Shown: piece after piece, positions 1-44,963 of the stretch
How the letters are laid out: every line of letters begins with the position of its first letter
How positions within the stretch are numbered: the stretch's first letter is position 1
IMG/VR virus record: IMGVR_UViG_3300049002_000024
Coordinates: 1 to 44,963 of that record
Source: a virus
Direction: 5' to 3' (one strand)
Length of the DNA stretch: 44,963 nucleotides
Made by a program: the position numbers and the translations under genes
Notes under the pieces: model-generated
What the model was told of the DNA's origin: nothing
Databases searched by the model: none
What the model saw: only the letters and a program-made list of their open reading frames with translations

Positions 1-74
1 CGGGGCGCCTGTCCCGTTTGGCGCCAGTAATATCGACCGGGGCGCCTGTCCCGTTTGGCGCCAGTAATATCGAC
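1..74. repeat. Two exact tandem copies of a 37-bp unit
   Basis: Bases 1-37 and 38-74 are identical and directly adjacent with no spacer. Each unit contains two GGCGCC hexamers (4-9 and 20-25 in the first copy) separated by 10 bases, so each unit can fold into a short hairpin. The repeat touches the window edge, so the true copy number is unknown. It could be a longer tandem array, a regulatory repeat, or an assembly artefact at a contig end. Confidence 0.85.
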
Positions 75-178
75 CTAACCGATTGATATCATTGATGCCG
101 TACTAACGTATCCTACATGAATGATAACAACCACTTAGCAGCATTGCTTCTCCGGTTGACGTGCTGTGTTGTCCATGC
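75..178. other. AT-richer intergenic stretch
   Basis: This stretch is clearly lower in GC than its surroundings. It lies just downstream of the last gene of the leftward operon, between the tandem repeat and the stop codon at 179. I see no convincing terminator, RNA gene or ORF in it. Confidence 0.4.
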
Positions 179-436
179 CTACGGGGGTGGCTCCTGCACA
201 GTGATGATCTGATTCAACGCATCAATGAGCTGTGCTGTCTCGGTACTGTCGAAGGTGAGGGTGAGTGCGTCCCCGTCAAAGGTGATGCGAGTCTTGAGTA
301 CTTCATCATCCGCATCATCGGTCACCCTGAACACTTCCACGTCACACATGAACAGGTCCCCGGGCACCCCTTGCTCGAGCAACTGAAACCCACCCCCACG
401 GGGAATGACAGTAATCGACTGCACCACTTCAGCCAT
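179..436 (-). CDS. Small acidic hypothetical protein, last gene of leftward operon
   Basis: This 85-residue protein alternates acidic and hydrophobic residues and ends in a short proline run. I recognise no domain. Its ATG overlaps the end of the upstream sigma-4-like gene (8 bases), which supports it as the terminal cistron of the early leftward operon. Function unknown. Confidence 0.6.
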   Translation of the reverse strand: MAEVVQSITVIPRGGGFQLLEQGVPGDLFMCDVEVFRVTDDADDEVLKTRITFDGDALTLTFDSTETAQLIDALNQIITVQEPPP

Positions 437-806
437 GACTCTCTCCTTCGGTTAGTGCGTCGCGGAGGACCCCCTCCGCATGCCTGATCTCTTCCCTGGC
501 ACCGTCCGGCGTAACTCCTAGCAGCCTGCCGAGTCGGCGCTTGCCGAGGCTGATAGACTTGTCTGCCACGTCGAGCGCGCAAGTATCCCCCATCCGCTGC
601 AGTGCCTCGACGGCGCCATCGAGCCATAGGGCCACCTCACCTTCGGAGGCCCTCTGTCCGAGACTCGGACGTCGCGTGCCCGTCGGCAGGTTCAACCGGA
701 GGCGCCCCTCGGCGCTCACAGTCAGGAGCAAGTGGTAGCGGCAACCCACCCACGGACACGGGCGCGCTTCCTCGCAGCACTCCCCCCGTGTCTTCGGTCG
801 AGGCAC
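429..806 (-). CDS. Sigma-70 region 4-like DNA-binding protein
   Basis: The 125-residue product has a Cys/His cluster near the N-terminus (C10, C11, C17, C22, H25; motif RPCPWVGCRYHL), then CALDVAD (76-82) and a helix-turn-helix stretch (about 85-117). This layout resembles small sigma-factor-like HTH proteins common in myxobacteria, in which a CALD(I/V)AD motif precedes a region-4-type HTH. I chose the GTG at 806, but an in-frame ATG at 881 is possible. The gene overlaps the Cys/His-rich frame at 637-1095, so the exact N-terminus is uncertain. A role in redirecting host RNA polymerase is inference. Confidence 0.6.
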   Translation of the reverse strand: MPRPKTRGECCEEARPCPWVGCRYHLLLTVSAEGRLRLNLPTGTRRPSLGQRASEGEVALWLDGAVEALQRMGDTCALDVADKSISLGKRRLGRLLGVTPDGAREEIRHAEGVLRDALTEGESHG

Positions 807-1095
807 TATCGGCCCATCCGATGCCGTGTCGCTCGTGCTCGTGGTAGCGAAGCAGAGTGCTAGCTGCCCGCCGCCCGCCATGCGAGCTACAGCGCCGCGC
901 GAGGTAGCCGCAGACGCGACAGAGCGCGGTGTGGACGAGCGCCGAGCATCCGCCGCCGATGGCATCGCACCGGACGTCGCCGCGCTCGAGGGTGTCGCGG
1001 GCACGCTCGAGGCACGCCAGCTCGGACCGTCGCAGAGCGATCTCTGCGTCCAAGGCGGAGAGCGCAGTGTCCCTGACGAGTCGTCGCTCACTCAT
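637..1095 (-). CDS. Cys/His-rich probable zinc-binding protein (3' part uncertain)
   Basis: The frame begins at an ATG that overlaps the stop of the upstream gene. It encodes a helical N-terminus and a dense set of metal-ligand residues (C43, C50, C59, C62, C69, H72, H85, H87, H90). The frame stays open to 637, but its last 50 or so codons lie on top of the well-supported sigma-4-like gene and look like shadow coding. Either the two genes overlap strongly or a frameshift joins them. Function unknown. Confidence 0.45.
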   Translation of the reverse strand: MSERRLVRDTALSALDAEIALRRSELACLERARDTLERGDVRCDAIGGGCSALVHTALCRVCGYLARRCSSHGGRRAASTLLRYHEHERHGIGWADSASTEDTGGVLRGSAPVSVGGLPLPLAPDCERRGAPPVEPADGHATSESRTEGLRR

Positions 1096-1303
1096 GCTCC
1101 TCCTCGTCGTACTCCTCGACGATCTCGAACATGCGTTCGCGGATCTTCCAGAGGAAGGCCGCGGCCTGACTGATCTGCTCCTCAAGGCCTTCCTCGTGCA
1201 TCGTGCGGACGCACGGCACCAGATCGGCGAGTTGCGCGATGGCCACGTCGAGGTGTACTGACGCCCGCCCCGCGCACCAGATACGCTCCTCGTCGGGATT
1301 CAC
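1088..1303 (-). CDS. Small hypothetical protein with acidic C-terminus
   Basis: This 71-residue protein starts at a GTG that overlaps the upstream TGA as GTGA, and its own stop overlaps the next ATG. The body is amphipathic helix, and the tail is a run of Glu/Asp. A longer frame opens upstream (ATG at 1552), but that part overlaps a better frame (1300-1527), so I take the short start. Unknown function. Confidence 0.55.
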   Translation of the reverse strand: MNPDEERIWCAGRASVHLDVAIAQLADLVPCVRTMHEEGLEEQISQAAAFLWKIRERMFEIVEEYDEEEHE

Positions 1304-1527
1304 GGCCGCACTTGCCAGCACCACACGCCGCACGACGGCACGGGGATCCGATGCACGACGCGCGGCCACCATGGCTCGTGCATCGCTCGCGCGATCGCCT
1401 CTCCCTTGTCCTCGTTGCGCAGCCTCGGCAGGCGCCGCAGCTCGTGCCCCGGGTGCTTCATGCGAGACGGTATCGGCATGCCCGTGAACGTCGTGGGCGG
1501 CGGTATGCGCTTCCTCAGGTTCCCCAT
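1300..1527 (-). CDS. Small basic hypothetical protein
   Basis: This 75-residue protein, with basic and proline-rich N-terminal half and Trp-rich C-terminus, has strong GC preference at third codon positions over its whole length. The ATG at 1527 has a GGAAAGG Shine-Dalgarno about seven bases upstream. Its TGA overlaps the next GTG. No domain recognised. Confidence 0.55.
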   Translation of the reverse strand: MGNLRKRIPPPTTFTGMPIPSRMKHPGHELRRLPRLRNEDKGEAIARAMHEPWWPRVVHRIPVPSCGVWCWQVRP

Positions 1528-1548
1528 CGTCGCGCCTTTCCGGTGCAC

Positions 1549-1857
1549 TCATGCGAGCACCCCAATCAACCGTAGCGCCTCGTCCGGCGACCGGACAACC
1601 GCAACATCGCCACCACGCCAGCCGTCATGCCAGGTCACCTGGACTTCATTGAGCTTGCCGCGCTTGCTCTTGACCTCGAGAAGGAAGGTCCGCCGTCGGA
1701 AACCGACGAGGAGATCGGGGCCACCGGGAATCGAGAGCAGGGTGACGCTCGCGCCGCACAGGGTGAGCGCCTTGACGATCTCGCGCTCGTTGTCGTCACG
1801 GCGCCGCCCGTCGCGCCCCGCGTGCTTGACCGGCCGTGCATCGCGCCTGACCGTCAT
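1549..1857 (-). CDS. PD-(D/E)xK nuclease of VRR-NUC / Holliday-resolvase type
   Basis: The 102-residue protein has the core of a small PD-(D/E)xK nuclease: GGPDLL with D48, EVK with E61 and K63, and Q73 followed by W and H. VRR-NUC proteins with this length are frequent in phage replication modules and act on branched DNA. The ATG overlaps the stop of the preceding small gene as ATGA. Lying beside a methyltransferase and replication genes, it probably serves replication intermediates or packaging. The exact substrate is unknown. Confidence 0.75.
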   Translation of the reverse strand: MTVRRDARPVKHAGRDGRRRDDNEREIVKALTLCGASVTLLSIPGGPDLLVGFRRRTFLLEVKSKRGKLNEVQVTWHDGWRGGDVAVVRSPDEALRLIGVLA

Positions 1858-2024
1858 TGCATCCTCTCGCACTGGCGACGCAGTGCATCGAGCCGATCGC
1901 AGACGTAGCAACGCCGACAGCCATCGCGCATGGCAAGCCACGCCAGCTCGCAGGCACGATGCCGCGTCGGTTGCTGGCACAGCGTGCGCCCGGGCAGCTC
2001 GCCATACAGGTGAATCACACGCAT
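1854..2024 (-). CDS. 56-residue Cys-rich microprotein
   Basis: A short protein fills the gap between the methyltransferase and the nuclease. Its ATG shares one base with the methyltransferase stop (TGATG), and its TGA overlaps the nuclease ATG. The C-terminal half has several cysteines, including a CxxC pair, suggesting a small metal-binding fold. Function unknown. Confidence 0.55.
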   Translation of the reverse strand: MRVIHLYGELPGRTLCQQPTRHRACELAWLAMRDGCRRCYVCDRLDALRRQCERMQ

Positions 2025-2806
2025 CACGCGACTCCTTCGAAGAGCAAACGCTGACGCCCCTCCGGTCGCGCATCGTCCCCTGCGATGCGCCGGAGTGCCG
2101 TGCGGTAGTGCGCACCGTCGATTTCCCAACCGACGAACCTGCGACCGAGCGCCTTGCACGCGACACCCGTGGTACCGCTGCCCGCGTAGGGGTCACACAC
2201 CAGCTCGCCGCGGTGCGACACCAGCTCGACGAGATCGCGCATGAGCGGCAATGGCTTCGCGGTGGGGTGCACGCCCGTCTGCGCGCGGCGATGCTCCACC
2301 CACTCAGGCGCATGCTTGTAGTTGACTGCCTTCCCACCGCCCGGGCACTTCGGCGCGCCCTTGCGCTTCGCTTGCGCGAGCACGATCGTCTCGTACCCCT
2401 GACCGGGCCATCGTCCATGCAGCGATGGCATCGCATCCGGCTTGCACCAGACGAGCGTGCGCCGGTACCTCATGCCGCCATCCTCGAGCGCGGCACGCCA
2501 GAGGTGCACCGCTTCGATCTGACAGAACACTACCGCCCATCCGCGGCAGATGCGCCCGATCTGCGCGGCGACGTCACGCCGTTGCTCTGGCGTGATCGCA
2601 CTGAACTCGAGGGGCGCTGGCGTGGCGACCTTGTCAGCCTCGCCGCGGTCGCGCGCCTTGCGCCATCCGGCCACCTTCGTGCGCCGTTGTTTGCTGTGCG
2701 CCTCCGCCTCGTACGGCGGATCGGTGATGACGTGATCCACGCTCTGCTCCTCGAGCCGCGCGAGTCCCTCGACAGGGTGCAGGCAGTCGCCGTGGTGCAT
2801 CGTCAC
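2024..2806 (-). CDS. Phage DNA methyltransferase (DPPY, beta-type order)
   Basis: The 260-residue protein carries the catalytic motif DPPY (residues 29-32) near the N-terminus and the AdoMet-binding motif DPYAGSGTTG near the C-terminus (about 205-214). That is the order seen in beta-class N6-adenine or N4-cytosine methyltransferases. I chose the GTG at 2806: it overlaps the upstream TGA and has GGTGGA six bases before it. No restriction enzyme is evident next to it, so it is probably an orphan protecting phage DNA or affecting regulation. The target site cannot be read from sequence alone. Confidence 0.85.
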   Translation of the reverse strand: MTMHHGDCLHPVEGLARLEEQSVDHVITDPPYEAEAHSKQRRTKVAGWRKARDRGEADKVATPAPLEFSAITPEQRRDVAAQIGRICRGWAVVFCQIEAVHLWRAALEDGGMRYRRTLVWCKPDAMPSLHGRWPGQGYETIVLAQAKRKGAPKCPGGGKAVNYKHAPEWVEHRRAQTGVHPTAKPLPLMRDLVELVSHRGELVCDPYAGSGTTGVACKALGRRFVGWEIDGAHYRTALRRIAGDDARPEGRQRLLFEGVA

Positions 2807-2973
2807 AGTGAGTCCACCGGCTTGATGGTGCGCGCTACAGTGTCCGAGATCCGGACAACCTGGCAAGAGTCCATCGCGAGCAAGATCCACTCATGGCGAA
2901 ACAGATCATGCTCCTCGACGAGAAACACGCGGCGACTGCCCCGCGGTTGCACGAGGTCACCGACGCGGATCAT
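2803..2973 (-). CDS. 56-residue hypothetical protein
   Basis: This short gene begins at an ATG that overlaps the upstream stop (ATGA) and ends in a TGA overlapping the methyltransferase GTG. Its N-terminus (MIRVGDLVQPRG) and strand-rich pattern suggest a small beta-barrel fold like those of short phage proteins starting VGDLV. Function unknown. Confidence 0.6.
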   Translation of the reverse strand: MIRVGDLVQPRGSRRVFLVEEHDLFRHEWILLAMDSCQVVRISDTVARTIKPVDSL

Positions 2974-3221
2974 GCGCCCCTGCCTGCGAGCGCGTCACGC
3001 ACCACCGATGCCAAGAGGTGTATCACAACCTGCGCGAGCAAGTTGTACGGGTCAATCGCGTCCTCGAGCGCCGTCCGCCACAGCACGCGATACGCGTGGT
3101 TCTGGAGATCGTCCTGGCCACGGATAGGCATCGTGACGTGCACGTCAAGCGTTCCCAGAACGGGGTTGTCCTCGACGCTCACGCGCAGCTTCTCGAGGCA
3201 CTGTAGGTCGGTCGATCTCAC
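2970..3221 (-). CDS. Hypothetical early protein
   Basis: An 83-residue protein with GTG start overlapping the upstream stop. It is mixed alpha/beta with a helical C-terminal half, and I recognise no motif. It is co-transcribed with the helicase loader. Confidence 0.55.
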   Translation of the reverse strand: MRSTDLQCLEKLRVSVEDNPVLGTLDVHVTMPIRGQDDLQNHAYRVLWRTALEDAIDPYNLLAQVVIHLLASVVRDALAGRGA

Positions 3222-3373
3222 AAGCGCCTCCCGAGGCGCGCCGATCGCTTGCGCAGCAAGCGCAGGCGCTCACGTGGCTCGATGCGTGGCCACCGCTGCG
3301 CATGCGCAGCGGCGATCGCATCGACCAGCAACCCGATCGAGAACCCGATCGAGAACCAGAGCGCGATCGACAT
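3218..3373 (-). CDS. 51-residue single-pass membrane microprotein
   Basis: The first 20 or so residues are a hydrophobic helix (SIALWFSIGFSIGLLVDAI), followed by a strongly basic tail rich in Arg and Lys. The ATG shares one base with the loader stop (TGATG), and the TGA overlaps the next GTG. The predicted topology is an N-terminal membrane anchor with a basic tail. A membrane protein inside the replication operon is unusual. Function unknown. Confidence 0.6.
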   Translation of the reverse strand: MSIALWFSIGFSIGLLVDAIAAAHAQRWPRIEPRERLRLLRKRSARLGRRL

Positions 3374-3903
3374 CAGTGCACCGTCCCGCTAGTGAGCGCA
3401 CACTGCACATCACCGATGAGTTGCTTCGCGCTCGCGCCGGGGATTCCGGCGACGACGCGCTCACGCCGCTCCGACGTGGCGAGCTGCGCGTATAGCTCGA
3501 TGAACCGAGCCCGATCGGCGACTGCGTTCTCGGACAGACATAGCTCGGTCCAGCCGAGCGCGTCGACGCAGCGAGCGACGACGGGATCCGCGAAGCGAGG
3601 ATAGCGATTCATGCCCACCGTGCCGATCGCTTCGCGCACGTCACCCCACGCATCGCCAGCGGCACGCACCGGACCCTCGGTGATCTCGAGCACCGCCGAT
3701 CGGATCTCGGCGATGGTGGGCATCCACTTCGACGATGCGATCAGACGCTTGACGGCGCAGGTCGCAGCCTCGGCGTCGAGATCGGCGAGCATGGTCTCGT
3801 AGACCGCCGACATCGTCACCAGCTCGCGATCGTCGAGGCGCATGGTGTTGCGATACGTGGCGACGAGCATCGCCACCAACTTCATGATTTCGGTCTGCGT
3901 CAC
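3373..3903 (-). CDS. G39P-like replicative helicase loader
   Basis: The N-terminal 70 residues match the pattern of phage helicase loader/inhibitor proteins of the SPP1 G39P type: an MTQTEIMKLV helix, acidic middle and the KWMPTIAEIR signature where related proteins have (F/W)xPTxxEI. Such proteins bring the host DnaB-type helicase to the phage origin. It sits directly after the replisome organiser with a GTGA overlap, as an initiator/loader pair would. The C-terminal 100 residues are less conserved. Family assignment is by motif and context. Confidence 0.65.
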   Translation of the reverse strand: MTQTEIMKLVAMLVATYRNTMRLDDRELVTMSAVYETMLADLDAEAATCAVKRLIASSKWMPTIAEIRSAVLEITEGPVRAAGDAWGDVREAIGTVGMNRYPRFADPVVARCVDALGWTELCLSENAVADRARFIELYAQLATSERRERVVAGIPGASAKQLIGDVQCALTSGTVH

Positions 3904-4940
3904 TTAGCCCCCCTTGCTTCCGCTTCCGCGATTCGGTCTAGAAGCACGCCAATCCCACGCGAACGCGTGCCGGCCGTGCCGTTGATGCGCTTGACCGGCT
4001 CGCCAACGAGCGCGAGTGCCATGTCGTAGCGCCTCGATTCCCACAGCGAACCCGCGAGCCACCGGATGGTCCGATCCCGTTCGCATTCCTCACGCACGCG
4101 CTTGATCACCGCGAGCGCCCGACTCTCCACCACCTCGAGCGGCGTGCCGGAGGCGACCTGGTCGGCGATGCGTTCTGCCAGGAGACGTCGCCCGTTGTCC
4201 GTGGTGGGCAGATCTTGGGTCGCCTGGTCCAGGACCGCACCCACGTCCCTTCGGGCCCGCTGGTGAGCATTCCAGAGCCTCTCAGCGCAGGCGCGTCTCG
4301 CGACAACCTCGGGAGTTTCAGACTGCCGAGGTGCGGTGTCTGTACTGCCGGGGATCGCGCGCGCGGGGTGGGGGGGATCTTCTTTCTTAGTCAGGTCAGT
4401 CAGGTCAGAGTGACCGGACGTGACAGCACGTGACGTGACGTGACCGGACGTGACGCTCGCGACACGTTCCGTGCTATCGGCGACACGGTTTGTGTCACTG
4501 TCACGATTCGTGTCAAAGTTATCCACAGGCATCCTCGAGTTATCCACAGGCACACGTTCCGTGTCGCGAGCGTCACGTTCCGTGACGCCGAGCGCTCGGT
4601 TCCAATCGCGGCGGCGCGCTCGGCTCTCACGACTGCGCTGGCGATCGCTCTGCGGCGCCTCTTGCGCCGCAATGAAGTTGGGCACCACGTAGCCGATCGG
4701 ATGCGGACGAAGACAGCCATCGGCGAGTAGCTCGGGAAGTGCCACCTCGACGATCTCTGTGGGCATGGCGACGATGAGTGCGATCCCCCTTACCCCGCGC
4801 CGGGTCTCAAGCACACCAGCACGGTCGACCTTGCGGAGGACGTGCATCCACACCGAGCGTGCCTGCCAAGACAGCTCGAGCCACGTCTCCGTATCGCGCA
4901 CGTACATGCGCACGTAGCGCTCATTGCTCCAGTCCATCAC
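3900..4940 (-). CDS. Phage replisome organiser / replication initiator
   Basis: The 346-residue protein begins with a winged-helix-like domain (about 1-100: VWMHVLRKVDRAGV and a later basic linker) like the N-terminal domain of phage replisome organisers. A low-complexity region (about 119-184) follows, with heptad-like T(E/N)R repeats, then a helical C-terminal domain that may contact the helicase loader. The low-complexity segment is encoded by an origin-like iteron array. This arrangement, with origin inside the initiator gene, is known from lambda O and related phages. The gene overlaps SLOG upstream and the loader downstream. Confidence 0.7.
   Translation of the reverse strand: MMDWSNERYVRMYVRDTETWLELSWQARSVWMHVLRKVDRAGVLETRRGVRGIALIVAMPTEIVEVALPELLADGCLRPHPIGYVVPNFIAAQEAPQSDRQRSRESRARRRDWNRALGVTERDARDTERVPVDNSRMPVDNFDTNRDSDTNRVADSTERVASVTSGHVTSRAVTSGHSDLTDLTKKEDPPHPARAIPGSTDTAPRQSETPEVVARRACAERLWNAHQRARRDVGAVLDQATQDLPTTDNGRRLLAERIADQVASGTPLEVVESRALAVIKRVREECERDRTIRWLAGSLWESRRYDMALALVGEPVKRINGTAGTRSRGIGVLLDRIAEAEARGAK
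4391..4584. other. Candidate phage replication origin inside the initiator gene
   Basis: Two perfect DnaA boxes TTATCCACA lie at 4519-4527 and 4540-4548, in the same orientation and 21 bases apart. Flanking them are five CAC-N5-GTG elements at 4463-4473, 4484-4494, 4502-4512, 4553-4563 and 4574-4584, three of them exactly CACGTTCCGTG. Most spacings are 21 bases, about two helical turns. Next to these are two copies of TGACCGGACGTGAC (4411 and 4441) and a 9-bp tandem repeat TCAGGTCAG (from 4391). A short AT-richer tract (about 4378-4390) could be the unwinding element. Confidence 0.7.
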
Positions 4941-5287
4941 CGCACCTCGACGACGTGCGTAGGTTTTCCGAGCGCGCGCATGCGCGAGATCATGTCGCGC
5001 GTGCCGCGACTCTCCGTGTCCCAGAACGCCAGGAGCGCGTCGGCGTAATCCGCCATCGCCGCGTTACGGATGGCGCCCGCCGAACATCCCAGCTCACCCC
5101 AGCGCGCCGGGAATGAACGGACAGGAACGCCACACCGGCGGGCCCAGATCTCTCCGCACCGGTCAACCCCGGGGGCGCGCCCCGAGACCACCTCGACGAT
5201 GGTGCTCGTCGGGGGAAGCCACGTCACCACCGCCTCGGAGATGCGGCTGACAGAGGGTGCTAACGACCGAGAACCCGCGATGCACAA
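4937..5287 (-). CDS. SLOG-family (DUF2493/YspA-like) protein
   Basis: The protein shows a Rossmann-like SLOG pattern: CIAGSRS strand-turn at the N-terminus, VSGRAPGVDRCGEIWA in the middle, and RNAAMADYADALLAFWD with GTRDMI near the C-terminus. These proteins are thought to bind nucleotide-derived ligands, and the cellular role here is unknown. I chose a TTG start at 5287 because GGGGAGG lies six bases upstream. A GTG at 5317 would restore a few more residues of the first strand. It heads the overlapping part of the leftward operon. Confidence 0.7.
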   Translation of the reverse strand: MCIAGSRSLAPSVSRISEAVVTWLPPTSTIVEVVSGRAPGVDRCGEIWARRCGVPVRSFPARWGELGCSAGAIRNAAMADYADALLAFWDTESRGTRDMISRMRALGKPTHVVEVR

Positions 5288-5300
5288 CCGGATCCTCCCC

Positions 5301-5332
5301 GGGGGCGACGCCCCCACTTCACTCGGAGTGAA
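5301..5332 (-). promoter_or_regulatory. 15-bp palindromic operator plus GC hairpin before the SLOG gene
   Basis: TTCACTCGGAGTGAA (5318-5332) is a perfect odd palindrome. Immediately toward the gene is GGGGGCGACGCCCCC (5301-5315), a perfect hairpin next to the Shine-Dalgarno (5294-5300). The same 15-mer with only the central base changed occurs at 10337-10351. This suggests a repressor site, with a hairpin that could mask the ribosome-binding site or attenuate transcription. Confidence 0.6.
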
Positions 5333-5364
5333 CGCTCGTGGTACGCCCCTCGGTGCCGATGACG

Positions 5365-5577
5365 TCACCGGGCACCCTCATCGAACAAAGCGTCGATGCT
5401 CGTGTCGAGCGCGCGAGCGAAGAGCGGCACCTTGCCCGCGCTTGGCATCTGGCGACCCAGCTCGATAGCGACCAGCATCGGCGGCGAGCACCCAACCTGT
5501 GCGGCGAGAGCGCGCTGCGACATGCCGCGGATCAGGCGCAGCGCGCGCACGTTCTGCCCGAACCCCTTCGGCAGCAT
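5365..5577 (-). CDS. Cro/CI-family (XRE) HTH regulator
   Basis: A 70-residue single-domain protein with a canonical XRE helix-turn-helix (VRALRLIRGMSQRALAAQVG, then PPMLVAIELGR). It has no dimerisation or peptidase domain, so it is Cro-sized. It is divergent from the regulator at 5659, with shared operators between them. This is the arrangement of a lysis/lysogeny switch, with this gene as first cistron of the leftward early operon. Confidence 0.8.
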   Translation of the reverse strand: MLPKGFGQNVRALRLIRGMSQRALAAQVGCSPPMLVAIELGRQMPSAGKVPLFARALDTSIDALFDEGAR

Positions 5578-5658
5578 ACGATGGACGGTTATCCTAGAAT
5601 GAACACTCCGTCAAGTCGCCGGGTGTTCAGTCTGTTCACTCTCTCACCAGGAGCGCAC
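5578..5658. promoter_or_regulatory. Divergent promoter/operator region of the regulatory switch
   Basis: TGAACA-type half sites occur at 5600-5605 (TGAACA), 5624-5629 (TGTTCA) and 5633-5638 (TGTTCA). The first two are inverted relative to each other. TTGACG and TAGGAT are present on the minus strand, but their spacing is short, so promoter boundaries are uncertain. On the plus strand AGGAG lies five bases before the ATG at 5659. Confidence 0.6.
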
Positions 5659-6087
5659 ATGGCAAAGCCAACGCGTGACGGCGATGAACCCCTCGGTAAG
5701 GGGGAAATGAAAGACGTGACTGACAAGTGGCGGCGCGACACGAAGGCCACCATGAAGCGATTGAACATCAGCGTCCGGGAGCTGGCCAAGCGGATCGGCG
5801 CGAGTGAGGGAAGCGTTAGCGAGGTACTCAACCCCGCTCACAAGAAAAAACAGTGGTCCTGGGTCGATGCCTGCGAGGAGGCGCTACGACGCGAGGAGGC
5901 CAATCCACAGCCCCGACAGCGCGCGCCGCGCCTACCCGGCACGGCGCGTAATGCGGTACGGCTCGACGTCGTCACCCAGGACCTGAGCGCCGAGGAGTGC
6001 CGCAACCTGCTAGCGGGCTACGTGCGCACCATGCCGATCGATCAGGTCCACGCATGGCTGGCGTGGTTCGATCTGCGCCCACGATGA
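5659..6087 (+). CDS. HTH regulator, candidate lysogeny repressor
   Basis: The 142-residue protein has an HTH at about 32-66 (MKRLNISVRELAKRIGASEG followed by SVSEVLNP), a basic/proline linker (about 82-105), and a C-terminal helical tail (109-142). The start is supported by AGGAG five bases upstream. Thirteen positions of the tail recur without gaps in the separate 48-residue protein at 19483, so the tail is probably an interaction module. Divergent transcription from the Cro-like gene marks it as the partner regulator. Which of the two maintains lysogeny is not decided by sequence. Confidence 0.65.
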   Translation: MAKPTRDGDEPLGKGEMKDVTDKWRRDTKATMKRLNISVRELAKRIGASEGSVSEVLNPAHKKKQWSWVDACEEALRREEANPQPRQRAPRLPGTARNAVRLDVVTQDLSAEECRNLLAGYVRTMPIDQVHAWLAWFDLRPR

Positions 6088-6199
6088 TCACCGGCGCCGG
6101 GTGACGCGATCGCGCGCTCCCGGCGCTGTCATGGTCAGTATGAGTGAACGTCGCGGGAGTATGTTGCGCGTTCATTCCGCTCCGTGAGAGGCGTTTGCC
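6088..6199 (+). promoter_or_regulatory. Upstream region of rightward operon with TGAACG inverted sites
   Basis: The 112-base gap holds GAGTGAACG (6142-6150) and CGTTCATTC (6169-6177) in inverted orientation. These match the half sites at the switch and in the 15-bp operator. No clear -10/-35 pair is visible. GAGAGG before the GTG at 6200 is a good ribosome-binding site. Confidence 0.45.
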
Positions 6200-6358
6200 G
6201 TGCGAGTCACCTCGGGGGAGAATGACGATCGCAAGGAGCGCCGTGCTCTGCGCGTTGCGCTGTACCACCTCGCCGCGTCTGACATGGACGAGCTGCGCGT
6301 GATTACGCGCTTGCTCCTCCGCGGCGACATGCCTCCGCTGAACATTAACGAAAAATGA
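6200..6358 (+). CDS. 52-residue hypothetical protein
   Basis: A GTG start is preceded by GAGAGG at eight bases, and an in-frame stop lies just upstream. The product is a charged helical microprotein (RKERRALRVALYHLA and DMDELRVITRLLLRG). Its TGA falls inside the perfect palindrome TGAACATGTTCA. The helical pattern is loosely like the tail of the regulator at 5659, but I cannot claim homology. Function unknown. Confidence 0.55.
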   Translation: MRVTSGENDDRKERRALRVALYHLAASDMDELRVITRLLLRGDMPPLNINEK

Positions 6359-6450
6359 ACATGTTCAGTTGACGTTCAATGAACGTTCATGGCACACGAT
6401 GAAGCCATGGACGTTCATGGGGAACGAGCCACTGTTCAACGGTGCGCGCC
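6356..6450 (+). promoter_or_regulatory. Operator cluster TGAACATGTTCA / ATGAACGTTCAT
   Basis: Two perfect 12-bp palindromes lie at 6356-6367 and 6379-6390, 23 bases centre to centre, with further GTTCA half sites near 6373 and 6412. TTGACG at 6369-6374 sits between them and could be a -35 box. A 15-codon ORF (ATG 6407, TGA 6452-6454) ends overlapping the next ATG and might couple translation. Confidence 0.6.
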
Positions 6451-6798
6451 ATGATGCGCGTGCTGTGTCCGCACTGCGGAGTGCCGCTCTGCGATCCGGT
6501 GCCGTGGGGTGCGCTCGGCAGAGCGGCCAACTGTCCGGACTGCAGCTCGACATTCCTGTTTCGCTACCCACTCAAGGGTAGCGAGCGCGAGGCACTGGTC
6601 AATGCGGCGATGCTCGCTGCGCTGGCGAGCGGTCCACTGCATGGCCAGCTCGCACGCTGGATCCGAGCGTGGGGCCGCATCGTGCACGCGTACGTCTCGG
6701 AGGGGCGCACCGACGACGCGCAGCGCGCGGTGCGCTTCATGCGGCACCTCGAGCGCTGTAGCCGGAATTCTGGCCTGTGCCGCGCGGTGACGCCGTGA
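6451..6798 (+). CDS. Zinc-ribbon protein
   Basis: The N-terminus has a CPHC knuckle (residues 6-9) and a CPDC pair around residue 30, making a zinc ribbon. It is followed by a helical domain of about 80 residues. No strong Shine-Dalgarno is seen, and initiation may depend on the short upstream ORF ending at 6454. First sizeable gene of the rightward recombination operon. Likely a nucleic-acid-binding accessory protein, but this is inference. Confidence 0.55.
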   Translation: MMRVLCPHCGVPLCDPVPWGALGRAANCPDCSSTFLFRYPLKGSEREALVNAAMLAALASGPLHGQLARWIRAWGRIVHAYVSEGRTDDAQRAVRFMRHLERCSRNSGLCRAVTP

Positions 6799-7025
6799 GC
6801 GTCTACCGTGACCCGCCGTTGCTCGGTGTGTACCGCCATCCGCTCGGCGTCAACGGTGAGTCGTCGTTCCTCGCCGAGCATGTCATCGGCGCCGACGACG
6901 CGCCCGCGTGCGGCACCGTGGCCATCCTCGTGAGCGACCGCCCGCGCGGACTCGTCGGGTACAGCGTCGTATGCCGTGCCTGCCTGTGCGCCTGTCTCGT
7001 CCTATTGCAAAAGGAGACACCGTGA
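6795..7025 (+). CDS. Small Cys-rich hypothetical protein
   Basis: GTG start overlapping the upstream TGA, and its own TGA overlaps the exonuclease GTG. The 76-residue product is rich in Gly/Val with a C-terminal cluster CRACLCAC that could bind a metal. No known family recognised. Confidence 0.5.
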   Translation: MSVYRDPPLLGVYRHPLGVNGESSFLAEHVIGADDAPACGTVAILVSDRPRGLVGYSVVCRACLCACLVLLQKETP

Positions 7026-8008
7026 GCGCAGTGATACACGTGGAGCAAGCGCTCGGCGCCGGTCTCGGCGCCAGTCAAGCCGCACAGGCGCTCGGGCTCT
7101 GTCCGCCATCGTGGGGCTCGCCGATTGACCTGTGGTGCGAGCTGACAGGCCGCAAGGAGCGCACGGTCGCCGGACAGGCGGCGCGCTGGGGCCAGATTCT
7201 CGAGCCTGTCGTGCGTGGCGTCTATTGCGAGGAGCATGGTTGTCCGGTGCTGGTACCGCGTACCAGCCTCTACCACGGTATCCATCCGTGGCTGCGCGCC
7301 ACACCTGATGGTGTCGCGCTCGAGTCCGACGAGCAAACCTGGCACCACCTAGTGCAGGTCAAGTGCCCCGGCTTGCGCAGCGCGCCGCACTGGGGGACCG
7401 AGGAACGGCGCGAGGTGCCGATCCATTACCACATTCAGGCCGCTGTCGAGATGTCAGTGACGGGGCTACCACGCTGCGACTTTGCCGTGCTGATCGGTGG
7501 CCAGGAATACGTCGAGGTGCCCGTGCACCGCGACGAGGAGCTAGAGACCGACGTGCTTGACGGGCTGTCGGCGTTCTGGCGATTCGTCCAGACCGACATG
7601 CCGCCACCGGTCGACGGCAGCGAGGGATACGGGCGCTACCTCGCCACGCTCGTCGAGACCAAGGAGCGCCGCGCGCTCGAGGCGACCGAGGAGCTTGCCG
7701 TCATGATCGCGCGCTGGCGTGAGGTGCGCATCGAGCTGTCAGAACTCGAGGAGGAAGAGAAGCTGATCAAGAATCGGCTCCTCGCTGCCGCGGTGGCGGC
7801 GCACGCGCGGCAGATCCGCTCGCCGCATGGGACCGTGCCGATCGTCGAGAGTCCGCGCGTCCATCGTAAGTGGGAGCCACTGACGTGCGACTACGCCAAG
7901 CGCCTCGGGCTACCGGAGTCGGTGCTCGAGGCGGACATCGAGCGATACACCACGCGCACGTCGTGTGCGTTCCCACGCGCACCGGCCGTGTGGAGCAAGG
8001 GAGACTGA
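7022..8008 (+). CDS. YqaJ / lambda-exonuclease-like recombinase
   Basis: The 328-residue protein has the YqaJ nuclease layout: GQILEPVV (E61), ATPDG (D96), a VQVKCP strand (Q112, K114) and PIHYHIQA (about 133-140). Such enzymes resect double-strand ends 5' to 3' to give single strands for annealing. The usual catalytic pattern is D, then E-x-K. Here the Glu of E-x-K reads Gln, so activity may differ. A long acidic helix follows (around 210-245). The gene is two cistrons upstream of a likely annealing protein, forming a Red-like pair. Confidence 0.8.
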   Translation: MSAVIHVEQALGAGLGASQAAQALGLCPPSWGSPIDLWCELTGRKERTVAGQAARWGQILEPVVRGVYCEEHGCPVLVPRTSLYHGIHPWLRATPDGVALESDEQTWHHLVQVKCPGLRSAPHWGTEERREVPIHYHIQAAVEMSVTGLPRCDFAVLIGGQEYVEVPVHRDEELETDVLDGLSAFWRFVQTDMPPPVDGSEGYGRYLATLVETKERRALEATEELAVMIARWREVRIELSELEEEEKLIKNRLLAAAVAAHARQIRSPHGTVPIVESPRVHRKWEPLTCDYAKRLGLPESVLEADIERYTTRTSCAFPRAPAVWSKGD

Positions 8009-8010
8009 CC

Positions 8011-8238
8011 ATGGGAGAGTACGCGGCTGGCGATATCGTTCGGCTCTGCTCCGGCGGGCCGTTAATGACTGTGCTCGGTGTCATGGCCAGGCAATCGGAA
8101 TGGCCCGAGCGCGTCGCGGATGCGGGGCCTCAATATGTCTGCGTTTGGTTCGATCACAACTGGACATGTCACGTTGACAGCTTCTACGCGGGCACGTTGT
8201 GGCGGGTCCCCGCCACTCCGGGAGACATGAGGGGGTGA
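8011..8238 (+). CDS. YodC-like (DUF2158) protein
   Basis: A 75-residue protein of the small YodC/DUF2158 type: GDIVRLCSGGPLMTV at the N-terminus, then CVWFD and a final FYAGTLWRV strand. GGGAG lies eight bases before the ATG. This family is frequent in phages and plasmids, but its function is unknown. Confidence 0.75.
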   Translation: MGEYAAGDIVRLCSGGPLMTVLGVMARQSEWPERVADAGPQYVCVWFDHNWTCHVDSFYAGTLWRVPATPGDMRG

Positions 8239-8241
8239 GCC

Positions 8242-9219
8242 ATGGCTGACGAGACGAACATCGCGCGCCCATCGCGCGCCGCGTACGACGCCACCGGTAC
8301 CGCGATCACGCGCTCGGGATTCGGCGAGACGGCGCTCGAGCAACGTCGCGAGCTGCAGTCGACCGCGCTTGCCGAGCGCACCCGGGCCGAGATTCAAGCC
8401 ATGTTCATCGTGGCGCTGCAGCGGCCCCGCAGCCTCGACGAATTCCGGCGGCGCGTCCTCGACCACTGCAAGCGGCCCGGCTTCGCGATGACGGCGGAGT
8501 ACGCCAAGCCGATCGGCTCGAGCAAGGTCAAGGGACCGAGCATCCGCTTTGTCGAGACTGCGATCCAGGAATTCGGCAACGTGCGTCCGACGTCGTCGGT
8601 GCTCTACGACGATCACGACAAGCGCACCATCCGCGTGAGCGTGACCGACCTCGAGCGGAACGTCAGCTACGACGACGAGATCGTGCTCGAGAAAACCGTC
8701 GAGCGGCGGGACCGACGCGGCTACGACGTACTCAGTAGCCGCACCAACAAGGATGGTGACGTCGTGTTCATCGTGCGCGCGACCGAGGACGATCTCCGCT
8801 CGAAGCAAGGCGCGGCCGTGTCGAAGACGCTGCGCACGCTCGGGCTGCGCATCCTGCCAGCGGACATCGTGGCGGAAGCGATGGACGAGTGCCGTCGCAC
8901 GCGGCAGAACAAAGACGCGCAGGACCCGGACGCAGCGCGGCGCGCAGTTGTCGACGCGTTCGCTCCGCTCGGGGTGATGCCGCGCGATCTCGATGAGTAC
9001 CTCGGCCACCCCCTCGCTGCGTCGTCACCGGCGGAGCTAGACGAGCTGCGAGTCGCGTTCGCGACCGTTCGCGATGGAGAGACACGATGGGTCGATCTCG
9101 TCGAGGCGAAGCGCGCGGAACGCGGCGAGGTAGAGCAAGTCAGCAAGCCGGGGGAGACTGCAGCGGCCAAGATTCAAGCCCGCATCGCCAGCAAGCGAGG
9201 GAAGGAGCAAGCGCCATGA
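8242..9219 (+). CDS. Probable single-strand annealing protein partner of YqaJ
   Basis: The 325-residue protein contains GPSIRFVETAIQEFGNV and long strand-helix stretches (RVSVTDLERNVSY, EIVLEKTVERR). The GPSIRxxE motif is found in proteins encoded beside phage YqaJ-type exonucleases. By position this should be the RecT/Rad52-type annealing partner. The C-terminal 80 residues are charged and probably flexible. The subfamily is not certain from sequence alone. Confidence 0.6.
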   Translation: MADETNIARPSRAAYDATGTAITRSGFGETALEQRRELQSTALAERTRAEIQAMFIVALQRPRSLDEFRRRVLDHCKRPGFAMTAEYAKPIGSSKVKGPSIRFVETAIQEFGNVRPTSSVLYDDHDKRTIRVSVTDLERNVSYDDEIVLEKTVERRDRRGYDVLSSRTNKDGDVVFIVRATEDDLRSKQGAAVSKTLRTLGLRILPADIVAEAMDECRRTRQNKDAQDPDAARRAVVDAFAPLGVMPRDLDEYLGHPLAASSPAELDELRVAFATVRDGETRWVDLVEAKRAERGEVEQVSKPGETAAAKIQARIASKRGKEQAP

Positions 9220-9515
9220 CGTACCAGCCGGCGCAGCTGCCGCTCCTCTTCGCGCGCACCAGCGACACCAGCGCCGCCGCGGCGATCTCGATGTCGCGCG
9301 ACGCCCCTCGCCTCCGCGAGCTGGTGCTGTTCACGGTACGCGCCTCGGGTACGCGCGGCATGACGTGCGAGGAGATTGAGACGCACCTCGACATGCGGCA
9401 CCAGACCATCAGCGCCCGCGTCAACGAGCTGCGCAACGGAGAGTGGATCAAGGATAGTGGCGCGCGCCGCTACACGCGCAGCAACCGCAGGGCTGTGGTG
9501 TGGGTGGCGTCATGA
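9216..9515 (+). CDS. Winged-helix HTH protein
   Basis: A 99-residue protein whose second half is a winged helix: GMTCEEIETHLDMRHQTISA recognition region, RVNELRNGEWI, and a wing rich in Arg. The ATG overlaps the previous TGA. Likely a DNA-binding modulator of the early operon. Target unknown. Confidence 0.65.
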   Translation: MTYQPAQLPLLFARTSDTSAAAAISMSRDAPRLRELVLFTVRASGTRGMTCEEIETHLDMRHQTISARVNELRNGEWIKDSGARRYTRSNRRAVVWVAS

Positions 9516-9724
9516 TGGTCGAGATCTGCGACGAGGATCGTGCGGCGCTGCGCGCGGTCTATCGCTTTGCCAGCGAGGCGCTCGCGCTCGCGCGGTCGGA
9601 CCCGCCGCGGATCGCTGCCATCGAACCAGTGACCGGTGCACCGTCTCGGAACATCATCACGCTCGCGCTTGGGCTGGCCATCCTCGACCGCTTGACCGAC
9701 ACCGACGAGGAGGGAACGTCATGA
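9512..9724 (+). CDS. Small helical hypothetical protein
   Basis: A 70-residue protein, mostly helical, with an acidic C-terminus. ATG overlaps the upstream TGA, and its TGA overlaps the next ATG. No motif recognised. Confidence 0.5.
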   Translation: MMVEICDEDRAALRAVYRFASEALALARSDPPRIAAIEPVTGAPSRNIITLALGLAILDRLTDTDEEGTS

Positions 9725-9996
9725 CCCGCGGCCGGCCCCGACGCGTGGACCTTGACGACGTGGTGCGCGCGGCGACCGAGCGACCACCACCGCCCGTGTC
9801 GGACGATCCGCGCCATCGCTTGATCCCGCTCGAGGGTCCGGAGATGGACGCGACGCACTTTGGCCGGATCTCGAGCGTGCACATGCGGCGCCGATGGATC
9901 CGTCAGGGCAAGCTGCAATGCGTACGCATCGGGCGCCAGACGTTCCTGACCGAGGCGGCGATCGCAGCGTTCATCGAGCGCGGTGGCTCGCAGTGA
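9721..9996 (+). CDS. Excisionase-like HTH (MerR-type winged helix)
   Basis: A 91-residue protein with a disordered N-terminus and an excisionase/HTH_17-like end: ISSVHMRRRWIRQGKLQCVR, then IGRQTFLTEAAIAAFIERG. The pattern of helix, W-x-x-x-G-K/R-L wing and EAAIxxF is typical of phage Xis and related DNA-bending proteins. It could be the recombination directionality factor for the integrase at 22481, although it lies 12 kb away. Confidence 0.6.
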   Translation: MTRGRPRRVDLDDVVRAATERPPPPVSDDPRHRLIPLEGPEMDATHFGRISSVHMRRRWIRQGKLQCVRIGRQTFLTEAAIAAFIERGGSQ

Positions 9997-10259
9997 GCCG
10001 GTACGACTGGCACCGCCCTAATGCGGACTGGGAGCCGTACACGCTCTCGCGTGCGATGAACACGCTCGGGCACAACCTGGCCATCGGCGGCGCGCTCTTC
10101 GAAGCGGTGCGCCGCGCGCGCTTCCGCTGTCCCGCGTGCGGCCTCGAGCCGTGCGACGGCCGGCATCCTGGACTCGTCGGGCCGTGCTGCGTATGCTGCC
10201 CAGTGCCCCCTGTGGAACGGACACCGGAGACGGTGACCGGTGCCGACGTCCCCCCATGA
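9993..10259 (+). CDS. Cys-rich zinc-finger-like protein
   Basis: This 88-residue protein carries CPAC, then C-x12-CC-x2-CC, a dense set of probable metal ligands in the C-terminal half. GTG overlaps the upstream stop. It is last in the tightly packed recombination operon. Function unknown. Confidence 0.5.
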   Translation: MSRYDWHRPNADWEPYTLSRAMNTLGHNLAIGGALFEAVRRARFRCPACGLEPCDGRHPGLVGPCCVCCPVPPVERTPETVTGADVPP

Positions 10260-10336
10260 TAGGCAGACGCGGCGACCATGGGGGGCGCCTTGTCACTTGG
10301 CTTACGTGTCCACCGAGCAATCACCCCGGCGGGGCG

Positions 10337-10401
10337 TTCACTCTGAGTGAATTGCCAGCGCCTCACGCTTGACCGGTGGCCACGTCAGCGACTTTGCTGA
10401 C
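10337..10401 (+). promoter_or_regulatory. 15-bp operator and hairpin upstream of the FGE lipoprotein
   Basis: TTCACTCTGAGTGAA (10337-10351) is a perfect odd palindrome that differs from the operator at 5318 only in its central base. A hairpin GTCAGC-N6-GCTGAC (10384-10389 with 10396-10401) follows just before the start codon. The gap (10260-10407) breaks the overlapping operon, so the FGE gene probably has its own regulated promoter. Confidence 0.6.
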
Positions 10402-10407
10402 GACATC

Positions 10408-11295
10408 ATGGGGATCACACGAGGGACCGTTGTGCTCGCGCTCCTTGCGGGGTGCGGCACGGTAACAGCGGAGGCGCCCGACGCGTTCATCCGCGAGGGT
10501 GATGACATCGACGCACGCACGGCGGGATTGCCCGACGCGTCGGGCTCGACGCCGGAAAACGGCAACGGTGATGGAGGGACACCGACGGCGGGAATGGTGC
10601 CGGTAGCAGGCGGGAGCTACTGGCAAGGGTGCACGGTGACGGATCCGGAGATCTGCGGCTACGGCGCGACGCCGTACCATCAGGTGACGCTCGATGACTA
10701 CTGGATCGACCGCACCGAGGTAAGCCAAGCGGCGTACGCGGCGTGCGTTGACGCGGGCGATTGCCCGGCGCCGGAGGCCATCAACCGTGAGAGCAAAGCG
10801 CCGGTCGTCAGTGTGTCGTGGCCCGACGCGCTCCGCTTCTGTCAGTGGCGCGGCGCGCGCCTGCCGACGGAAGCGGAGTGGGAGCGCGCGGCGCGCGGCA
10901 CGGACACGCGGCTGTATCCGTGGGGGGATCAGGCGCCGAGCTGCGAGGTGATCTACGGCGCCTGCCCCGGCGTGGTCGCCACCTACGACGTGGACATGCC
11001 GCAAGGCGCGAGCCCGGTCGGTGCCCTGAACATGGCGGGCAACGTCGAGGAGTGGATCGGCGACTGGTACGAGGAGAGCTATTACTCGCACGCGTCGGAG
11101 GTGCACAACCCGCGCGGCCCCGCGACCGAGCCGGTGATGCCCGGTGGCGCACGCAAGGTGCTGCGCGGTGGCTCGCTCTTCGATGGCACCCGGACGCAAC
11201 GGTACTGGCGAGCGCACTACCGCACGAGCGCTGCGCCGTCGACACGCTCGAACTACCGCGGCTTCCGCTGCGCCTACAGCGAGGTGACGCCGTGA
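10408..11295 (+). CDS. FGE-sulfatase-fold (SUMF1-like) lipoprotein
   Basis: A short signal peptide ends in the lipobox LAGC (13-16) and is followed by a flexible Asp/Gly-rich linker. The rest has the formylglycine-generating-enzyme fold: MVPVAGGSYWQGC, DYWIDRTEVSQAAY, RLPTEAEWERAARG, YPWGD, NMAGNVEEWIGDWY, KVLRGGS and final YRGFRCA. Such domains occur in enzymes and in C-type-lectin-like binding proteins, including targets of diversity-generating retroelements. No reverse transcriptase is present here. As a surface lipoprotein it may be a lysogenic-conversion factor. I infer no catalysis. Confidence 0.8.
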   Translation: MGITRGTVVLALLAGCGTVTAEAPDAFIREGDDIDARTAGLPDASGSTPENGNGDGGTPTAGMVPVAGGSYWQGCTVTDPEICGYGATPYHQVTLDDYWIDRTEVSQAAYAACVDAGDCPAPEAINRESKAPVVSVSWPDALRFCQWRGARLPTEAEWERAARGTDTRLYPWGDQAPSCEVIYGACPGVVATYDVDMPQGASPVGALNMAGNVEEWIGDWYEESYYSHASEVHNPRGPATEPVMPGGARKVLRGGSLFDGTRTQRYWRAHYRTSAAPSTRSNYRGFRCAYSEVTP

Positions 11296-11450
11296 GCGTC
11301 CGCGTCGGAACGCCCCGCGTGCGGCGTCGATGGGCGGACACGGGTCTCGTCATCGACGTGCGCGACTTTGGCGTGGTGCTCACGTACACCCCGGACGAGG
11401 CGACCAGCCTCGCACAGGCGCTGCTAGACGCAGTTCGAGGGCCGCGATGA
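11292..11450 (+). CDS. 52-residue hypothetical protein
   Basis: GTG overlaps the stop of the FGE lipoprotein gene, and the TGA overlaps the next ATG. The product has a strand-rich centre (TGLVIDVRDFGVVLTY) and a helical end. Unknown function. Confidence 0.55.
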   Translation: MSVRVGTPRVRRRWADTGLVIDVRDFGVVLTYTPDEATSLAQALLDAVRGPR

Positions 11451-12553
11451 GTGGCGCGTACGATCGCGCGGCGACCGCGCAGGTACCGCAGCACGCGCCA
11501 CAGGAGGCGCCACAGCCGACGCCGGGTAAGCGGGCCTTGACGGACAAGATGACCCGTCGCGAGGCGCCAGCGGGCAAGGAGAGCGCGCTCGAGCGTGCTG
11601 CTGCGCGGTGGATGCCAACCGAGCTGCGACATCAGCAAGAGGAAAGAGCCCAGAACCGGATCCACTTCGCACACCAGAACTACAAACTCGCGCTCCTCGG
11701 CAAGCGCCTCGAGCTGCTGTTCTCTCACTCGTCGGGCTGGGGTTTCGCCGCCGAGCTGGTTTTCGGGCTCGTCAGTTACAACGCGACCTTCGCGCTCGTC
11801 GGCGCGTTCGCTCGCCTGCGCAAGCGCGCGGGCCGCGCCATCGTCGAGGCGGAGTGGCGCGCCGCGCAGGGCGGTGACGCCGCGCTGTCGATGTTCTACA
11901 CCATCGCCGAACGCGTGAGCGTCGAGCGCGTGCGCGACACCCTCTCGCACCTCGGCCGCTCGGTGCGCTCCGGGATCAAAGAGAAGACGAAGCACCTCGC
12001 GCCGCACGCCGATAGCAAGCAGCAGCTTATCTCCCTCGTCCACAACGAAGCCGACCACTACTCACTCGCGCTTCTCGACATGCTGCCGCTCCTCGACGAC
12101 GACGACTTGATCTTGCTGAATGAGGCATACGACACCGACGCGCACACGTTCGAGACGTACGTGCGCGCCGTCGACGATCTCATCGCGCGCTACGAGTCGC
12201 AGGGAATCGAGAGCATCGGGCAGCCACACGGCGCGACCGAGCACCGCGGCCGCAACGCAGAGCCGGGGTTGCCGACGCGACTCGAGGCTGTCCGCTTCGT
12301 GTACGGCAAGCGCGAGCGCGTGGCACTCGTCGAGCGCGTCGTCGGCACCGAGGAGAAAGCGCCGCCCGTCGACGCGCACTCGCTGCCGCTGTGCCACTGG
12401 TCGCACTGGGTCGACGAGGATCTCAGCGGCGCCGCGGCTGGCGTGTACGAGCACCGAGTCGGCTCGGTGATGTCCATCGACGTTGAGGCTGGCGAGATAC
12501 CGCCAGCGTGGGCACCGCAGGTATCGGTATGGATCGCGGGGGTGACGCCATGA
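11447..12553 (+). CDS. Unknown 368-residue protein
   Basis: The N-terminal 50 residues are low-complexity and contain TPGKRALTDKM, which resembles a PGKRTLT-type motif seen near the N-terminus of some proteins associated with contractile injection systems. The middle (about 85-220) is helical with hydrophobic stretches (GWGFAAELVFGLVSY, ALVGAFARL) that could be membrane-associated. The C-terminal part is mixed. No enzymatic motif recognised. The motif comparison is from memory and weak. Confidence 0.5.
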   Translation: MSGAYDRAATAQVPQHAPQEAPQPTPGKRALTDKMTRREAPAGKESALERAAARWMPTELRHQQEERAQNRIHFAHQNYKLALLGKRLELLFSHSSGWGFAAELVFGLVSYNATFALVGAFARLRKRAGRAIVEAEWRAAQGGDAALSMFYTIAERVSVERVRDTLSHLGRSVRSGIKEKTKHLAPHADSKQQLISLVHNEADHYSLALLDMLPLLDDDDLILLNEAYDTDAHTFETYVRAVDDLIARYESQGIESIGQPHGATEHRGRNAEPGLPTRLEAVRFVYGKRERVALVERVVGTEEKAPPVDAHSLPLCHWSHWVDEDLSGAAAGVYEHRVGSVMSIDVEAGEIPPAWAPQVSVWIAGVTP

Positions 12554-13056
12554 CCAAAAAAGAACTCAGCGTCGAGGAGCAAAACCGCATCCTCTCCAAC
12601 CGCTTTGGCAACGTACAGAACGGCGCGCCGCCGGGCGGGCTGCCGAGTGACCCGTACTTCCTCGCCATGGCGGAGGAACGTGCGGCGAGGCGCTGGGGGA
12701 GGTGGCGCACCGCCGCATTCGTCGCGCTGTTTTCCCTCGGGTGCGTGACCGCTCTTTTTGTCGGCGCGACGCTGCGACGCCTCGAGCTGGAATTCCAGCT
12801 CGCCACCGCGCGCCGGGTATGCGAGCGCCTGCCGATCGCGCTACACGCGATGGAGACCGTCATCACGCGCGGCAGCCCCGACAGTATCGAGATCATGAAG
12901 CGCGCAGCCGCGGCGTCGATGATCCTGAACATGGTGCTCGGCCCGTGCATCGGCGACGACAACGCGCCGTCGTTCTACGCGCAGCGCCTCAGCGAGGCAC
13001 CCGACTCCGCGGCGGTACACGCTGTCGTCGAGGAGATGACCGGGAGGCTGCGATGA
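12550..13056 (+). CDS. Single-pass membrane protein
   Basis: A 168-residue protein with one clear transmembrane helix (about 56-78, TAAFVALFSLGCVTALFVGA), a charged N-terminal cytoplasmic part and a C-terminal domain of about 85 residues with two cysteines. ATG overlaps the previous TGA. May act with the preceding gene at the membrane (inference). Confidence 0.55.
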   Translation: MTKKELSVEEQNRILSNRFGNVQNGAPPGGLPSDPYFLAMAEERAARRWGRWRTAAFVALFSLGCVTALFVGATLRRLELEFQLATARRVCERLPIALHAMETVITRGSPDSIEIMKRAAAASMILNMVLGPCIGDDNAPSFYAQRLSEAPDSAAVHAVVEEMTGRLR

Positions 13057-13259
13057 GTCTACAGCATCTGCCGGACCGCGATGTCCGGTGCAGTAACGTC
13101 CGATGCGCCGAGCGGGACAGGAAACCACTCTACGTCGTGATCGTCGGCTGGCGCACGGTTCCCGGCGAGCCACCATTCGTACAGGTGGTGTTGTGCAAGG
13201 GGTGCGCTGAATCCTGGGACATCCATGACAAGGCCCCCATCGTCGAGGTGACGTCGTGA
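13053..13259 (+). CDS. Small zinc-binding-like protein
   Basis: The 68-residue product has C-x4-C near residue 12 and C-x2-C near residue 50, with strands between, consistent with a treble-clef or ribbon metal site. ATG overlaps the previous stop. Unknown function. Confidence 0.5.
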   Translation: MSLQHLPDRDVRCSNVRCAERDRKPLYVVIVGWRTVPGEPPFVQVVLCKGCAESWDIHDKAPIVEVTS

Positions 13260-13507
13260 GCCGCGGCAACACCACCGCGCCAATGCGCGGCGACCCCAGC
13301 GGGCCGTCGGAGATCACGCGGCCGGAGTACCGCGCGGCCATCGCGCTCCTTGCCGACATGATGACGCTCCTCGACCAGCATCATCTCGCAGACGTCTGCC
13401 TACGCGCGCTCGATGGCTGGCCACGTGAACAGATCCGCGCAGGGTCGGCGCTCGCCAGCGCCATCCGCTTGCTCCGTCCAGAGATGCCACGAGGCACTGA
13501 GCCCTAG
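13256..13507 (+). CDS. Helical hypothetical protein, last gene of rightward operon
   Basis: An 83-residue protein, GTG start overlapping the previous TGA. The central part is an amphipathic helical region with His/Leu. The stop codon lies inside the hairpin of an intrinsic terminator. No family recognised. Confidence 0.5.
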   Translation: MSRGNTTAPMRGDPSGPSEITRPEYRAAIALLADMMTLLDQHHLADVCLRALDGWPREQIRAGSALASAIRLLRPEMPRGTEP

Positions 13508-13518
13508 GCTCTTTTTTT
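13499..13518 (+). terminator. Intrinsic terminator
   Basis: GAGCC (13499-13503), loop CTA, GGCTC (13507-13511), followed directly by seven T residues. It closes the rightward operon and overlaps its last stop codon. The stem is short but GC-rich. Confidence 0.65.
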
Positions 13519-13531
13519 GGCCCCGAGGGGA

Positions 13532-13548
13532 GGTCGGGCCGCCCGACC
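13532..13548. other. GC-rich hairpin
   Basis: GGTCGGGC (13532-13539) and GCCCGACC (13541-13548) form a near-perfect inverted repeat without a T-tract. It may belong to the 5' region of the precursor-peptide gene or reinforce the terminator. Confidence 0.4.
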
Positions 13549-13615
13549 CCGTACATGCGGCACCCGAGGATGCGACGCACACCGCGTCGCTCCGTCGGGC
13601 GCTAGGAGCATTTGC

Positions 13616-13819
13616 GTGAAGAGAAGCAAGAGGCTAACAATCAAGCGCACCACCGTGGCCAACCTCAGCGAGGTGCGCGGCGGAGCGGCGGCGGACAGCG
13701 CGACGTCAATCCTATGCACGTGGACCGTGAATCCATACTGTCCGACGCAACGGATGCAGTGCAGCGACCTGTGGACGTCGGAGCTGTCCGCCGAATACCG
13801 GTGTTGGCCTGAGCCGTGA
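13616..13819 (+). CDS. Putative class I lanthipeptide-like (RiPP) precursor peptide
   Basis: The 67-residue peptide starts at GTG with AGGAG seven bases upstream. Its N-terminus reads as a leader: KRLTIKRTTVANLSEVRGG, with the Lys-Leu-x-(I/L)-(K) pattern, a VANLS segment like the FNLD-type box, and a terminal Gly-Gly. The following about 44 residues are rich in Thr/Ser (with four Cys), as a lanthionine-forming core would be. No modifying enzyme is in the window, so host enzymes or genes outside would be needed. The alternative is an unrelated small secreted peptide. Confidence 0.6.
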   Translation: MKRSKRLTIKRTTVANLSEVRGGAAADSATSILCTWTVNPYCPTQRMQCSDLWTSELSAEYRCWPEP

Positions 13820-13901
13820 AAAAACCGGGCCGGCCGCGGGATCGGATTCCCACGCTCCCATAAATAGCTGACGACGGGTCGCCCCGTCAACAGAAATATC
13901 G

Positions 13902-13944
13902 TCGTACGATTTCCCTTGCGGTTCGTACGACGATACGCTATTGT
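13902..13944 (+). promoter_or_regulatory. Promoter-operator P1 (TCGTACGA type)
   Basis: TCGTACGA at 13902-13909 and 13923-13930 flank a -35 box TTGCGG (13916-13921). After a 17-base spacer comes TATTGT (13939-13944). Only nine bases separate the -10 from the ATG, which predicts a leaderless mRNA. Confidence 0.75.
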
Positions 13945-13953
13945 CTTTTCACG

Positions 13954-14316
13954 ATGACGAACGCGGACGTTACCCGGGACGAATCAGAGACCACCATCAC
14001 GCTCGAGCGCTCCCTCGGGCTCGTCGACGAGAAGGGGCGCGCCGTCGGCGGCTTCGCGTCCATTAGCAAGGAGCCACGGTACCGGGGCTCATGGGTCGCC
14101 AAGTATGCGCCCGACGGCACCTACCTCGAGACGGTACACGTGCGGGGGGAGATCCTCGGGTACGAGGTCGAGATCCGGGCGACGCGTGACGGCGAGACGT
14201 ACGGCGCGAGCCCGCGCAGCACGTACTACGGGACTCCCGAGGCAGCGCTCGCCGCCGCCATGAAGGGGCTCGCCGCGCAAGCGAAGCGCTACGCAAAGAA
14301 GTACGCCGCGAAGTGA
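13954..14316 (+). CDS. Array gene 1, hypothetical 120-residue protein
   Basis: The protein has an acidic N-terminus, a beta-rich middle (WVAKYAPDGTYLETVHVRGE, then GYEVEIRATRDG) and a Lys/Ala-rich C-terminal helix. It is the only gene between promoters P1 and P2. There is no Shine-Dalgarno, in agreement with a leaderless transcript. No family recognised. Confidence 0.65.
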   Translation: MTNADVTRDESETTITLERSLGLVDEKGRAVGGFASISKEPRYRGSWVAKYAPDGTYLETVHVRGEILGYEVEIRATRDGETYGASPRSTYYGTPEAALAAAMKGLAAQAKRYAKKYAAK

Positions 14317-14347
14317 CATCTCGCAGGACCCGTGTCGTCGTAACGCG

Positions 14348-14390
14348 TCGTACGATTTATCTTGCGATTCGTACGACGCTCGTGTAGAGT
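14348..14390 (+). promoter_or_regulatory. Promoter-operator P2 (TCGTACGA type)
   Basis: TCGTACGA at 14348-14355 and 14369-14376, -35 TTGCGA (14362-14367), 17-base spacer, -10 TAGAGT (14385-14390), ATG nine bases later. Operator spacing is 21 bases, as in P1. Confidence 0.75.
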
Positions 14391-14399
14391 CTTCTAACG

Positions 14400-14630
14400 A
14401 TGACGAACACGGCGACCCTCGCGACCCTCCCCGTCCTCGCCGGTGCCTACCGGAAGAAGCTGTCCGCCACCGCCCTGCTCACCCACACGGTCAACCTCGC
14501 GACCGGCGCCGTCCTCTGCACCCGGGTCAACCCGGACCACATGGCGGATGAGTACGCGCACACCGAGGAGGAAGCGGCCGCGGCCCCCACGTGTAAGCAG
14601 TGCCGAGCGCGCGACCCTCGGTTCGTCTGA
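14400..14630 (+). CDS. Array gene 2, small protein with CxxC
   Basis: A 76-residue protein, single cistron downstream of P2. It begins MTNTATLATL, similar in first residues to array gene 1 (MTNADV), and ends with CKQC. No Shine-Dalgarno. Function unknown. Confidence 0.6.
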   Translation: MTNTATLATLPVLAGAYRKKLSATALLTHTVNLATGAVLCTRVNPDHMADEYAHTEEEAAAAPTCKQCRARDPRFV

Positions 14631-14646
14631 AGGGGGCGGGGCGGCG

Positions 14647-14690
14647 TCGTACGATTGCGCTTGCATCGCGTCGTACGAGTCTGTTACACT
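14647..14690 (+). promoter_or_regulatory. Promoter-operator P3 (TCGTACGA type)
   Basis: TCGTACGA at 14647-14654 and 14671-14678, -35 TTGCAT (14661-14666), -10 TACACT (14685-14690) with an 18-base spacer. Here a leader of about 35 bases with AAAGGA precedes the ATG, unlike P1 and P2. Confidence 0.7.
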
Positions 14691-14730
14691 GGACTGGGGT
14701 GCGCCCCGCGAAAAATCAAAGGATTTGACG

Positions 14731-15058
14731 ATGCCCGCTAAGATTTCCGACACCTGCAAGATCGCTCTCGGCAAGCACCCGGAGCGCGACATCTGGTTCG
14801 TCCTATGGACGGAGACGCTCACCGGTCGGCGTCCTCGCGCTCTGTCCGTCCGCCTTCTGCGACCGGGGCGACGCGTTCCAGGCTGCCGTCAACGTCGCGC
14901 GCGACCTGTCCGGCGACCCTCGCCGCATGCGGAAGCATGCCAAGTGGCTCGACGTGTCGCAGCACGGCATCACGTCGGACACGCGCGCCGAAGCGATTAG
15001 CGGCGACGGCTCGCTCTTCGAGCGCGCGTGCACCGAGCTGCGCGCTTCCGTGTGGTGA
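14731..15058 (+). CDS. Array gene 3, interrupted by an apparent +1 frameshift
   Basis: Translation from the ATG (AAAGGA seven bases upstream) gives a sensible N-terminus (MPAKISDTCKIALGKHPERD, then IWFVLWTETLT). It turns into a basic shadow after about 14824. The adjacent frame continues with normal coding character (VGVLALCPSAFCDRGDAFQA to a TGA at 15056-15058). Skipping one base near 14824 joins them into a protein of about 108 residues. This may be a sequencing error, a real mutation or programmed shifting. Function unknown. Confidence 0.45.
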
Positions 15059-15075
15059 TCCGCTGATCCGCTAGC

Positions 15076-15128
15076 TTGCGTCTCGTCGTACGATTCTAGT
15101 TGCGTCTCGTCGTACGATACTCTAGAGT
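15076..15128 (+). promoter_or_regulatory. Promoter-operator P4 (TCGTACGA type, partly duplicated)
   Basis: TCGTACGA at 15086-15093 and 15110-15117, -35 TTGCGT (15100-15105), 17-base spacer, -10 TAGAGT (15123-15128). The 19-base stretch TTGCGTCTCGTCGTACGAT occurs twice, at 15076 and 15100, a local tandem duplication. Seven bases separate the -10 and ATG. Confidence 0.75.
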
Positions 15129-15135
15129 CGTTTTC

Positions 15136-15360
15136 ATGATGACGACGCGCACCGGCCGCCCCTCCGCTTCTAAGAAGGCCGCCAAGGCCTTCCTCACCCT
15201 CGCGCTCACCCACGTGGAAAGCGCGAGCATTCGCGCCTGGGCCACCACCGCCCACAACGGGCCGCTCTTCCTCGCCGAGGCGCAAGAGCGCCTCCGCGTC
15301 GGGCGCACCGATGCCACCACGTTCGCCACAGCGATCGTGTGCTTAGCCATCGGGCTCTAG
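15136..15360 (+). CDS. Array gene 4, small basic protein
   Basis: A 74-residue protein with a basic N-terminus and a helical segment KKAAKAFLTLALTHVES. The RRKFVALLTLALRPG segment of array gene 5 is similar (LTLAL plus basic N-terminus), so genes 4 and 5 may be diverged duplicates. Leaderless by promoter spacing. Confidence 0.6.
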   Translation: MMTTRTGRPSASKKAAKAFLTLALTHVESASIRAWATTAHNGPLFLAEAQERLRVGRTDATTFATAIVCLAIGL

Positions 15361-15390
15361 GCCCCACGGGGGCGCTACCCCGCCGCGTCC

Positions 15391-15438
15391 CCGTACGACG
15401 ATTTGCCGCTTGCACTCGTACGACGAATCATCTAGAGT
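15391..15438 (+). promoter_or_regulatory. Promoter-operator P5 (TCGTACGA type)
   Basis: CCGTACGA (15391-15398, one mismatch) and TCGTACGA (15416-15423) flank TTGCAC (15410-15415). After 17 bases comes TAGAGT (15433-15438), and ATG follows nine bases later. Confidence 0.75.
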
Positions 15439-15447
15439 CTTCTAACG

Positions 15448-15681
15448 ATGCCGACGACGCCCCGCACCCGCCGCAAGTTTGTTGCTCTCCTGACCCTCGC
15501 GCTCCGCCCCGGCACCCCCGGCGAAGCGACCGCGGCATGGCTCGCGGTCGCGCGCGAGGGAGCCCGACTCGCGTACCCCCTCGACACTCTCTACGACGCG
15601 CACAAGGCGACGCTCGTTGACGAGCTGGGGATCTGGCCGCTCGTCGTCGACGCCTACTACGACGTCGCTGGCGTCGCCTGA
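15448..15681 (+). CDS. Array gene 5, small helical protein
   Basis: A 77-residue protein: basic N-terminus, LTLAL-containing helix, then an acidic helical half. Probably related to array gene 4. No known family. A strong hairpin follows the stop. Confidence 0.6.
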   Translation: MPTTPRTRRKFVALLTLALRPGTPGEATAAWLAVAREGARLAYPLDTLYDAHKATLVDELGIWPLVVDAYYDVAGVA

Positions 15682-15697
15682 CACCACCCCGCAAACC

Positions 15698-15717
15698 GGG
15701 CCCCGATGTCGGGGCCC
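15698..15717 (+). terminator. Strong hairpin after array gene 5
   Basis: GGGCCCCGA (15698-15706) and TCGGGGCCC (15709-15717) form a 9-bp stem with a two-base loop, followed by CCTTCCTC. The U-tract is poor, so it may be a partial terminator allowing some read-through. Confidence 0.5.
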
Positions 15718-15741
15718 CTTCCTCACCCCCGGAGGTCTCTC

Positions 15742-15939
15742 ATGTCCAAACCTACGACGTTCACCGCGTGCCTCGCCGCGCTCACGCTCGACGCGTTCCC
15801 GACCCTAGGGCTCGACTACAGCAACGCCGTACCCTGCGGCGAGTGCGACCGCTGCAAGGCGCGCGCTGCCGCGAAGGCCCGACGGTTGTGCCCCGTCGAC
15901 GGATGCCCGCCATGCCCGTTCGACGGGGGGTGCTCGTGA
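15742..15939 (+). CDS. Cys-rich zinc-binding-like microprotein
   Basis: GGAGG lies six bases before the ATG. The 65-residue product has CGECDRC and CPVDGCPPCPFDGGC motifs, a dense metal-ligand cluster in its second half. Stop overlaps the next GTG. Function unknown. Confidence 0.6.
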   Translation: MSKPTTFTACLAALTLDAFPTLGLDYSNAVPCGECDRCKARAAAKARRLCPVDGCPPCPFDGGCS

Positions 15940-16139
15940 GCAAGCTGCTGTCCCCTGCGATGATCACGGTGCTGCGCGCCGCGGCAGCGAGCAAGTACGG
16001 AACGGTGTCCCCGGGCAGCCTACACGGCAGCCGTCAGACGATCGACGCACTCGAGCGCCGCGGCATGCTCAAAGCAGTGTGGCGCCACGGATTCCGGCAG
16101 TACGGGATCACCGATGCCGGCCGCGCAGCGCTCGCGTAA
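15936..16139 (+). CDS. Winged-helix-like DNA-binding protein
   Basis: A 67-residue protein: MITVLRAAAAS, SPGSLHGSRQTIDALERRGM, then YGITDAGRAAL. This matches a minimal winged helix of the phage type that ends in a ITxxGRxAL wing. GTG overlaps the upstream TGA. A candidate regulator within the array. Confidence 0.6.
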   Translation: MSKLLSPAMITVLRAAAASKYGTVSPGSLHGSRQTIDALERRGMLKAVWRHGFRQYGITDAGRAALA

Positions 16140-16155
16140 AGCGCCGCGTCGTCAC

Positions 16156-16173
16156 TTGCGTCTCGTCGTACGG
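16156..16173 (+). other. Decayed TCGTACGA promoter remnant
   Basis: TTGCGT (16156-16161) followed by TCGTACGG (16166-16173) resembles the array promoters, but no -10 box or gene follows at the expected distance. The 16140-16272 interval has no ORF that I support. Confidence 0.45.
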
Positions 16174-16272
16174 GGGTCTGGCACGTCGAACCGACGTCAT
16201 GTTCCACAGCGCGGTTGACCGGTGTACGCGATCACCGCAAAAAGGCCGCGCCGTTCTGCAGGGTTAGTATCG

Positions 16273-16315
16273 TCGTACGATTCTCGTTGCACTCGTCGTA
16301 CGAGTCGTGTAGTCT
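16273..16315 (+). promoter_or_regulatory. Promoter-operator P6 (TCGTACGA type)
   Basis: TCGTACGA at 16273-16280 and 16296-16303, -35 TTGCAC (16287-16292), 17-base spacer, -10 TAGTCT (16310-16315), and ATG nine bases later. Confidence 0.75.
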
Positions 16316-16324
16316 CTCCTAACG

Positions 16325-16610
16325 ATGAACGACACGACGACGACCCGCCCCGCCGACGCTACCGACCTCACCGTAGGTTGCGGTGTTCCAGTGGAACACC
16401 CGCGCCGTCAACCCCGACGGCACCCTCAAGGGGGCCCCTAAGGCTGCCGATGGTGCCTTCCGTGGCTACGCTGCGCACGGCTACGGCGACTACCTCCCCG
16501 GCGGAAACCCGATCTATCAGGGGCCCGTGCGTGAGTACTACGGCACCGCGCTCTCCGACTGCGACCCGGACTCCCCCGCGGCGCTGCGGATCGTCGGGTA
16601 CTCCTTCTAA
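16325..16610 (+). CDS. Array gene 6, in two frames
   Basis: From the ATG at 16325 (promoter spacing as in P1) the frame runs 38 codons to a TAA at 16439. A second, better-looking frame starts at GTG 16383 and runs to 16610 (WNTRAVNPDGTLKGAPKAADG and on to a Tyr/Gly-rich end). Skipping one base near 16382 would fuse them. Either the second part is translated from GTG after TAGG, or the gene carries a frameshift like array gene 3. Unknown function. Confidence 0.45.
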
Positions 16611-16653
16611 AAGCGACCCGCCCGAAGCGGGGCCCGGGATCGCCCGCCCACCG

Positions 16654-16698
16654 TCCTACGATTTCCAGTTGCATTCCGTACGACGAGTCTGCTACACA
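16654..16698 (+). promoter_or_regulatory. Promoter-operator P7 (degenerate TCGTACGA type)
   Basis: TCCTACGA (16654-16661) and CCGTACGA (16676-16683), each with one mismatch, flank TTGCAT (16669-16674). TACACA (16693-16698) is a possible -10 with an 18-base spacer. It drives a three-gene operon with normal ribosome-binding sites. Confidence 0.6.
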
Positions 16699-16750
16699 TG
16701 AGAGCGTGGGGATCCGGGCCGATGCGCCGCGGCCCCCGCAGGAGCACCCG

Positions 16751-16984
16751 ATGGCACGCAAGGTTACGAAGCCCAAGATCGTCCGCGCCCCCGACCTCGC
16801 CGATCTCCTCGACAGCGAGAGCTTTGCCGAGGCGCAGTCTCATCTCGCCGTGATCGTGTCCGCATTCGGCCACGCCGAATCCTGCGAGACGGCGGCGGAC
16901 TTCCTCGCCAACCTGACCGACGCGCTCGGCGAGCTTGACGCGCTCCGTGACGCGATCAACGAGTGCCTCACCGAGGCCGGATGA
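16751..16984 (+). CDS. Small acidic helical protein
   Basis: CAGGAG is six bases before the ATG. A 77-residue protein, mostly amphipathic helix with an acidic C-terminal part. Its TGA overlaps the next ATG. No family recognised. Confidence 0.6.
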   Translation: MARKVTKPKIVRAPDLADLLDSESFAEAQSHLAVIVSAFGHAESCETAADFLANLTDALGELDALRDAINECLTEAG

Positions 16985-17127
16985 GTCGTCGCGTCGTGCA
17001 CGCACGCGCGCAGGGTGGCGCTCTCTGCAGCCGCACCGTCGTCGCGCCGACGACGGTGGTACGCGCCGACGTCACCTGCCAGAAATGTCTCGCAGCACTC
17101 AAGGAGTTTCCGTCATGGCCAAACTGA
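16981..17127 (+). CDS. 48-residue Cys-containing microprotein
   Basis: ATG overlaps the previous TGA (ATGA). The product has a basic N-terminus, a strand TVVAPTTVVRADV and a CQKC pair. It overlaps the following gene by 13 bases. Unknown function. Confidence 0.5.
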   Translation: MSRRVVHARAQGGALCSRTVVAPTTVVRADVTCQKCLAALKEFPSWPN

Positions 17128-17432
17128 CTCCCGTCCCCGTCCGTGATCACGTGCGCAAGCTCCTCGACGCTGGCGACGAGTCGACCGCCGCCCGCATGCT
17201 CGCCGCCGTCACCCCCCGCGGCCCCGTCAAGCCTGGCCCGGTCCCGCGCGCTGGCGAGGCTGGCAAACCCGTCACGTTCAAGGCCAGCGCCGACGAACGC
17301 GCCATGTACGAGGAGCAAGCGCTCGAGGACGGGTTCGAGAAGCCGGACGGATCGGCCAATCTTAGCGACTGGATCCGCGACTGCCTTACGGCGCGCATTG
17401 AGGCAAGCGCCCCGGCCCGCCGCCGCCGCTGA
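17115..17432 (+). CDS. Ribbon-helix-helix-like DNA-binding protein
   Basis: The 105-residue protein has a clear ribbon-helix-helix pattern in its second half: strand KPVTFKAS, helix ADERAMYEEQALEDG, helix NLSDWIRDCLTARIEA, and a basic tail. AAGGAG is eight bases before the ATG. RHH proteins bind tandem short palindromes cooperatively and often autoregulate. Being transcribed from a TCGTACGA-type promoter, this is a reasonable candidate for the repressor of the array. That link is inference. Confidence 0.6.
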   Translation: MAKLTPVPVRDHVRKLLDAGDESTAARMLAAVTPRGPVKPGPVPRAGEAGKPVTFKASADERAMYEEQALEDGFEKPDGSANLSDWIRDCLTARIEASAPARRRR

Positions 17433-17558
17433 TACATCCTTCCGCAGAGAGTGTACGAGAAAGCTTGACCCCGGTCAGCGCGCGTCGTAACGGAGAATGA
17501 ACGTGTCGTAGGTTTCAGTGAACGGAACCCACCGACACCGACATCCTCCGGGGGGGAC
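17433..17558 (+). promoter_or_regulatory. Intergenic region with possible promoter and TGAAC half sites
   Basis: CTTGACC near 17464-17470 could be a -35 element. TGAACG occurs twice further down (near 17497 and 17519), matching the half sites around the switch. A GGGGGG tract precedes the ATG at 17559. No ORF is supported here. Confidence 0.35.
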
Positions 17559-18005
17559 ATGGCGACAGCGGACAGGGAGCAGGGGGCGGACCTATCCGAG
17601 CACGAGCGCACGGCACTGCGGGTGCTGCGGCCGCTCGTTCAATCGGCTCTCAACCACGCCAGCGACGAGCTAATCAGCCGCGGCCGACAGCTTGAGCTGT
17701 CGCGCTGCTTCGAAGCGCTGGCGGTGATCGATCGGCTCATAGGGAGCGCTGCCGCGACCTACAGCCGGGAAGAGCACCAGCTCACGTGTATCCGCGTCGG
17801 CACCGCCGCCGGGTACACGGTGGCGTTCTCGAGCGATGGCACGGTGGCGTTTTTACCTGACGGTTGCGCCATCGACGAGTTACTCGAGGTAGAGGGCCCG
17901 ATTGACGAACCGCTTCGGCAGTACCTAGCCGCGCTCGACACTCATCACGAGGCGTTTGCAGGCTGGGTGCGGGCCACGAGCGACGCCCCCGAGGGCGAAT
18001 CGTGA
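17559..18005 (+). CDS. Hypothetical 148-residue protein
   Basis: N-terminal half helical (EHERTALRVLRPLVQSAL), C-terminal half with a strand pair (GYTVAFSSDGTVAFLPDG). First gene of a new run of overlapping cistrons. No motif recognised. Confidence 0.6.
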   Translation: MATADREQGADLSEHERTALRVLRPLVQSALNHASDELISRGRQLELSRCFEALAVIDRLIGSAAATYSREEHQLTCIRVGTAAGYTVAFSSDGTVAFLPDGCAIDELLEVEGPIDEPLRQYLAALDTHHEAFAGWVRATSDAPEGES

Positions 18006-18202
18006 GCGACACCGACGAGCTGCAGCGAACGCTCGCGAACGCTCGCACGCGATTGGCGGAGTCTGACAGCTACGTGTGCGCCCTCCTCGCGCGCGTGCAA
18101 GAGCTACAGGCGGAGCGTGACCTCGCGCAAGCCATGTTGCGACGCGCTGCACAGGCGACCGTCCGACTCCTCGAGCTGGTGCTACGTGTCGCGAATAGAT
18201 GA
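18002..18202 (+). CDS. Coiled-coil microprotein
   Basis: A 66-residue protein that is one long heptad-bearing helix (ELQRTLANARTRLAES to LLARVQELQAERDLAQAMLR). GTG overlaps the previous stop and its TGA overlaps the next ATG. Probably a small oligomerisation protein. Unknown function. Confidence 0.5.
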   Translation: MSDTDELQRTLANARTRLAESDSYVCALLARVQELQAERDLAQAMLRRAAQATVRLLELVLRVANR

Positions 18203-18477
18203 CGCTTCACTCTATCCGGGCGCAGCTCGGGCGCGCCGTGCTTGTGCGCGAGTGCATGCCGATGCTCGCGGTCGCGCTTGCCGTCGGGATCGCGTGCACG
18301 TCGAGGTGCCGTGAGACATCGCGAATACCCGTGCAAGGAGCAGGGATGCGGCCGCCCAGCGTGGCAAGGGAGAGCGCTCTGCGAGATGCACACGCGCCAG
18401 AGGCGCGAGGCCAAGCGCGCGCGCGCGGCGTCGCGGCGCGCGGGCCGCGGGACATGCCTCAATGCGGACTGCGGTAA
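18199..18477 (+). CDS. Uncertain short protein with hydrophobic segment
   Basis: ATG overlaps the previous TGA, and the first 38 codons show good codon bias and a hydrophobic stretch (MPMLAVALAVGIACTSRC) like a signal or membrane helix. After about 18311 the frame runs under the zinc-finger/HTH gene and looks like shadow coding, so the true end is unclear. Confidence 0.3.
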   Translation: MTLHSIRAQLGRAVLVRECMPMLAVALAVGIACTSRCRETSRIPVQGAGMRPPSVARESALRDAHAPEARGQARARGVAARGPRDMPQCGLR

Positions 18478-19480
18478 CGCGGTCGTGTACGGCAGCGAGC
18501 TGTGCGTACCGTGCACCGTCGTCGCGCGACTCGAGGCGGAGCGTATCGCGGCGCCGCGACTCGAGGCGGAGCGTATCGCCGCAGAGAACGCAGCGCACGA
18601 CGCGGCCGCGGCAGCAAGCACGTCAACGTGGGAGCTACCAGATGTCGTACCGCGCTGGCGTCCGCCTATCGTCGTCGTCGAGGAGTCGCCGCCGCCGCCA
18701 CCACCACAAGAGGAGCCACCTTTGTTCGCCGACGTCATGCAACACATCGCCCCGCCCGGGCGCCGCATCATCGTGACGCCGCCCGCGCCGCGGCAAGCGC
18801 CCGCGCCGACGACGCCACCGGCGCCGATCCCTGTACCGGCACCGCCGCCGCAAGCGCCACCGAACCGGTATCCACCATTGCGAGATGCCATGGCAGACAA
18901 CGGAATCCCGACCGACATGGTTCCGCGCGTGCGCGCGTTGCGACGCCGCGTCGAGGAAGCGCCGCTGAATACGGCAGCGAAGAAACTGTATGACGATGCG
19001 CTCGTCGCTGACATCGTCGCCACCGCGAACGAAGTGATCGCTCGCGGTGGTTCGCAAGCCAACTTCTCGCGCGCTACCAACCTTCCGCAACCGAGCGTGA
19101 GCAACTGGCGGCGCGCGGCGCGCGAGGGGTTGTCGTACCGCAATCCGCCGCACCGGAGGCGCGACGAGCCACGACTCCGCACGCCGCGCGCCAGCATTCG
19201 CGTCGAGGAGGCGCTTGCTGCGCCACGTCCAACCCTTGCGCCCGTTGCAGCGAGCGCGTTGCCACAGCTTCCGACGACACCGCCACCCAAGGAGCCGACC
19301 ATGCCAGCACCGACGACGATCCCTACCAAGTCCAAGCGCACCGCGCCGAACGGCAAGCCGACCAGCGACACCCTACACCGCGCCGTGGCGTCACTCCTCG
19401 ATCTCGAGGAGATCGGCGCGATGGACGCCGAGACCGTGGTCGCCTCGCTGCGCGGTGTGCTCGCGCGCATGGATGGATAG
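18311..19480 (+). CDS. Zinc-finger / Pro-rich / HTH multidomain protein
   Basis: The N-terminus has two CxxxxC-type metal sites (PCKEQGCGRPAW and CEMH; CLNADCGNAVVYGSELCVPC). A perfect 24-bp direct repeat with a 30-bp period encodes RLEAERIAA twice. A long Pro-rich linker follows. A basic HTH-like segment comes next (ARGGSQANFSRATNLPQPSV and SNWRRAAREG), then a second Pro-rich linker and a helical tail. It is probably a DNA-binding protein. Start chosen at GTG 18311 because the first zinc knuckle begins eight residues later. Confidence 0.6.
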   Translation: MRHREYPCKEQGCGRPAWQGRALCEMHTRQRREAKRARAASRRAGRGTCLNADCGNAVVYGSELCVPCTVVARLEAERIAAPRLEAERIAAENAAHDAAAAASTSTWELPDVVPRWRPPIVVVEESPPPPPPQEEPPLFADVMQHIAPPGRRIIVTPPAPRQAPAPTTPPAPIPVPAPPPQAPPNRYPPLRDAMADNGIPTDMVPRVRALRRRVEEAPLNTAAKKLYDDALVADIVATANEVIARGGSQANFSRATNLPQPSVSNWRRAAREGLSYRNPPHRRRDEPRLRTPRASIRVEEALAAPRPTLAPVAASALPQLPTTPPPKEPTMPAPTTIPTKSKRTAPNGKPTSDTLHRAVASLLDLEEIGAMDAETVVASLRGVLARMDG

Positions 19481-19482
19481 TC

Positions 19483-19629
19483 GTGAGCACCGACAAGCCG
19501 CTCGCCGACATCACCCGGCGATCGTTGCTCGAGGCGCTCGTGCGCGAGATGCCAGCCGACCAGGTGGAGATCTGGATCGCTGCGATCGAGCGCTCGCAGC
19601 CGCGCAAGCGCCCCGGCGCCAAAAAGTAG
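19483..19629 (+). CDS. 48-residue stand-alone copy of a regulator tail
   Basis: Starting at GTG two bases after the previous stop, this microprotein contains RRSLLEALVREMPADQV. It aligns without gaps to the C-terminal tail of the HTH regulator at 5659 (RNLLAGYVRTMPIDQV and onward) with 13 identical positions in about 29. It has no DNA-binding domain. If the tail is an interaction module, the microprotein could bind the regulator and change its activity. This is inference from similarity. Confidence 0.65.
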   Translation: MSTDKPLADITRRSLLEALVREMPADQVEIWIAAIERSQPRKRPGAKK

Positions 19630-19696
19630 CATCACGCGCGCGCGAGCCTTAGCCTAGGAGAGCTGTAGCAGTACCCACCCGACGACGGAGCAAGCG

Positions 19697-19915
19697 ATGC
19701 CGCAACGCAACGGACTGCCAAAAATTCCACGCGAAATTCTCGACGAAGCGATCGCCAACGGATGGAGTGTGGCGCGCGCAAAAGGCGACCACTTGCGATG
19801 GACCAATCCACGGGCCACGCGCGTCGTGTTCTCAGCGGGGACACCGTCCGATCGCCGGACATGGTTCAACCATCTAGCCTCGCTCCGTCGAGCGTTACGC
19901 GGTTCGGCACCGTGA
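19697..19915 (+). CDS. HicA-like small protein
   Basis: The 72-residue protein has the HicA-type pattern: GWSVARAKGDHLRWTNP, a strand RVVFSAGTPSD and a final helix. HicA toxins are mRNA-cleaving proteins with a catalytic His in a G-(S/D)-H motif, here H33. No HicB partner is visible: the next gene (19912) is not an obvious HicB. It could be a domesticated phage relative. Confidence 0.6.
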   Translation: MPQRNGLPKIPREILDEAIANGWSVARAKGDHLRWTNPRATRVVFSAGTPSDRRTWFNHLASLRRALRGSAP

Positions 19916-20229
19916 ACGATCAACCCGAGGGAGGCGAGGAGAGCGCGCGCAACGTTGACGTGCACGTGACCCTGCAGCAAGGCCAGCGCGGGAACGCGAT
20001 CCGGGCCCTCTTGCAAGAGTACGACGGCAGCGAGCGGATCATCGCGGCAGCCGGTTCGACCCTCCTGCTCCTCGCGGAAGCGATCGACCATGCGATCACG
20101 TCATCGCAGGGCAAGCGCGGCGAGACGCGCATCGTGTTGGAGATCTCGTCGAGGAATGGCGACGTGCCGTCGTTCCATATCGGCTGGTTTTCAAACGCCG
20201 AGTGCAAGCGGATGGACGCGGAGTCGTGA
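19912..20229 (+). CDS. Hypothetical 105-residue protein
   Basis: GTG overlaps the HicA-like stop. The protein has strand NVDVHVTLQQGQ, an Ala/Leu-rich helix, strand ETRIVLEIS and a terminal region. An antitoxin role for the preceding gene is possible by position, but no HicB motif is seen. Confidence 0.5.
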   Translation: MNDQPEGGEESARNVDVHVTLQQGQRGNAIRALLQEYDGSERIIAAAGSTLLLLAEAIDHAITSSQGKRGETRIVLEISSRNGDVPSFHIGWFSNAECKRMDAES

Positions 20230-20675
20230 GCGAGGAGGAGCCACGCGACCCCGGCGTGCTGTCGCTGTCGCTGCACAAGCGTCACCGCGACCTCGAGCAA
20301 GACAACGAGCGCCTCGCCTCTGAGCTGGCGGAGCTGCGCCAGCGGCTGCGCGCACTTGATGGCGGTATCACGACTGGGGAAATCACGAAGCACTCGCGAG
20401 AGCCGTGCAAGTGGCATCTGCGCGTTATCGTCGACGAGACAACGCCCGTTGTACGGTGCTCGGACTGCAACACCAGACTCGACGCGCACACTGTGCTGCT
20501 GCAGTACGCGAAGGAGGAGCGTCGCTTCCGCTGGAGTGAGACGAGCGCGAAGGAGGAGCGGAGCAAGCTCCTTGCCGAGATCCAAATCTTGAAGCGGCAA
20601 CGCTCTCGCCTCCGCTCGCAGGTGAGGAAGGCAGGCGGCACCCCGTGGGAGTCGTGGCACAAGGAGCCAACGTGA
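20226..20675 (+). CDS. Coiled-coil / zinc-knuckle protein
   Basis: N-terminal coiled coil (HRDLEQDNERLASELAELRQ), then C-x2-H and C-x2-C (CKWH, CSDC), and a second coiled coil at the C-terminus (ERSKLLAEIQILKRQRSRL). GTG overlaps the previous TGA. Likely dimeric metal-binding. Function unknown. Confidence 0.55.
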   Translation: MSEEEPRDPGVLSLSLHKRHRDLEQDNERLASELAELRQRLRALDGGITTGEITKHSREPCKWHLRVIVDETTPVVRCSDCNTRLDAHTVLLQYAKEERRFRWSETSAKEERSKLLAEIQILKRQRSRLRSQVRKAGGTPWESWHKEPT

Positions 20676-20977
20676 GACTCTGGTATTGGCTATCGTTCGC
20701 CGACAACAACGGCAGCCGCGGCGCCGCGGTGGTTCAAGGCGACAACTTCCGCCACGCCGTCGACGAGGCATGGCGACTCGGGATCAACCCAGGCGGCGAG
20801 GTATTCGGCGCGCCCCTTCCGCCGGGACTCGCTGAGGAGCTATACCCCGAGTGGCTCGGCATGCTGATCCCGCGTGACGTGTTGCTCAAGATGGAGAGCG
20901 TGGAGATCGTCGACACCGACGGGAAGTGCGTGGAGTGCGAGCGGCAAGGGTTCCAAAGCGAGGAGGATGTCTCGTGA
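20672..20977 (+). CDS. Hypothetical 101-residue protein
   Basis: Starts RLWYWLSFADNNG and has a strand-helix pattern with a C-terminal CVEC pair. GTG overlaps the previous stop. No family recognised. Confidence 0.5.
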   Translation: MRLWYWLSFADNNGSRGAAVVQGDNFRHAVDEAWRLGINPGGEVFGAPLPPGLAEELYPEWLGMLIPRDVLLKMESVEIVDTDGKCVECERQGFQSEEDVS

Positions 20978-21501
20978 ACCCCACCACGCCCACGCACGAG
21001 GAGCTGCGCGCCGCGCTCCGCATCGCAAACGAGATCGTCATGCATCAGCGCGCGCCCGACGAGACCGATGTTTGGCAGCTCGCATACGCGCTCGTCCGGT
21101 TCGGCGAGGCGACCGCGCATTACGAGCGGTGCATCACCTGGGAGATGACGTGTATGCGGTGCGCCCGTACGCTCGATGCGTGCTATGCGGCGGACTGTCG
21201 CGCCGAGGAGGCGGAGTCGGCGCTTGCTGTGGCGCTTGCCAAGCGGGGCCCGCCGAGCGGCGTGCTCACGTTGCTCGGCGTGGCGCTGTGGTGGTCGGCA
21301 TGGCTGGCGATATGGGGCGCCATCGGAGCCCACTGCTGCGCCGACTATCTGGCGGGCTGGACCGCCACGGTCGACGACGATGCCGCGAAGCAGGCAGCCG
21401 ATGACTATCTCGCCTGGCGAGGCTGCGCCGAGGAAGCCTCGTACTGCCGCCGTACCGGCGGGGTGCCCACCATCGCCGATCTCTTGGAGGACAAACCGTG
21501 A
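20974..21501 (+). CDS. Hypothetical membrane protein
   Basis: A 175-residue protein with N-terminal helical domain, a CMRC pair near residue 58, and a hydrophobic segment (about 92-115, GVLTLLGVALWWSAWLAIWG). The C-terminal part is acidic with two cysteines. GTG overlaps the upstream TGA. Unknown function. Confidence 0.5.
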   Translation: MNPTTPTHEELRAALRIANEIVMHQRAPDETDVWQLAYALVRFGEATAHYERCITWEMTCMRCARTLDACYAADCRAEEAESALAVALAKRGPPSGVLTLLGVALWWSAWLAIWGAIGAHCCADYLAGWTATVDDDAAKQAADDYLAWRGCAEEASYCRRTGGVPTIADLLEDKP

Positions 21502-21677
21502 TCATCCGCATCGACGTCGAGCCGACCGATGACCGGCACCGGATCGAAGGCGTGGCTGCCGCGGTCAGTCTCATGCTCGCCAGTGGGGACATGGTGCTCG
21601 TCGGAGAGGCGCGACCGCGCGCATCGCATCCGATGGCGGACGACGGCAGCGGCCCCACCGTCGGCGGCGAGGTATGA
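21498..21677 (+). CDS. 59-residue hypothetical protein
   Basis: GTG overlaps the previous TGA and its own TGA overlaps the next ATG. It begins with strand VIIRIDVEPTD, followed by a helix and a disordered tail. Unknown function. Confidence 0.5.
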   Translation: MIIRIDVEPTDDRHRIEGVAAAVSLMLASGDMVLVGEARPRASHPMADDGSGPTVGGEV

Positions 21678-22009
21678 CGGCGCCCGCGTGCCTGTGGTGC
21701 GGGGAGCCGGTACTCCCTGACGAGGAGCAAGAGCCGACGACGGTGATCGGCGATCGCATCTTGCGGCACTACGAGTGCGCGGCGCGCGCCGTCGTCGGCT
21801 CGGTCGGTCACCAGCTCGGGCTCTGCGCGTGCAACGGCGGGCCAGGGACGCTCGATGATCCGTCGCGCATGGGCAAGCGCAGCGCAGCTCGCCTCGCGCT
21901 ACTGACGTCGCAGGCGCTGTGCAGCGCCGCCGAGCGCGGCACAGCCGAGCTGGCCCGGGTGACGGCGGTGCTGCGGATCGGCGCGGTGGCCGCCGAGGAA
22001 GCGGACTGA
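21674..22009 (+). CDS. Zinc-ribbon-like protein, end of accessory operon
   Basis: A 111-residue protein: CLWCGEPV at the N-terminus, then a helix containing HYECAARAV, likely a metal site shared with further cysteines (CACNG). ATG overlaps the previous stop. The last gene before the integrase region. Confidence 0.5.
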   Translation: MTAPACLWCGEPVLPDEEQEPTTVIGDRILRHYECAARAVVGSVGHQLGLCACNGGPGTLDDPSRMGKRSAARLALLTSQALCSAAERGTAELARVTAVLRIGAVAAEEAD

Positions 22010-22020
22010 CGTGCGCACCC

Positions 22021-22045
22021 CGGCGCCCTAACAGGTTCGGCGCCG
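22021..22045. terminator. GGCGCC hairpin downstream of accessory operon
   Basis: CGGCGCC (22021-22027) pairs with GGCGCCG (22039-22045), leaving an 11-base loop. There is no T-tract, so termination is uncertain. The paired GGCGCC elements resemble those in the 37-bp repeat at the left edge. Confidence 0.35.
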
Positions 22046-22260
22046 CCGATCGGCTCTCCGCCGGCATCGACCGGAGGCGCAGCGCCAACCTTCCCATATA
22101 GACATTCCCCCTGACACTGGTTCAACGTTCCAGAATTTTCAGCGACATACGTGCACACCCGTTCGCACTGGTGCACACTCAACCCCTGGAAAACGCTATT
22201 CTTTTGGTTCTTCACGAACCACATACTCCAACTAACCGTTATGAAATTATTCAGGTTTCA
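22046..22260. other. AT-richer region before int, candidate attP / control region
   Basis: This gap is clearly lower in GC than the neighbouring genes and holds no supported ORF. It contains repeated GTGCACAC motifs, TGGTTC-N5-GAACCA (hairpin) and an AT-rich run near 22215-22255. It lies directly upstream of the integrase operon, where an attachment site with arm-type sites would be expected. The core cannot be identified without an integrated copy. Confidence 0.4.
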
Positions 22261-22286
22261 TACTCGTACGACGAATCATATAGACG
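22256..22286 (+). promoter_or_regulatory. TCGTACGA-type promoter of the integrase operon (P8)
   Basis: TCGTACGA at 22264-22271 is followed by CGAATCAT and TATAGA (22279-22284), closely matching the sequence downstream of the second operator in P5. Only one operator copy is present, and the -35 (TTTCAT) is weaker. Confidence 0.6.
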
Positions 22287-22316
22287 TCTCCCCCGCGCGA
22301 GCGTAGGGTCATCTTC

Positions 22317-22484
22317 ATGCCCGACCCAGCCACCGAACAAGAGGAGCGCGCTCGCGAGCGCGCTGCTAACGCATTCCACGACCACCCTAGCAACCCCAGC
22401 ACATGCGCCGCCGCGCGAGAGGCAGGCTGGCGCCGGTGCCCGTGCGAGGAGCGCTGGCGCGACTACGTGGAGGTGATGCCGTGA
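22317..22484 (+). CDS. 55-residue protein preceding integrase
   Basis: The product is charged and helical with three cysteines and a Trp/Arg-rich end (GWRRCPCEERWRDYVE). Its TGA overlaps the integrase GTG (GTGA). Small proteins immediately before int are sometimes excisionases, but no HTH is visible here. Function unknown. Confidence 0.55.
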   Translation: MPDPATEQEERARERAANAFHDHPSNPSTCAAAREAGWRRCPCEERWRDYVEVMP

Positions 22485-23725
22485 ACCTCTCCGCTGCCCG
22501 CACCGTCACCACCTCGCAGGCTCCTCGGAAGCGCGTCCGCGCCGGTGGCCGCATCGTCTGGGAAGCCTACGGTGCACACGAGGGGGAACAGTACTTCCTC
22601 GGCACTCAGCCGACCGAGGAGGAAGCGCAGGCGCGGATCGACGACTTCGCGTACAAGGTCCGCGAGCGCAAGCGGCAGATCGCCGCCGGTCAGACGCCGA
22701 TGCCGCTCGTCAGCATCACGCTCGCGGATGCCGCGAAGGAGTGGCTCGAGTGGCTCGAGAACCCGGACAACACCGGGCACCGAAGTCGGAGCAAGTACGA
22801 ATCACAGCTCCGTCTCCACATCCTCCCGGCGTTCAAGGATGGCAACGTGACGCTCGAGGAGATCACTCCGGCGATGGTGCGCACGTGGCTCACCAACCTG
22901 ACGAAGAAGAAGGGGAACGCGAACGGCCGCAAGGATGTCCTGCTCAAGGCACAGACCGCGAACACCGTGCGCATCTGCTTCTCGAGCTTGCTGACGTGGT
23001 GCCGGAAAGATGTCGACTACCTCGCGGTGAACCCGATCTCGAACACGAAGCAGCTCACGACGCGCAAGCGGATCTTCTCGTACATCCATTCGCTCGGCGA
23101 CGTCACGAAGCTACTCGCCGCCGTCGAGGGGCGCTACCGTGAGGCGACCGAGGACGCTCGCGAATTCCTCGGGCTCCTCGTCGCCACCGGCATGCGTTTC
23201 GGCGAGCTGCTGTCGCTGCACTGGGCCGACGTACATCTCGACGAGCGATTCATCCACGTGTGCTCGGGCGGCCGCGGTCGCACCGCGTTCGAGACGCGCC
23301 CGACGAAAAACAAGAACGGCGAACCTCGCAACATTCCGATCCTCGACGCTGCGCTCCCCATCCTTCAGGCGCGCCACCTACGCACGAAGGGGCAGGGATT
23401 CGTGTTCGCGTCGCCGCGCGGCGGCATCCGTCGCGAAGGACCGTTCACGACGATCTTCAAGCGCGCGCTGAAGAAGTCCGGCATCGAGCGCCCTAGCAAG
23501 CTGCCGCTTCGCGTGCACGACCTTCGGCACACGTTCGCGGTGCACTGGGTGTCGACCGGCGGCGACATCTACTCCTTGAGCAAAGTCCTCGGGCACTCGA
23601 GCGTGCGCACCACCGAGGAGTACTACGCCGACTATCAGGTTCAAAACTACGTCCAGCACTACCACCGCGTCGGGTTTCGCTTTCCCGTCGCCGATGCCAC
23701 CGTCACTGCTCTCCGCGCCGTCTGA
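22481..23725 (+). CDS. int: Tyrosine-family site-specific integrase
   Basis: The 414-residue protein has the phage integrase layout: an N-terminal arm region, a core-binding SAM-like domain (about 78-145, SITLADAAKEWLEWLE), and a catalytic domain with R239 (ATGMRFGELL), H346-x-x-R349 (HDLRHTF), H372 (LGHSS) and the nucleophilic Tyr (381 or 382, TEEYYADY). It integrates and excises the phage genome at att sites. The start is GTG overlapping the upstream gene. The catalytic set is complete. Confidence 0.92.
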   Translation: MNLSAARTVTTSQAPRKRVRAGGRIVWEAYGAHEGEQYFLGTQPTEEEAQARIDDFAYKVRERKRQIAAGQTPMPLVSITLADAAKEWLEWLENPDNTGHRSRSKYESQLRLHILPAFKDGNVTLEEITPAMVRTWLTNLTKKKGNANGRKDVLLKAQTANTVRICFSSLLTWCRKDVDYLAVNPISNTKQLTTRKRIFSYIHSLGDVTKLLAAVEGRYREATEDAREFLGLLVATGMRFGELLSLHWADVHLDERFIHVCSGGRGRTAFETRPTKNKNGEPRNIPILDAALPILQARHLRTKGQGFVFASPRGGIRREGPFTTIFKRALKKSGIERPSKLPLRVHDLRHTFAVHWVSTGGDIYSLSKVLGHSSVRTTEEYYADYQVQNYVQHYHRVGFRFPVADATVTALRAV

Positions 23726-23736
23726 AAGGCCCCGCC

Positions 23737-24174
23737 ATGCGCATCATCCTCGCCGCCGTTCTCTTCCTCTCCCTCGTCGCTTGTGCCAGCGACGACGAGC
23801 CTACGCCCCTCGACATGCCCGACGCGGCACCGCCCGACGCGGGCATCGACGCCAAACCGGAGAGCGACAACGCGCGCGCTCTGTTCACCGCCGAGTGCGA
23901 GATGATCGCGACCTGCGCGCTCCTCTACGATACCCCGCAGTACCGGCCGCACGTCGATGCGTGTGTGCGTGGCGCGATGCAAGCACACTGCGACTACCTC
24001 GGCGCCGACGCGTGCAACGAGCCGATCAACCCGACGATCGCCGCGCTCGCGGAGGAGTGTATCGCGGCGTTCAATACGATCGCCACTGAGGTGCGCGTTG
24101 AACACAACCGCGACAAATGCGAAGCGATGCCATACCCCGCGCACTGTCGTACGACGCTCTTCCCTCGTCGCTAG
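23737..24174 (+). CDS. Cys-rich lipoprotein next to int
   Basis: A signal peptide ends in lipobox LVAC (13-16) and is followed by a DMPDAAPPDAG linker of a kind frequent in myxobacterial lipoproteins. The mature domain has eight or so cysteines (CEMIATC, CVRGAMQAHC), likely disulfide-bonded. D at +2 is seen after two residues. Location beside int suggests a lysogenic-conversion (moron) gene. Its stop overlaps the converging amidase stop. Confidence 0.7.
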   Translation: MRIILAAVLFLSLVACASDDEPTPLDMPDAAPPDAGIDAKPESDNARALFTAECEMIATCALLYDTPQYRPHVDACVRGAMQAHCDYLGADACNEPINPTIAALAEECIAAFNTIATEVRVEHNRDKCEAMPYPAHCRTTLFPRR

Positions 24175-25049
24175 CTGTCGACCTTGCGTGTCACGAACGT
24201 CGGATAGGGGTCGGCTTTCCGGCGCGGGTCGATGTCCACGTGACCACACTCGAGCGCCGCCACGGTGACGCGCCGCCCCTCCGGGTGCACGAGCGTCACC
24301 TCGCGAGCGAGCGCTGGCCAGCGCAGTAGCAGCGCGTCATGGATGCGCCGCCGCGCGGCAAATTGCGCCGCGGTGTACGCGTGCCACCGGCGCGAGCCGA
24401 CGAGCACCAGCTCCGCTTCAGGCACGAGCGGTCCCGCGCCGCGGCCCCGCGGTGCGCTGTCGCTGGCCTTCTGTCCGGCGAATGGCCACGCTCGCCATGC
24501 CGGTTGCGCCGCTTCGAATTGCTGCCGCGTCGTGTTCCAGGCCGCGTCGACCATGCGCACCTCGCCAGCGTTGACATACTCAACGCCGATGCTGCACTGG
24601 TTCGCAGCCACGGCACGCGCGCCGACGAGCACGCGCGCCGCGCTGTCGCTGCCCGCATGCCACGCGCCGCACGTGAACGGGATCGACTGCCAGATCTCGC
24701 CGCGGTGATCAACGAGCACGTGCCAGCTCGCCTCGCGTCCACCTCTCGCGCGGATGGCGGCGAGGAGCGCCTCGGAGATCGGGCGCCCCTTGCTGTCAAG
24801 CCGCGGCGTCGCGGTGCCATGCGAGACGAGAAGCACGGGCCCCGTCGATGCGAGGAGCGGGGCCTTGCTCCACTTCGGTGACGTATCATGGTGCACGTCG
24901 CGCCCCTGTAGTCGGCCCTCCGCGTCGACGAGGAGATCCGGATCCGGCTCTTCGATGTCGCGCTCGTCCTGCCCGCACTCGTACTGCGCTTCTACCTCGC
25001 GCATCACGCGCGACAGGAACGCGAACGGGAACGGAAACAGCCACGTCAC
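24171..25049 (-). CDS. N-acetylmuramoyl-L-alanine amidase-like endolysin (Amidase_2-like)
   Basis: The 292-residue protein has features of Amidase_2-type zinc amidases: VSHGT (H77), HVLVDHRGEIWQSIPFT, AWHAGSD (H131), and IGVEYVNAG. A further His/Asp-rich end (CGHVDIDPRRKADPYP) may hold the remaining ligand. The N-terminus (MTWLFPFPFAFLSRVM) is hydrophobic and might be a signal-anchor. It sits with holin and spanin candidates, so a lysis role is likely. Confidence 0.75.
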   Translation of the reverse strand: MTWLFPFPFAFLSRVMREVEAQYECGQDERDIEEPDPDLLVDAEGRLQGRDVHHDTSPKWSKAPLLASTGPVLLVSHGTATPRLDSKGRPISEALLAAIRARGGREASWHVLVDHRGEIWQSIPFTCGAWHAGSDSAARVLVGARAVAANQCSIGVEYVNAGEVRMVDAAWNTTRQQFEAAQPAWRAWPFAGQKASDSAPRGRGAGPLVPEAELVLVGSRRWHAYTAAQFAARRRIHDALLLRWPALAREVTLVHPEGRRVTVAALECGHVDIDPRRKADPYPTFVTRKVDS

Positions 25050-25432
25050 AGGAGTACCCTCTGCGGTCGCAGCCGATCGAGCACGTCGCCGAAGGCGAGC
25101 CGGTTCGACTCCTCTCGATCGACCGCGCCGAGGTACTCACGGATCGCGGCGCGCTCTTCCCACTCCTCGAGCACGACCGCAACGTCAACCCCGACAACAT
25201 CCGCCAGCTCACGGCACCGTCGGTGGTACGAGCCATCGGGATCGCGCGTGACGTCCGATCCTCGGACAGACGCGGCATGCTCTTCAGCGAAGCGGAGGTT
25301 GCGCGCTGCCCGCTCGAGTGCTCGCTGCGTCTGCTCCGCAGAGCGCCCACGTGAGCCGGAGGTGCGCGAGGAGCTGCGCCGTCCATCCGGCGAGTGCGTC
25401 TGCGAGGTGATGGGGGACCGGCGGACAGGCAT
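25046..25432 (-). CDS. Small protein in lysis cassette
   Basis: ATG is preceded by AAGGAG at ten bases and follows the i-spanin stop. The first 50 residues are disordered and overlap the o-spanin frame. The rest is helical and acidic. The C-terminal TGA overlaps the amidase GTG. Function unknown. Confidence 0.5.
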   Translation of the reverse strand: MPVRRSPITSQTHSPDGRRSSSRTSGSRGRSAEQTQRALERAARNLRFAEEHAASVRGSDVTRDPDGSYHRRCRELADVVGVDVAVVLEEWEERAAIREYLGAVDREESNRLAFGDVLDRLRPQRVLL

Positions 25433-25673
25433 GGTCAGCGCGCTCCTTCGCCGGGCAACGTCTCATCGAGTCCAACATCTCGAGCACCAGCGGTGGCGGT
25501 TGCAGGTTCGGCGCGACGGTCAAGCACGGACGTGGTGGCTCGCGCACTATCGTCGGCGGGCGCGGTGTCGTCGTCGACACCGGCGGCGATGACGGACAAC
25601 TCCGCGAGCAAGAGGTCAGTGCCATCGTCGACAGCAACACCAATGCGACCACGTGCCCATTCCTCGAGTGCAT
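25284..25673 (-). CDS. o-spanin (Rz1-like) lipoprotein
   Basis: The signal peptide ends in lipobox LTSC (19-22) and is followed by a proline-rich segment (SSPPVSTTTPRPPTIVREPP), the usual design of outer-membrane spanin subunits. It starts inside the i-spanin gene in a different frame with a strong GAGGAG, and extends over the next gene. At 129 residues it is longer than a classic Rz1. It would span to the outer membrane and act with the i-spanin in the last lysis step. Confidence 0.7.
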   Translation of the reverse strand: MHSRNGHVVALVLLSTMALTSCSRSCPSSPPVSTTTPRPPTIVREPPRPCLTVAPNLQPPPLVLEMLDSMRRCPAKERADHACPPVPHHLADALAGWTAQLLAHLRLTWALCGADAASTRAGSAQPPLR

Positions 25674-25890
25674 CGGCTCTCCTCGTCGCGCGCCGGATCT
25701 CCCCGGCGAGTCGCTCTTGCTCCATCTCGGCGAAGTGCTCCGCGTAGTCGAGCCGACGCTCGAAGCGCTCCGCCTGCACCAGCGCCGCGGCACGCTCGCG
25801 ACCGTCAGCGCGCACGACGCTCACGATCCACATCGCGGCTCCGATTAACGCGGCGATGGTGGCGAATGCGCCGACGAGCGCGACGGTCAC
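25435..25890 (-). CDS. i-spanin (Rz-like)
   Basis: A 151-residue protein with one N-terminal transmembrane helix (about 3-26) and a long charged coiled-coil helix (ERFERRLDYAEHFAEMEQE), the typical inner-membrane spanin topology. GTG overlaps the holin-candidate stop. The o-spanin gene is nested in its 3' part. Confidence 0.7.
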   Translation of the reverse strand: MTVALVGAFATIAALIGAAMWIVSVVRADGRERAAALVQAERFERRLDYAEHFAEMEQERLAGEIRRATRRADALEEWARGRIGVAVDDGTDLLLAELSVIAAGVDDDTAPADDSARATTSVLDRRAEPATATAGARDVGLDETLPGEGAR

Positions 25891-26309
25891 CGCGGCACGT
25901 TCACCGGCGGAGGCGGAGGCATGACCGTCATCACGTCCGCTGCCTTTCCCTTCGGCTCCGGTCGCCACCACAGTGAGAACGTCGAGCCGATGACGCCAAT
26001 CAGGACCGTGTAATCGATGCCCGTGGTGGTGCCGATCTCGACGAGCGTGGCGACGAGTAAGCCGATGACACCGGTCAGGAAGGCGCGCACCTTCGAGCTG
26101 CCGAGGTGCAGCGCGTTGACGACGCCGCTCGTCGGGTACCGCTCGACAAGCCAATAGAGCAGGCGCGCCACGCCGAGAAGGCAGAGGACGATGCCCACGG
26201 TGTACGCGCCCGATGCGAACGCCGTGCGCGTACCGTCGACGATATCGACCGGGCCCGGGATCGGTTGCGTCGATGGAACCGGCAGGTCGGGCAGCTCTTG
26301 CAAGATCAT
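25887..26309 (-). CDS. Holin candidate with three membrane helices
   Basis: Three hydrophobic helices (about 35-55, 77-95 and 100-117) occupy the 140-residue protein, with a short acidic N-terminus and a proline-rich end. Position between tail genes and spanins, and topology, suggest the holin. No family-specific motif is seen. Confidence 0.55.
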   Translation of the reverse strand: MILQELPDLPVPSTQPIPGPVDIVDGTRTAFASGAYTVGIVLCLLGVARLLYWLVERYPTSGVVNALHLGSSKVRAFLTGVIGLLVATLVEIGTTTGIDYTVLIGVIGSTFSLWWRPEPKGKAADVMTVMPPPPPVNVPR

Positions 26310-26575
26310 GGCTCCTTCCCTTCTCGCGCGACCGCGCGCAGCTCGCCGATCAACGTGACGAGCGTTGTGTCTCCCATGAGATCATCCACGGGGATTCCAT
26401 CCGACGTGAGCGCGTCGAGGCGCTCGGTAGCCAGCTCCGCCTCCGCGTACGCCAGCGCGGACTTTCGATCCGCCTTGCCGAGTCGCGCCTCGACACGGTC
26501 ACTCATCCGCGGCCGGTTCGGATCCGGAAGCGAGCGCTCGACGGCGGCAAGCGTTCTATCTGGGGAGTCCGACAT
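26306..26575 (-). CDS. Hypothetical lysis-region protein
   Basis: An 89-residue helical protein with acidic and Ala-rich segments. Start ATG 26575 overlaps the upstream gene by 20 bases. A start at 26590 is possible. Stop overlaps the holin-candidate ATG. Function unknown. Confidence 0.45.
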   Translation of the reverse strand: MSDSPDRTLAAVERSLPDPNRPRMSDRVEARLGKADRKSALAYAEAELATERLDALTSDGIPVDDLMGDTTLVTLIGELRAVAREGKEP

Positions 26576-26816
26576 GCTGCGTATCCGCATCGGTGATGCG
26601 TCGCGCGCGGCGACGCTCGAGGATGTCGGCGGCAGTGTTCGCGCGCTCGACGAGTCGCGCGATCTTTTCCGCGCTCTTGTCCGCCTTCGCTTCGTACCGA
26701 TCGCGGAGCGCGTTGTTGTCGCGCCACAGCCGGACGATCGCGTACATCTCAGCGACGCACATGATCCCGAGCACGCCGTAGCTGCTAAGCGCCTTCCACA
26801 TGATCACGAAGTCCAT
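26556..26816 (-). CDS. Single-pass membrane / coiled-coil protein
   Basis: An 86-residue protein with a transmembrane helix (about 9-29, LSSYGVLGIMCVAEMYAIVR) followed by a charged coiled coil. It could be a second holin-type or spanin-like factor, as its topology resembles an inner-membrane spanin. It follows a short gap after the tail gene. Confidence 0.5.
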   Translation of the reverse strand: MDFVIMWKALSSYGVLGIMCVAEMYAIVRLWRDNNALRDRYEAKADKSAEKIARLVERANTAADILERRRARRITDADTQHVGLPR

Positions 26817-26820
26817 CGCG

Positions 26821-27372
26821 TCACGGCGGTGGGTGATCGAAGGTGTACTTGAGCTGACCGAGGATGTTGCCCGCGCCGTCGGTACTGAAGAACACGACGA
26901 GCGCCTGAATGACATCGCCAGGCGACTCCGACGGCGCGCCGATCATGGTGTCATTGCAGTCCATCACTAGCTCCGCCCACGTCGCGCTGCCGCTCGCGGT
27001 GATCGGCACAGTGAAGTTGAAGGATGACGAGTCTGCGCCGGCGCTCGTGATCTGATAGGCGAGCGCGATCGAGCACGACGTGCCGGCGCCCTCCTTGCTG
27101 TATACCGCGCGAACCTCGCGCAGACGATCTCCGTTGCAGAGCGGCAACTGAAACCCGATGGATCCGGCGGCAAGCGAATCCCAGCGCAGCCCCGTCGGAG
27201 TCCAGTTGGCAGGGTTGGTAGGAAACCCGAGCGTGAGTGGCATCAACGTCGTGACGTCACCGTGCTGCCCCGCCCACGCATCGATCATCTTGTCCTGCAG
27301 ATCGTTCAAGTCGTACGACTTGACCGGCGCCTCGGGGGTATACGTCGTGTTCCTCGTGAGCGGCAGCGTCAT
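26821..27372 (-). CDS. Virion-associated hypothetical protein
   Basis: A 183-residue beta-rich protein with an N-terminus like short tail proteins (MTLPLTRNTTYTPEAPVKSY). It directly follows the large baseplate/fibre gene (shared base at 27372). Probably a tail or fibre accessory. No family recognised. Confidence 0.5.
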   Translation of the reverse strand: MTLPLTRNTTYTPEAPVKSYDLNDLQDKMIDAWAGQHGDVTTLMPLTLGFPTNPANWTPTGLRWDSLAAGSIGFQLPLCNGDRLREVRAVYSKEGAGTSCSIALAYQITSAGADSSSFNFTVPITASGSATWAELVMDCNDTMIGAPSESPGDVIQALVVFFSTDGAGNILGQLKYTFDHPPP

Positions 27373-29243
27373 CAGATCCCCCCCAGCGGTTCACGATCGC
27401 AGACAGTCTCCCGGTTGTCGCAGAGCAGGATGCGAGTTGAGATCGCCGCACCGTGCGTGTGCGCCGGCTTGAGCTTTGTCACCACCGCGCGAGCGCCTTG
27501 CATGTCAGGCGACCCAGGCAAGAGCGGATCGCGGTACGCGTACCACCGGAATGGTCGCGTCCCTCTCGGCGTGCGGGTCAGAAAGTCATCGAAGAGAGCG
27601 TGGATGGTCCCGCCGATCGCGGCACCGGGATCGACCGCTACACCGGCCTCATAGGGCACCACGTCCCAGGCATAGGACGCGTCCACGTACCCTTCCTCGG
27701 GACCGGTGAGACTGTACCCCGGGCGATACAGCCCCGGCGCATCGGCGATCACGCGCAGCCACACCGGCGCCGCCGGAGTCCACGCACCCGGCAACGTCGC
27801 GAGCACGGTGTCGACACCAGCCACGCGAGCCACGAGCCGGTGCACGCCGCCACCATCGTTGCGGACGCCGACGTACAGCATGCTCGGGCTCCTCACGAGC
27901 ACGAGTCCGACGAGCATCGTCGTCGGGAATGCCGGCACACTGGCCAGCTTGACGAGCACGACGATCTCACCTTCGCCCGACGACAGCGCGACCGTCGCGC
28001 GCGTCGCCTCGTCGAGGCCTTCGAAGATCCGCAACTGTCCGCTAGCCACACCCCACAAATCTTCGTCGGGCACGACATGCCAGCGCAGGGGATCGAGTGC
28101 GGTGTCGAAGCCGTCGACGGTCTCGTTGCTGAACTCAAGGATCGCGATGTCGTCGGCGTCCTGATCGAATAGCTCCGCCAATGCCTCACGGATCGCGGGA
28201 CGCGAGTAACCATGCTCGCGGCGGAAGAGCGCAGCGAGTCGCGCGCGCCGCACGTCGAGCGAGTCGCGCGCGCGGGGCGCGATGCCGCGGATACGCTCCC
28301 ACCGCTCGACGTGCTCACGGTAGGCGCTGTCCGGCAGCCACGTATCGCGCAGCTCCTCGACCTTCGCCACCGCGTAGCCAAGCGCCTGCCCCACCACACG
28401 CATCACGCGGCCGATGCGCGTGCCCGGCGACATGAGCCACTCGAGCCCCGGCGGTAGCAACCCCGCCAGCATCGCGAGCCCCTGAGGCTGGTAGCGCGAC
28501 AGCCGACGCCACGTCGCGCGGACTTCCTCCGGCGTGATCTCGTAGTCGGTAACGCGCAGCTCGTCGAGAACGCCGTCGAGGTACTGATCCTCGTTACCGC
28601 CCGAACCGACGTACGTCTCTGACACGGTTGTGCCGCGGATGTCGCCGTGCGTGTCGACGCCCTCCGCGATCAATTCCTCGCCAACAAAGAAGCGAACCAC
28701 GACGCGCGAGGTGGATTCCCACCGCCGCGTCACCGTGAGCAGGATGAACTCGTCGTCACCTCGGTGAGGGAAGGTCGCGCTCTGCAGTCCGCCATCATCC
28801 CAGTACGCGTCGACGGTGACGATGCCCGCCACCGACGACAGCCGCACGCCGAACGAGATGCCGGGATCGAGGGGGAACCCGCGCTGGTAAATCACACCGG
28901 GATCGCCGCCGCTGTCGCGCACAGAAACGATCGACTGCAACGAGACATCACGCGTCGACAACGTATCGCGCTCGGCGAGATCGGCGGCGGAGATGGACTG
29001 CCCGCCATCAAAGGACCGACCGCGACCCGTCCACGCATCGGCGCTCGTCGGTGGATCATCCCCCGCGAGATCGTCGAGGTTGCCGGCGCTGTCCGACGGC
29101 CGGACACCATCGGGCTCGGCGAGGCGGAGCATCACTAGGCTCGGGCCCTGCAACCCGAGGTTGCCGTGTGTGGCTTCGGGACTCGGCAGCGGAGCGCCAG
29201 GCTCGATGGTTCCCGAGGGGATCTGGAATACAAAACGGGTCAC
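27372..29243 (-). CDS. gp48/YmfQ-like tail protein fused to a LamG-like domain
   Basis: The 623-residue protein has an N-terminal beta-sandwich, LamG-like (about 90-235, RGFPLDPGISFGVRL and YLDGVLDELRVTDYEI). A YmfQ/Mu gp48-like helical segment follows (about 250-370, AMLAGLLPPGLEWL, GQALGYAVAKVEELRD). The C-terminus is a second beta-rich domain. In Mu the gp48-like protein joins baseplate and fibre. Order after gp47-like J supports this. The fused lectin-like domain may help adsorption. Confidence 0.65.
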   Translation of the reverse strand: MTRFVFQIPSGTIEPGAPLPSPEATHGNLGLQGPSLVMLRLAEPDGVRPSDSAGNLDDLAGDDPPTSADAWTGRGRSFDGGQSISAADLAERDTLSTRDVSLQSIVSVRDSGGDPGVIYQRGFPLDPGISFGVRLSSVAGIVTVDAYWDDGGLQSATFPHRGDDEFILLTVTRRWESTSRVVVRFFVGEELIAEGVDTHGDIRGTTVSETYVGSGGNEDQYLDGVLDELRVTDYEITPEEVRATWRRLSRYQPQGLAMLAGLLPPGLEWLMSPGTRIGRVMRVVGQALGYAVAKVEELRDTWLPDSAYREHVERWERIRGIAPRARDSLDVRRARLAALFRREHGYSRPAIREALAELFDQDADDIAILEFSNETVDGFDTALDPLRWHVVPDEDLWGVASGQLRIFEGLDEATRATVALSSGEGEIVVLVKLASVPAFPTTMLVGLVLVRSPSMLYVGVRNDGGGVHRLVARVAGVDTVLATLPGAWTPAAPVWLRVIADAPGLYRPGYSLTGPEEGYVDASYAWDVVPYEAGVAVDPGAAIGGTIHALFDDFLTRTPRGTRPFRWYAYRDPLLPGSPDMQGARAVVTKLKPAHTHGAAISTRILLCDNRETVCDREPLGGI

Positions 29244-29247
29244 GTTG

Positions 29248-31260
29248 TCACCACCCCGTGATGGTCCACTTCAACCGTTGAAGGACGAGCTTGACTGCAG
29301 CGTCGCTCGCGGGGACGTTGGCGCCGATAGCGACGGCGGCGAGCGTGAATCCGCAGAGCGCTGGCGGCGAGACAGGAAACACGCCACCGCCGAGCCCCTT
29401 GGTACCGTCGGTCGGCGTCACGTATGCCGCGGCAGTCTTCGCTTTGTCGGTGTACATGATGGCGCGCGTCGTCGCCGGATCCGACAGCGCGCAGAGCGGG
29501 TGCACGAGATCGTCGGCCACCGGGTTTGTAGTGGCGTCGTCAGTGTTCACACCGCCGACGGAACACCGGAGTGGCTGCGCTCCGGTGTTCACGATCCCGA
29601 TGCCGTAGTTGCCCGCGATGTTCAGGAGCCCGCGCGTACCGCCGGGCGCCGTCTGCGCAACAAAGTACGTCAGCCAGAATGCGGCGGTTGCGACCGGACT
29701 CGTGCCGACGCCGAGCCCGTGCGCAAAGCGCTGCGACGTGGTTTGATTGAAGCCGATCGTGAGGCGCGTCCAACCGGGCAGCGCTTGCTGATACAGCGGC
29801 ACGCCGTTCGCGGTAAGCACGACGCCGCCGGGGCCGCTGTCAGCGAGGTTACCCGACGCCTCCTGGCACAGGTAGAGATTCTGGATCACGAGCCCGACCA
29901 GCGACCACTGGAACGCGTTGACGGGGACTCCCTTGCCCGACGTGGCATCGACCGGGATATCGATCGTCAGCGTCTGGTTTCCGGACACCGCGCCGAGCGT
30001 GGCGGTGATGACGCTAGCCCCGACGAGCACAGCTGCGATCGATCCGGCGCTCGCGACAGTGGCGACACTCGGCGTGCCGCTCGTCCATGTTGCGCTCGAG
30101 GTGACATTCGCGGTCGCACCGCTCGGGTACGTCGCCGTAGCGGTGAATGCCTGACGGTCCGTCGACAGCACCGGGATCCACGTCGGTGCGGTCGGCGCGA
30201 CGGCGATGGACGTCGGCACCATCGCGAGCGTGAGCTGGGTGTTGCCCGACACCGCGCCGAGCGTGGCGGTGATCGTCGAGACTCCGTTAGCCACCGGCGC
30301 CGCTTGTCCCTGCGAACCACCGGTGTTCGAGATCGTCGCGACCCCGGTGGCACTCGAGGCCCACGTCACACTCGTCGTGAGCGCTGCCGTCGTCGCGTTG
30401 CTGTACGTGCCGGTGGCCACCATCTGCTGGCGATCGGTCCCGAGCGTCGGCGCCCACGTGGAATTAGCGGGCGTCACCGCGATCGACGACAGCGTGATCA
30501 CGACGCTGATCGTCGTGCTGCCAGTGACCACTCCAAGGGTGGCCACCACCGTCGAGGTACCGGCCGTCACACCAGACAGCGCACCGCCGCTCGTGATCGT
30601 CGCGACCGCAGGGGTACCCGTGGACCACGTGACCGTGCCCGTGATGTCCGCCGTCGAGCCGTTGCTATAGTGGCCAGTAGCCGTCATCTGGCGCGTATCG
30701 CTCGGGCTCGACGGCGAGAACGTAGACGCAGCCGGTGTCACGTCGATCGACGTGAGCGTTACTTCCACCACGCCGCCGCTCGGCGTGACGTTGCCGGCTG
30801 CGTCGACACCGTCGACATCAATCGTGACCTCAGCACCAGCGGGCCAGCCGTCATCACGCACGATCTCGAAGTGCAGTCCGCCGGCGATCGGCGTCGCCGT
30901 CGATGCCACGGCGTACCCCTCGCAGAACTCATCGTCACGGTACACCGTCGCCGTGCCTGGAACGCCCGTGATCGTACAGCTCAGTACGACGAGCGCGAGC
31001 CCCGGCTCGATGTCGGTCACGTCCAGCTCGATCGGCGTCATCCGCGCCGTGCCATAGCTCGAGGGGAACGCACCCGGCGAACCCGGCGCGAGATCGGGCA
31101 ACGGTGCGACGTTCCCGATCACCGGTGGCTCCGCATCGGCGGGGAGTGTGCCGAGCTGCGGGATGAACACACCGGAGCCGAAGTTTTTCACTTCCATACC
31201 GGCACCGATCGCGAGCTTGACGGTGTCGAACGGGAAGCCATGCCCATCGAGCGTCGCCAT
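29248..31260 (-). CDS. Tail fibre with bacterial Ig-like (BIG2-type) repeats and LamG-like C-terminus
   Basis: The 670-residue protein begins at an ATG that overlaps the upstream TAA (TAATG). Its middle contains three tandem BIG2-like repeats (SIDVTPAAS, SIAVTPANS, SIAVAPTAP starts, each about 85 residues with TxSxTWxSGTPxVATI). A C-terminal beta-sandwich follows (about 470-670). Such fibres display binding tips. Repeat-rich coding DNA may vary by recombination. Confidence 0.7.
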   Translation of the reverse strand: MATLDGHGFPFDTVKLAIGAGMEVKNFGSGVFIPQLGTLPADAEPPVIGNVAPLPDLAPGSPGAFPSSYGTARMTPIELDVTDIEPGLALVVLSCTITGVPGTATVYRDDEFCEGYAVASTATPIAGGLHFEIVRDDGWPAGAEVTIDVDGVDAAGNVTPSGGVVEVTLTSIDVTPAASTFSPSSPSDTRQMTATGHYSNGSTADITGTVTWSTGTPAVATITSGGALSGVTAGTSTVVATLGVVTGSTTISVVITLSSIAVTPANSTWAPTLGTDRQQMVATGTYSNATTAALTTSVTWASSATGVATISNTGGSQGQAAPVANGVSTITATLGAVSGNTQLTLAMVPTSIAVAPTAPTWIPVLSTDRQAFTATATYPSGATANVTSSATWTSGTPSVATVASAGSIAAVLVGASVITATLGAVSGNQTLTIDIPVDATSGKGVPVNAFQWSLVGLVIQNLYLCQEASGNLADSGPGGVVLTANGVPLYQQALPGWTRLTIGFNQTTSQRFAHGLGVGTSPVATAAFWLTYFVAQTAPGGTRGLLNIAGNYGIGIVNTGAQPLRCSVGGVNTDDATTNPVADDLVHPLCALSDPATTRAIMYTDKAKTAAAYVTPTDGTKGLGGGVFPVSPPALCGFTLAAVAIGANVPASDAAVKLVLQRLKWTITGW

Positions 31261-32255
31261 TACGACATCACCGGCGCCGCACCCGGCGTACCCGGTGTCC
31301 CATTCCACACGAGCACGTAGTCACCAAAGCCAACGTACTGCCGACTCGAGTCATTCGGGTACGTATCCCCGTCGGCAGCGGCCGCATTGCCCGCGTAGAT
31401 GTCGACCAGATTGCACAGCTTGCCACGCGCGCCGACGGTGGTGGACCACAGACCGAGCGCCATCACTGGCCACTGCGACGCCTGCAGCTCGAGCACAGTG
31501 GTGTAGACCTGAGTGATCAGCGATCCCGTGGTGCCTTCCATGGACACGTACAGGGAAAGCGTCGCCGCACCACCGCCGCCGTTCGCGCGGCACTTCCACA
31601 CCGGAGAGGAAGTCCATCCGGTCACCGCCGGTGCGGTGGTGCCTCCGGTCGCGACGACCGCAGGCGCGAACGTCGCAGGCGCGACGACCGCACTCGTCAC
31701 CGCCTCGATGATAAAATGCGTTACCCACACCCCTGCGCGCGCGACGAGGAGCATCAGAGCGGACCCATCGGTTGCGTACGCGGTCGACCAGATGCGATCA
31801 CCGTTCGTCGTCGCGTTGCCCCACGCACCACCGGCCGTCGCGGTGCCGACGATGAGTACCTCGTCGGTCGCCGTCGGCGAATAGCGAGCATTGGTCGCAT
31901 TGATGACGAAGAGTCCACCCGGCGAGTACGTGATACGCGCCTGGTCGTCAGTAGCGCCGACGAAATCGACGAGGAGATCGATCCCACCCAGGTTCGCCAG
32001 CGTCACGACAAACCACGCGTGCACGGTGGTGTTCGAAGCACCGCGCACGAACTCCGCCGCGGCGCCGATGCGATCAGTGCCGTCCATCGCCGCCGCTGCG
32101 TTGTCCCCGCTACCCTTCACCGTCGCGCCGGGAACCGCCTTGAGCATCTCCTTGAACGCGTAGAGGATCGCCTGATGCGTGTCGAGGAACGCCGCGTAGA
32201 TGATTCGATTGTTGACGTTGTGCGTCCACGTCTTCGCTTTCGTTGGCATCGTCAT
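31260..32255 (-). CDS. Virion-associated beta-rich protein
   Basis: A 331-residue protein with Gly/Ala/Thr-rich strands and no obvious motif. ATG overlaps the baseplate J stop. By position it is a tail-tip or fibre component. Confidence 0.5.
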   Translation of the reverse strand: MTMPTKAKTWTHNVNNRIIYAAFLDTHQAILYAFKEMLKAVPGATVKGSGDNAAAAMDGTDRIGAAAEFVRGASNTTVHAWFVVTLANLGGIDLLVDFVGATDDQARITYSPGGLFVINATNARYSPTATDEVLIVGTATAGGAWGNATTNGDRIWSTAYATDGSALMLLVARAGVWVTHFIIEAVTSAVVAPATFAPAVVATGGTTAPAVTGWTSSPVWKCRANGGGGAATLSLYVSMEGTTGSLITQVYTTVLELQASQWPVMALGLWSTTVGARGKLCNLVDIYAGNAAAADGDTYPNDSSRQYVGFGDYVLVWNGTPGTPGAAPVMS

Positions 32256-33643
32256 AGGTGCGCTCTCCTCACGAGCACGCGACCGGGCACGAGCAACCCG
32301 ATCGTGTCGTCATTGGGATAGCTGGGGTCGGTGGCTGCGACTGTCGTGGCTGGTACCGTCGCCGCTACGTCAAGCACGCCAGGCACCAGACTCGCCACGC
32401 GGATGATCGCTGCTGGCCGCACGCTGCCTTCCCATGCACCGTATCGATGCTCGTCGGGATTCGCGGTGCCAAGGTTGTTGAGATGCGAGAGCAACGCGCT
32501 GCGCACCGAGTTGACGAGCGGCCCGCCGCTATAGACGGTATCGGTTGCCACCGGCTCGGGCCACGGCGCTGTCTCGAGCACGACCGCGCTCGTACCCGAT
32601 AGCGACTCGATCACGTACTGCTCACCGGTGCCACCGCCCGCGGTCGGTCTGATCGCGATGCGATGCCCCGCCTGCATGGTCTCGGGTCGCGTCGTGGTGA
32701 ACGTCAACGTCCGGGTGCCGGACACCCACGTCAGCACGACGAGCGGCGTCGCATCGTCCCAGTCGAATAGATACTGTTTCTCCCCGGTGGTGATCACCGC
32801 CGCCTCGACATCGATCGGCTCGGTGAACACCTCGAGCACGCGCATAGCGCGCACGCTCACCGGGCGCAGCTCCTCGAGGTCGGCTTGCAACGCGCCGCGC
32901 TCACCAGCGGAGAGCAGGCGCGCGGCGCCGCTGCCGAGGTGCAGCGCGGCGACGTCAACGGAGCCATCGCCAGCGCGGCCCGGGTACGCGTACGCGTACG
33001 CGATGCCAGTGGTGCGGAGCGCCCACTGGCGGTAATCCTCCTGCGCGCCGCCGAGCGGTGGCGAGTCGAAGCGCGAGAGGATACGCAGCCGGTACGCGCC
33101 ATCGCTCTCAACGTCCTCGCCATCCTCGTCGAGATCGAGCACCAGCTCGGCCGTCTCCTCGAGCCCCACTGGTGTCGCCGTGAACGTCAGCGTCTCGCCA
33201 GCGTTGAGACGGGTGACGCTGCCGGTGTCGATGGCCACGATGTCGACATCGACGGAACCACCGACGGGAATCACCGCCGCTTCGTTGACCTTGAAACGCA
33301 GTCCGCTCGCATCGTGCGTGAGCATCGCGCCGAGCGGCACCGTCGATGTCGGAACGCCGACGACGCGGAGCGCGTTGTCGCGCCGACTCGGCGTCGACGC
33401 CTTGCGCGGGACACCGTACAGGTTGCCCCAGCGCGCAAGCATATCCAGCTCGGCCGTATCGGGCATCATGTCGCCACGCGCCGAGCTGACATGCGCGTGG
33501 TTGTCGGTCACCGCGGCAGCGACGACGCGGAGGAGTTTCCAGTTGAAGGACAGGCGCGCGACCGTGCGATCCGGTAGCAGCACCTTGAACAGCGCCACGA
33601 GGAACGTGTGCATCTCCTCGAGCGCAGGGATGACGTACGCCAT
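32252..33643 (-). CDS. Baseplate J-like protein (Mu gp47)
   Basis: The 463-residue protein matches the baseplate wedge J family: N-terminal helical region, PVGGSVDVDIVAIDTGSVTRL with NAGETLTFT, RDNALRVVG and a DxLExxRP-like segment (LEELRPVSVRAMRV). The family sits between gp46 and gp48 proteins in Mu-like phages, as here. Confidence 0.85.
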   Translation of the reverse strand: MAYVIPALEEMHTFLVALFKVLLPDRTVARLSFNWKLLRVVAAAVTDNHAHVSSARGDMMPDTAELDMLARWGNLYGVPRKASTPSRRDNALRVVGVPTSTVPLGAMLTHDASGLRFKVNEAAVIPVGGSVDVDIVAIDTGSVTRLNAGETLTFTATPVGLEETAELVLDLDEDGEDVESDGAYRLRILSRFDSPPLGGAQEDYRQWALRTTGIAYAYAYPGRAGDGSVDVAALHLGSGAARLLSAGERGALQADLEELRPVSVRAMRVLEVFTEPIDVEAAVITTGEKQYLFDWDDATPLVVLTWVSGTRTLTFTTTRPETMQAGHRIAIRPTAGGGTGEQYVIESLSGTSAVVLETAPWPEPVATDTVYSGGPLVNSVRSALLSHLNNLGTANPDEHRYGAWEGSVRPAAIIRVASLVPGVLDVAATVPATTVAATDPSYPNDDTIGLLVPGRVLVRRAHL

Positions 33644-34018
33644 TCACACCCCTCCCGGCCGGATGAACGTCTCGACCAGCGCATTCGTCGCGACGTCGCG
33701 GAAGCGGGTGGCCACGTTGACGCGCCCGTTGTCACCCTCCTCGACGAGCACATCGATGTCGGAAATCATCCCTTCGCTCTCGAGCACGGCCAGCGCGCGG
33801 CGCGCCTCATCGCTCATGAGCGGTTCGGGATCGGACTGGAAGCGGCGCAGATCGTGGAGGAGCGAACCAGCATCGACGTCACCCCACCACTCTGCGAAGT
33901 GCGACGTGAGCTGCAGGAACACCGCGGTATCGGCGCGCTCCGTCTCCGCGAACGTGCCGCCCGGACCGTCGACCAGATCGCGCGTCACCGTATCGAACTC
34001 GAGATCGAGTGCCATCAC
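33644..34018 (-). CDS. Mu gp46-like baseplate protein
   Basis: The 124-residue protein contains WWGDVDAGSLLHDLRR, then EARRALAVLESEGMISDIDV and a final strand pair, the pattern of the phage GP46 family (WWGD and GS-W/L). Start GTG 34018, or ATG 34015, overlaps the upstream stop. Confidence 0.8.
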   Translation of the reverse strand: MMALDLEFDTVTRDLVDGPGGTFAETERADTAVFLQLTSHFAEWWGDVDAGSLLHDLRRFQSDPEPLMSDEARRALAVLESEGMISDIDVLVEEGDNGRVNVATRFRDVATNALVETFIRPGGV

Positions 34019-34611
34019 TGCACCTTCACCACGGTAGTTTTGTACGCGGCGGCGGCGGCCTTGAACGTCTCGATCGCTGTCGCTGCCGCCGCCGTCGCGG
34101 TCGCACCGGCGCCATTGATCGGTCCGGCGACGAGCGCGGTGAACGCGGAGGCGAGCGCCGTCAGCATGAGATCCTCCGCAGCGCGATAGGTGTCCGCCTT
34201 GATCGTGGATTCGACGGCCGGTGCACTCGTGCGCATCTCGATGGTGCCGGCCTGCCGCACGACGATGACGGCCGTCCCGCTGTAGACCGCAGCGTCCCCC
34301 TCCGCGAGATCGCCCGCCATGCGCGCGCGCGTCCTCTCATCGCGCAGCCCGACGATCGCCGGACTCACAGCGCCGCCCGCGAACACTACAATCGCTTCCG
34401 GCTTGCCGTCGCGAGGAGGGCGCGAGTAGAACCCGATCCCGGTGAACGGTTCCGCCGTCGGCGTCTCGACGAGTGCATCGATCTTGTATCCGACGAGCTG
34501 CCACAGCACGCGCGATGTCACCTTGATCGCGAACCGGCGGATCGCGCCGCGCGAGCGACGCTCCTCGGGATCGTTGACCTGGTTTAGCTCTTCAACCGAT
34601 GGCCCCGTCAC
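34015..34611 (-). CDS. Mu gp45-like baseplate assembly / spike protein
   Basis: The 198-residue protein shows GFYSRPPRDGKPEAIVVFAG, then a PAIVGLRDERTRARM-like strand and an acidic GDAAVYSGTAVIVVRQAG beta repeat, like the gp45/gpV baseplate spike. I use GTG 34611, which overlaps the hub stop. The C-terminal 50 residues form an Ala-rich helix. Confidence 0.7.
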   Translation of the reverse strand: MTGPSVEELNQVNDPEERRSRGAIRRFAIKVTSRVLWQLVGYKIDALVETPTAEPFTGIGFYSRPPRDGKPEAIVVFAGGAVSPAIVGLRDERTRARMAGDLAEGDAAVYSGTAVIVVRQAGTIEMRTSAPAVESTIKADTYRAAEDLMLTALASAFTALVAGPINGAGATATAAAATAIETFKAAAAAYKTTVVKVQ

Positions 34612-35714
34612 ATCGCAAGCTCCTGCCCGCGCGGCACGAACTCGAGGGTTGTCTCCTCGCCTCCGCCGCGCGAGCTGCGATAGGTACACCCCACGATATG
34701 AAACTGGCCGACGAGCCCGGTGCGCTCGTCCTCGACCGACACCGCGAGATCGGGTGCGAAGATGGTGTGGTACTGACCCGCCATGATCTGGCCATGCAGT
34801 GGCGCACTCACGGTGACTCGCTTACCCTGCATGTTCCGACGGTTCATCTCGCGCCGTGCGTACGCGCTGGCTTCCTCACTCGAGCGCACTGCCTTCTCGA
34901 GGATGAGGCGCTTCGGCTCGCTGAAGTCGTGCGAATCCTCGTCGCGCCCGATGCGCGCGCTCACCCCAGCGCCGTAGTTCGCGTCAGTCCCTTTGCCAGA
35001 GCCGACGACAATGATCGCGCTGTAGCGATCACCCACTGACTCCTTGTAGCCCATGCCCTGCACATTCGACTCGCGCGAGCGCTTGCTGTTCTCTGCCGGC
35101 ATGAAGAAGCGGAATTGAGGCGCCTGTGCATAGTTCGGCTTGCCGATGATCAGCTCGTAGCCATCGCCCGATGGCCAGCACAGGATCTCCGATTGCTGGC
35201 ACACCTCCTCGATCACTTGCATGCGCGTCTGCCCTGGCTCGATGCGCGTCCCCTTGCTCGTCGTCACGAACACCGGCTCACGACCCGCCCGCGCCTTCTT
35301 TCCCTTGCCGCGCAGAACCCGCCGGTTGCGGGTGTTCGTCAGCGATACGTAGGAGTACCAAGGCGACGCCACCGTGGTGACGAGCTGCACCATGTCCATG
35401 CCGCGAAAATCGATCCCGGGCGCTGACTCCTGCATGAGACGACCGGCGCGGTTGCGGCCGCTCACCTTGAGATCGTCCTCGTTGTCGGCTACCTCGCGCT
35501 CGTCGATGAACCCATCGAGCACGGTCACGTCATCGATGCGCACGCGCACGCGGCGATCCGGCTTGCACAGCTCCCACGCCGCACGATTGAACGGCAGCTC
35601 GAGCGAGAACGTGTGGACCGGCTCGAGCATGCTCGTCGTAATGTCGTAGGCGCTCCAGCCGCGGATCTCCTTGCCCGCGACGACGAGGGAGACGACATGC
35701 TCTCGCGCCGTCAT
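34608..35714 (-). CDS. Baseplate hub (Mu gp44 / P2 gpD-like)
   Basis: The 368-residue protein resembles the tail hub family: strand-rich N-terminus (VSLVVAGKEIRGWSAY), GFIDEREVADNEDDLKVSGR, a QVIEEVCQQSE helix and a C-terminal barrel ending in GCTYRSSRGGGEETTLEFV. The start ATG 35714 overlaps the upstream stop (ATGA). Confidence 0.7.
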   Translation of the reverse strand: MTAREHVVSLVVAGKEIRGWSAYDITTSMLEPVHTFSLELPFNRAAWELCKPDRRVRVRIDDVTVLDGFIDEREVADNEDDLKVSGRNRAGRLMQESAPGIDFRGMDMVQLVTTVASPWYSYVSLTNTRNRRVLRGKGKKARAGREPVFVTTSKGTRIEPGQTRMQVIEEVCQQSEILCWPSGDGYELIIGKPNYAQAPQFRFFMPAENSKRSRESNVQGMGYKESVGDRYSAIIVVGSGKGTDANYGAGVSARIGRDEDSHDFSEPKRLILEKAVRSSEEASAYARREMNRRNMQGKRVTVSAPLHGQIMAGQYHTIFAPDLAVSVEDERTGLVGQFHIVGCTYRSSRGGGEETTLEFVPRGQELAM

Positions 35715-36598
35715 CGCGCACCCTCGCGCGGCATCATGAGACGCGTACCCGCAGGCACGAGCCCGGGCGTGCGGAGGCGGTTGATCTGCGTCGCCTGCCT
35801 GGTCTTGTCCTCGGCTTCCTCGGCGCCGTACAGTCGCGCGCACAACGCGCGCAGCGGTTGTGCCGACGAGACCACGATCTCGAAGACGTCATCCGCCTCC
35901 GTCGTCGCCGCCTCCGCGGCGCGCCTCACCTGAAAATTGAGGTTGATGAATTCGCGGTAGAGGGGCCAGCGATCGAGATTCGTCACCAGCTCGAGCCGAT
36001 TGATCTCATCGCTGATCTGGTTCGAGAGCGACGACGCTTCCAGGTAGACCGCACGCGTGTCCGTCGTCTCTGCCTGCGTCCACGCGGTGACCTTGTCGAG
36101 CGTGTTCTGCGGCGTCGCACTCGACAGGTTCTCGGCAGCGAGCGACTCGTCGAGGACGGCAACCGTCGCCGCTACTTCCTCGACGCCAGCGAGCGGCGCC
36201 GTGCCGATGCCGCTGCTCACCACCGTCGCCGGTTCGTCGTCGGCGAGGAAGGTGCATGACGCGCTGATGCCGTGGTCGTCGGCGCGGATGTTGTAGTCGA
36301 AGTCCGTCACTCGCGCGCGGAACGAACCGTCGATCGGGTGCCGGAAGATCTGCGGCGTGCCATCGTTCGCGAGGCGCTGGAACTCGAGGAAGCGATCGAG
36401 CTTGGTCGCGCGTCCCGGCTCGTCGACGAACATCAGCTCGCACTGCAGCGTGCGATGCCGCAGCCCGCGATCCTGTAGCACGTGCGCATCGCCGCGCGAG
36501 GGAGACTTGACCACGATGTCACGGCCAGCCTTGCCCGACATCGACGCGACGTAGAACTCGACGCCGCCATACGATGCAGTGGTTAGGAAGGAAGCCAT
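35711..36598 (-). CDS. Mu gp43-like DNA-circularisation N-terminal-type tail protein
   Basis: The 295-residue protein has an N-terminal domain with GKAGRDIVVKSPSRGDAHV and FLEFQRLANDGTPQIFRHP, similar to the DNA_circ_N/Mu gp43 type. A helical middle follows. The C-terminus (PLRALCARLYG, then INRLRTPGLVPAGTRLMMP) is LysM-like. The gene shares a base with the tape-measure stop. Name comes from the Mu family. The role is tail, not DNA. Confidence 0.65.
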   Translation of the reverse strand: MASFLTTASYGGVEFYVASMSGKAGRDIVVKSPSRGDAHVLQDRGLRHRTLQCELMFVDEPGRATKLDRFLEFQRLANDGTPQIFRHPIDGSFRARVTDFDYNIRADDHGISASCTFLADDEPATVVSSGIGTAPLAGVEEVAATVAVLDESLAAENLSSATPQNTLDKVTAWTQAETTDTRAVYLEASSLSNQISDEINRLELVTNLDRWPLYREFINLNFQVRRAAEAATTEADDVFEIVVSSAQPLRALCARLYGAEEAEDKTRQATQINRLRTPGLVPAGTRLMMPREGAR

Positions 36599-38301
36599 TA
36601 GCGATGCCCTGCTTTACCGCCGCCCTTCCGCTTCACCACGCGCGCGGTCGGCACATTCTTAATGTCCTTCTCAATGTCAATCTTGAGATCCTGGATCTCA
36701 CGCGCCATTGCCTTGGAGATCGCGATCGCTTGCTGCTGAATCAAGTCAGGCGCGTCCCCCTTCGTGACAAGACCAAGCGCAGCGGCGACACCGATTTGTC
36801 CAGTGGGCCCACGAGATAGCGCTGTCTCGACACCGCCGGCCCCCATCATGGTGTCACCACCTAGCGCCTCGCGAATACGCGCCTCGTTGCGCGTCTGCTT
36901 CCCGATCTCGGCGCGCTCCTTGTCAGTGAGCGACTTGAGGATGTTTTCCTCCTGTAGCTTCTTTCGCTCGGCGGCGACGTCACCGCCGCCAGCCTCTACG
37001 CCGTAGAGGTATCCCTCTTGACTCTCGGTGAGCTTGCCGCGGTCGCCGAACTTCTCGAGGACGACTCTCTGTCGACGCTCAGCGCCGCGCTCCGCCTTCT
37101 CTTCGATTGGCTTTTGCTTCCGCTCCCAGTCGACCATCCGGTCACCGAGGTAATCGACGAACCCGGCCGCGGTGCCCAGCCACCCTGCCAGCTTTGCGGC
37201 CGCATTGACGAACCCCTCAATCCGTTCAGTCGTAAACGCTTCTGCGATAGTCACCTTGAGCGTATTGAAGGCCTTCTCGAGCTTGCCAGCCGGACTCGCC
37301 TGGTACGCGGCCTTATCAAGCGCTGTCGCGTTGGACCCGAGCGACTCGCGTTCCATCTTGTCGATCTCGGTGCGCCCCTTGATCACAGAGTCGAGCCAGC
37401 GCTGCGCCTCGTCGGAGCCGAGCGCCTGGATAAGCTTTGTCTGATCCTGCCCGATGTCGCTCTTCGCGATCGAATCGATGATCTCCTTGAGAGAACGCAT
37501 CCGCTTGACGCCGTCTTTGCCGACTTCGAACACCGTCCCTTTCTTGAACTTGCTCGCGTTGCGGGCCACGGCCGTGGCGAACGCGCGCAGTCCTGTCGCT
37601 GCCTCGGCGGCGCTGCCGAACGCTTGCCGACTCACCTGCATCGCTGCGACGCCGGTCGCCATACCGGAAAGTCCGGTGCCTCCCTTGAACTTCGCTAGCG
37701 TCGGCGCCAGCCCGGACATCAGTGTCGCCAGCTCGTTCATCTCGATCGCGCCAGCCTTACCCTGAGTGATCAGCACATCGAACGCCGGACCGAAGTCCTT
37801 CGGATTGATCTTGAGATTCTGCTTCAGCGCTGCCGCCGTCATCGCGACGTCCTCCATGGACGAACCTGACGCGATCGCGACGTCGCCGAACGTCTGCAGC
37901 GCTGTCTCTGCACCATTGAGATCGCCTGTCATGCGCACGTATGCGGAGGCGCCCGCGAGCAACTGACCGCGCGCGATCGACGTGTCCTTCGAGACACCCG
38001 CGATCTTGTCGCGTAGATCGCCCATCGACGCCGCGTTCCGTCCGCCTGCGATCTGCAGCCGCGTCAGGTTGCGCTCGAAGTCCATCACCTCCGACGCAGC
38101 ATCCATCACGCCACTCGTGATCGAGCTAAACGCCCCGGACATCAGATTGCCGACGGCCGTTCCAGTCCCTGACGTGATCAGCTTCCTCATCTTGCCAAAG
38201 AGACCCAGCTTCTTCTTCGCGTCCTCGACACCCTTCTCAAGTGGACGCGTGTCCATTCCGAGGGTAATGATCGCCTTCCGGCTGTCGGTGAGAGATGCCA
38301 T
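36598..38301 (-). CDS. Tail tape measure protein
   Basis: The 567-residue protein is mostly helical with Gly/Ala-rich membrane-like stretches and TMP-type motifs (ARGQLLAGASAYVRMTGDL, EDVAMTAAALKQNLKI). It follows the tail chaperone and precedes gp43, as in Mu. The length suggests a fairly short contractile tail. ATG 38301 overlaps nothing but lies four bases from the frameshift product's end. Confidence 0.8.
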   Translation of the reverse strand: MASLTDSRKAIITLGMDTRPLEKGVEDAKKKLGLFGKMRKLITSGTGTAVGNLMSGAFSSITSGVMDAASEVMDFERNLTRLQIAGGRNAASMGDLRDKIAGVSKDTSIARGQLLAGASAYVRMTGDLNGAETALQTFGDVAIASGSSMEDVAMTAAALKQNLKINPKDFGPAFDVLITQGKAGAIEMNELATLMSGLAPTLAKFKGGTGLSGMATGVAAMQVSRQAFGSAAEAATGLRAFATAVARNASKFKKGTVFEVGKDGVKRMRSLKEIIDSIAKSDIGQDQTKLIQALGSDEAQRWLDSVIKGRTEIDKMERESLGSNATALDKAAYQASPAGKLEKAFNTLKVTIAEAFTTERIEGFVNAAAKLAGWLGTAAGFVDYLGDRMVDWERKQKPIEEKAERGAERRQRVVLEKFGDRGKLTESQEGYLYGVEAGGGDVAAERKKLQEENILKSLTDKERAEIGKQTRNEARIREALGGDTMMGAGGVETALSRGPTGQIGVAAALGLVTKGDAPDLIQQQAIAISKAMAREIQDLKIDIEKDIKNVPTARVVKRKGGGKAGHR

Positions 38302-38304
38302 CGA

Positions 38305-38996
38305 TCACGGTCCGCGATACAGCGGGTTGGTCCCTCGGTTACGCGGCGCACTGTCGCCACCGCGGGTGAGTCGCTCCGCCTCACGATGCGCGACAGCCCA
38401 GCGGATGACGTCGCTGTCCCTTAGCTCACAGGCTGGGATGCCGAAGTAATCGCGAAGGTCGCCAGCGCGTAGGAGCCGTAGCTGGTTAGCAAGGCCACGT
38501 CCTTTTTTTTTGCGGCGTCGAGGATCTCCGCGAGCTGTGCCGCGGACAGCTCAGCCGAGGCGAGCGGATCGAGCGATGTCTCCAGATCCTGGTAACGGAG
38601 CCACAGTACGCGGATCTGAATGTCATCGCAGATTGCCCATTCTTCGAACGGAGCAAGCGGAGCATCGACATCTGTGCGACGCACTGCCACCGCGAGCACT
38701 CGAACCACGAGCGCTTCATGCCACTCGCGCCATGCCTCGGGCGCCGGTGACCGTGCGGCATCGATAAGCCCAGCATCGGCGAGCGCACGGCGGCACTCGT
38801 GGCGCACTTGCTCGCCTTCGATGCGGGAAAGCAGCCGCATACGCCCCCGCACGTGCGTGCGCGGAATCTCCACTGGAACGAGCGTACGCGCCGCGAGAAC
38901 GCCAGCGAGCAACTCGGCGTCCTTCGCCTGCCGTGCAGCGAGCGGATCGTGGCGCGGCAGTGTGCCGTCGGGCCGAAGCATGCCGGTCGCCGTCAC
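38305..38996 (-). CDS. Frameshifted tail-assembly chaperone product (-1)
   Basis: The chaperone frame meets the slippery heptamer A-AAA-AAG (38508-38502), the same heptamer as in dnaX. A -1 slip leaves the reading GRGLANQLRLLRAGDLRDYF, which stays open for 67 codons to TGA at 38305-38307, just before the tape-measure ATG. The extension contains FGIPACE, W and a basic end. Tail chaperones of many long-tailed phages use such a -1 shift to make G/GT-like pairs. Confidence 0.75.
38421..38996 (-). CDS. Tail-assembly chaperone, unshifted product (Mu gp41-like position)
   Basis: The 191-residue zero-frame product is helical and acidic in its second half and ends after the A-run with a short tail. 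GTG 38996 overlaps the tube stop. It lies between tube and tape-measure genes. It interacts with the tape measure during tail assembly (family knowledge). Confidence 0.7.
   Translation of the reverse strand: MTATGMLRPDGTLPRHDPLAARQAKDAELLAGVLAARTLVPVEIPRTHVRGRMRLLSRIEGEQVRHECRRALADAGLIDAARSPAPEAWREWHEALVVRVLAVAVRRTDVDAPLAPFEEWAICDDIQIRVLWLRYQDLETSLDPLASAELSAAQLAEILDAAKKKDVALLTSYGSYALATFAITSASQPVS
38502..38508 (-). promoter_or_regulatory. -1 frameshift site A-AAA-AAG
   Basis: Nine A residues on the coding strand (38511-38503) followed by G create a perfect X-XXY-YYZ heptamer in the zero frame, immediately after GCC GCA AAA. No base of the run is needed for another function. A downstream stimulatory structure was not modelled. 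Confidence 0.75.
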
Positions 38997-39385
38997 AGGC
39001 GCTTGTCTCCGAGCGTGACGATCTCGACGGTAACCATATGCTCACCTTCCTCATCACCCGACGGCGAGAGCGTGGACACACGGCAAACGGGGTATTGCAG
39101 GCGCTCGCCGCCGACGATTTGCTGGGTGAGAGAGAACTGCTCCTTCGCATCGCGCAGCCTCCGCCAATCGACCTCCGGTTTCGGCCGCTCGACGTAGTAC
39201 TCAAAGGAGATCGACACGCCGCCCGGTTTGTCGACGAACCCGATCGGCTTGTCCTGCCCGACCGCGTTACGCGTCTCGACGCCGCTCTCGTCGCTGACGT
39301 CGTAGCTGCGCAGCCGAGTCAGCTGCTTCGCGCCCTGCGAGACGGAGTTGATGGACCAGATCGACTGGCTGCTGATGTCAGACAT
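38993..39385 (-). CDS. Tail tube protein
   Basis: The 130-residue protein has the small tube-protein features: acidic N-terminus, strand GVSISFEYYVERPK and C-terminal strands (PVCRVSTLSPSG, then MVTVEIVTLGD). It lies directly after the sheath, as in Mu gp40. Confidence 0.75.
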   Translation of the reverse strand: MSDISSQSIWSINSVSQGAKQLTRLRSYDVSDESGVETRNAVGQDKPIGFVDKPGGVSISFEYYVERPKPEVDWRRLRDAKEQFSLTQQIVGGERLQYPVCRVSTLSPSGDEEGEHMVTVEIVTLGDKRL

Positions 39386-39397
39386 TGGTCCCTCCGA

Positions 39398-40825
39398 TCA
39401 CAGGAACATCGTGTGAACGAACACCGCCTGATGAAGCGGCCCCGCCACGCGAAACGGATTCGTCACGTTGAGACGCCCCGGTGGCGCGGGCGCTTCCTCG
39501 ACGAGGATTTGCTCGAGGTAGTTGTCCACGTTGCGGATGTAGCCGAGCGACTCGGCGCCGCGCTGGACGCTCACCACCATGTCGCGCACGCGATCGGTCA
39601 CACCGAACCCAGGGCGCGGCTCGCCGAGAGTCTCCTGCCGGAATTCCGCCATGAAGCGCGCGTGAATCTGCCGTCCCATCCATGCCGCCGTGCGGGACAC
39701 CGCCACTTCCTTCAGACCTTCGAAGGGCGCACCGCCGACGGTGGTTGCGGTGGTGATCAACATCTCAATCTTGAGCTGCCCGTCGGCCGTCGGCGTGAGC
39801 GGCGTGACGCCGCCCGCGAGCGCGCTCTCCACCTCCGCATCGGTGTACGCGAGCGCAGACGTCGGTGCGAAGAGCGCCAGCTTCACGCCGTCCATGTTCA
39901 CGTTGGGCGCCTCGTAGCCGAACCAGGCAGTGGCGGCCGCGGCCGCGATCTCGCCGGGTGTCGAGCCGGTCCCCTCCGCGTTCACGACGAGGACGGCTTT
40001 GTCATTGGCCGCGGTCGCGAGCGCCTGCGCGGTACCGAGCGATCCGCGCTCGCCGATAAACGCGTGCCGCGGCCGCTGCTGCGAGAAGCCCCACGCCGCG
40101 GTGACGTGCGTCAGGAGATTGGTGACGTCAGCAGCCGCATGGTTCGCGATCGCGATCGCGTCGTAGTCGCGATCGAATAGCGCGTCGAGCGCGGTGGTGA
40201 TGTTCGCGACACCAGTGCCCGCGACGCTCTGCGCGTATGCGATCCCGACGCCAGTGACTGGCGTCTCCGTCGCAAACACCACATCATTGCCGGTGACGCC
40301 CGGTGCTGCCGCGGTGACGGTGACGACGTTGGTAGTGACGGCCGCGGTACCGGGCAGGTCGGACAGGTTGAGATCCCACTGCGCCTTAATCGCCGCGGCG
40401 ACCGTATTGGCGGAGTCACCACTCGACACGCCGACGTAGAGAGTGCGCCCCGCGGCGCGGATGGTGAGGGTGCCCGATGCGGTCGCGGGACCGGTGACGG
40501 TGATCGTGTTCGCCGCGGCGACGCCAGCGGGTGCCGTCACGCGACAAGCCCAGATCTCCGGACTCGAGCCGACGAGCGCCGCCTGATCGAACATCTTGCG
40601 CAGCATGAGCGCGAGGTCAGATCCCTTGCCCGCCTTGGCATCGGCATCGTCCTCGTCGAAGATCTGCGTAGGGGTGTCGACCGCGAGCGTGCCCGCGGTC
40701 GAGCCCTGCGCCACCGCGACGACGCGGAGAGGAAGCGGCGTGAGCTGGTTCCCCGACGGAACGAACTTGTATTGCGCATACCCGCCGGGCCGGCGCTTGC
40801 TCGCCGGGACATTGGTGAGAATCAC
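39398..40825 (-). CDS. Contractile tail sheath protein (Mu gpL-like)
   Basis: The 475-residue protein matches tail sheath: GGYAQYKFVPSGNQLTPLP at the N-terminus, an inserted beta domain (about 110-190), HAAADVTNLLTHV and a conserved C-terminal domain (GRQIHARFMAEFRQETLG, then GYIRNVDNYLEQILVEE). It proves a myovirus-type tail. GTG start overlaps the upstream TGA. Confidence 0.85.
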   Translation of the reverse strand: MILTNVPASKRRPGGYAQYKFVPSGNQLTPLPLRVVAVAQGSTAGTLAVDTPTQIFDEDDADAKAGKGSDLALMLRKMFDQAALVGSSPEIWACRVTAPAGVAAANTITVTGPATASGTLTIRAAGRTLYVGVSSGDSANTVAAAIKAQWDLNLSDLPGTAAVTTNVVTVTAAAPGVTGNDVVFATETPVTGVGIAYAQSVAGTGVANITTALDALFDRDYDAIAIANHAAADVTNLLTHVTAAWGFSQQRPRHAFIGERGSLGTAQALATAANDKAVLVVNAEGTGSTPGEIAAAAATAWFGYEAPNVNMDGVKLALFAPTSALAYTDAEVESALAGGVTPLTPTADGQLKIEMLITTATTVGGAPFEGLKEVAVSRTAAWMGRQIHARFMAEFRQETLGEPRPGFGVTDRVRDMVVSVQRGAESLGYIRNVDNYLEQILVEEAPAPPGRLNVTNPFRVAGPLHQAVFVHTMFL

Positions 40826-41076
40826 CGGTCACCTTCCTTGCGAGTGCGGCTTGCGGTGGTGGGCATCGGCTGCGACTCGATGACGAGATCGCCCGCGCGC
40901 ACGCGGGCACGGAGAAACCGTTGATGCACCGCGATCTCTGGATTTTCCTCGTCGATGTCGAACGTCTCGCCGCTGACATAGCGAGCGTTCTCGCCGGTCG
41001 GCGAGCGCGCGACACCACGCGGCAGCACAACCTCGCGCCCGTCGGCGACGCGGTAGCGGGTGACGTTTTCGCTCAC
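40822..41076 (-). CDS. Mu gp38-like (DUF2635) small protein
   Basis: An 84-residue protein, VADGREVVLPRGVARSPTGE then a basic strand (RARVRAGDLVIES), in the position of Mu gp38 immediately upstream of the sheath. The start GTG 41076 overlaps the gp37-like stop. Function unknown; structural accessory. Confidence 0.65.
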   Translation of the reverse strand: MSENVTRYRVADGREVVLPRGVARSPTGENARYVSGETFDIDEENPEIAVHQRFLRARVRAGDLVIESQPMPTTASRTRKEGDR

Positions 41077-41711
41077 GGTACCTCCACAGTGGTGATCGTC
41101 GACGCCACCGGGTTTGCCTCGTCGGCACCGTCGACGTTGTGACTCGCTGCGATCGACGCGAGCAACGTGGACAACCGCGGATGGTTGCCGGCCGTGCGAT
41201 CGACGCGCACAGAAAACAAGACTTCCCAGATGGTGAGATCGACCGCAGAAAACAGCTCGGACTCGGACTGCAACCGCAGCTCCTCGACGCCTGGGATGCC
41301 CATGTCCCAACCGGTAAGCAGCTCCTCGACGTGCTCGATCATGGTGTCGACGCCCGGATCCTGGGTGACGTCCGCCGACCGGACATCGCCCGCAAGTCGA
41401 CCGAGCACCATGTCGCGGCCATGACCGGTGACGACGTACACCGCCACTTCGATCTCGAGGCGCGACCGGTTCGCGCCACCAGCTGGGCTCGCATCGCCGC
41501 GACCGAGCCCGACGAGAATCGCGGGGTGGCTGCCTTGCAATGCCGTCACGAGATCCTCTCGGATCTCCTCCCCCGCCATGCGCACCGACAGCGGAGCGAT
41601 CGAGCGCGCGTAGAGGGTAGGGCGCGAGAGAAGCTGCAACCTCGCGATCACCGCGTTCCGGATCTGCGTCCGCTGCGGTTGCGCCTGGCCCGTGTCGTAG
41701 ACGTGAGGCAC
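41073..41711 (-). CDS. Mu gp37-like tail terminator
   Basis: The 212-residue protein begins with a helix (QIRNAVIARLQLLS) and strand pairs (RSRLEIEVAVYVVTG, DLTIWEVLFSVRVD), typical of gp37/DUF1834 tail terminators. It precedes the gp38 and sheath genes, as expected for the protein that stops tail-tube growth. Confidence 0.7.
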   Translation of the reverse strand: MPHVYDTGQAQPQRTQIRNAVIARLQLLSRPTLYARSIAPLSVRMAGEEIREDLVTALQGSHPAILVGLGRGDASPAGGANRSRLEIEVAVYVVTGHGRDMVLGRLAGDVRSADVTQDPGVDTMIEHVEELLTGWDMGIPGVEELRLQSESELFSAVDLTIWEVLFSVRVDRTAGNHPRLSTLLASIAASHNVDGADEANPVASTITTVEVP

Positions 41712-41714
41712 CTC

Positions 41715-42185
41715 TCAGCCCCTCCACGCGCGCGAGAGACGATTGAGCACGGTCTCGCGAGCGAGCGCGAGGAACTCGTCAGAGAACCACAGGAACGGGC
41801 GGGCCGGGATCTTGGCCCCGCGTCCAGCGGTGCCACCGTACTGATGAATGCCCGCCCACGGCACCTTTGAGTATGCGACCAGCGCGCTACCGCTCGCGCG
41901 CAACTGGACTGTGCGGTTGGGGAGGGAGTTGAGAAGCTTCCGGTTCGGGCCCTTGACGCGCTTGCGGCTCTTCGACGCGCGCGCGCGCAGCACGGTCGCC
42001 GCCGAGCGCGGCTTCCACTTCTGCTCGCCGGGGCCCACCATCCGTCGGCCGTGCTCACGCTGATCTTCGCGGAGTGGCTTCTTCAGGACCTTGAACATCC
42101 CCGCGACATCGCCGCCTGTGCGCGACAGCTCGCGGAGTCCGTCCTCGACGTCGCTCACATCGATCTTGAACTCAGCGTTACTCAC
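41715..42185 (-). CDS. Virion morphogenesis / tail completion protein (Mu gpG-like)
   Basis: The 156-residue protein contains QKWKPRSAATVLRARAS, a GNRKLLNSLPN-like region, WAGIHQYGGTAGRGAKIPARP and FLWFSDE, the pattern of the phage virion morphogenesis family. Start GTG 42185 overlaps the gp36 stop. Confidence 0.8.
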   Translation of the reverse strand: MSNAEFKIDVSDVEDGLRELSRTGGDVAGMFKVLKKPLREDQREHGRRMVGPGEQKWKPRSAATVLRARASKSRKRVKGPNRKLLNSLPNRTVQLRASGSALVAYSKVPWAGIHQYGGTAGRGAKIPARPFLWFSDEFLALARETVLNRLSRAWRG

Positions 42186-42619
42186 CACATCCCCTTCAGT
42201 GTGCGGCGCGAGATGTCGACGGTGTCAGGGTTGCGCTCGACGAAGGTGGCCACGACTGACGGCGCATTCGTGAACGCCGCCGCCTCGTCGGGACGGAGAC
42301 GGCCGTCGCGCATTAGCTCGAGCTGATGCTGCCTGTTTTCCAACTGCCTGTTCTCTTCCTCGCCGACCATGCCGCGGACTTGACGCAGCCAATAGATCGC
42401 TTGCTCCGCCGCGTATCCGCGCAGCACCGGAGAGGGATTCGCGATCGGCACCGCGTAGCGGAGCGACAGGTACTGATCCAGGAACGCATCCGCCTGCGAC
42501 AGCGCCTGTGCGATCGCGGCGTCGTCGGGCACGCCGTCGTCATCCCAGTCAGTCAGCTGGGCCAGCCGGTCCTGGCCACCGGCCGCGTACTGCAGCTCTT
42601 CGAGCGAAGCGTACGGCAT
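42182..42619 (-). CDS. Mu gp36-like (DUF1320) head-tail protein
   Basis: The 145-residue protein starts MPYASLEELQYAAGG and contains IAQALSQADAFLDQYLSLRY and AAEQAIYWLR, a DUF1320/gp36 pattern. It is a head-tail connector or completion protein. Confidence 0.8.
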   Translation of the reverse strand: MPYASLEELQYAAGGQDRLAQLTDWDDDGVPDDAAIAQALSQADAFLDQYLSLRYAVPIANPSPVLRGYAAEQAIYWLRQVRGMVGEEENRQLENRQHQLELMRDGRLRPDEAAAFTNAPSVVATFVERNPDTVDISRRTLKGMW

Positions 42620-42622
42620 GCA

Positions 42623-43084
42623 TCACCGCGGCTTGACCGGAGGCTTGTTGCTCGGCTTCTGCGGGTCGGTCGGCGTGGTGTCGCGGTCGCGCGTCTGATC
42701 CACCTCGCGCACCGCGCCCGCGCCGGGCGGACCCTGGAACGAGGTGTCATCGCGCGGCGGAGTCGGGCGCCCCGGCATCGTGCCGCGCGCGACGCGCTCG
42801 GCTTCCGCCCTCTCCTCGGTGCGCTTCCGCTCGCGCTCGGTGCGCTGCGGATCGACCACCCTGCCATCCTCGTACGTCATGCCCTGCGAGCTGAGCCACT
42901 GGCGATAGGTGTCGATCGACTCGTCGTGCACGCGGATATGCGATCCGGTGTACTGGGTGAGCGCCTCGCGCTGCTCCTCGTTGAGCTTGTCGAGATCGAG
43001 ATCCTGCCAGGTGTTGGTGATGTTCAGTCCGCCGTGCACGAATCCAGGCAGGTTGTTTGCGGCCAGAACCTTGATAGTCGCCAT
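42623..43084 (-). CDS. Mu gp35-like protein
   Basis: The 153-residue protein begins MATIKVLAANNLPGFVHGG and has KLNEEQREALTQYTGSHIRV, matching the N-terminal domain of Mu gp35/FluMu HI1506-type proteins. The rest is disordered. GAGGAG precedes the ATG at 43084. Confidence 0.75.
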   Translation of the reverse strand: MATIKVLAANNLPGFVHGGLNITNTWQDLDLDKLNEEQREALTQYTGSHIRVHDESIDTYRQWLSSQGMTYEDGRVVDPQRTERERKRTEERAEAERVARGTMPGRPTPPRDDTSFQGPPGAGAVREVDQTRDRDTTPTDPQKPSNKPPVKPR

Positions 43085-43101
43085 GGTGTGTCTCCTCCTC
43101 G

Positions 43102-44058
43102 TCAGGCGACGATCGAGCCGACGATGGTGCGCCATTCGAAATAACCGACGCCGTACCGTGCCTCGGCGCCGAACCAGTACTCGCCGCGCTGAAAGCGAAT
43201 GAGCGAGTCATTGGTCCCGCCGCGCTCGCCGGTGATCGCGCTGGTCGTGATCTCCTGACGCATCTGGAAGATCATCGGCTTCACCGGCGCACTCAGATCG
43301 GCGAGGAACCAGTAGTCATCATAGGCGCCGCGCAGGTACGGACTGACCAGCACCTTGAAGCGATTGCGATGGATATTACTCGCGCCGTTCTCGAGGTACT
43401 CCGCCGCCATGAGGCGCTCGGCGACGAACTGCAGCTTTGGCCCGACGATGAGAGTGGTGCCGCCGAGCGCGAGCACATCCTTGCCGTCGTACGACGTCAT
43501 GCCGCCGAGCATCTGCGTCGCGGTCTCGAGCGCGACACCATCGACGTCGAGAGGAATCGCGAGGCGGTTGCTCTGCACTGCCGCGGTGCCGGACACCTGA
43601 TGCGTCGTCGAGAAAAAGAACGCGTTGTCATACGCCATGCCGCTGCCGACCTCGGGATATGCGGTCCCGCCGAAGCCATTGAGGAGGAGCTTCGCCGCCA
43701 GCTCGGTGCGGTGCTTGCGCGCGGTGTCCGCCAGCGTGGCGATCTTGACGCGCAACATGTCAGTGCGGCCATCCTCCAGCTCGTTCTGGTGCACCCGGAT
43801 GCCCGACGCCCAATCCTTGTTTTCGATGCGCAGGCGGAAGCGCTTGACCATGCCGAGCTGACGGTCGCCGATCCACTCGACGAAACCAGGCATGTCGCCG
43901 AGCCACTCCCACTCCTCCGCCGTGCTCGTGGAGTTGACGGTGGTAAAGAGTTGCTCGATGGGGTCGGGTCCGGTGGTCTCGAGGGAGCCGAGCACCGCAG
44001 CGTGGAATCCGACGCGGGCCGCTTCGATGTCGTCACCAGTGAAAGCGTTCATCTTCAT
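43102..44058 (-). CDS. Major capsid protein (Mu gpT-like)
   Basis: The 318-residue protein shows TAEEWEWLGDMPGFVEWIGD, RFRLRIENKDWASGIRV, LADTARKHRTELAAKLLLNG, YDGKDVL and VSPYLRGAYDDYWFLADL, features of the Mu-type major head subunit. It sits between the decoration-like gene and gp35. Confidence 0.85.
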   Translation of the reverse strand: MKMNAFTGDDIEAARVGFHAAVLGSLETTGPDPIEQLFTTVNSTSTAEEWEWLGDMPGFVEWIGDRQLGMVKRFRLRIENKDWASGIRVHQNELEDGRTDMLRVKIATLADTARKHRTELAAKLLLNGFGGTAYPEVGSGMAYDNAFFFSTTHQVSGTAAVQSNRLAIPLDVDGVALETATQMLGGMTSYDGKDVLALGGTTLIVGPKLQFVAERLMAAEYLENGASNIHRNRFKVLVSPYLRGAYDDYWFLADLSAPVKPMIFQMRQEITTSAITGERGGTNDSLIRFQRGEYWFGAEARYGVGYFEWRTIVGSIVA

Positions 44059-44070
44059 GGTGGCTCTCCT

Positions 44071-44517
44071 TCACGCCAGCGCCGCGGTAAGGGCGGCATT
44101 GATGCCCTGATCGACGAACACCCACACACCGTCGGCGTCGATCAGTCGCAAGACACCGGCCGGGATCCCCGCCGCATTCGTGACGGTCTGATCGTCGAGC
44201 GCGAACACCGGGCGCCCGTAGAGCGCGCGCGTGATCGCTGCGCCGGCCGTGGCGTTCACGAAGTTGGCGCACATACCCCAACCGACGAGCACACGCTGAT
44301 CGCCGGCCGCACCGGCCGCATTCGTCACGTAGCTATGCGCGATGCCGCAGACGATGGTGCCTGCCGTCGCCGATGCCGGCACGATGTACCCGGCAGCATC
44401 GAATGCGACGAGCGCACCGTTGTAGATAATCGTAGCTGCCGCGACACCGTACGTCTCGAACTGGTGCGTGCCACCCGCACGGATCTTGTAGCTGCGGTCA
44501 GACGTGAGTGCGGCCAT
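44071..44517 (-). CDS. Capsid decoration-like protein
   Basis: A 148-residue Ala/Thr-rich beta protein (GTIVCGIAHSYVTNAAG, FALDDQTVTNAAG) between scaffold and capsid genes. Such genes encode decoration or capsid-stabilising proteins. No specific family motif. Confidence 0.55.
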   Translation of the reverse strand: MAALTSDRSYKIRAGGTHQFETYGVAAATIIYNGALVAFDAAGYIVPASATAGTIVCGIAHSYVTNAAGAAGDQRVLVGWGMCANFVNATAGAAITRALYGRPVFALDDQTVTNAAGIPAGVLRLIDADGVWVFVDQGINAALTAALA

Positions 44518-44520
44518 GAC

Positions 44521-44963
44521 TCATCCCTCCCCGGGCTGCCGCGCCGCATACGCAGCGAGCGCCTTGTCGGTGTCCGGCGCGCCGAACATCTTCGTGTAGT
44601 AGCGAGCCTTCTCGAGGCTGACGCCCTTCGCAGCGAGTGCAGTCCGCGTCCGCGCGTCGCCGGACGACTCGCCTGACGTCGACGTCGCAGTCACCTGACT
44701 CGGCTGGCCGACCGGTGTGATCACCGGCGCCGCGTCGAGCATGAGGCGCGCGCCGTCGGGATTCGATCGGAAGTAGGCGCGCAGCGCGCTCTCATGCGCG
44801 CCGAGCGTCACCTTGCCGGCCTTGACGCCCTCGGCGATCCACACGTCCTCGGCTTGCTTGGCGAGCGCCGCCTCGTGCGTCTGCAGTCGCGCGTTGATCT
44901 CCGCCGTGCGCTTCTGTTCTGCCGTGAGCTGCGCCTTGAGCACATCGCGCTCCGCGGTCAGAT
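44521..44963 (-). CDS. Partial protease/scaffold-like protein (Mu gpI region)
   Basis: Only the C-terminal part is in the window, and the frame is open to the right edge. The visible part has a coiled coil (LKAQLTAEQKRTAEINARLQ) and a low-complexity linker, as in the scaffold region of Mu-type head proteases. The protease domain would lie beyond the edge. Confidence 0.6.
   Translation of the reverse strand, partial: LTAERDVLKAQLTAEQKRTAEINARLQTHEAALAKQAEDVWIAEGVKAGKVTLGAHESALRAYFRSNPDGARLMLDAAPVITPVGQPSQVTATSTSGESSGDARTRTALAAKGVSLEKARYYTKMFGAPDTDKALAAYAARQPGEG

Follow-up and report, generated by a model that had tools for sequence, protein, structure and literature searches.

Where does the replication of this phage begin, and could its origin be written inside the gene of its own initiator? 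Phage origins are seldom annotated in metagenomic genomes. The window, that is, the whole stretch of DNA that was analysed, is a 44,963-bp virus record that carries integrase, baseplate, and contractile-tail genes and therefore belongs to a temperate myovirus. A sequence-only reading had pointed to iterons and two perfect DnaA boxes at 4391-4584, within the gene of the replication protein. The analysis described below indicates that an origin of replication very probably resides inside the initiator's own coding sequence, as lambda ori does in gene O. The functional unit lies nearer to 4375-4586 than to the interval first proposed, and it encompasses a ladder of half-sites and a short-period tract, both of which had been overlooked.

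The initiator gene and its neighbours

The replication initiator gene P0001 spans 3900..4937 on the minus strand; its start is taken from the relatives, and its function from the AlphaFold2 fold and a weak match to PHROG 1408 (replication initiation, E 0.0084). The mechanical ORF (4940..3900, minus strand, 346 codons) opens at GTG 4940, but ATG 4937, its second codon, is the likely start because the relatives begin at that Met. This ATG overlaps the stop of the preceding gene, as TGATG. The helicase-loader gene P0002 (3373..3903, minus strand) overlaps the P0001 stop. Its product belongs to the Inhibitor_G39P family (PF11417, E 1.5e-9, 38.7 bits versus a gathering cut-off of 22) and also matches the helicase loader phrog_2289 (E 3.1e-6). 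The window thus displays a feature of lambda-O-type intragenic origins, a helicase-loader gene adjoining the initiator gene. In the relatives, the downstream genes encode a DnaB helicase (12 of 34) or else IstB/DnaA-type ATPases. To note, 5577..3373 (minus strand) is a compact operon-like run of a Cro/CI-type HTH regulator, a YspA/SLOG-like protein (PF10686), the initiator, and the G39P-type loader, in which neighbouring stops and starts overlap.

P0001 is predicted by AlphaFold2 to comprise an N-terminal winged-helix domain, a disordered linker, and a C-terminal helical part. Residues 20-95 exhibit the element order of a winged helix with pLDDT values of 94-98, the linker (~117-208) is mostly below 50, and the C-terminal helical part is modelled with lower confidence. 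The predicted winged helix is consistent with an initiator that binds repeats and opens an adjacent region. Searches with this protein are otherwise poorly informative. Pfam returned no match to PF04492 (Phage_rep_O) at E<=1 and no plasmid Rep initiator domain, no AAA+ domain was recognised in P0001, a sequence search of solved structures gave nothing useful, and no match emerged when 50,697 phage records were searched directly with P0001. The PDB fold search yielded nothing below 0.001, the best hits being methyltransferases and winged-helix regulators, while BFVD fold matches at E ~0.01 are GpO-like, DUF1376, and replisome-organizer proteins.

Two observations concern the record as a whole. 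GC skew across the window shows no clear turn at the 4.4-kb site, the direction of the genes confounding the signal. The very start of the record (window 1-75) is a perfect 37-bp tandem duplication, CGGGGCGCCTGTCCCGTTTGGCGCCAGTAATATCGAC occurring twice, each copy containing two GGCGCC[AT]GT motifs. This duplication could represent an end or attachment feature, or else an assembly artefact.

Palindromes, ladder, and tract in the linker-coding segment

The iterons are located at P0001 coding positions 354-530, exactly where the low-pLDDT linker is encoded and hence between the DNA-binding and C-terminal domains, as in lambda-O-type intragenic origins. Five of them are palindromes. Iteron 1 (GTCACGGAACGTGAC, 4572..4586) has the strict consensus, a motif that is also found in most relatives, and iteron 2 (ACACGGAACGTGT, 4552..4564) lies 21 bp from it. 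Iterons 3 (ACACGAATCGTGA, 4501..4513), 4 (ACACAAACCGTGT, 4483..4495), and 5 (GCACGGAACGTGT, 4462..4474) are given in the coding sense. The interval holds six CAC-N5-GTG matches (4427, 4463, 4484, 4502, 4553, 4574), not the five counted from the sequence alone; five are true palindromes, and the match at 4427 arises from a different repeat. The palindromes are also less regular than the "mostly 21-base period" given for them, as the spacings are 21, 18, 51, and 21 bp in ascending order, with both DnaA boxes in the 51-bp gap. The coding effect described at the same time, a repeated T(E/N)R, is genuine insofar as the translation does contain TER and TNR units.

Next to the palindromes stands a ladder of five GTCAC half-sites with an exact 10-bp period (4410..4454, minus strand; TRF reports period 10 at 4410-4454). 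On the plus strand it reads GTGAC at 4410, 4420, 4430, 4440, and 4450, and an extra half-site is found at 4435. The ladder spans all three reading frames, none of 500 codon permutations matched it, and no other lag-10 series of the GTCAC half-site exists in the window.

Directly behind the ladder, at the position that it occupies in the relatives, lies a putative unwinding tract (TCTGACCTGACTGACCTGACTAAGAAAGAAGATC, 4375..4409, minus strand). In the coding direction, from 4409 to 4375, it consists of CTGAC repeats and then a purine run. Its periodicity is weak (lag 5, P 0.02; lag 9, P 0.017), and as the 5-nt signal is weaker here than in the relatives, its role in this phage would follow from its position. 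The 30-bp segment starting at 4380 is 57% A+T, and less than 1% of the window is equally A+T-rich; the gene's A+T maximum (60%) is elsewhere, at 4493. The tract is thus not conspicuously A+T-rich, which, like its weak period, counts against the reading as an origin.

Conservation in the relatives and selection on DNA

Relatives were collected by searching with a profile built from the protein sequence of the N-terminal domain. The search retrieved 42 viral loci together with 4 loci from bacterial genomes, and the analysis covered 40 non-redundant genes. As these genes were gathered by protein and not by DNA, their DNA repeats represent an unbiased sample. The nearest relative, L167, comes from a Myxococcota MAG, displays 60-63% identity over the N-terminal domain, and is placed as sister at 97/92, a kinship that hints at a myxobacterial host. 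A Myxococcota hold-out amounted to 2 of 377 genomes, too small a sample.

The simplest alternative to an origin is a coding repeat: the linker would have grown by slippage as a heptad or pentapeptide repeat, and the DNA pattern would be a by-product. The translation is indeed repetitive, linkers tolerate repeats, and both the 21-bp spacing and a 5-nt tract (15 nt being 5 codons) would fit coding repeats. Against this stands the outcome of a codon permutation null in which the protein sequence and the codon counts were kept fixed (500 permutations). Across the 40 genes, pairs of the same half-site at lag 10 number 78, as compared to 6.8+-2.6 expected and a maximum of 18 in the 500 permutations, and palindromes number 65 versus 7.0+-2.6. 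Codon permutations thus reach a tenth of the signal. The longest in-register ladder, in L135, has 10 half-sites, and none of 4,000 permutations exceeded 5. The period of the ladder is 10 bp and the array half-sites are distributed over the three frames (44/35/33 in the 40 genes), so a peptide repeat cannot yield such arrays. The peptide encoded by the same palindrome shifts with the frame, being VTxRD in one case and SRNVT or SHAVT in others. Conservation of the protein repeat with loss of the DNA repeats had been named in advance as the finding that would speak against an origin; the opposite is seen, as the half-sites are kept while the peptide changes in frame and sequence.

The half-sites also co-vary. 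Their third base is C in most genes, G in L001, L141, and L152, T in L131, and A in L160, and it agrees between the palindrome and the terminal site, as well as with the array where this was scored. These switches require ~5 changes scattered on the tree, three of them for G alone, the deep branches of that tree having weak support. In the arrays of the GTGAC class, the frame-2 slots, where GTGAC would create an in-frame TGA, are altered, while the slots in frames 0 and 1 keep GTGAC. The altered slots read GAGAC in L001 and L152, GTTAC in L001, and GTCGA in L141, the observation encompassing four slots in three genes. The letters therefore switch jointly across separate modules, and the stop-forming slots alone are altered. 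Together, the permutation excess, the use of all frames, the concerted switches, and the changes at stop-forming slots demonstrate by computation that the DNA is selected here and not the protein only. The assertion made from the sequence alone, that coding constraint does not suffice, is thereby borne out, and a coding repeat as the sole explanation is very improbable.

The layout is conserved but not invariant. A same-letter 10-bp pair is lacking in 14 of the 40 relatives and a strict palindrome in 8 of the 40, so the grammar varies. In three relatives, the linker carries a long insertion ahead of the origin segment, HNH-like in L150 and GIY-YIG/T5orf172-like in L154 and L157 (domains assigned by eye), which suggests domain insertion into the linker.

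The tract is better defined in the relatives than in the window. It comes right after the last half-site (GTCAC-TCC/TCT) and reads, for example, TCCTA GCCTA GCCGT ACCTA, with a 5-nt period. In 32 pooled genes, lag-5 identity within the tract reaches 0.502, whereas the same proteins would lead one to expect 0.385 (z 10.4); identity is raised at lags 10, 15, and 20 as well. CTAG is concentrated there, 46 of its 65 copies in these genes falling within the 45 nt of the tract.

The DnaA boxes

The two identical TTATCCACA boxes reported from the sequence alone are confirmed at 4519..4527 and 4540..4548 on the plus strand by a pattern scan, 21 bp apart and within the 346-codon frame; the expectation for both strands together is ~0.04. 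The boxes raise the question of whether this is a composite host-plus-phage origin, in which both boxes would be functional and DnaA required, as in iteron plasmids. In favour of such an origin, these perfect consensus boxes are the sole ones in the 45 kb, even when TTWTNCACA is sought on either strand, and they lie inside the iteron cluster. Plasmid origins are known that join phased iterons with DnaA sites (PMC5043065). Among the viral contigs that were sampled, 21 bp is also the spacing at which boxes pair most often (29 pairs, followed by 18 pairs at 22 bp). Box pairs are common in viral contigs and mostly outside long ORFs, so that a pair on its own carries little weight.

The pair is a local duplication. 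Both boxes sit within an exact 15-nt repeat, TGCCTGTGGATAACT, at a 21-bp offset, and since they are part of this duplication they count as roughly one event and not as two independent ones. Permutation of the gene's own codons gave P=0.066 for at least one box and P=0.001 for at least two, and phage-wide codon resampling gave 0.040 and 0.00035; a single chance box in the gene thus has a P of ~0.04-0.07. None of the genes of the 46 relatives, sister L167 among them, possesses a perfect or one-mismatch box, and no perfect box was found anywhere in the 46 loci. DnaA boxes, which in iteron plasmid origins belong to the conserved origin, are here seen in the window only. The view of the boxes as the core of the feature is therefore not supported, and a composite origin that requires DnaA is a possible but rather doubtful reading. 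A lineage-specific role of host DnaA at these boxes is possible.

Box insertion into O-like linkers seems to have occurred repeatedly, given two other genes. In the O-like initiator gene L028:5297-6418 (plus strand), two perfect boxes 30 bp apart in the linker are followed by repeated CCCCCCGCAGAATCTGCACCC-type sequence. In the Phage_rep_O gene (PF04492) L034:9479-10477 (minus strand), three perfect boxes 12 bp apart in the linker are followed by opposed GTAAC/GTTAC half-sites. As judged from its sequence, L034, which belongs to an unrelated phage, is another case in which DnaA boxes are combined with iterons. The two or three perfect boxes of these linkers count in favour of composite origins.

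A model for origin function

How the initiator would be bound, the DNA opened, and the helicase loaded, and whether DnaA plays any part, is what we infer from this architecture. The winged-helix domain, as a dimer, would bind the GTCAC-N5-GTGAC palindromes. Further copies of the initiator would occupy the adjacent GTCAC-N5 half-sites, which are one helical turn apart on the same DNA face, and assemble as a directional filament. This filament would stop at the last half-site (GTCAC-TC) and open the neighbouring short-period tract, after which the C-terminal part of the initiator and the G39P-type loader encoded by the next gene would recruit the DnaB helicase. In this phage alone, the two consensus DnaA boxes among the palindromes may let host DnaA assist, as it does in iteron plasmids.

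The same array might instead be an operator, to which the initiator or another phage regulator would bind to control transcription of the replication operon. Palindromes spaced by 21 bp do look like dimer operators, a gene for an HTH regulator (5577..5365) is located just upstream of the initiator region, and lambda-type origins are also linked to transcription. The position in the linker-coding segment and a directional ladder that ends at a separate tract fit an origin better, as does the occurrence of such arrays in many replication-initiation families. An operator in place of an origin is thus improbable, and an origin within the initiator gene is the reading retained here.

Wider occurrence

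The (GTCAC N5)x3 GTCAC pattern is found in at least 120 viral contigs. As a 9-bp control pattern is likewise found in at least 120, the match count is no evidence and only location separates the two. Where 10-bp arrays fall in long ORFs, the annotated PHROGs that lead among the matches listed are replication initiation, primosomal, and DnaD-like, with 25 of 58 members matching phrog_3729, for example; for the 9-bp control, the leading families among the matches listed are tail-fibre and collagen-like proteins. All 60 arrays are on the GTCAC strand, in part of necessity, since a ladder of GTGAC would introduce TGA into each of the frames. Among the families that bear the array are YdaU-type initiators from E. 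coli prophages. To note, L216:2910-3956 and similar E. coli prophage loci encode YdaU/DnaT-like initiators whose GTCAC ladder lies close to residue 45 instead of in the linker, and a gene of the L216 type was matched in 2,573 of 5,426 E. coli genomes.

Other search handles were less productive. A loader-based locus search for replicates gave two loci only, whose repeats are of another, codon-multiple kind and which were therefore left out as replicates, and a methyltransferase neighbour as handle yielded one locus. In the first two, the gene upstream of the G39P-like loader harbors a 12-bp GTTCCGGATACT linker repeat present five times (VPDT x5; L005:2400-4100) or GAAGCA-type linker repeats (L006:2400-4100). 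Given how different these repeats are, the iteron type is not linked to the type of loader.

A more general proposal may be put forward tentatively and with some doubt: a widespread and as yet undescribed origin grammar of temperate phages, in which opposed GTCAC half-sites, a same-direction ladder with a period of one turn, and a 5-nt tract that the initiator would read on a single opened strand (a DnaA-trio analogue) would be overprinted on the initiator gene. It would be common to several initiator families, including those of prophages of the kind carried by about half of E. coli genomes, with DnaA boxes inserted in some phages, as here. If this grammar holds, the sequence could reveal where replication starts in many temperate phages. 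The half-site switches, being concerted, form a natural series with which to study how a single initiator recognises palindromes as well as a helical ladder. The 5-nt tract offers an element on which ideas about DNA opening by such initiators could be tested, and the window offers a test of whether host DnaA can be drawn by a phage into an origin of this kind.

Comparison with known systems

An origin inside the gene of a lambda-O-like initiator is a kind of system that is already known. In lambda, the inverted-repeat iterons of gene O are bound by dimers of the O protein, which open the region next to them (PMC5043065, PMC7466680). The present locus resembles the lambda and lambdoid origins, and those of Stx phages, in having putative initiator-binding repeats in mid-gene, between the segments encoding the DNA-binding and C-terminal parts, in its inverted-repeat iterons about two helical turns apart with a putative unwinding region beside them, and in the loader gene immediately downstream (PMC5043065, PMC7466680). 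It differs in that P0001 falls outside PF04492, the half-site is the short GTCAC, and the loader is G39P-like. Those origins have four or six iterons of 19 bp and an A+T-rich region of 40 bp; in their place, a direct ladder of half-sites every 10 bp and a tract of 5-nt period lie between and beside the palindromes here. DnaA boxes occur in the window only. This ladder-plus-tract layout was not found in full-text searches of an open-access collection of papers and is likely to be new.

The iteron plasmids P1, R6K, RK2, pSC101, and F share helically phased iterons, DnaA boxes, and an unwinding element, here a putative one, with the window. Their Rep initiators, however, bind direct iterons as monomers (PMC5043065), whereas palindromes are present here and the probable origin is within coding sequence. 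The same arrays are seen in the YdaU-type and related prophage initiators (PHROG 1408 and 3729, with a DnaT-like C-terminus), which exhibit GTCAC-N5 arrays on the coding strand, in many cases followed by a short-period purine tract. Their N-terminal sequence is largely different, the tract is of a purine AGAGA type instead of a CTAGC type, and in the L216 group the array sits at about residue 45, outside the linker. Finally, and by analogy only, the arrangement recalls the DnaA box/DnaA-trio of oriC, where double-strand sites likewise lead, in one direction, to a tract of short period that is to be opened, with a different initiator and a period of 3 nt instead of the 5 nt seen here.

Follow-up and report, generated by a model that had tools for sequence, protein, structure and literature searches.

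A candidate class I lanthipeptide-like precursor gene in a Mu-like phage record without lanthipeptide-modifying enzymes

The window analysed here is the whole of IMG/VR record IMGVR_UViG_3300049002_000024, with a length of 44,963 bases. Its gene content, as assigned with Pfam and PHROGs, indicates a Mu-like contractile-tailed temperate phage, including a gpT-type major head protein, baseplate J, sheath and tape measure proteins, a RecE/YqaJ-like exonuclease, a tyrosine integrase, a DNA methylase and HTH regulators. The record stops inside the head genes, and the phage is therefore incomplete. It is without a close relative within the databases searched: no sister phage was detected in IMG/VR with the small peptide described below or with genes 11447-12553, 8242-9219 and 13954-14316 as queries, while a degenerate head-protein scan of IMG/VR gave at least 80 loci (best identity 34% among the matches listed) and the head protein had no match in the genome contigs searched. 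The Mx8 terminase, used as a query of the genome contigs and aimed at Myxococcota, detected 11 loci, none of which is from Myxococcota by title. The Asp/Ala/Pro-rich lipoproteins (10432-11295 and 23737-24174) and a very weak match to SinM (16.6 bits against a cut-off of 250) are what we take to be hints of a Myxococcota host.

Between a terminator-like hairpin and an array of palindromes, the window carries a small ORF with the translation VKRSKRLTIKRTTVANLSEVRGGAAADSATSILCTWTVNPYCPTQRMQCSDLWTSELSAEYRCWPEP (67 residues), hereafter the window peptide (Table 1). A preliminary description of the locus had proposed a 67-residue peptide gene with its own good ribosome-binding site, located between a terminator and the array. 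All of these points were reproduced, the plus-strand translation being as described, the Shine-Dalgarno sequence lying 7 nt from the start codon, and the position being defined by the hairpin with its seven T upstream and by the first palindrome copy at 13902 downstream. The closest upstream in-frame stop is at 13505. The predicted fold of 13490-13640, which includes the G+C-rich, possible 5' untranslated region, has a free energy of -69.7 kcal/mol (z -3.28), and a promoter scan upstream of the ORF detected no sigma-70-type promoter.

Table 1. Features of the window and of the records used for comparison
Record	Feature	Position	Strand	Basis or remark
Window	Terminator-like hairpin (13499-13511) and seven-T run	13499..13518	+	Ends the upstream gene 13256-13507
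Window	G+C-rich structured region, possible 5' untranslated region	13519..13603	+	Fold
Window	Shine-Dalgarno AGGAG	13604..13608	+	7 nt 5' of the GTG start
Window	Candidate GG-leader class I lanthipeptide-like precursor ORF	13616..13819	+	67 codons and stop, GTG start
Window	Putative leader, residues 1-23, closing with Gly22-Gly23	13616..13684	+	Sub-threshold NF038153; alignment with G653 leader
Window	Leader motif L7-T-I9-K-R11-TTVAN-L17	13634..13666	+	LxLxKx5L, I replacing L and R replacing K
Window	Putative core, 44 residues	13685..13816	+	4 Cys and 10 Ser/Thr
Window	Lipoprotein-like phage protein with FGE-sulfatase domain	10432-11295	+	PF03781, 8e-45
Window	gpT-type major head protein	43102-44058		Pfam/PHROGs
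G653 (IMGVR_UViG_2100351011_000002)	Canonical class I lanthipeptide precursor, 65 aa	L166:8700-8897	-	NF038153, 39.7 bits
G112 contig 68	Cellular precursor	9957-10034
G112 contig 68	LanC	8394-9497
G112 contig 68	LanB	1208-3178
G180 contig 22	Cellular precursor	519808-519885
G180 contig 22	LanC	518246-519313
G180 contig 22	LanB	514839-516788
G112 contig 134	Further L1a precursor (L102)	15153-15227

The ORF is probably a real gene, although it is not among the 73 genes called by a simple gene caller. Its G+C content by codon position is 0.485/0.606/0.803, where the called genes average 0.681/0.508/0.820; the third-position value is close to this average and supports the frame, while those at positions one and two are atypical. 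The codon score is marginal (+2.7 nats, versus +12.6 for the adjoining upstream gene of 83 codons).

The preliminary description had placed a class I-like leader in the segment VANLSEVRGG. The resemblance to a leader stands, but it is LTIKRTTVANL...GG as a whole, not just VANLSEVRGG, that is diagnostic, and the class is that of the GG-type class I leaders of Bacteroidetes (L1a) and not the classical FxLD type. According to PMC7268733, a number of Bacteroidetes class I precursors share the leader motif LxLxKx5L, many of these leaders close with Gly-Gly, and a C39 protease is often present in the cluster. The leader of the window peptide has the same spacing with two conservative changes. When the peptide was compared with the whole NCBIfam library, as the preliminary description had suggested for leader models, the only match was to the class I lanthipeptide model NF038153 (lant_leader_L1a), whose positions 8-23 were aligned with residues 4-19 at 11.7 bits and E=0.22 for that library; the curated cut-off is 22 bits, and the peptide thus falls below the family threshold. 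When all six frames of the record were searched with NF038153, the peptide was the single match (12 bits, E=0.0168), and no match at E<=10 was detected in 50 other virus records, taken from the 80 loci of the virus sample. Pfam and PHROGs gave no match to the peptide, and the AlphaFold2 model from the single sequence was uninformative (mean pLDDT 51.5).

Behind the Gly-Gly, the Ser/Thr/Cys-rich core of the preliminary description was found as stated. At the Cys frequency of the window, four or more Cys in 44 residues are expected with P of about 0.0016, and such a stretch is also present in 5 of the 73 called genes. By composition, the Cys and Ser/Thr content is sufficient for the predicted formation of rings. 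The window peptide shares with the GG-leader class I precursors (NF038153; PMC7268733) a short basic N-terminus, the pattern L-x-[LI]-x-[KR]-x5-L, the Gly-Gly, and a core of comparable length that contains Cys and Ser/Thr. It differs from them in its sub-threshold score, in being phage-borne with neither LanB nor LanC in its record, and in the spacing between the conserved Leu and Gly-Gly, with 4 residues instead of the 9 found in L101, L102, L108 and the phage precursor of G653 described below.

The frequency of such a pattern was determined for small ORFs of 40-130 aa, one per stop, by requiring a relaxed form of the motif, then Gly-Gly, with three or more Cys behind it; the residue classes and the spacing (2-14) were set wider with the peptide already known. 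The window contained one such ORF among 455, which is ORF 13616-13819 itself, and the 80 virus loci (1.26 Mb) contained none among 9,179, with four carrying the motif without the Cys. One of 282 small ORFs was detected in G653 and two of 589 in the genome-locus set, both of the latter being NF038153 members. Triplet-shuffled windows gave 0.19 motifs each, and 0.027 when the Cys were required too. With a home-made profile of four leaders the window peptide scored 5.8 bits, a value matched by 22 of 50,000 full shuffles, by 59 of 50,000 shuffles of residues 2-23 only, and exceeded by random six-frame viral segments (up to 7.4 bits). With three leaders the peptide was aligned in a different register, and 13 and 32 of 20,000 shuffles reached its score. 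Overall, under the home-made profiles a shuffle reaches the score of the leader with a frequency of about 4e-4 to 1.6e-3. The motif-plus-Cys test, with its widened classes and spacing, is stronger evidence against chance than these small profiles. Judged from such sequence comparisons, the resemblance of the leader is unlikely to be due to chance, though this is not proved.

The window peptide had no homolog in IMG/VR, among phages (the best match, E=0.5, falls within a tail protein) or among plasmids (best E=4), and matches in 297 genomes of the phylum of a Holophaga-titled genome stayed at chance level (best E 0.003). NF038153 members above the cut-off were detected in 2 of 149 genomes of that phylum, in none of 297 genomes from the phylum to which L004 belongs and in none of a set of 12 genomes or records. 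A leader pattern with the short spacing matched four loci in IMG/VR, of which three have a stop before the Gly-Gly and one falls at offset 61 of a 222-aa frame. The canonical-leader pattern, used without Gly-Gly, matched 41 loci and is no census because it required K, not R, at four places; 12 of these loci have a stop in the match, and among the 29 open ones a single locus, that of G653, reaches Gly-Gly in a small ORF.

The phage G653 (38,759 bases) is different from the window phage. Its gene set is siphophage-like, and Pfam matches among 67 called genes include RecT, a phage replication family, a tape measure protein, a capsid scaffold and a DNA methylase. Its precursor is preceded by AGGAGG before an ATG start, within a locus of 43% G+C, and is not matched at E<=1 by any phage or plasmid sequence. 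No lanthipeptide enzyme was detected among the called genes with Pfam, and PF04738 and PF05147 found neither LanB nor LanC in any of the six frames of the record. At the level of sequence, G653 shows that a class I precursor can stand alone in a phage, its enzymes being absent from the record. The G653 precursor and the window peptide are both phage-borne, with their own ribosome-binding sites and without lanthipeptide enzymes in the record, and the sequence TVANL is common to the G653 leader KKLVLKKITVANLQDMEMNGVHGG and the window leader KRLTIKRTTVANLSEVRGG. Local alignment of the two leaders gave a score of 49, reached by none of 20,000 shuffles, a comparison that is not fully independent because G653 was found by a pattern fixing K, L and T positions; the scores of three cellular leaders against the window leader were reached by 7, 31 and 41 of 20,000 shuffles. 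In contrast to the window peptide, the G653 precursor has a canonical full-length leader and scores well above the family cut-off, and its core gave no confident alignment with the window core. The model TIGR04149 for rSAM-modified RiPPs also matches the G653 precursor, at 19.5 bits, which is below its cut-off of 25.

The absence of modifying enzymes from the window, claimed in the preliminary description, was borne out by Pfam searches of 74 ORFs (the 73 called genes and ORF 13616-13819) and by six-frame searches with PF04738 and PF05147, none of which gave a match; the record, which is incomplete, thus has neither LanB nor LanC near the peptide. The cellular L1a precursors of G112 and G180 lie beside both enzymes. 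A further L1a precursor of G112, L102, lies on a contig of 17,365 bases without LanB or LanC, the sole LanB and LanC matches of this genome being on a different contig; in this draft assembly the separation may not reflect the true linkage, and modification in trans within the cell is possible. As a possible modifying enzyme, the FGE-sulfatase-domain protein of the window was rejected, because its N-terminus is lipoprotein-like, RGGSLFDG apparently occupies the site of the cysteines of active FGE, and the window peptide contains CPTQR and not CxPxR, the FGE target motif. The FGE-domain protein is possibly displayed on the cell surface of the lysogen.

Based on these observations, the best single reading is that the window peptide works like a lanthipeptide precursor, though below the family cut-off. 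We favor, with a confidence just short of evenly balanced, a small phage gene for a divergent precursor of the class I lanthipeptide type, with a leader of the GG (L1a) kind, that would serve as a host-modified substrate. The phage would contribute the substrate alone, and the LanB dehydratase and LanC cyclase of the infected or lysogenic host would recognise LTIKRTTVANL in the leader and join Ser/Thr and Cys of the core by thioethers; a C39-type peptidase/exporter of the host would then cleave after Gly-Gly, and the product could be an antibacterial or exclusion factor for the lysogen. Alternatively, the peptide may compete with a host precursor for the host enzymes as a decoy. Modification in trans itself, which we infer, is the most likely mechanism, at about even odds, and expression, modification, export and activity of the peptide are all predicted. 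With G653 at hand, the window peptide is a plausible, if unproven, divergent case of an enzyme-less phage precursor. The broader view that more than one phage lineage carries stand-alone class I precursors for host LanB/LanC, yielding a lysogen lanthipeptide or a decoy, with the window peptide as a variant of shortened leader, is possible but doubtful.

Under the main null explanation, the ORF borders an operator-rich region of small genes and encodes an ordinary small phage protein with Cys and an unrelated function, the likeness of its N-terminus to a leader having arisen by chance. This null has a real but minor share in our judgment, in agreement with the sub-threshold family score, the modest profile statistics, the lack of homologs, the presence of further small Cys-rich ORFs in the window and a per-window chance probability of about 0.02-0.03, which is not small because the finding was selected from the whole window; the coincidence of motif, Gly-Gly position and Cys-rich remainder, not seen once among the small ORFs of the virus loci, argues against it. 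A GG-type leader is also found in more than one family, and the sub-threshold match of the G653 precursor to TIGR04149 fits a peptide acted on by another enzyme class, such as radical SAM, or exported unmodified, in which case the four Cys could make two disulfides. This is improbable, given that the lanthipeptide leader model is the only NCBIfam match of the window peptide and that LanB and LanC lie beside the cellular precursors with this type of leader. Equally improbable is a relict precursor, with a shortened leader and its modification lost, or a spurious untranslated ORF: the marginal codon score, the atypical G+C at codon positions one and two, the GTG start, the short leader and the lack of a promoter-like site point in this direction, whereas the open frame, the third-position G+C of 0.80 and the good Shine-Dalgarno sequence point the other way.

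A known RiPP gene on a temperate phage is that of sublancin, a glycopeptide and not a lanthipeptide, which is carried by the prophage SPbeta in a cluster with its own enzymes. Sublancin and, on the favored reading, the window peptide are both encoded by phage-borne RiPP genes, but the latter is without enzymes. SPbeta is the subject of a review (PMC8270828). PMC10023795, which cites Dragos 2021, describes Streptomyces prophages that carry putative clusters for class I lanthipeptides; as proposed for the window, RiPP genes are carried there by temperate phages, but as clusters with their own enzymes rather than as a precursor alone. PMC12715929 and PMC11118758 are concerned with clusters of the host that lie close to defence systems or share their expression with phage genes, and PMC12360287 describes host lanthipeptides that inhibit phage transcription as an anti-phage defence. 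No title or abstract on a stand-alone phage-borne lanthipeptide precursor was found in the literature searched, which covered few subscription papers and preprints, so that this absence is weak. Since precursors are usually sought beside enzymes, mining for clusters overlooks viruses carrying only the substrate. Should host enzymes act on such precursors in trans, a gene of 200 bases would let a phage alter the natural-product output of its host, and a natural counter-measure to anti-phage lanthipeptides would exist.

The palindrome of the downstream array, TCGTACGA, is present in 15 copies in the window (0.43 expected), of which 11 lie within 13902-16303, mostly in pairs 21-24 bases apart and immediately 5' of small ORFs. 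This array looks like a shared operator/promoter array, and the palindrome is absent upstream of ORF 13616-13819. At 14731-15074 (plus strand) the third-position GC signal shifts frame near 14800, like that of one small gene broken by a frameshift.

Follow-up and report, generated by a model that had tools for sequence, protein, structure and literature searches.

The window analysed here is the whole of a 44,963-nt IMG/VR virus record, apparently of a temperate tailed phage. Its plus strand carries seven predicted sigma-70-type promoters (P1 to P7; TTGCNN, 17 to 18 bp, TANNNT/A) between positions 13902 and 16698. All share one layout: an operator TCGTACGA, a TTGC −35 box, a second TCGTACGA, a 17- to 18-bp spacer and a −10 box. 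One operator closely precedes the −35 box and the other sits within the −35/−10 spacer, with TTGC between them at all seven promoters. P1 (13902–13944) has operators at 13902–13909 and 13923–13930, −35 TTGCGG at 13916–13921 and −10 TATTGT at 13939–13944. P2 (14348–14390) has operators at 14348–14355 and 14369–14376, TTGCGA from 14362 and TAGAGT at 14385–14390. The corresponding elements are 14647–14654, 14671–14678, TTGCAT from 14661 and TACACT at 14685–14690 in P3 (14647–14690); 15086–15093, 15110–15117, TTGCGT from 15100 and TAGAGT at 15123–15128 in P4 (15076–15128, including a 24-bp tandem duplication); and 15391–15398, 15416–15423, TTGCAC from 15410 and TAGAGT at 15433–15438 in P5 (15391–15438). 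P6 (16273–16315) has operators at 16273–16280 and 16296–16303, TTGCAC from 16287 and TAGTCT at 16310–16315; P7 (16654–16698) has operators at 16654–16661 and 16676–16683, TTGCAT from 16669 and TACACA at 16693–16698. From P1 to P7, the operators start 21, 21, 24, 24, 25, 23 and 22 bp apart. The −35 hexamer and −10 box are separated by 17 bp, except in P3 and P7 (18 bp). Of the 14 operators, 11 match TCGTACGA exactly; the exceptions are the left operator of P5 (CCGTACGA) and both operators of P7 (TCCTACGA on the left, CCGTACGA on the right).

This array is well beyond chance. The window contains TCGTACGA 15 times against 0.99 expected, and five exact pairs against 0.00 in 100 dinucleotide shuffles. 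With limited mismatches tolerated in the 6-bp cores, the full layout was found seven times; 60 Markov-resampled windows averaged 0.08 and never contained more than one. A first-pass annotation had described seven such promoters with mostly exact operators 21 to 25 bases apart, and we recovered all of them. It had also pointed to a partial duplication in P4 and a decayed copy at 16156. Both are real: the latter (16156–16173, plus strand) retains TTGC and a right operator, TCGTACGG, and has lost its left operator and −10 box. Over a 67-nt stretch that takes in the first codons, P1 and P2 share 81% identity. Given these traces and two frameshifted-looking genes, the array could consist of promoter-like repeats without present function, spread via cassette duplication. 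We consider this very improbable: intervening bases and genes differ between copies, whereas the operators, −35 box, spacing, −10 box and distance to the start codon are conserved, and two otherwise unrelated phages preserve the same layout.

Behind the promoters lie short plus-strand units, mostly of one gene each. Five begin with leaderless-looking orphan genes: 13954–14316 behind P1 (120 aa; ATG 9 nt past the −10 box; no Pfam, PHROG or PADLOC family), 14400–14630 behind P2 (76 aa, with a CxxC motif), 15136–15360 behind P4 (74 aa), 15448–15681 behind P5 (77 aa) and 16325–16610 behind P6, which has an apparent mid-gene frameshift. In the P3 unit (14699–15058), a GTG at 14699 starts a nine-codon leader ORF, followed by a Shine-Dalgarno–led ATG at 14731 and, after an apparent mid-gene frameshift, a coding frame that ends at 15058; folding of the P3 leader was no better than that of shuffles. 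The P7 unit holds three genes. The first (16706–16984) starts either at a GTG 7 nt past the −10 box (92 aa) or at an internal Shine-Dalgarno–led ATG at 16751 (77 aa), the second (16981–17127) encodes 48 aa with cysteine motifs, and the third (17115–17432) encodes a putative ribbon-helix-helix (RHH) protein, our candidate regulator of all sites. No unit gene product matched Pfam or PADLOC. Because none can be identified, the term 'accessory', applied to these genes at first pass, is a guess. The P4 and P5 products have an apparent likeness but were rejected as paralogues (BLASTP E = 3.1).

The start codons lie unusually close to the promoters. At all seven window sites, a start codon falls 6 to 9 nt past the −10 box (five ATG, two GTG). 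When sites from two further phages, described below, are included, ATG occupies this position in seven of nine cases (P about 6 × 10−8), with GTG at 7 to 8 nt in the remaining two. Among the 77 called genes of the window, just four have TANNNT 6 to 10 nt upstream of the start; all four are operator-driven. A Shine-Dalgarno motif precedes none of these four, against 54 of all 77 called genes. The operator-driven units thus look leaderless, and each transcript is predicted to start on the start codon itself or no more than about 3 nt away. This property, together with an operator at the integrase unit, adds to what was noted at first pass. That single operator (22264–22271, plus strand) shares the exact 18-mer ACTCGTACGACGAATCAT with P5 and stands upstream of a 55-aa ORF (22317–22484) and a plus-strand tyrosine integrase gene (22481–23725; Pfam Phage_integrase). 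This integrase unit is probably targeted as well. The three remaining exact copies of TCGTACGA (24147, 27311 and 43487) lie inside reading frames.

We scanned 2.9 million viral contigs and the genomes of 85,000 prokaryotic species (257 Gb) for the pattern. The phage form of the layout was found in just two further viral contigs, G001 (29.5 kb) and G002 (55 kb). Each has exactly one site, with the layout of P1 to P7 and an ATG 6 nt past the −10 box. Both contigs are otherwise unrelated to the window phage. Other viral matches (L006, L008, L025–L027 and L029–L062 except L043) were without the layout and were set aside as chance or coding repeats. Among the prokaryotic genomes, the strict pattern occurred in 14 stretches, eight of which are Phd-type toxin-antitoxin promoters; six (L010, L012–L015 and L019) had no linkage to any recognised regulator. 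The density of TCGTACGA pairs in host DNA had been named beforehand as a check that could refute a co-regulated regulon of small phage genes. The regulon reading is instead supported, because the layout far exceeds chance and recurs in two other phages, and host DNA almost entirely lacks it. Single-protein searches with the integrase and the 8242–9219 protein found no relatives of the window among viral contigs. The RHH domain alone, a short query, confirmed no relative, and no match was obtained by blastn of the promoter region against 50,697 phages or when the three RHH proteins were compared with phage and plasmid DNA by tblastn.

An RHH protein is encoded by the second gene of the operator-driven unit in both G001 and G002. 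These two proteins are 60 to 62% identical. The G001 protein (P0001) scores 27.5 bits against the Pfam NikA-like family (cut-off, 27 bits), and the G002 protein scores 21.1 bits, below the cut-off. AlphaFold models the part of the G001 protein with the expected DNA-contacting strand as beta-alpha-alpha, with pLDDT of about 80 to 86; a Foldseek search with the G001 model gave no match. The window protein, putatively of RHH type, has a poor model (pLDDT 63) and no Pfam or NCBIfam match but is homologous to P0001. It is the only one of 77 window proteins with ORF matches in both phages (phmmer 6.7 × 10−6 for P0001 and 4.9 × 10−5 for G002), which makes it the best candidate regulator. The expected DNA-contacting strands of the three proteins read KPVTFKAS, KPITFKAS and KPVTLRAT. 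In all three phages, the RHH gene lies inside an operator-driven unit (that of P7 in the window) and a palindromic operator overlaps the unit's own promoter. This co-occurrence independently backs the RHH protein, already put forward as a candidate at first pass. With three phages only, and with the first genes of the G001 and G002 units weakly related to each other, promoter, first gene and RHH gene may instead move together as a cassette, with no regulation connecting them.

A different phage regulator might bind the operators, as in a classical immunity regulon with the RHH gene simply among its targets. The phage does carry an XRE repressor (HTH_3, 1.9 × 10−11), a divergent HTH gene and weak wHTH proteins, and control of many operators by one immunity repressor is known in phages (PMC6550527). 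However, the control region of the XRE pair (5578–5658; pair at 5365–6087) contains a different palindrome, TGAACAC/GTGTTCA, and zero copies of TCGTACGA, and the HTH proteins of the window, XRE pair included, have no match in G001 or G002, though the same operators are kept there. We regard this explanation as unlikely.

A slightly less likely explanation is that a host repressor or antitoxin, for example of Phd/YefM type, binds TCGTACGA, such that the phage borrowed a host operator and its small genes answer to host state. Phd-PIN operons of Clostridia and Treponema (loci L009, L011, L016–L018 and L020–L022) are preceded by the same palindrome pair around TTGC, and YefM-type antitoxins bind paired palindromes (PMC4803016). 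In the Clostridia loci, the −35 box is also about 17 bp from the −10 box. Yet these hosts use canonical TATAAT promoters, and all but one locus are taxonomically distant from the phage, whose G+C content is 66%. The site was not found ahead of a Phd gene in any high-G+C candidate host genome, the 85,000 species scanned gave few stretches, and the phage carries a linked RHH gene of its own. The Phd-PIN loci are, moreover, single autoregulated toxin-antitoxin operons with a Phd-type antitoxin rather than an RHH protein; Phd and PIN proteins were absent from the window by tblastn. In E. coli yefM, the palindromes (TGTACA) are 12 bp apart (PMC4803016). The shared two-palindrome layout is probably convergence.

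We propose, with a probability of about 60%, that P1 to P7 form an early regulon of small orphan genes repressed by an RHH protein that also represses its own unit. The phage-encoded RHH protein (17115–17432) is the most likely protein to bind the operators. This reading builds on the observed site layout and its statistics, the start-codon geometry and the association of sites with RHH genes in three phages. Access of RNA polymerase would be blocked by an RHH dimer in the −35/−10 spacer, and more strongly with another dimer bound upstream. The units would fire together at infection or induction and be shut off as RHH protein builds up. P7, ahead of the RHH gene, has the most degenerate operators of all; the repressor gene may thus stay on longest, giving a negative-feedback timer. 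The variable operator spacing, 21 to 25 bp, speaks against strict cooperative dimer-dimer contact. The frameshifted appearance of the first P3 and P6 genes counts against the regulon as proposed, as do the poor model and missing family matches of the window protein and the empty Foldseek search with the G001 model.

The RHH protein could, conversely, be an activator, with the upstream operator recruiting RNA polymerase to a poor −35 box. The −35 box is indeed off-consensus (TTGC, not TTGACA), an operator sits just upstream of it at every site, and some RHH proteins, such as AmrZ, are reported to activate as well as repress (PMC3325190). But at nine of nine sites the second operator occupies the −35/−10 spacer, where binding usually obstructs polymerase. 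The −10 boxes are also good, and autorepression is typical of the best-studied RHH regulators (PMC5569661). Activation is improbable.

The first-pass statement that no described system has this arrangement needs to be qualified, since paired or repeated sites are known in phages of Clusters A, K and O and the geometry recurs in bacterial toxin-antitoxin promoters. In phiC31, conserved inverted repeats lie at the early promoters of small genes and answer to one repressor. The likeness is in many palindromic operators under one repressor; both palindrome and repressor are different. Cluster O mycobacteriophages (Corndog) have a 17-bp palindrome repeated phage-wide in more than 30 copies, many of them intergenic, and SigA promoters, some predicted to be leaderless (PMC4351075). 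Their palindrome is single and genome-wide, with no reported fixed place relative to the −35 and −10 boxes, whereas two 8-bp operators per −35 box form a local array here. The SAS/ESAS repeats of Cluster K likewise precede gene starts, of a subset of non-structural genes, with 11 to 19 copies per genome and about half paired (PMC3203893). However, SAS is 13 bp with a proposed role in translation initiation and ESAS is 17 bp, whereas here the −35 box sits between operators and the units appear leaderless. Cluster A (L5-type) stoperators also place many sites per genome under one phage repressor, but they are asymmetric, bind a monomeric two-domain repressor and stop elongation outside promoters too (PMC9283540, PMC6550527). 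The window sites are palindromic and all in promoters except the three single coding-region copies. SvtR and F55 are RHH proteins encoded by archaeal viruses; SvtR represses its own promoter and binds other viral promoters, and F55 binds tandem repeats. These involve archaeal promoters and other sites, with no array of leaderless units reported (PMC5569661).

More tentatively, and with the odds somewhat against it, the operator, promoter and start codon may make up a portable cassette. It would set apart leaderless immediate-early genes as a class of their own, the phage otherwise using mostly Shine-Dalgarno starts. Such a cassette would duplicate and capture orphan genes under one RHH repressor, linked to the integrase. 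If our reading is right, paired TCGTACGA around TTGC, with a start codon 6 to 9 nt past the −10 box, would be a signature for early genes of poorly known phages, and one that comes with a named candidate regulator. The same reading would make this phage a test case for two ideas: that one co-regulated gene set is kept apart from the rest through its mode of translation (leaderless rather than Shine-Dalgarno), and that genes are captured when a promoter cassette duplicates.

All seven operator-promoters (P1 to P7) that the first-pass annotation described at 13902-16698 are present, on the plus strand of the window. In each, two copies of a short palindromic operator lie 21 to 25 bp apart with TTGC in between, and the -10 box follows after 17 to 18 bp. 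Eleven of the 14 operators are exact TCGTACGA, which is enriched about 15-fold in the window; exact pairs numbered zero in shuffled sequence, and the complete layout occurs seven times here versus 0.08 in randomised windows. On one side, many operators are extended by CG(T) (CGTCGTACGA or, reversed, TCGTACGACG); these bases may belong to the true site. The proposed partial duplication of P4, a 24-bp tandem repeat, and the decayed promoter copy at 16156 are likewise borne out. A strong GGGCCCCGATGTCGGGGCCCC stem-loop (15698-15718), possibly a terminator or attenuator, lies 3' of the P5 gene, with two further ORFs beyond.

The window is a whole IMG/VR virus record (44,963 bp, 66% G+C) that may be a partial genome, and we take it to be from a temperate tailed phage. 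Its products include a tyrosine integrase (22481-23725), a YqaJ-type recombinase nuclease and a DNA methyltransferase, and an XRE repressor gene is paired with a divergent HTH gene (5365-6087). From 24 kb onward the minus strand encodes a tape-measure-like tail protein along with further products that appear structural. The operator-promoter region is on the plus strand, with recombination genes on one side and the integrase on the other. An FGE-sulfatase-domain lipoprotein-like gene (10432-11295) is possible lysogenic cargo. A further TCGTACGA at 22264, sharing an exact 18-mer with P5, precedes a 55-aa ORF overlapping the start of the integrase gene. This site has a single operator and an ambiguous -35/-10 (TATAGA nearby, or TAGGGT 7 nt ahead of ATG 22317), and is a probable, not certain, member of the regulon.

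The units appear to be leaderless. An ATG lies 6 to 9 nt past the -10 box in P1, P2, P4, P5 and P6, and also in G001 and G002, two other viral contigs with this layout, so that the predicted transcript start is at most about 3 nt from the start codon. For ATG to fall within this range at seven of the nine sites by chance has a probability of ~6e-8. GTG takes this position at P3 (8 nt) and P7 (7 nt), in frame with the called gene at P7 and opening a nine-codon ORF at P3 that stops just ahead of an ATG led by a Shine-Dalgarno motif. Among 77 window genes, called with a simple codon-usage script rather than a trained gene finder, only four (13954, 14400, 15136 and 15448) have TANNNT 6 to 10 nt upstream; all are operator-driven and none has a Shine-Dalgarno motif, which is found in 54 of the 77. 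Leaderless SigA promoters have been described in Cluster O mycobacteriophages (PMC4351075). The unit products are orphans, with no identity from family-model or PADLOC searches. The first genes of P3 (14731-15058) and P6 (16325-16610) start properly and look frameshifted midway, whether by mutation, assembly error or programmed shift.

Pattern scans of 2.9 million viral contigs, which like the genome scan below may have missed records very near the window, recovered the complete layout in two phages, once each: G001 (IMGVR_UViG_3300044704_000032) and G002 (IMGVR_UViG_3300020021_000016). Behind both sites lie a small gene with cysteine motifs and then a ribbon-helix-helix (RHH) gene; searching with this pair returned zero additional phages. 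The G001 and G002 RHH proteins share 60-62% identity, and the sole window protein matched in both phages is its own RHH protein (17115-17432; phmmer, with tblastn agreeing), which by itself matched no family model and is encoded by the last gene of the P7 unit. The G002 site lies ~320 bp past the end of an integrase gene, near integration functions as in the window. Between that integrase and the G002 operator (L043, about 590-640) is a tRNA 3'-end-like T-arm sequence, a possible attP core.

We favour the RHH protein as candidate regulator because it co-occurs exclusively with the operator, its gene sits in an operator-driven unit in each of the three phages, and the predicted DNA-contact strands are near-identical. 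Cooperative binding of RHH dimers to several operators is known (PMC5569661). We consider the XRE pair less likely, since its control region has a different palindrome and neither G001 nor G002 matches it. The two XRE-type genes have clusters of TGAACA/TGTTCA boxes between them and behind them (5600-5640 and 6339-6440), probably operators of the separate lysogeny repressor. Predicted RHH binding falls within the -35/-10 spacer, so repression would be the simplest sign. The most degenerate operators are those of P7, the RHH gene's own promoter, which prompts a testable guess, not a result, that the repressor gene would be shut off late.

In prokaryotic DNA the strict pattern is rare, matching only 14 stretches in 257 Gb of genomes. 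Eight (L009, L011, L016-L018 and L020-L022; seven Clostridia, one Treponema) precede a Phd-type antitoxin gene; in every stretch that extends far enough, a PIN toxin gene comes next. In these operons TCGTACGA pairs surround the -35 and are apparently a conserved operator for this Phd group; -10 boxes of the Clostridia loci include TATAAT. The paired-operator geometry is that of the phage. Phd and PIN proteins are absent from the window. These cases show that a repressor can work through this layout, but do not point to the acting phage protein, and we read the common geometry as convergence on a good autorepression layout.
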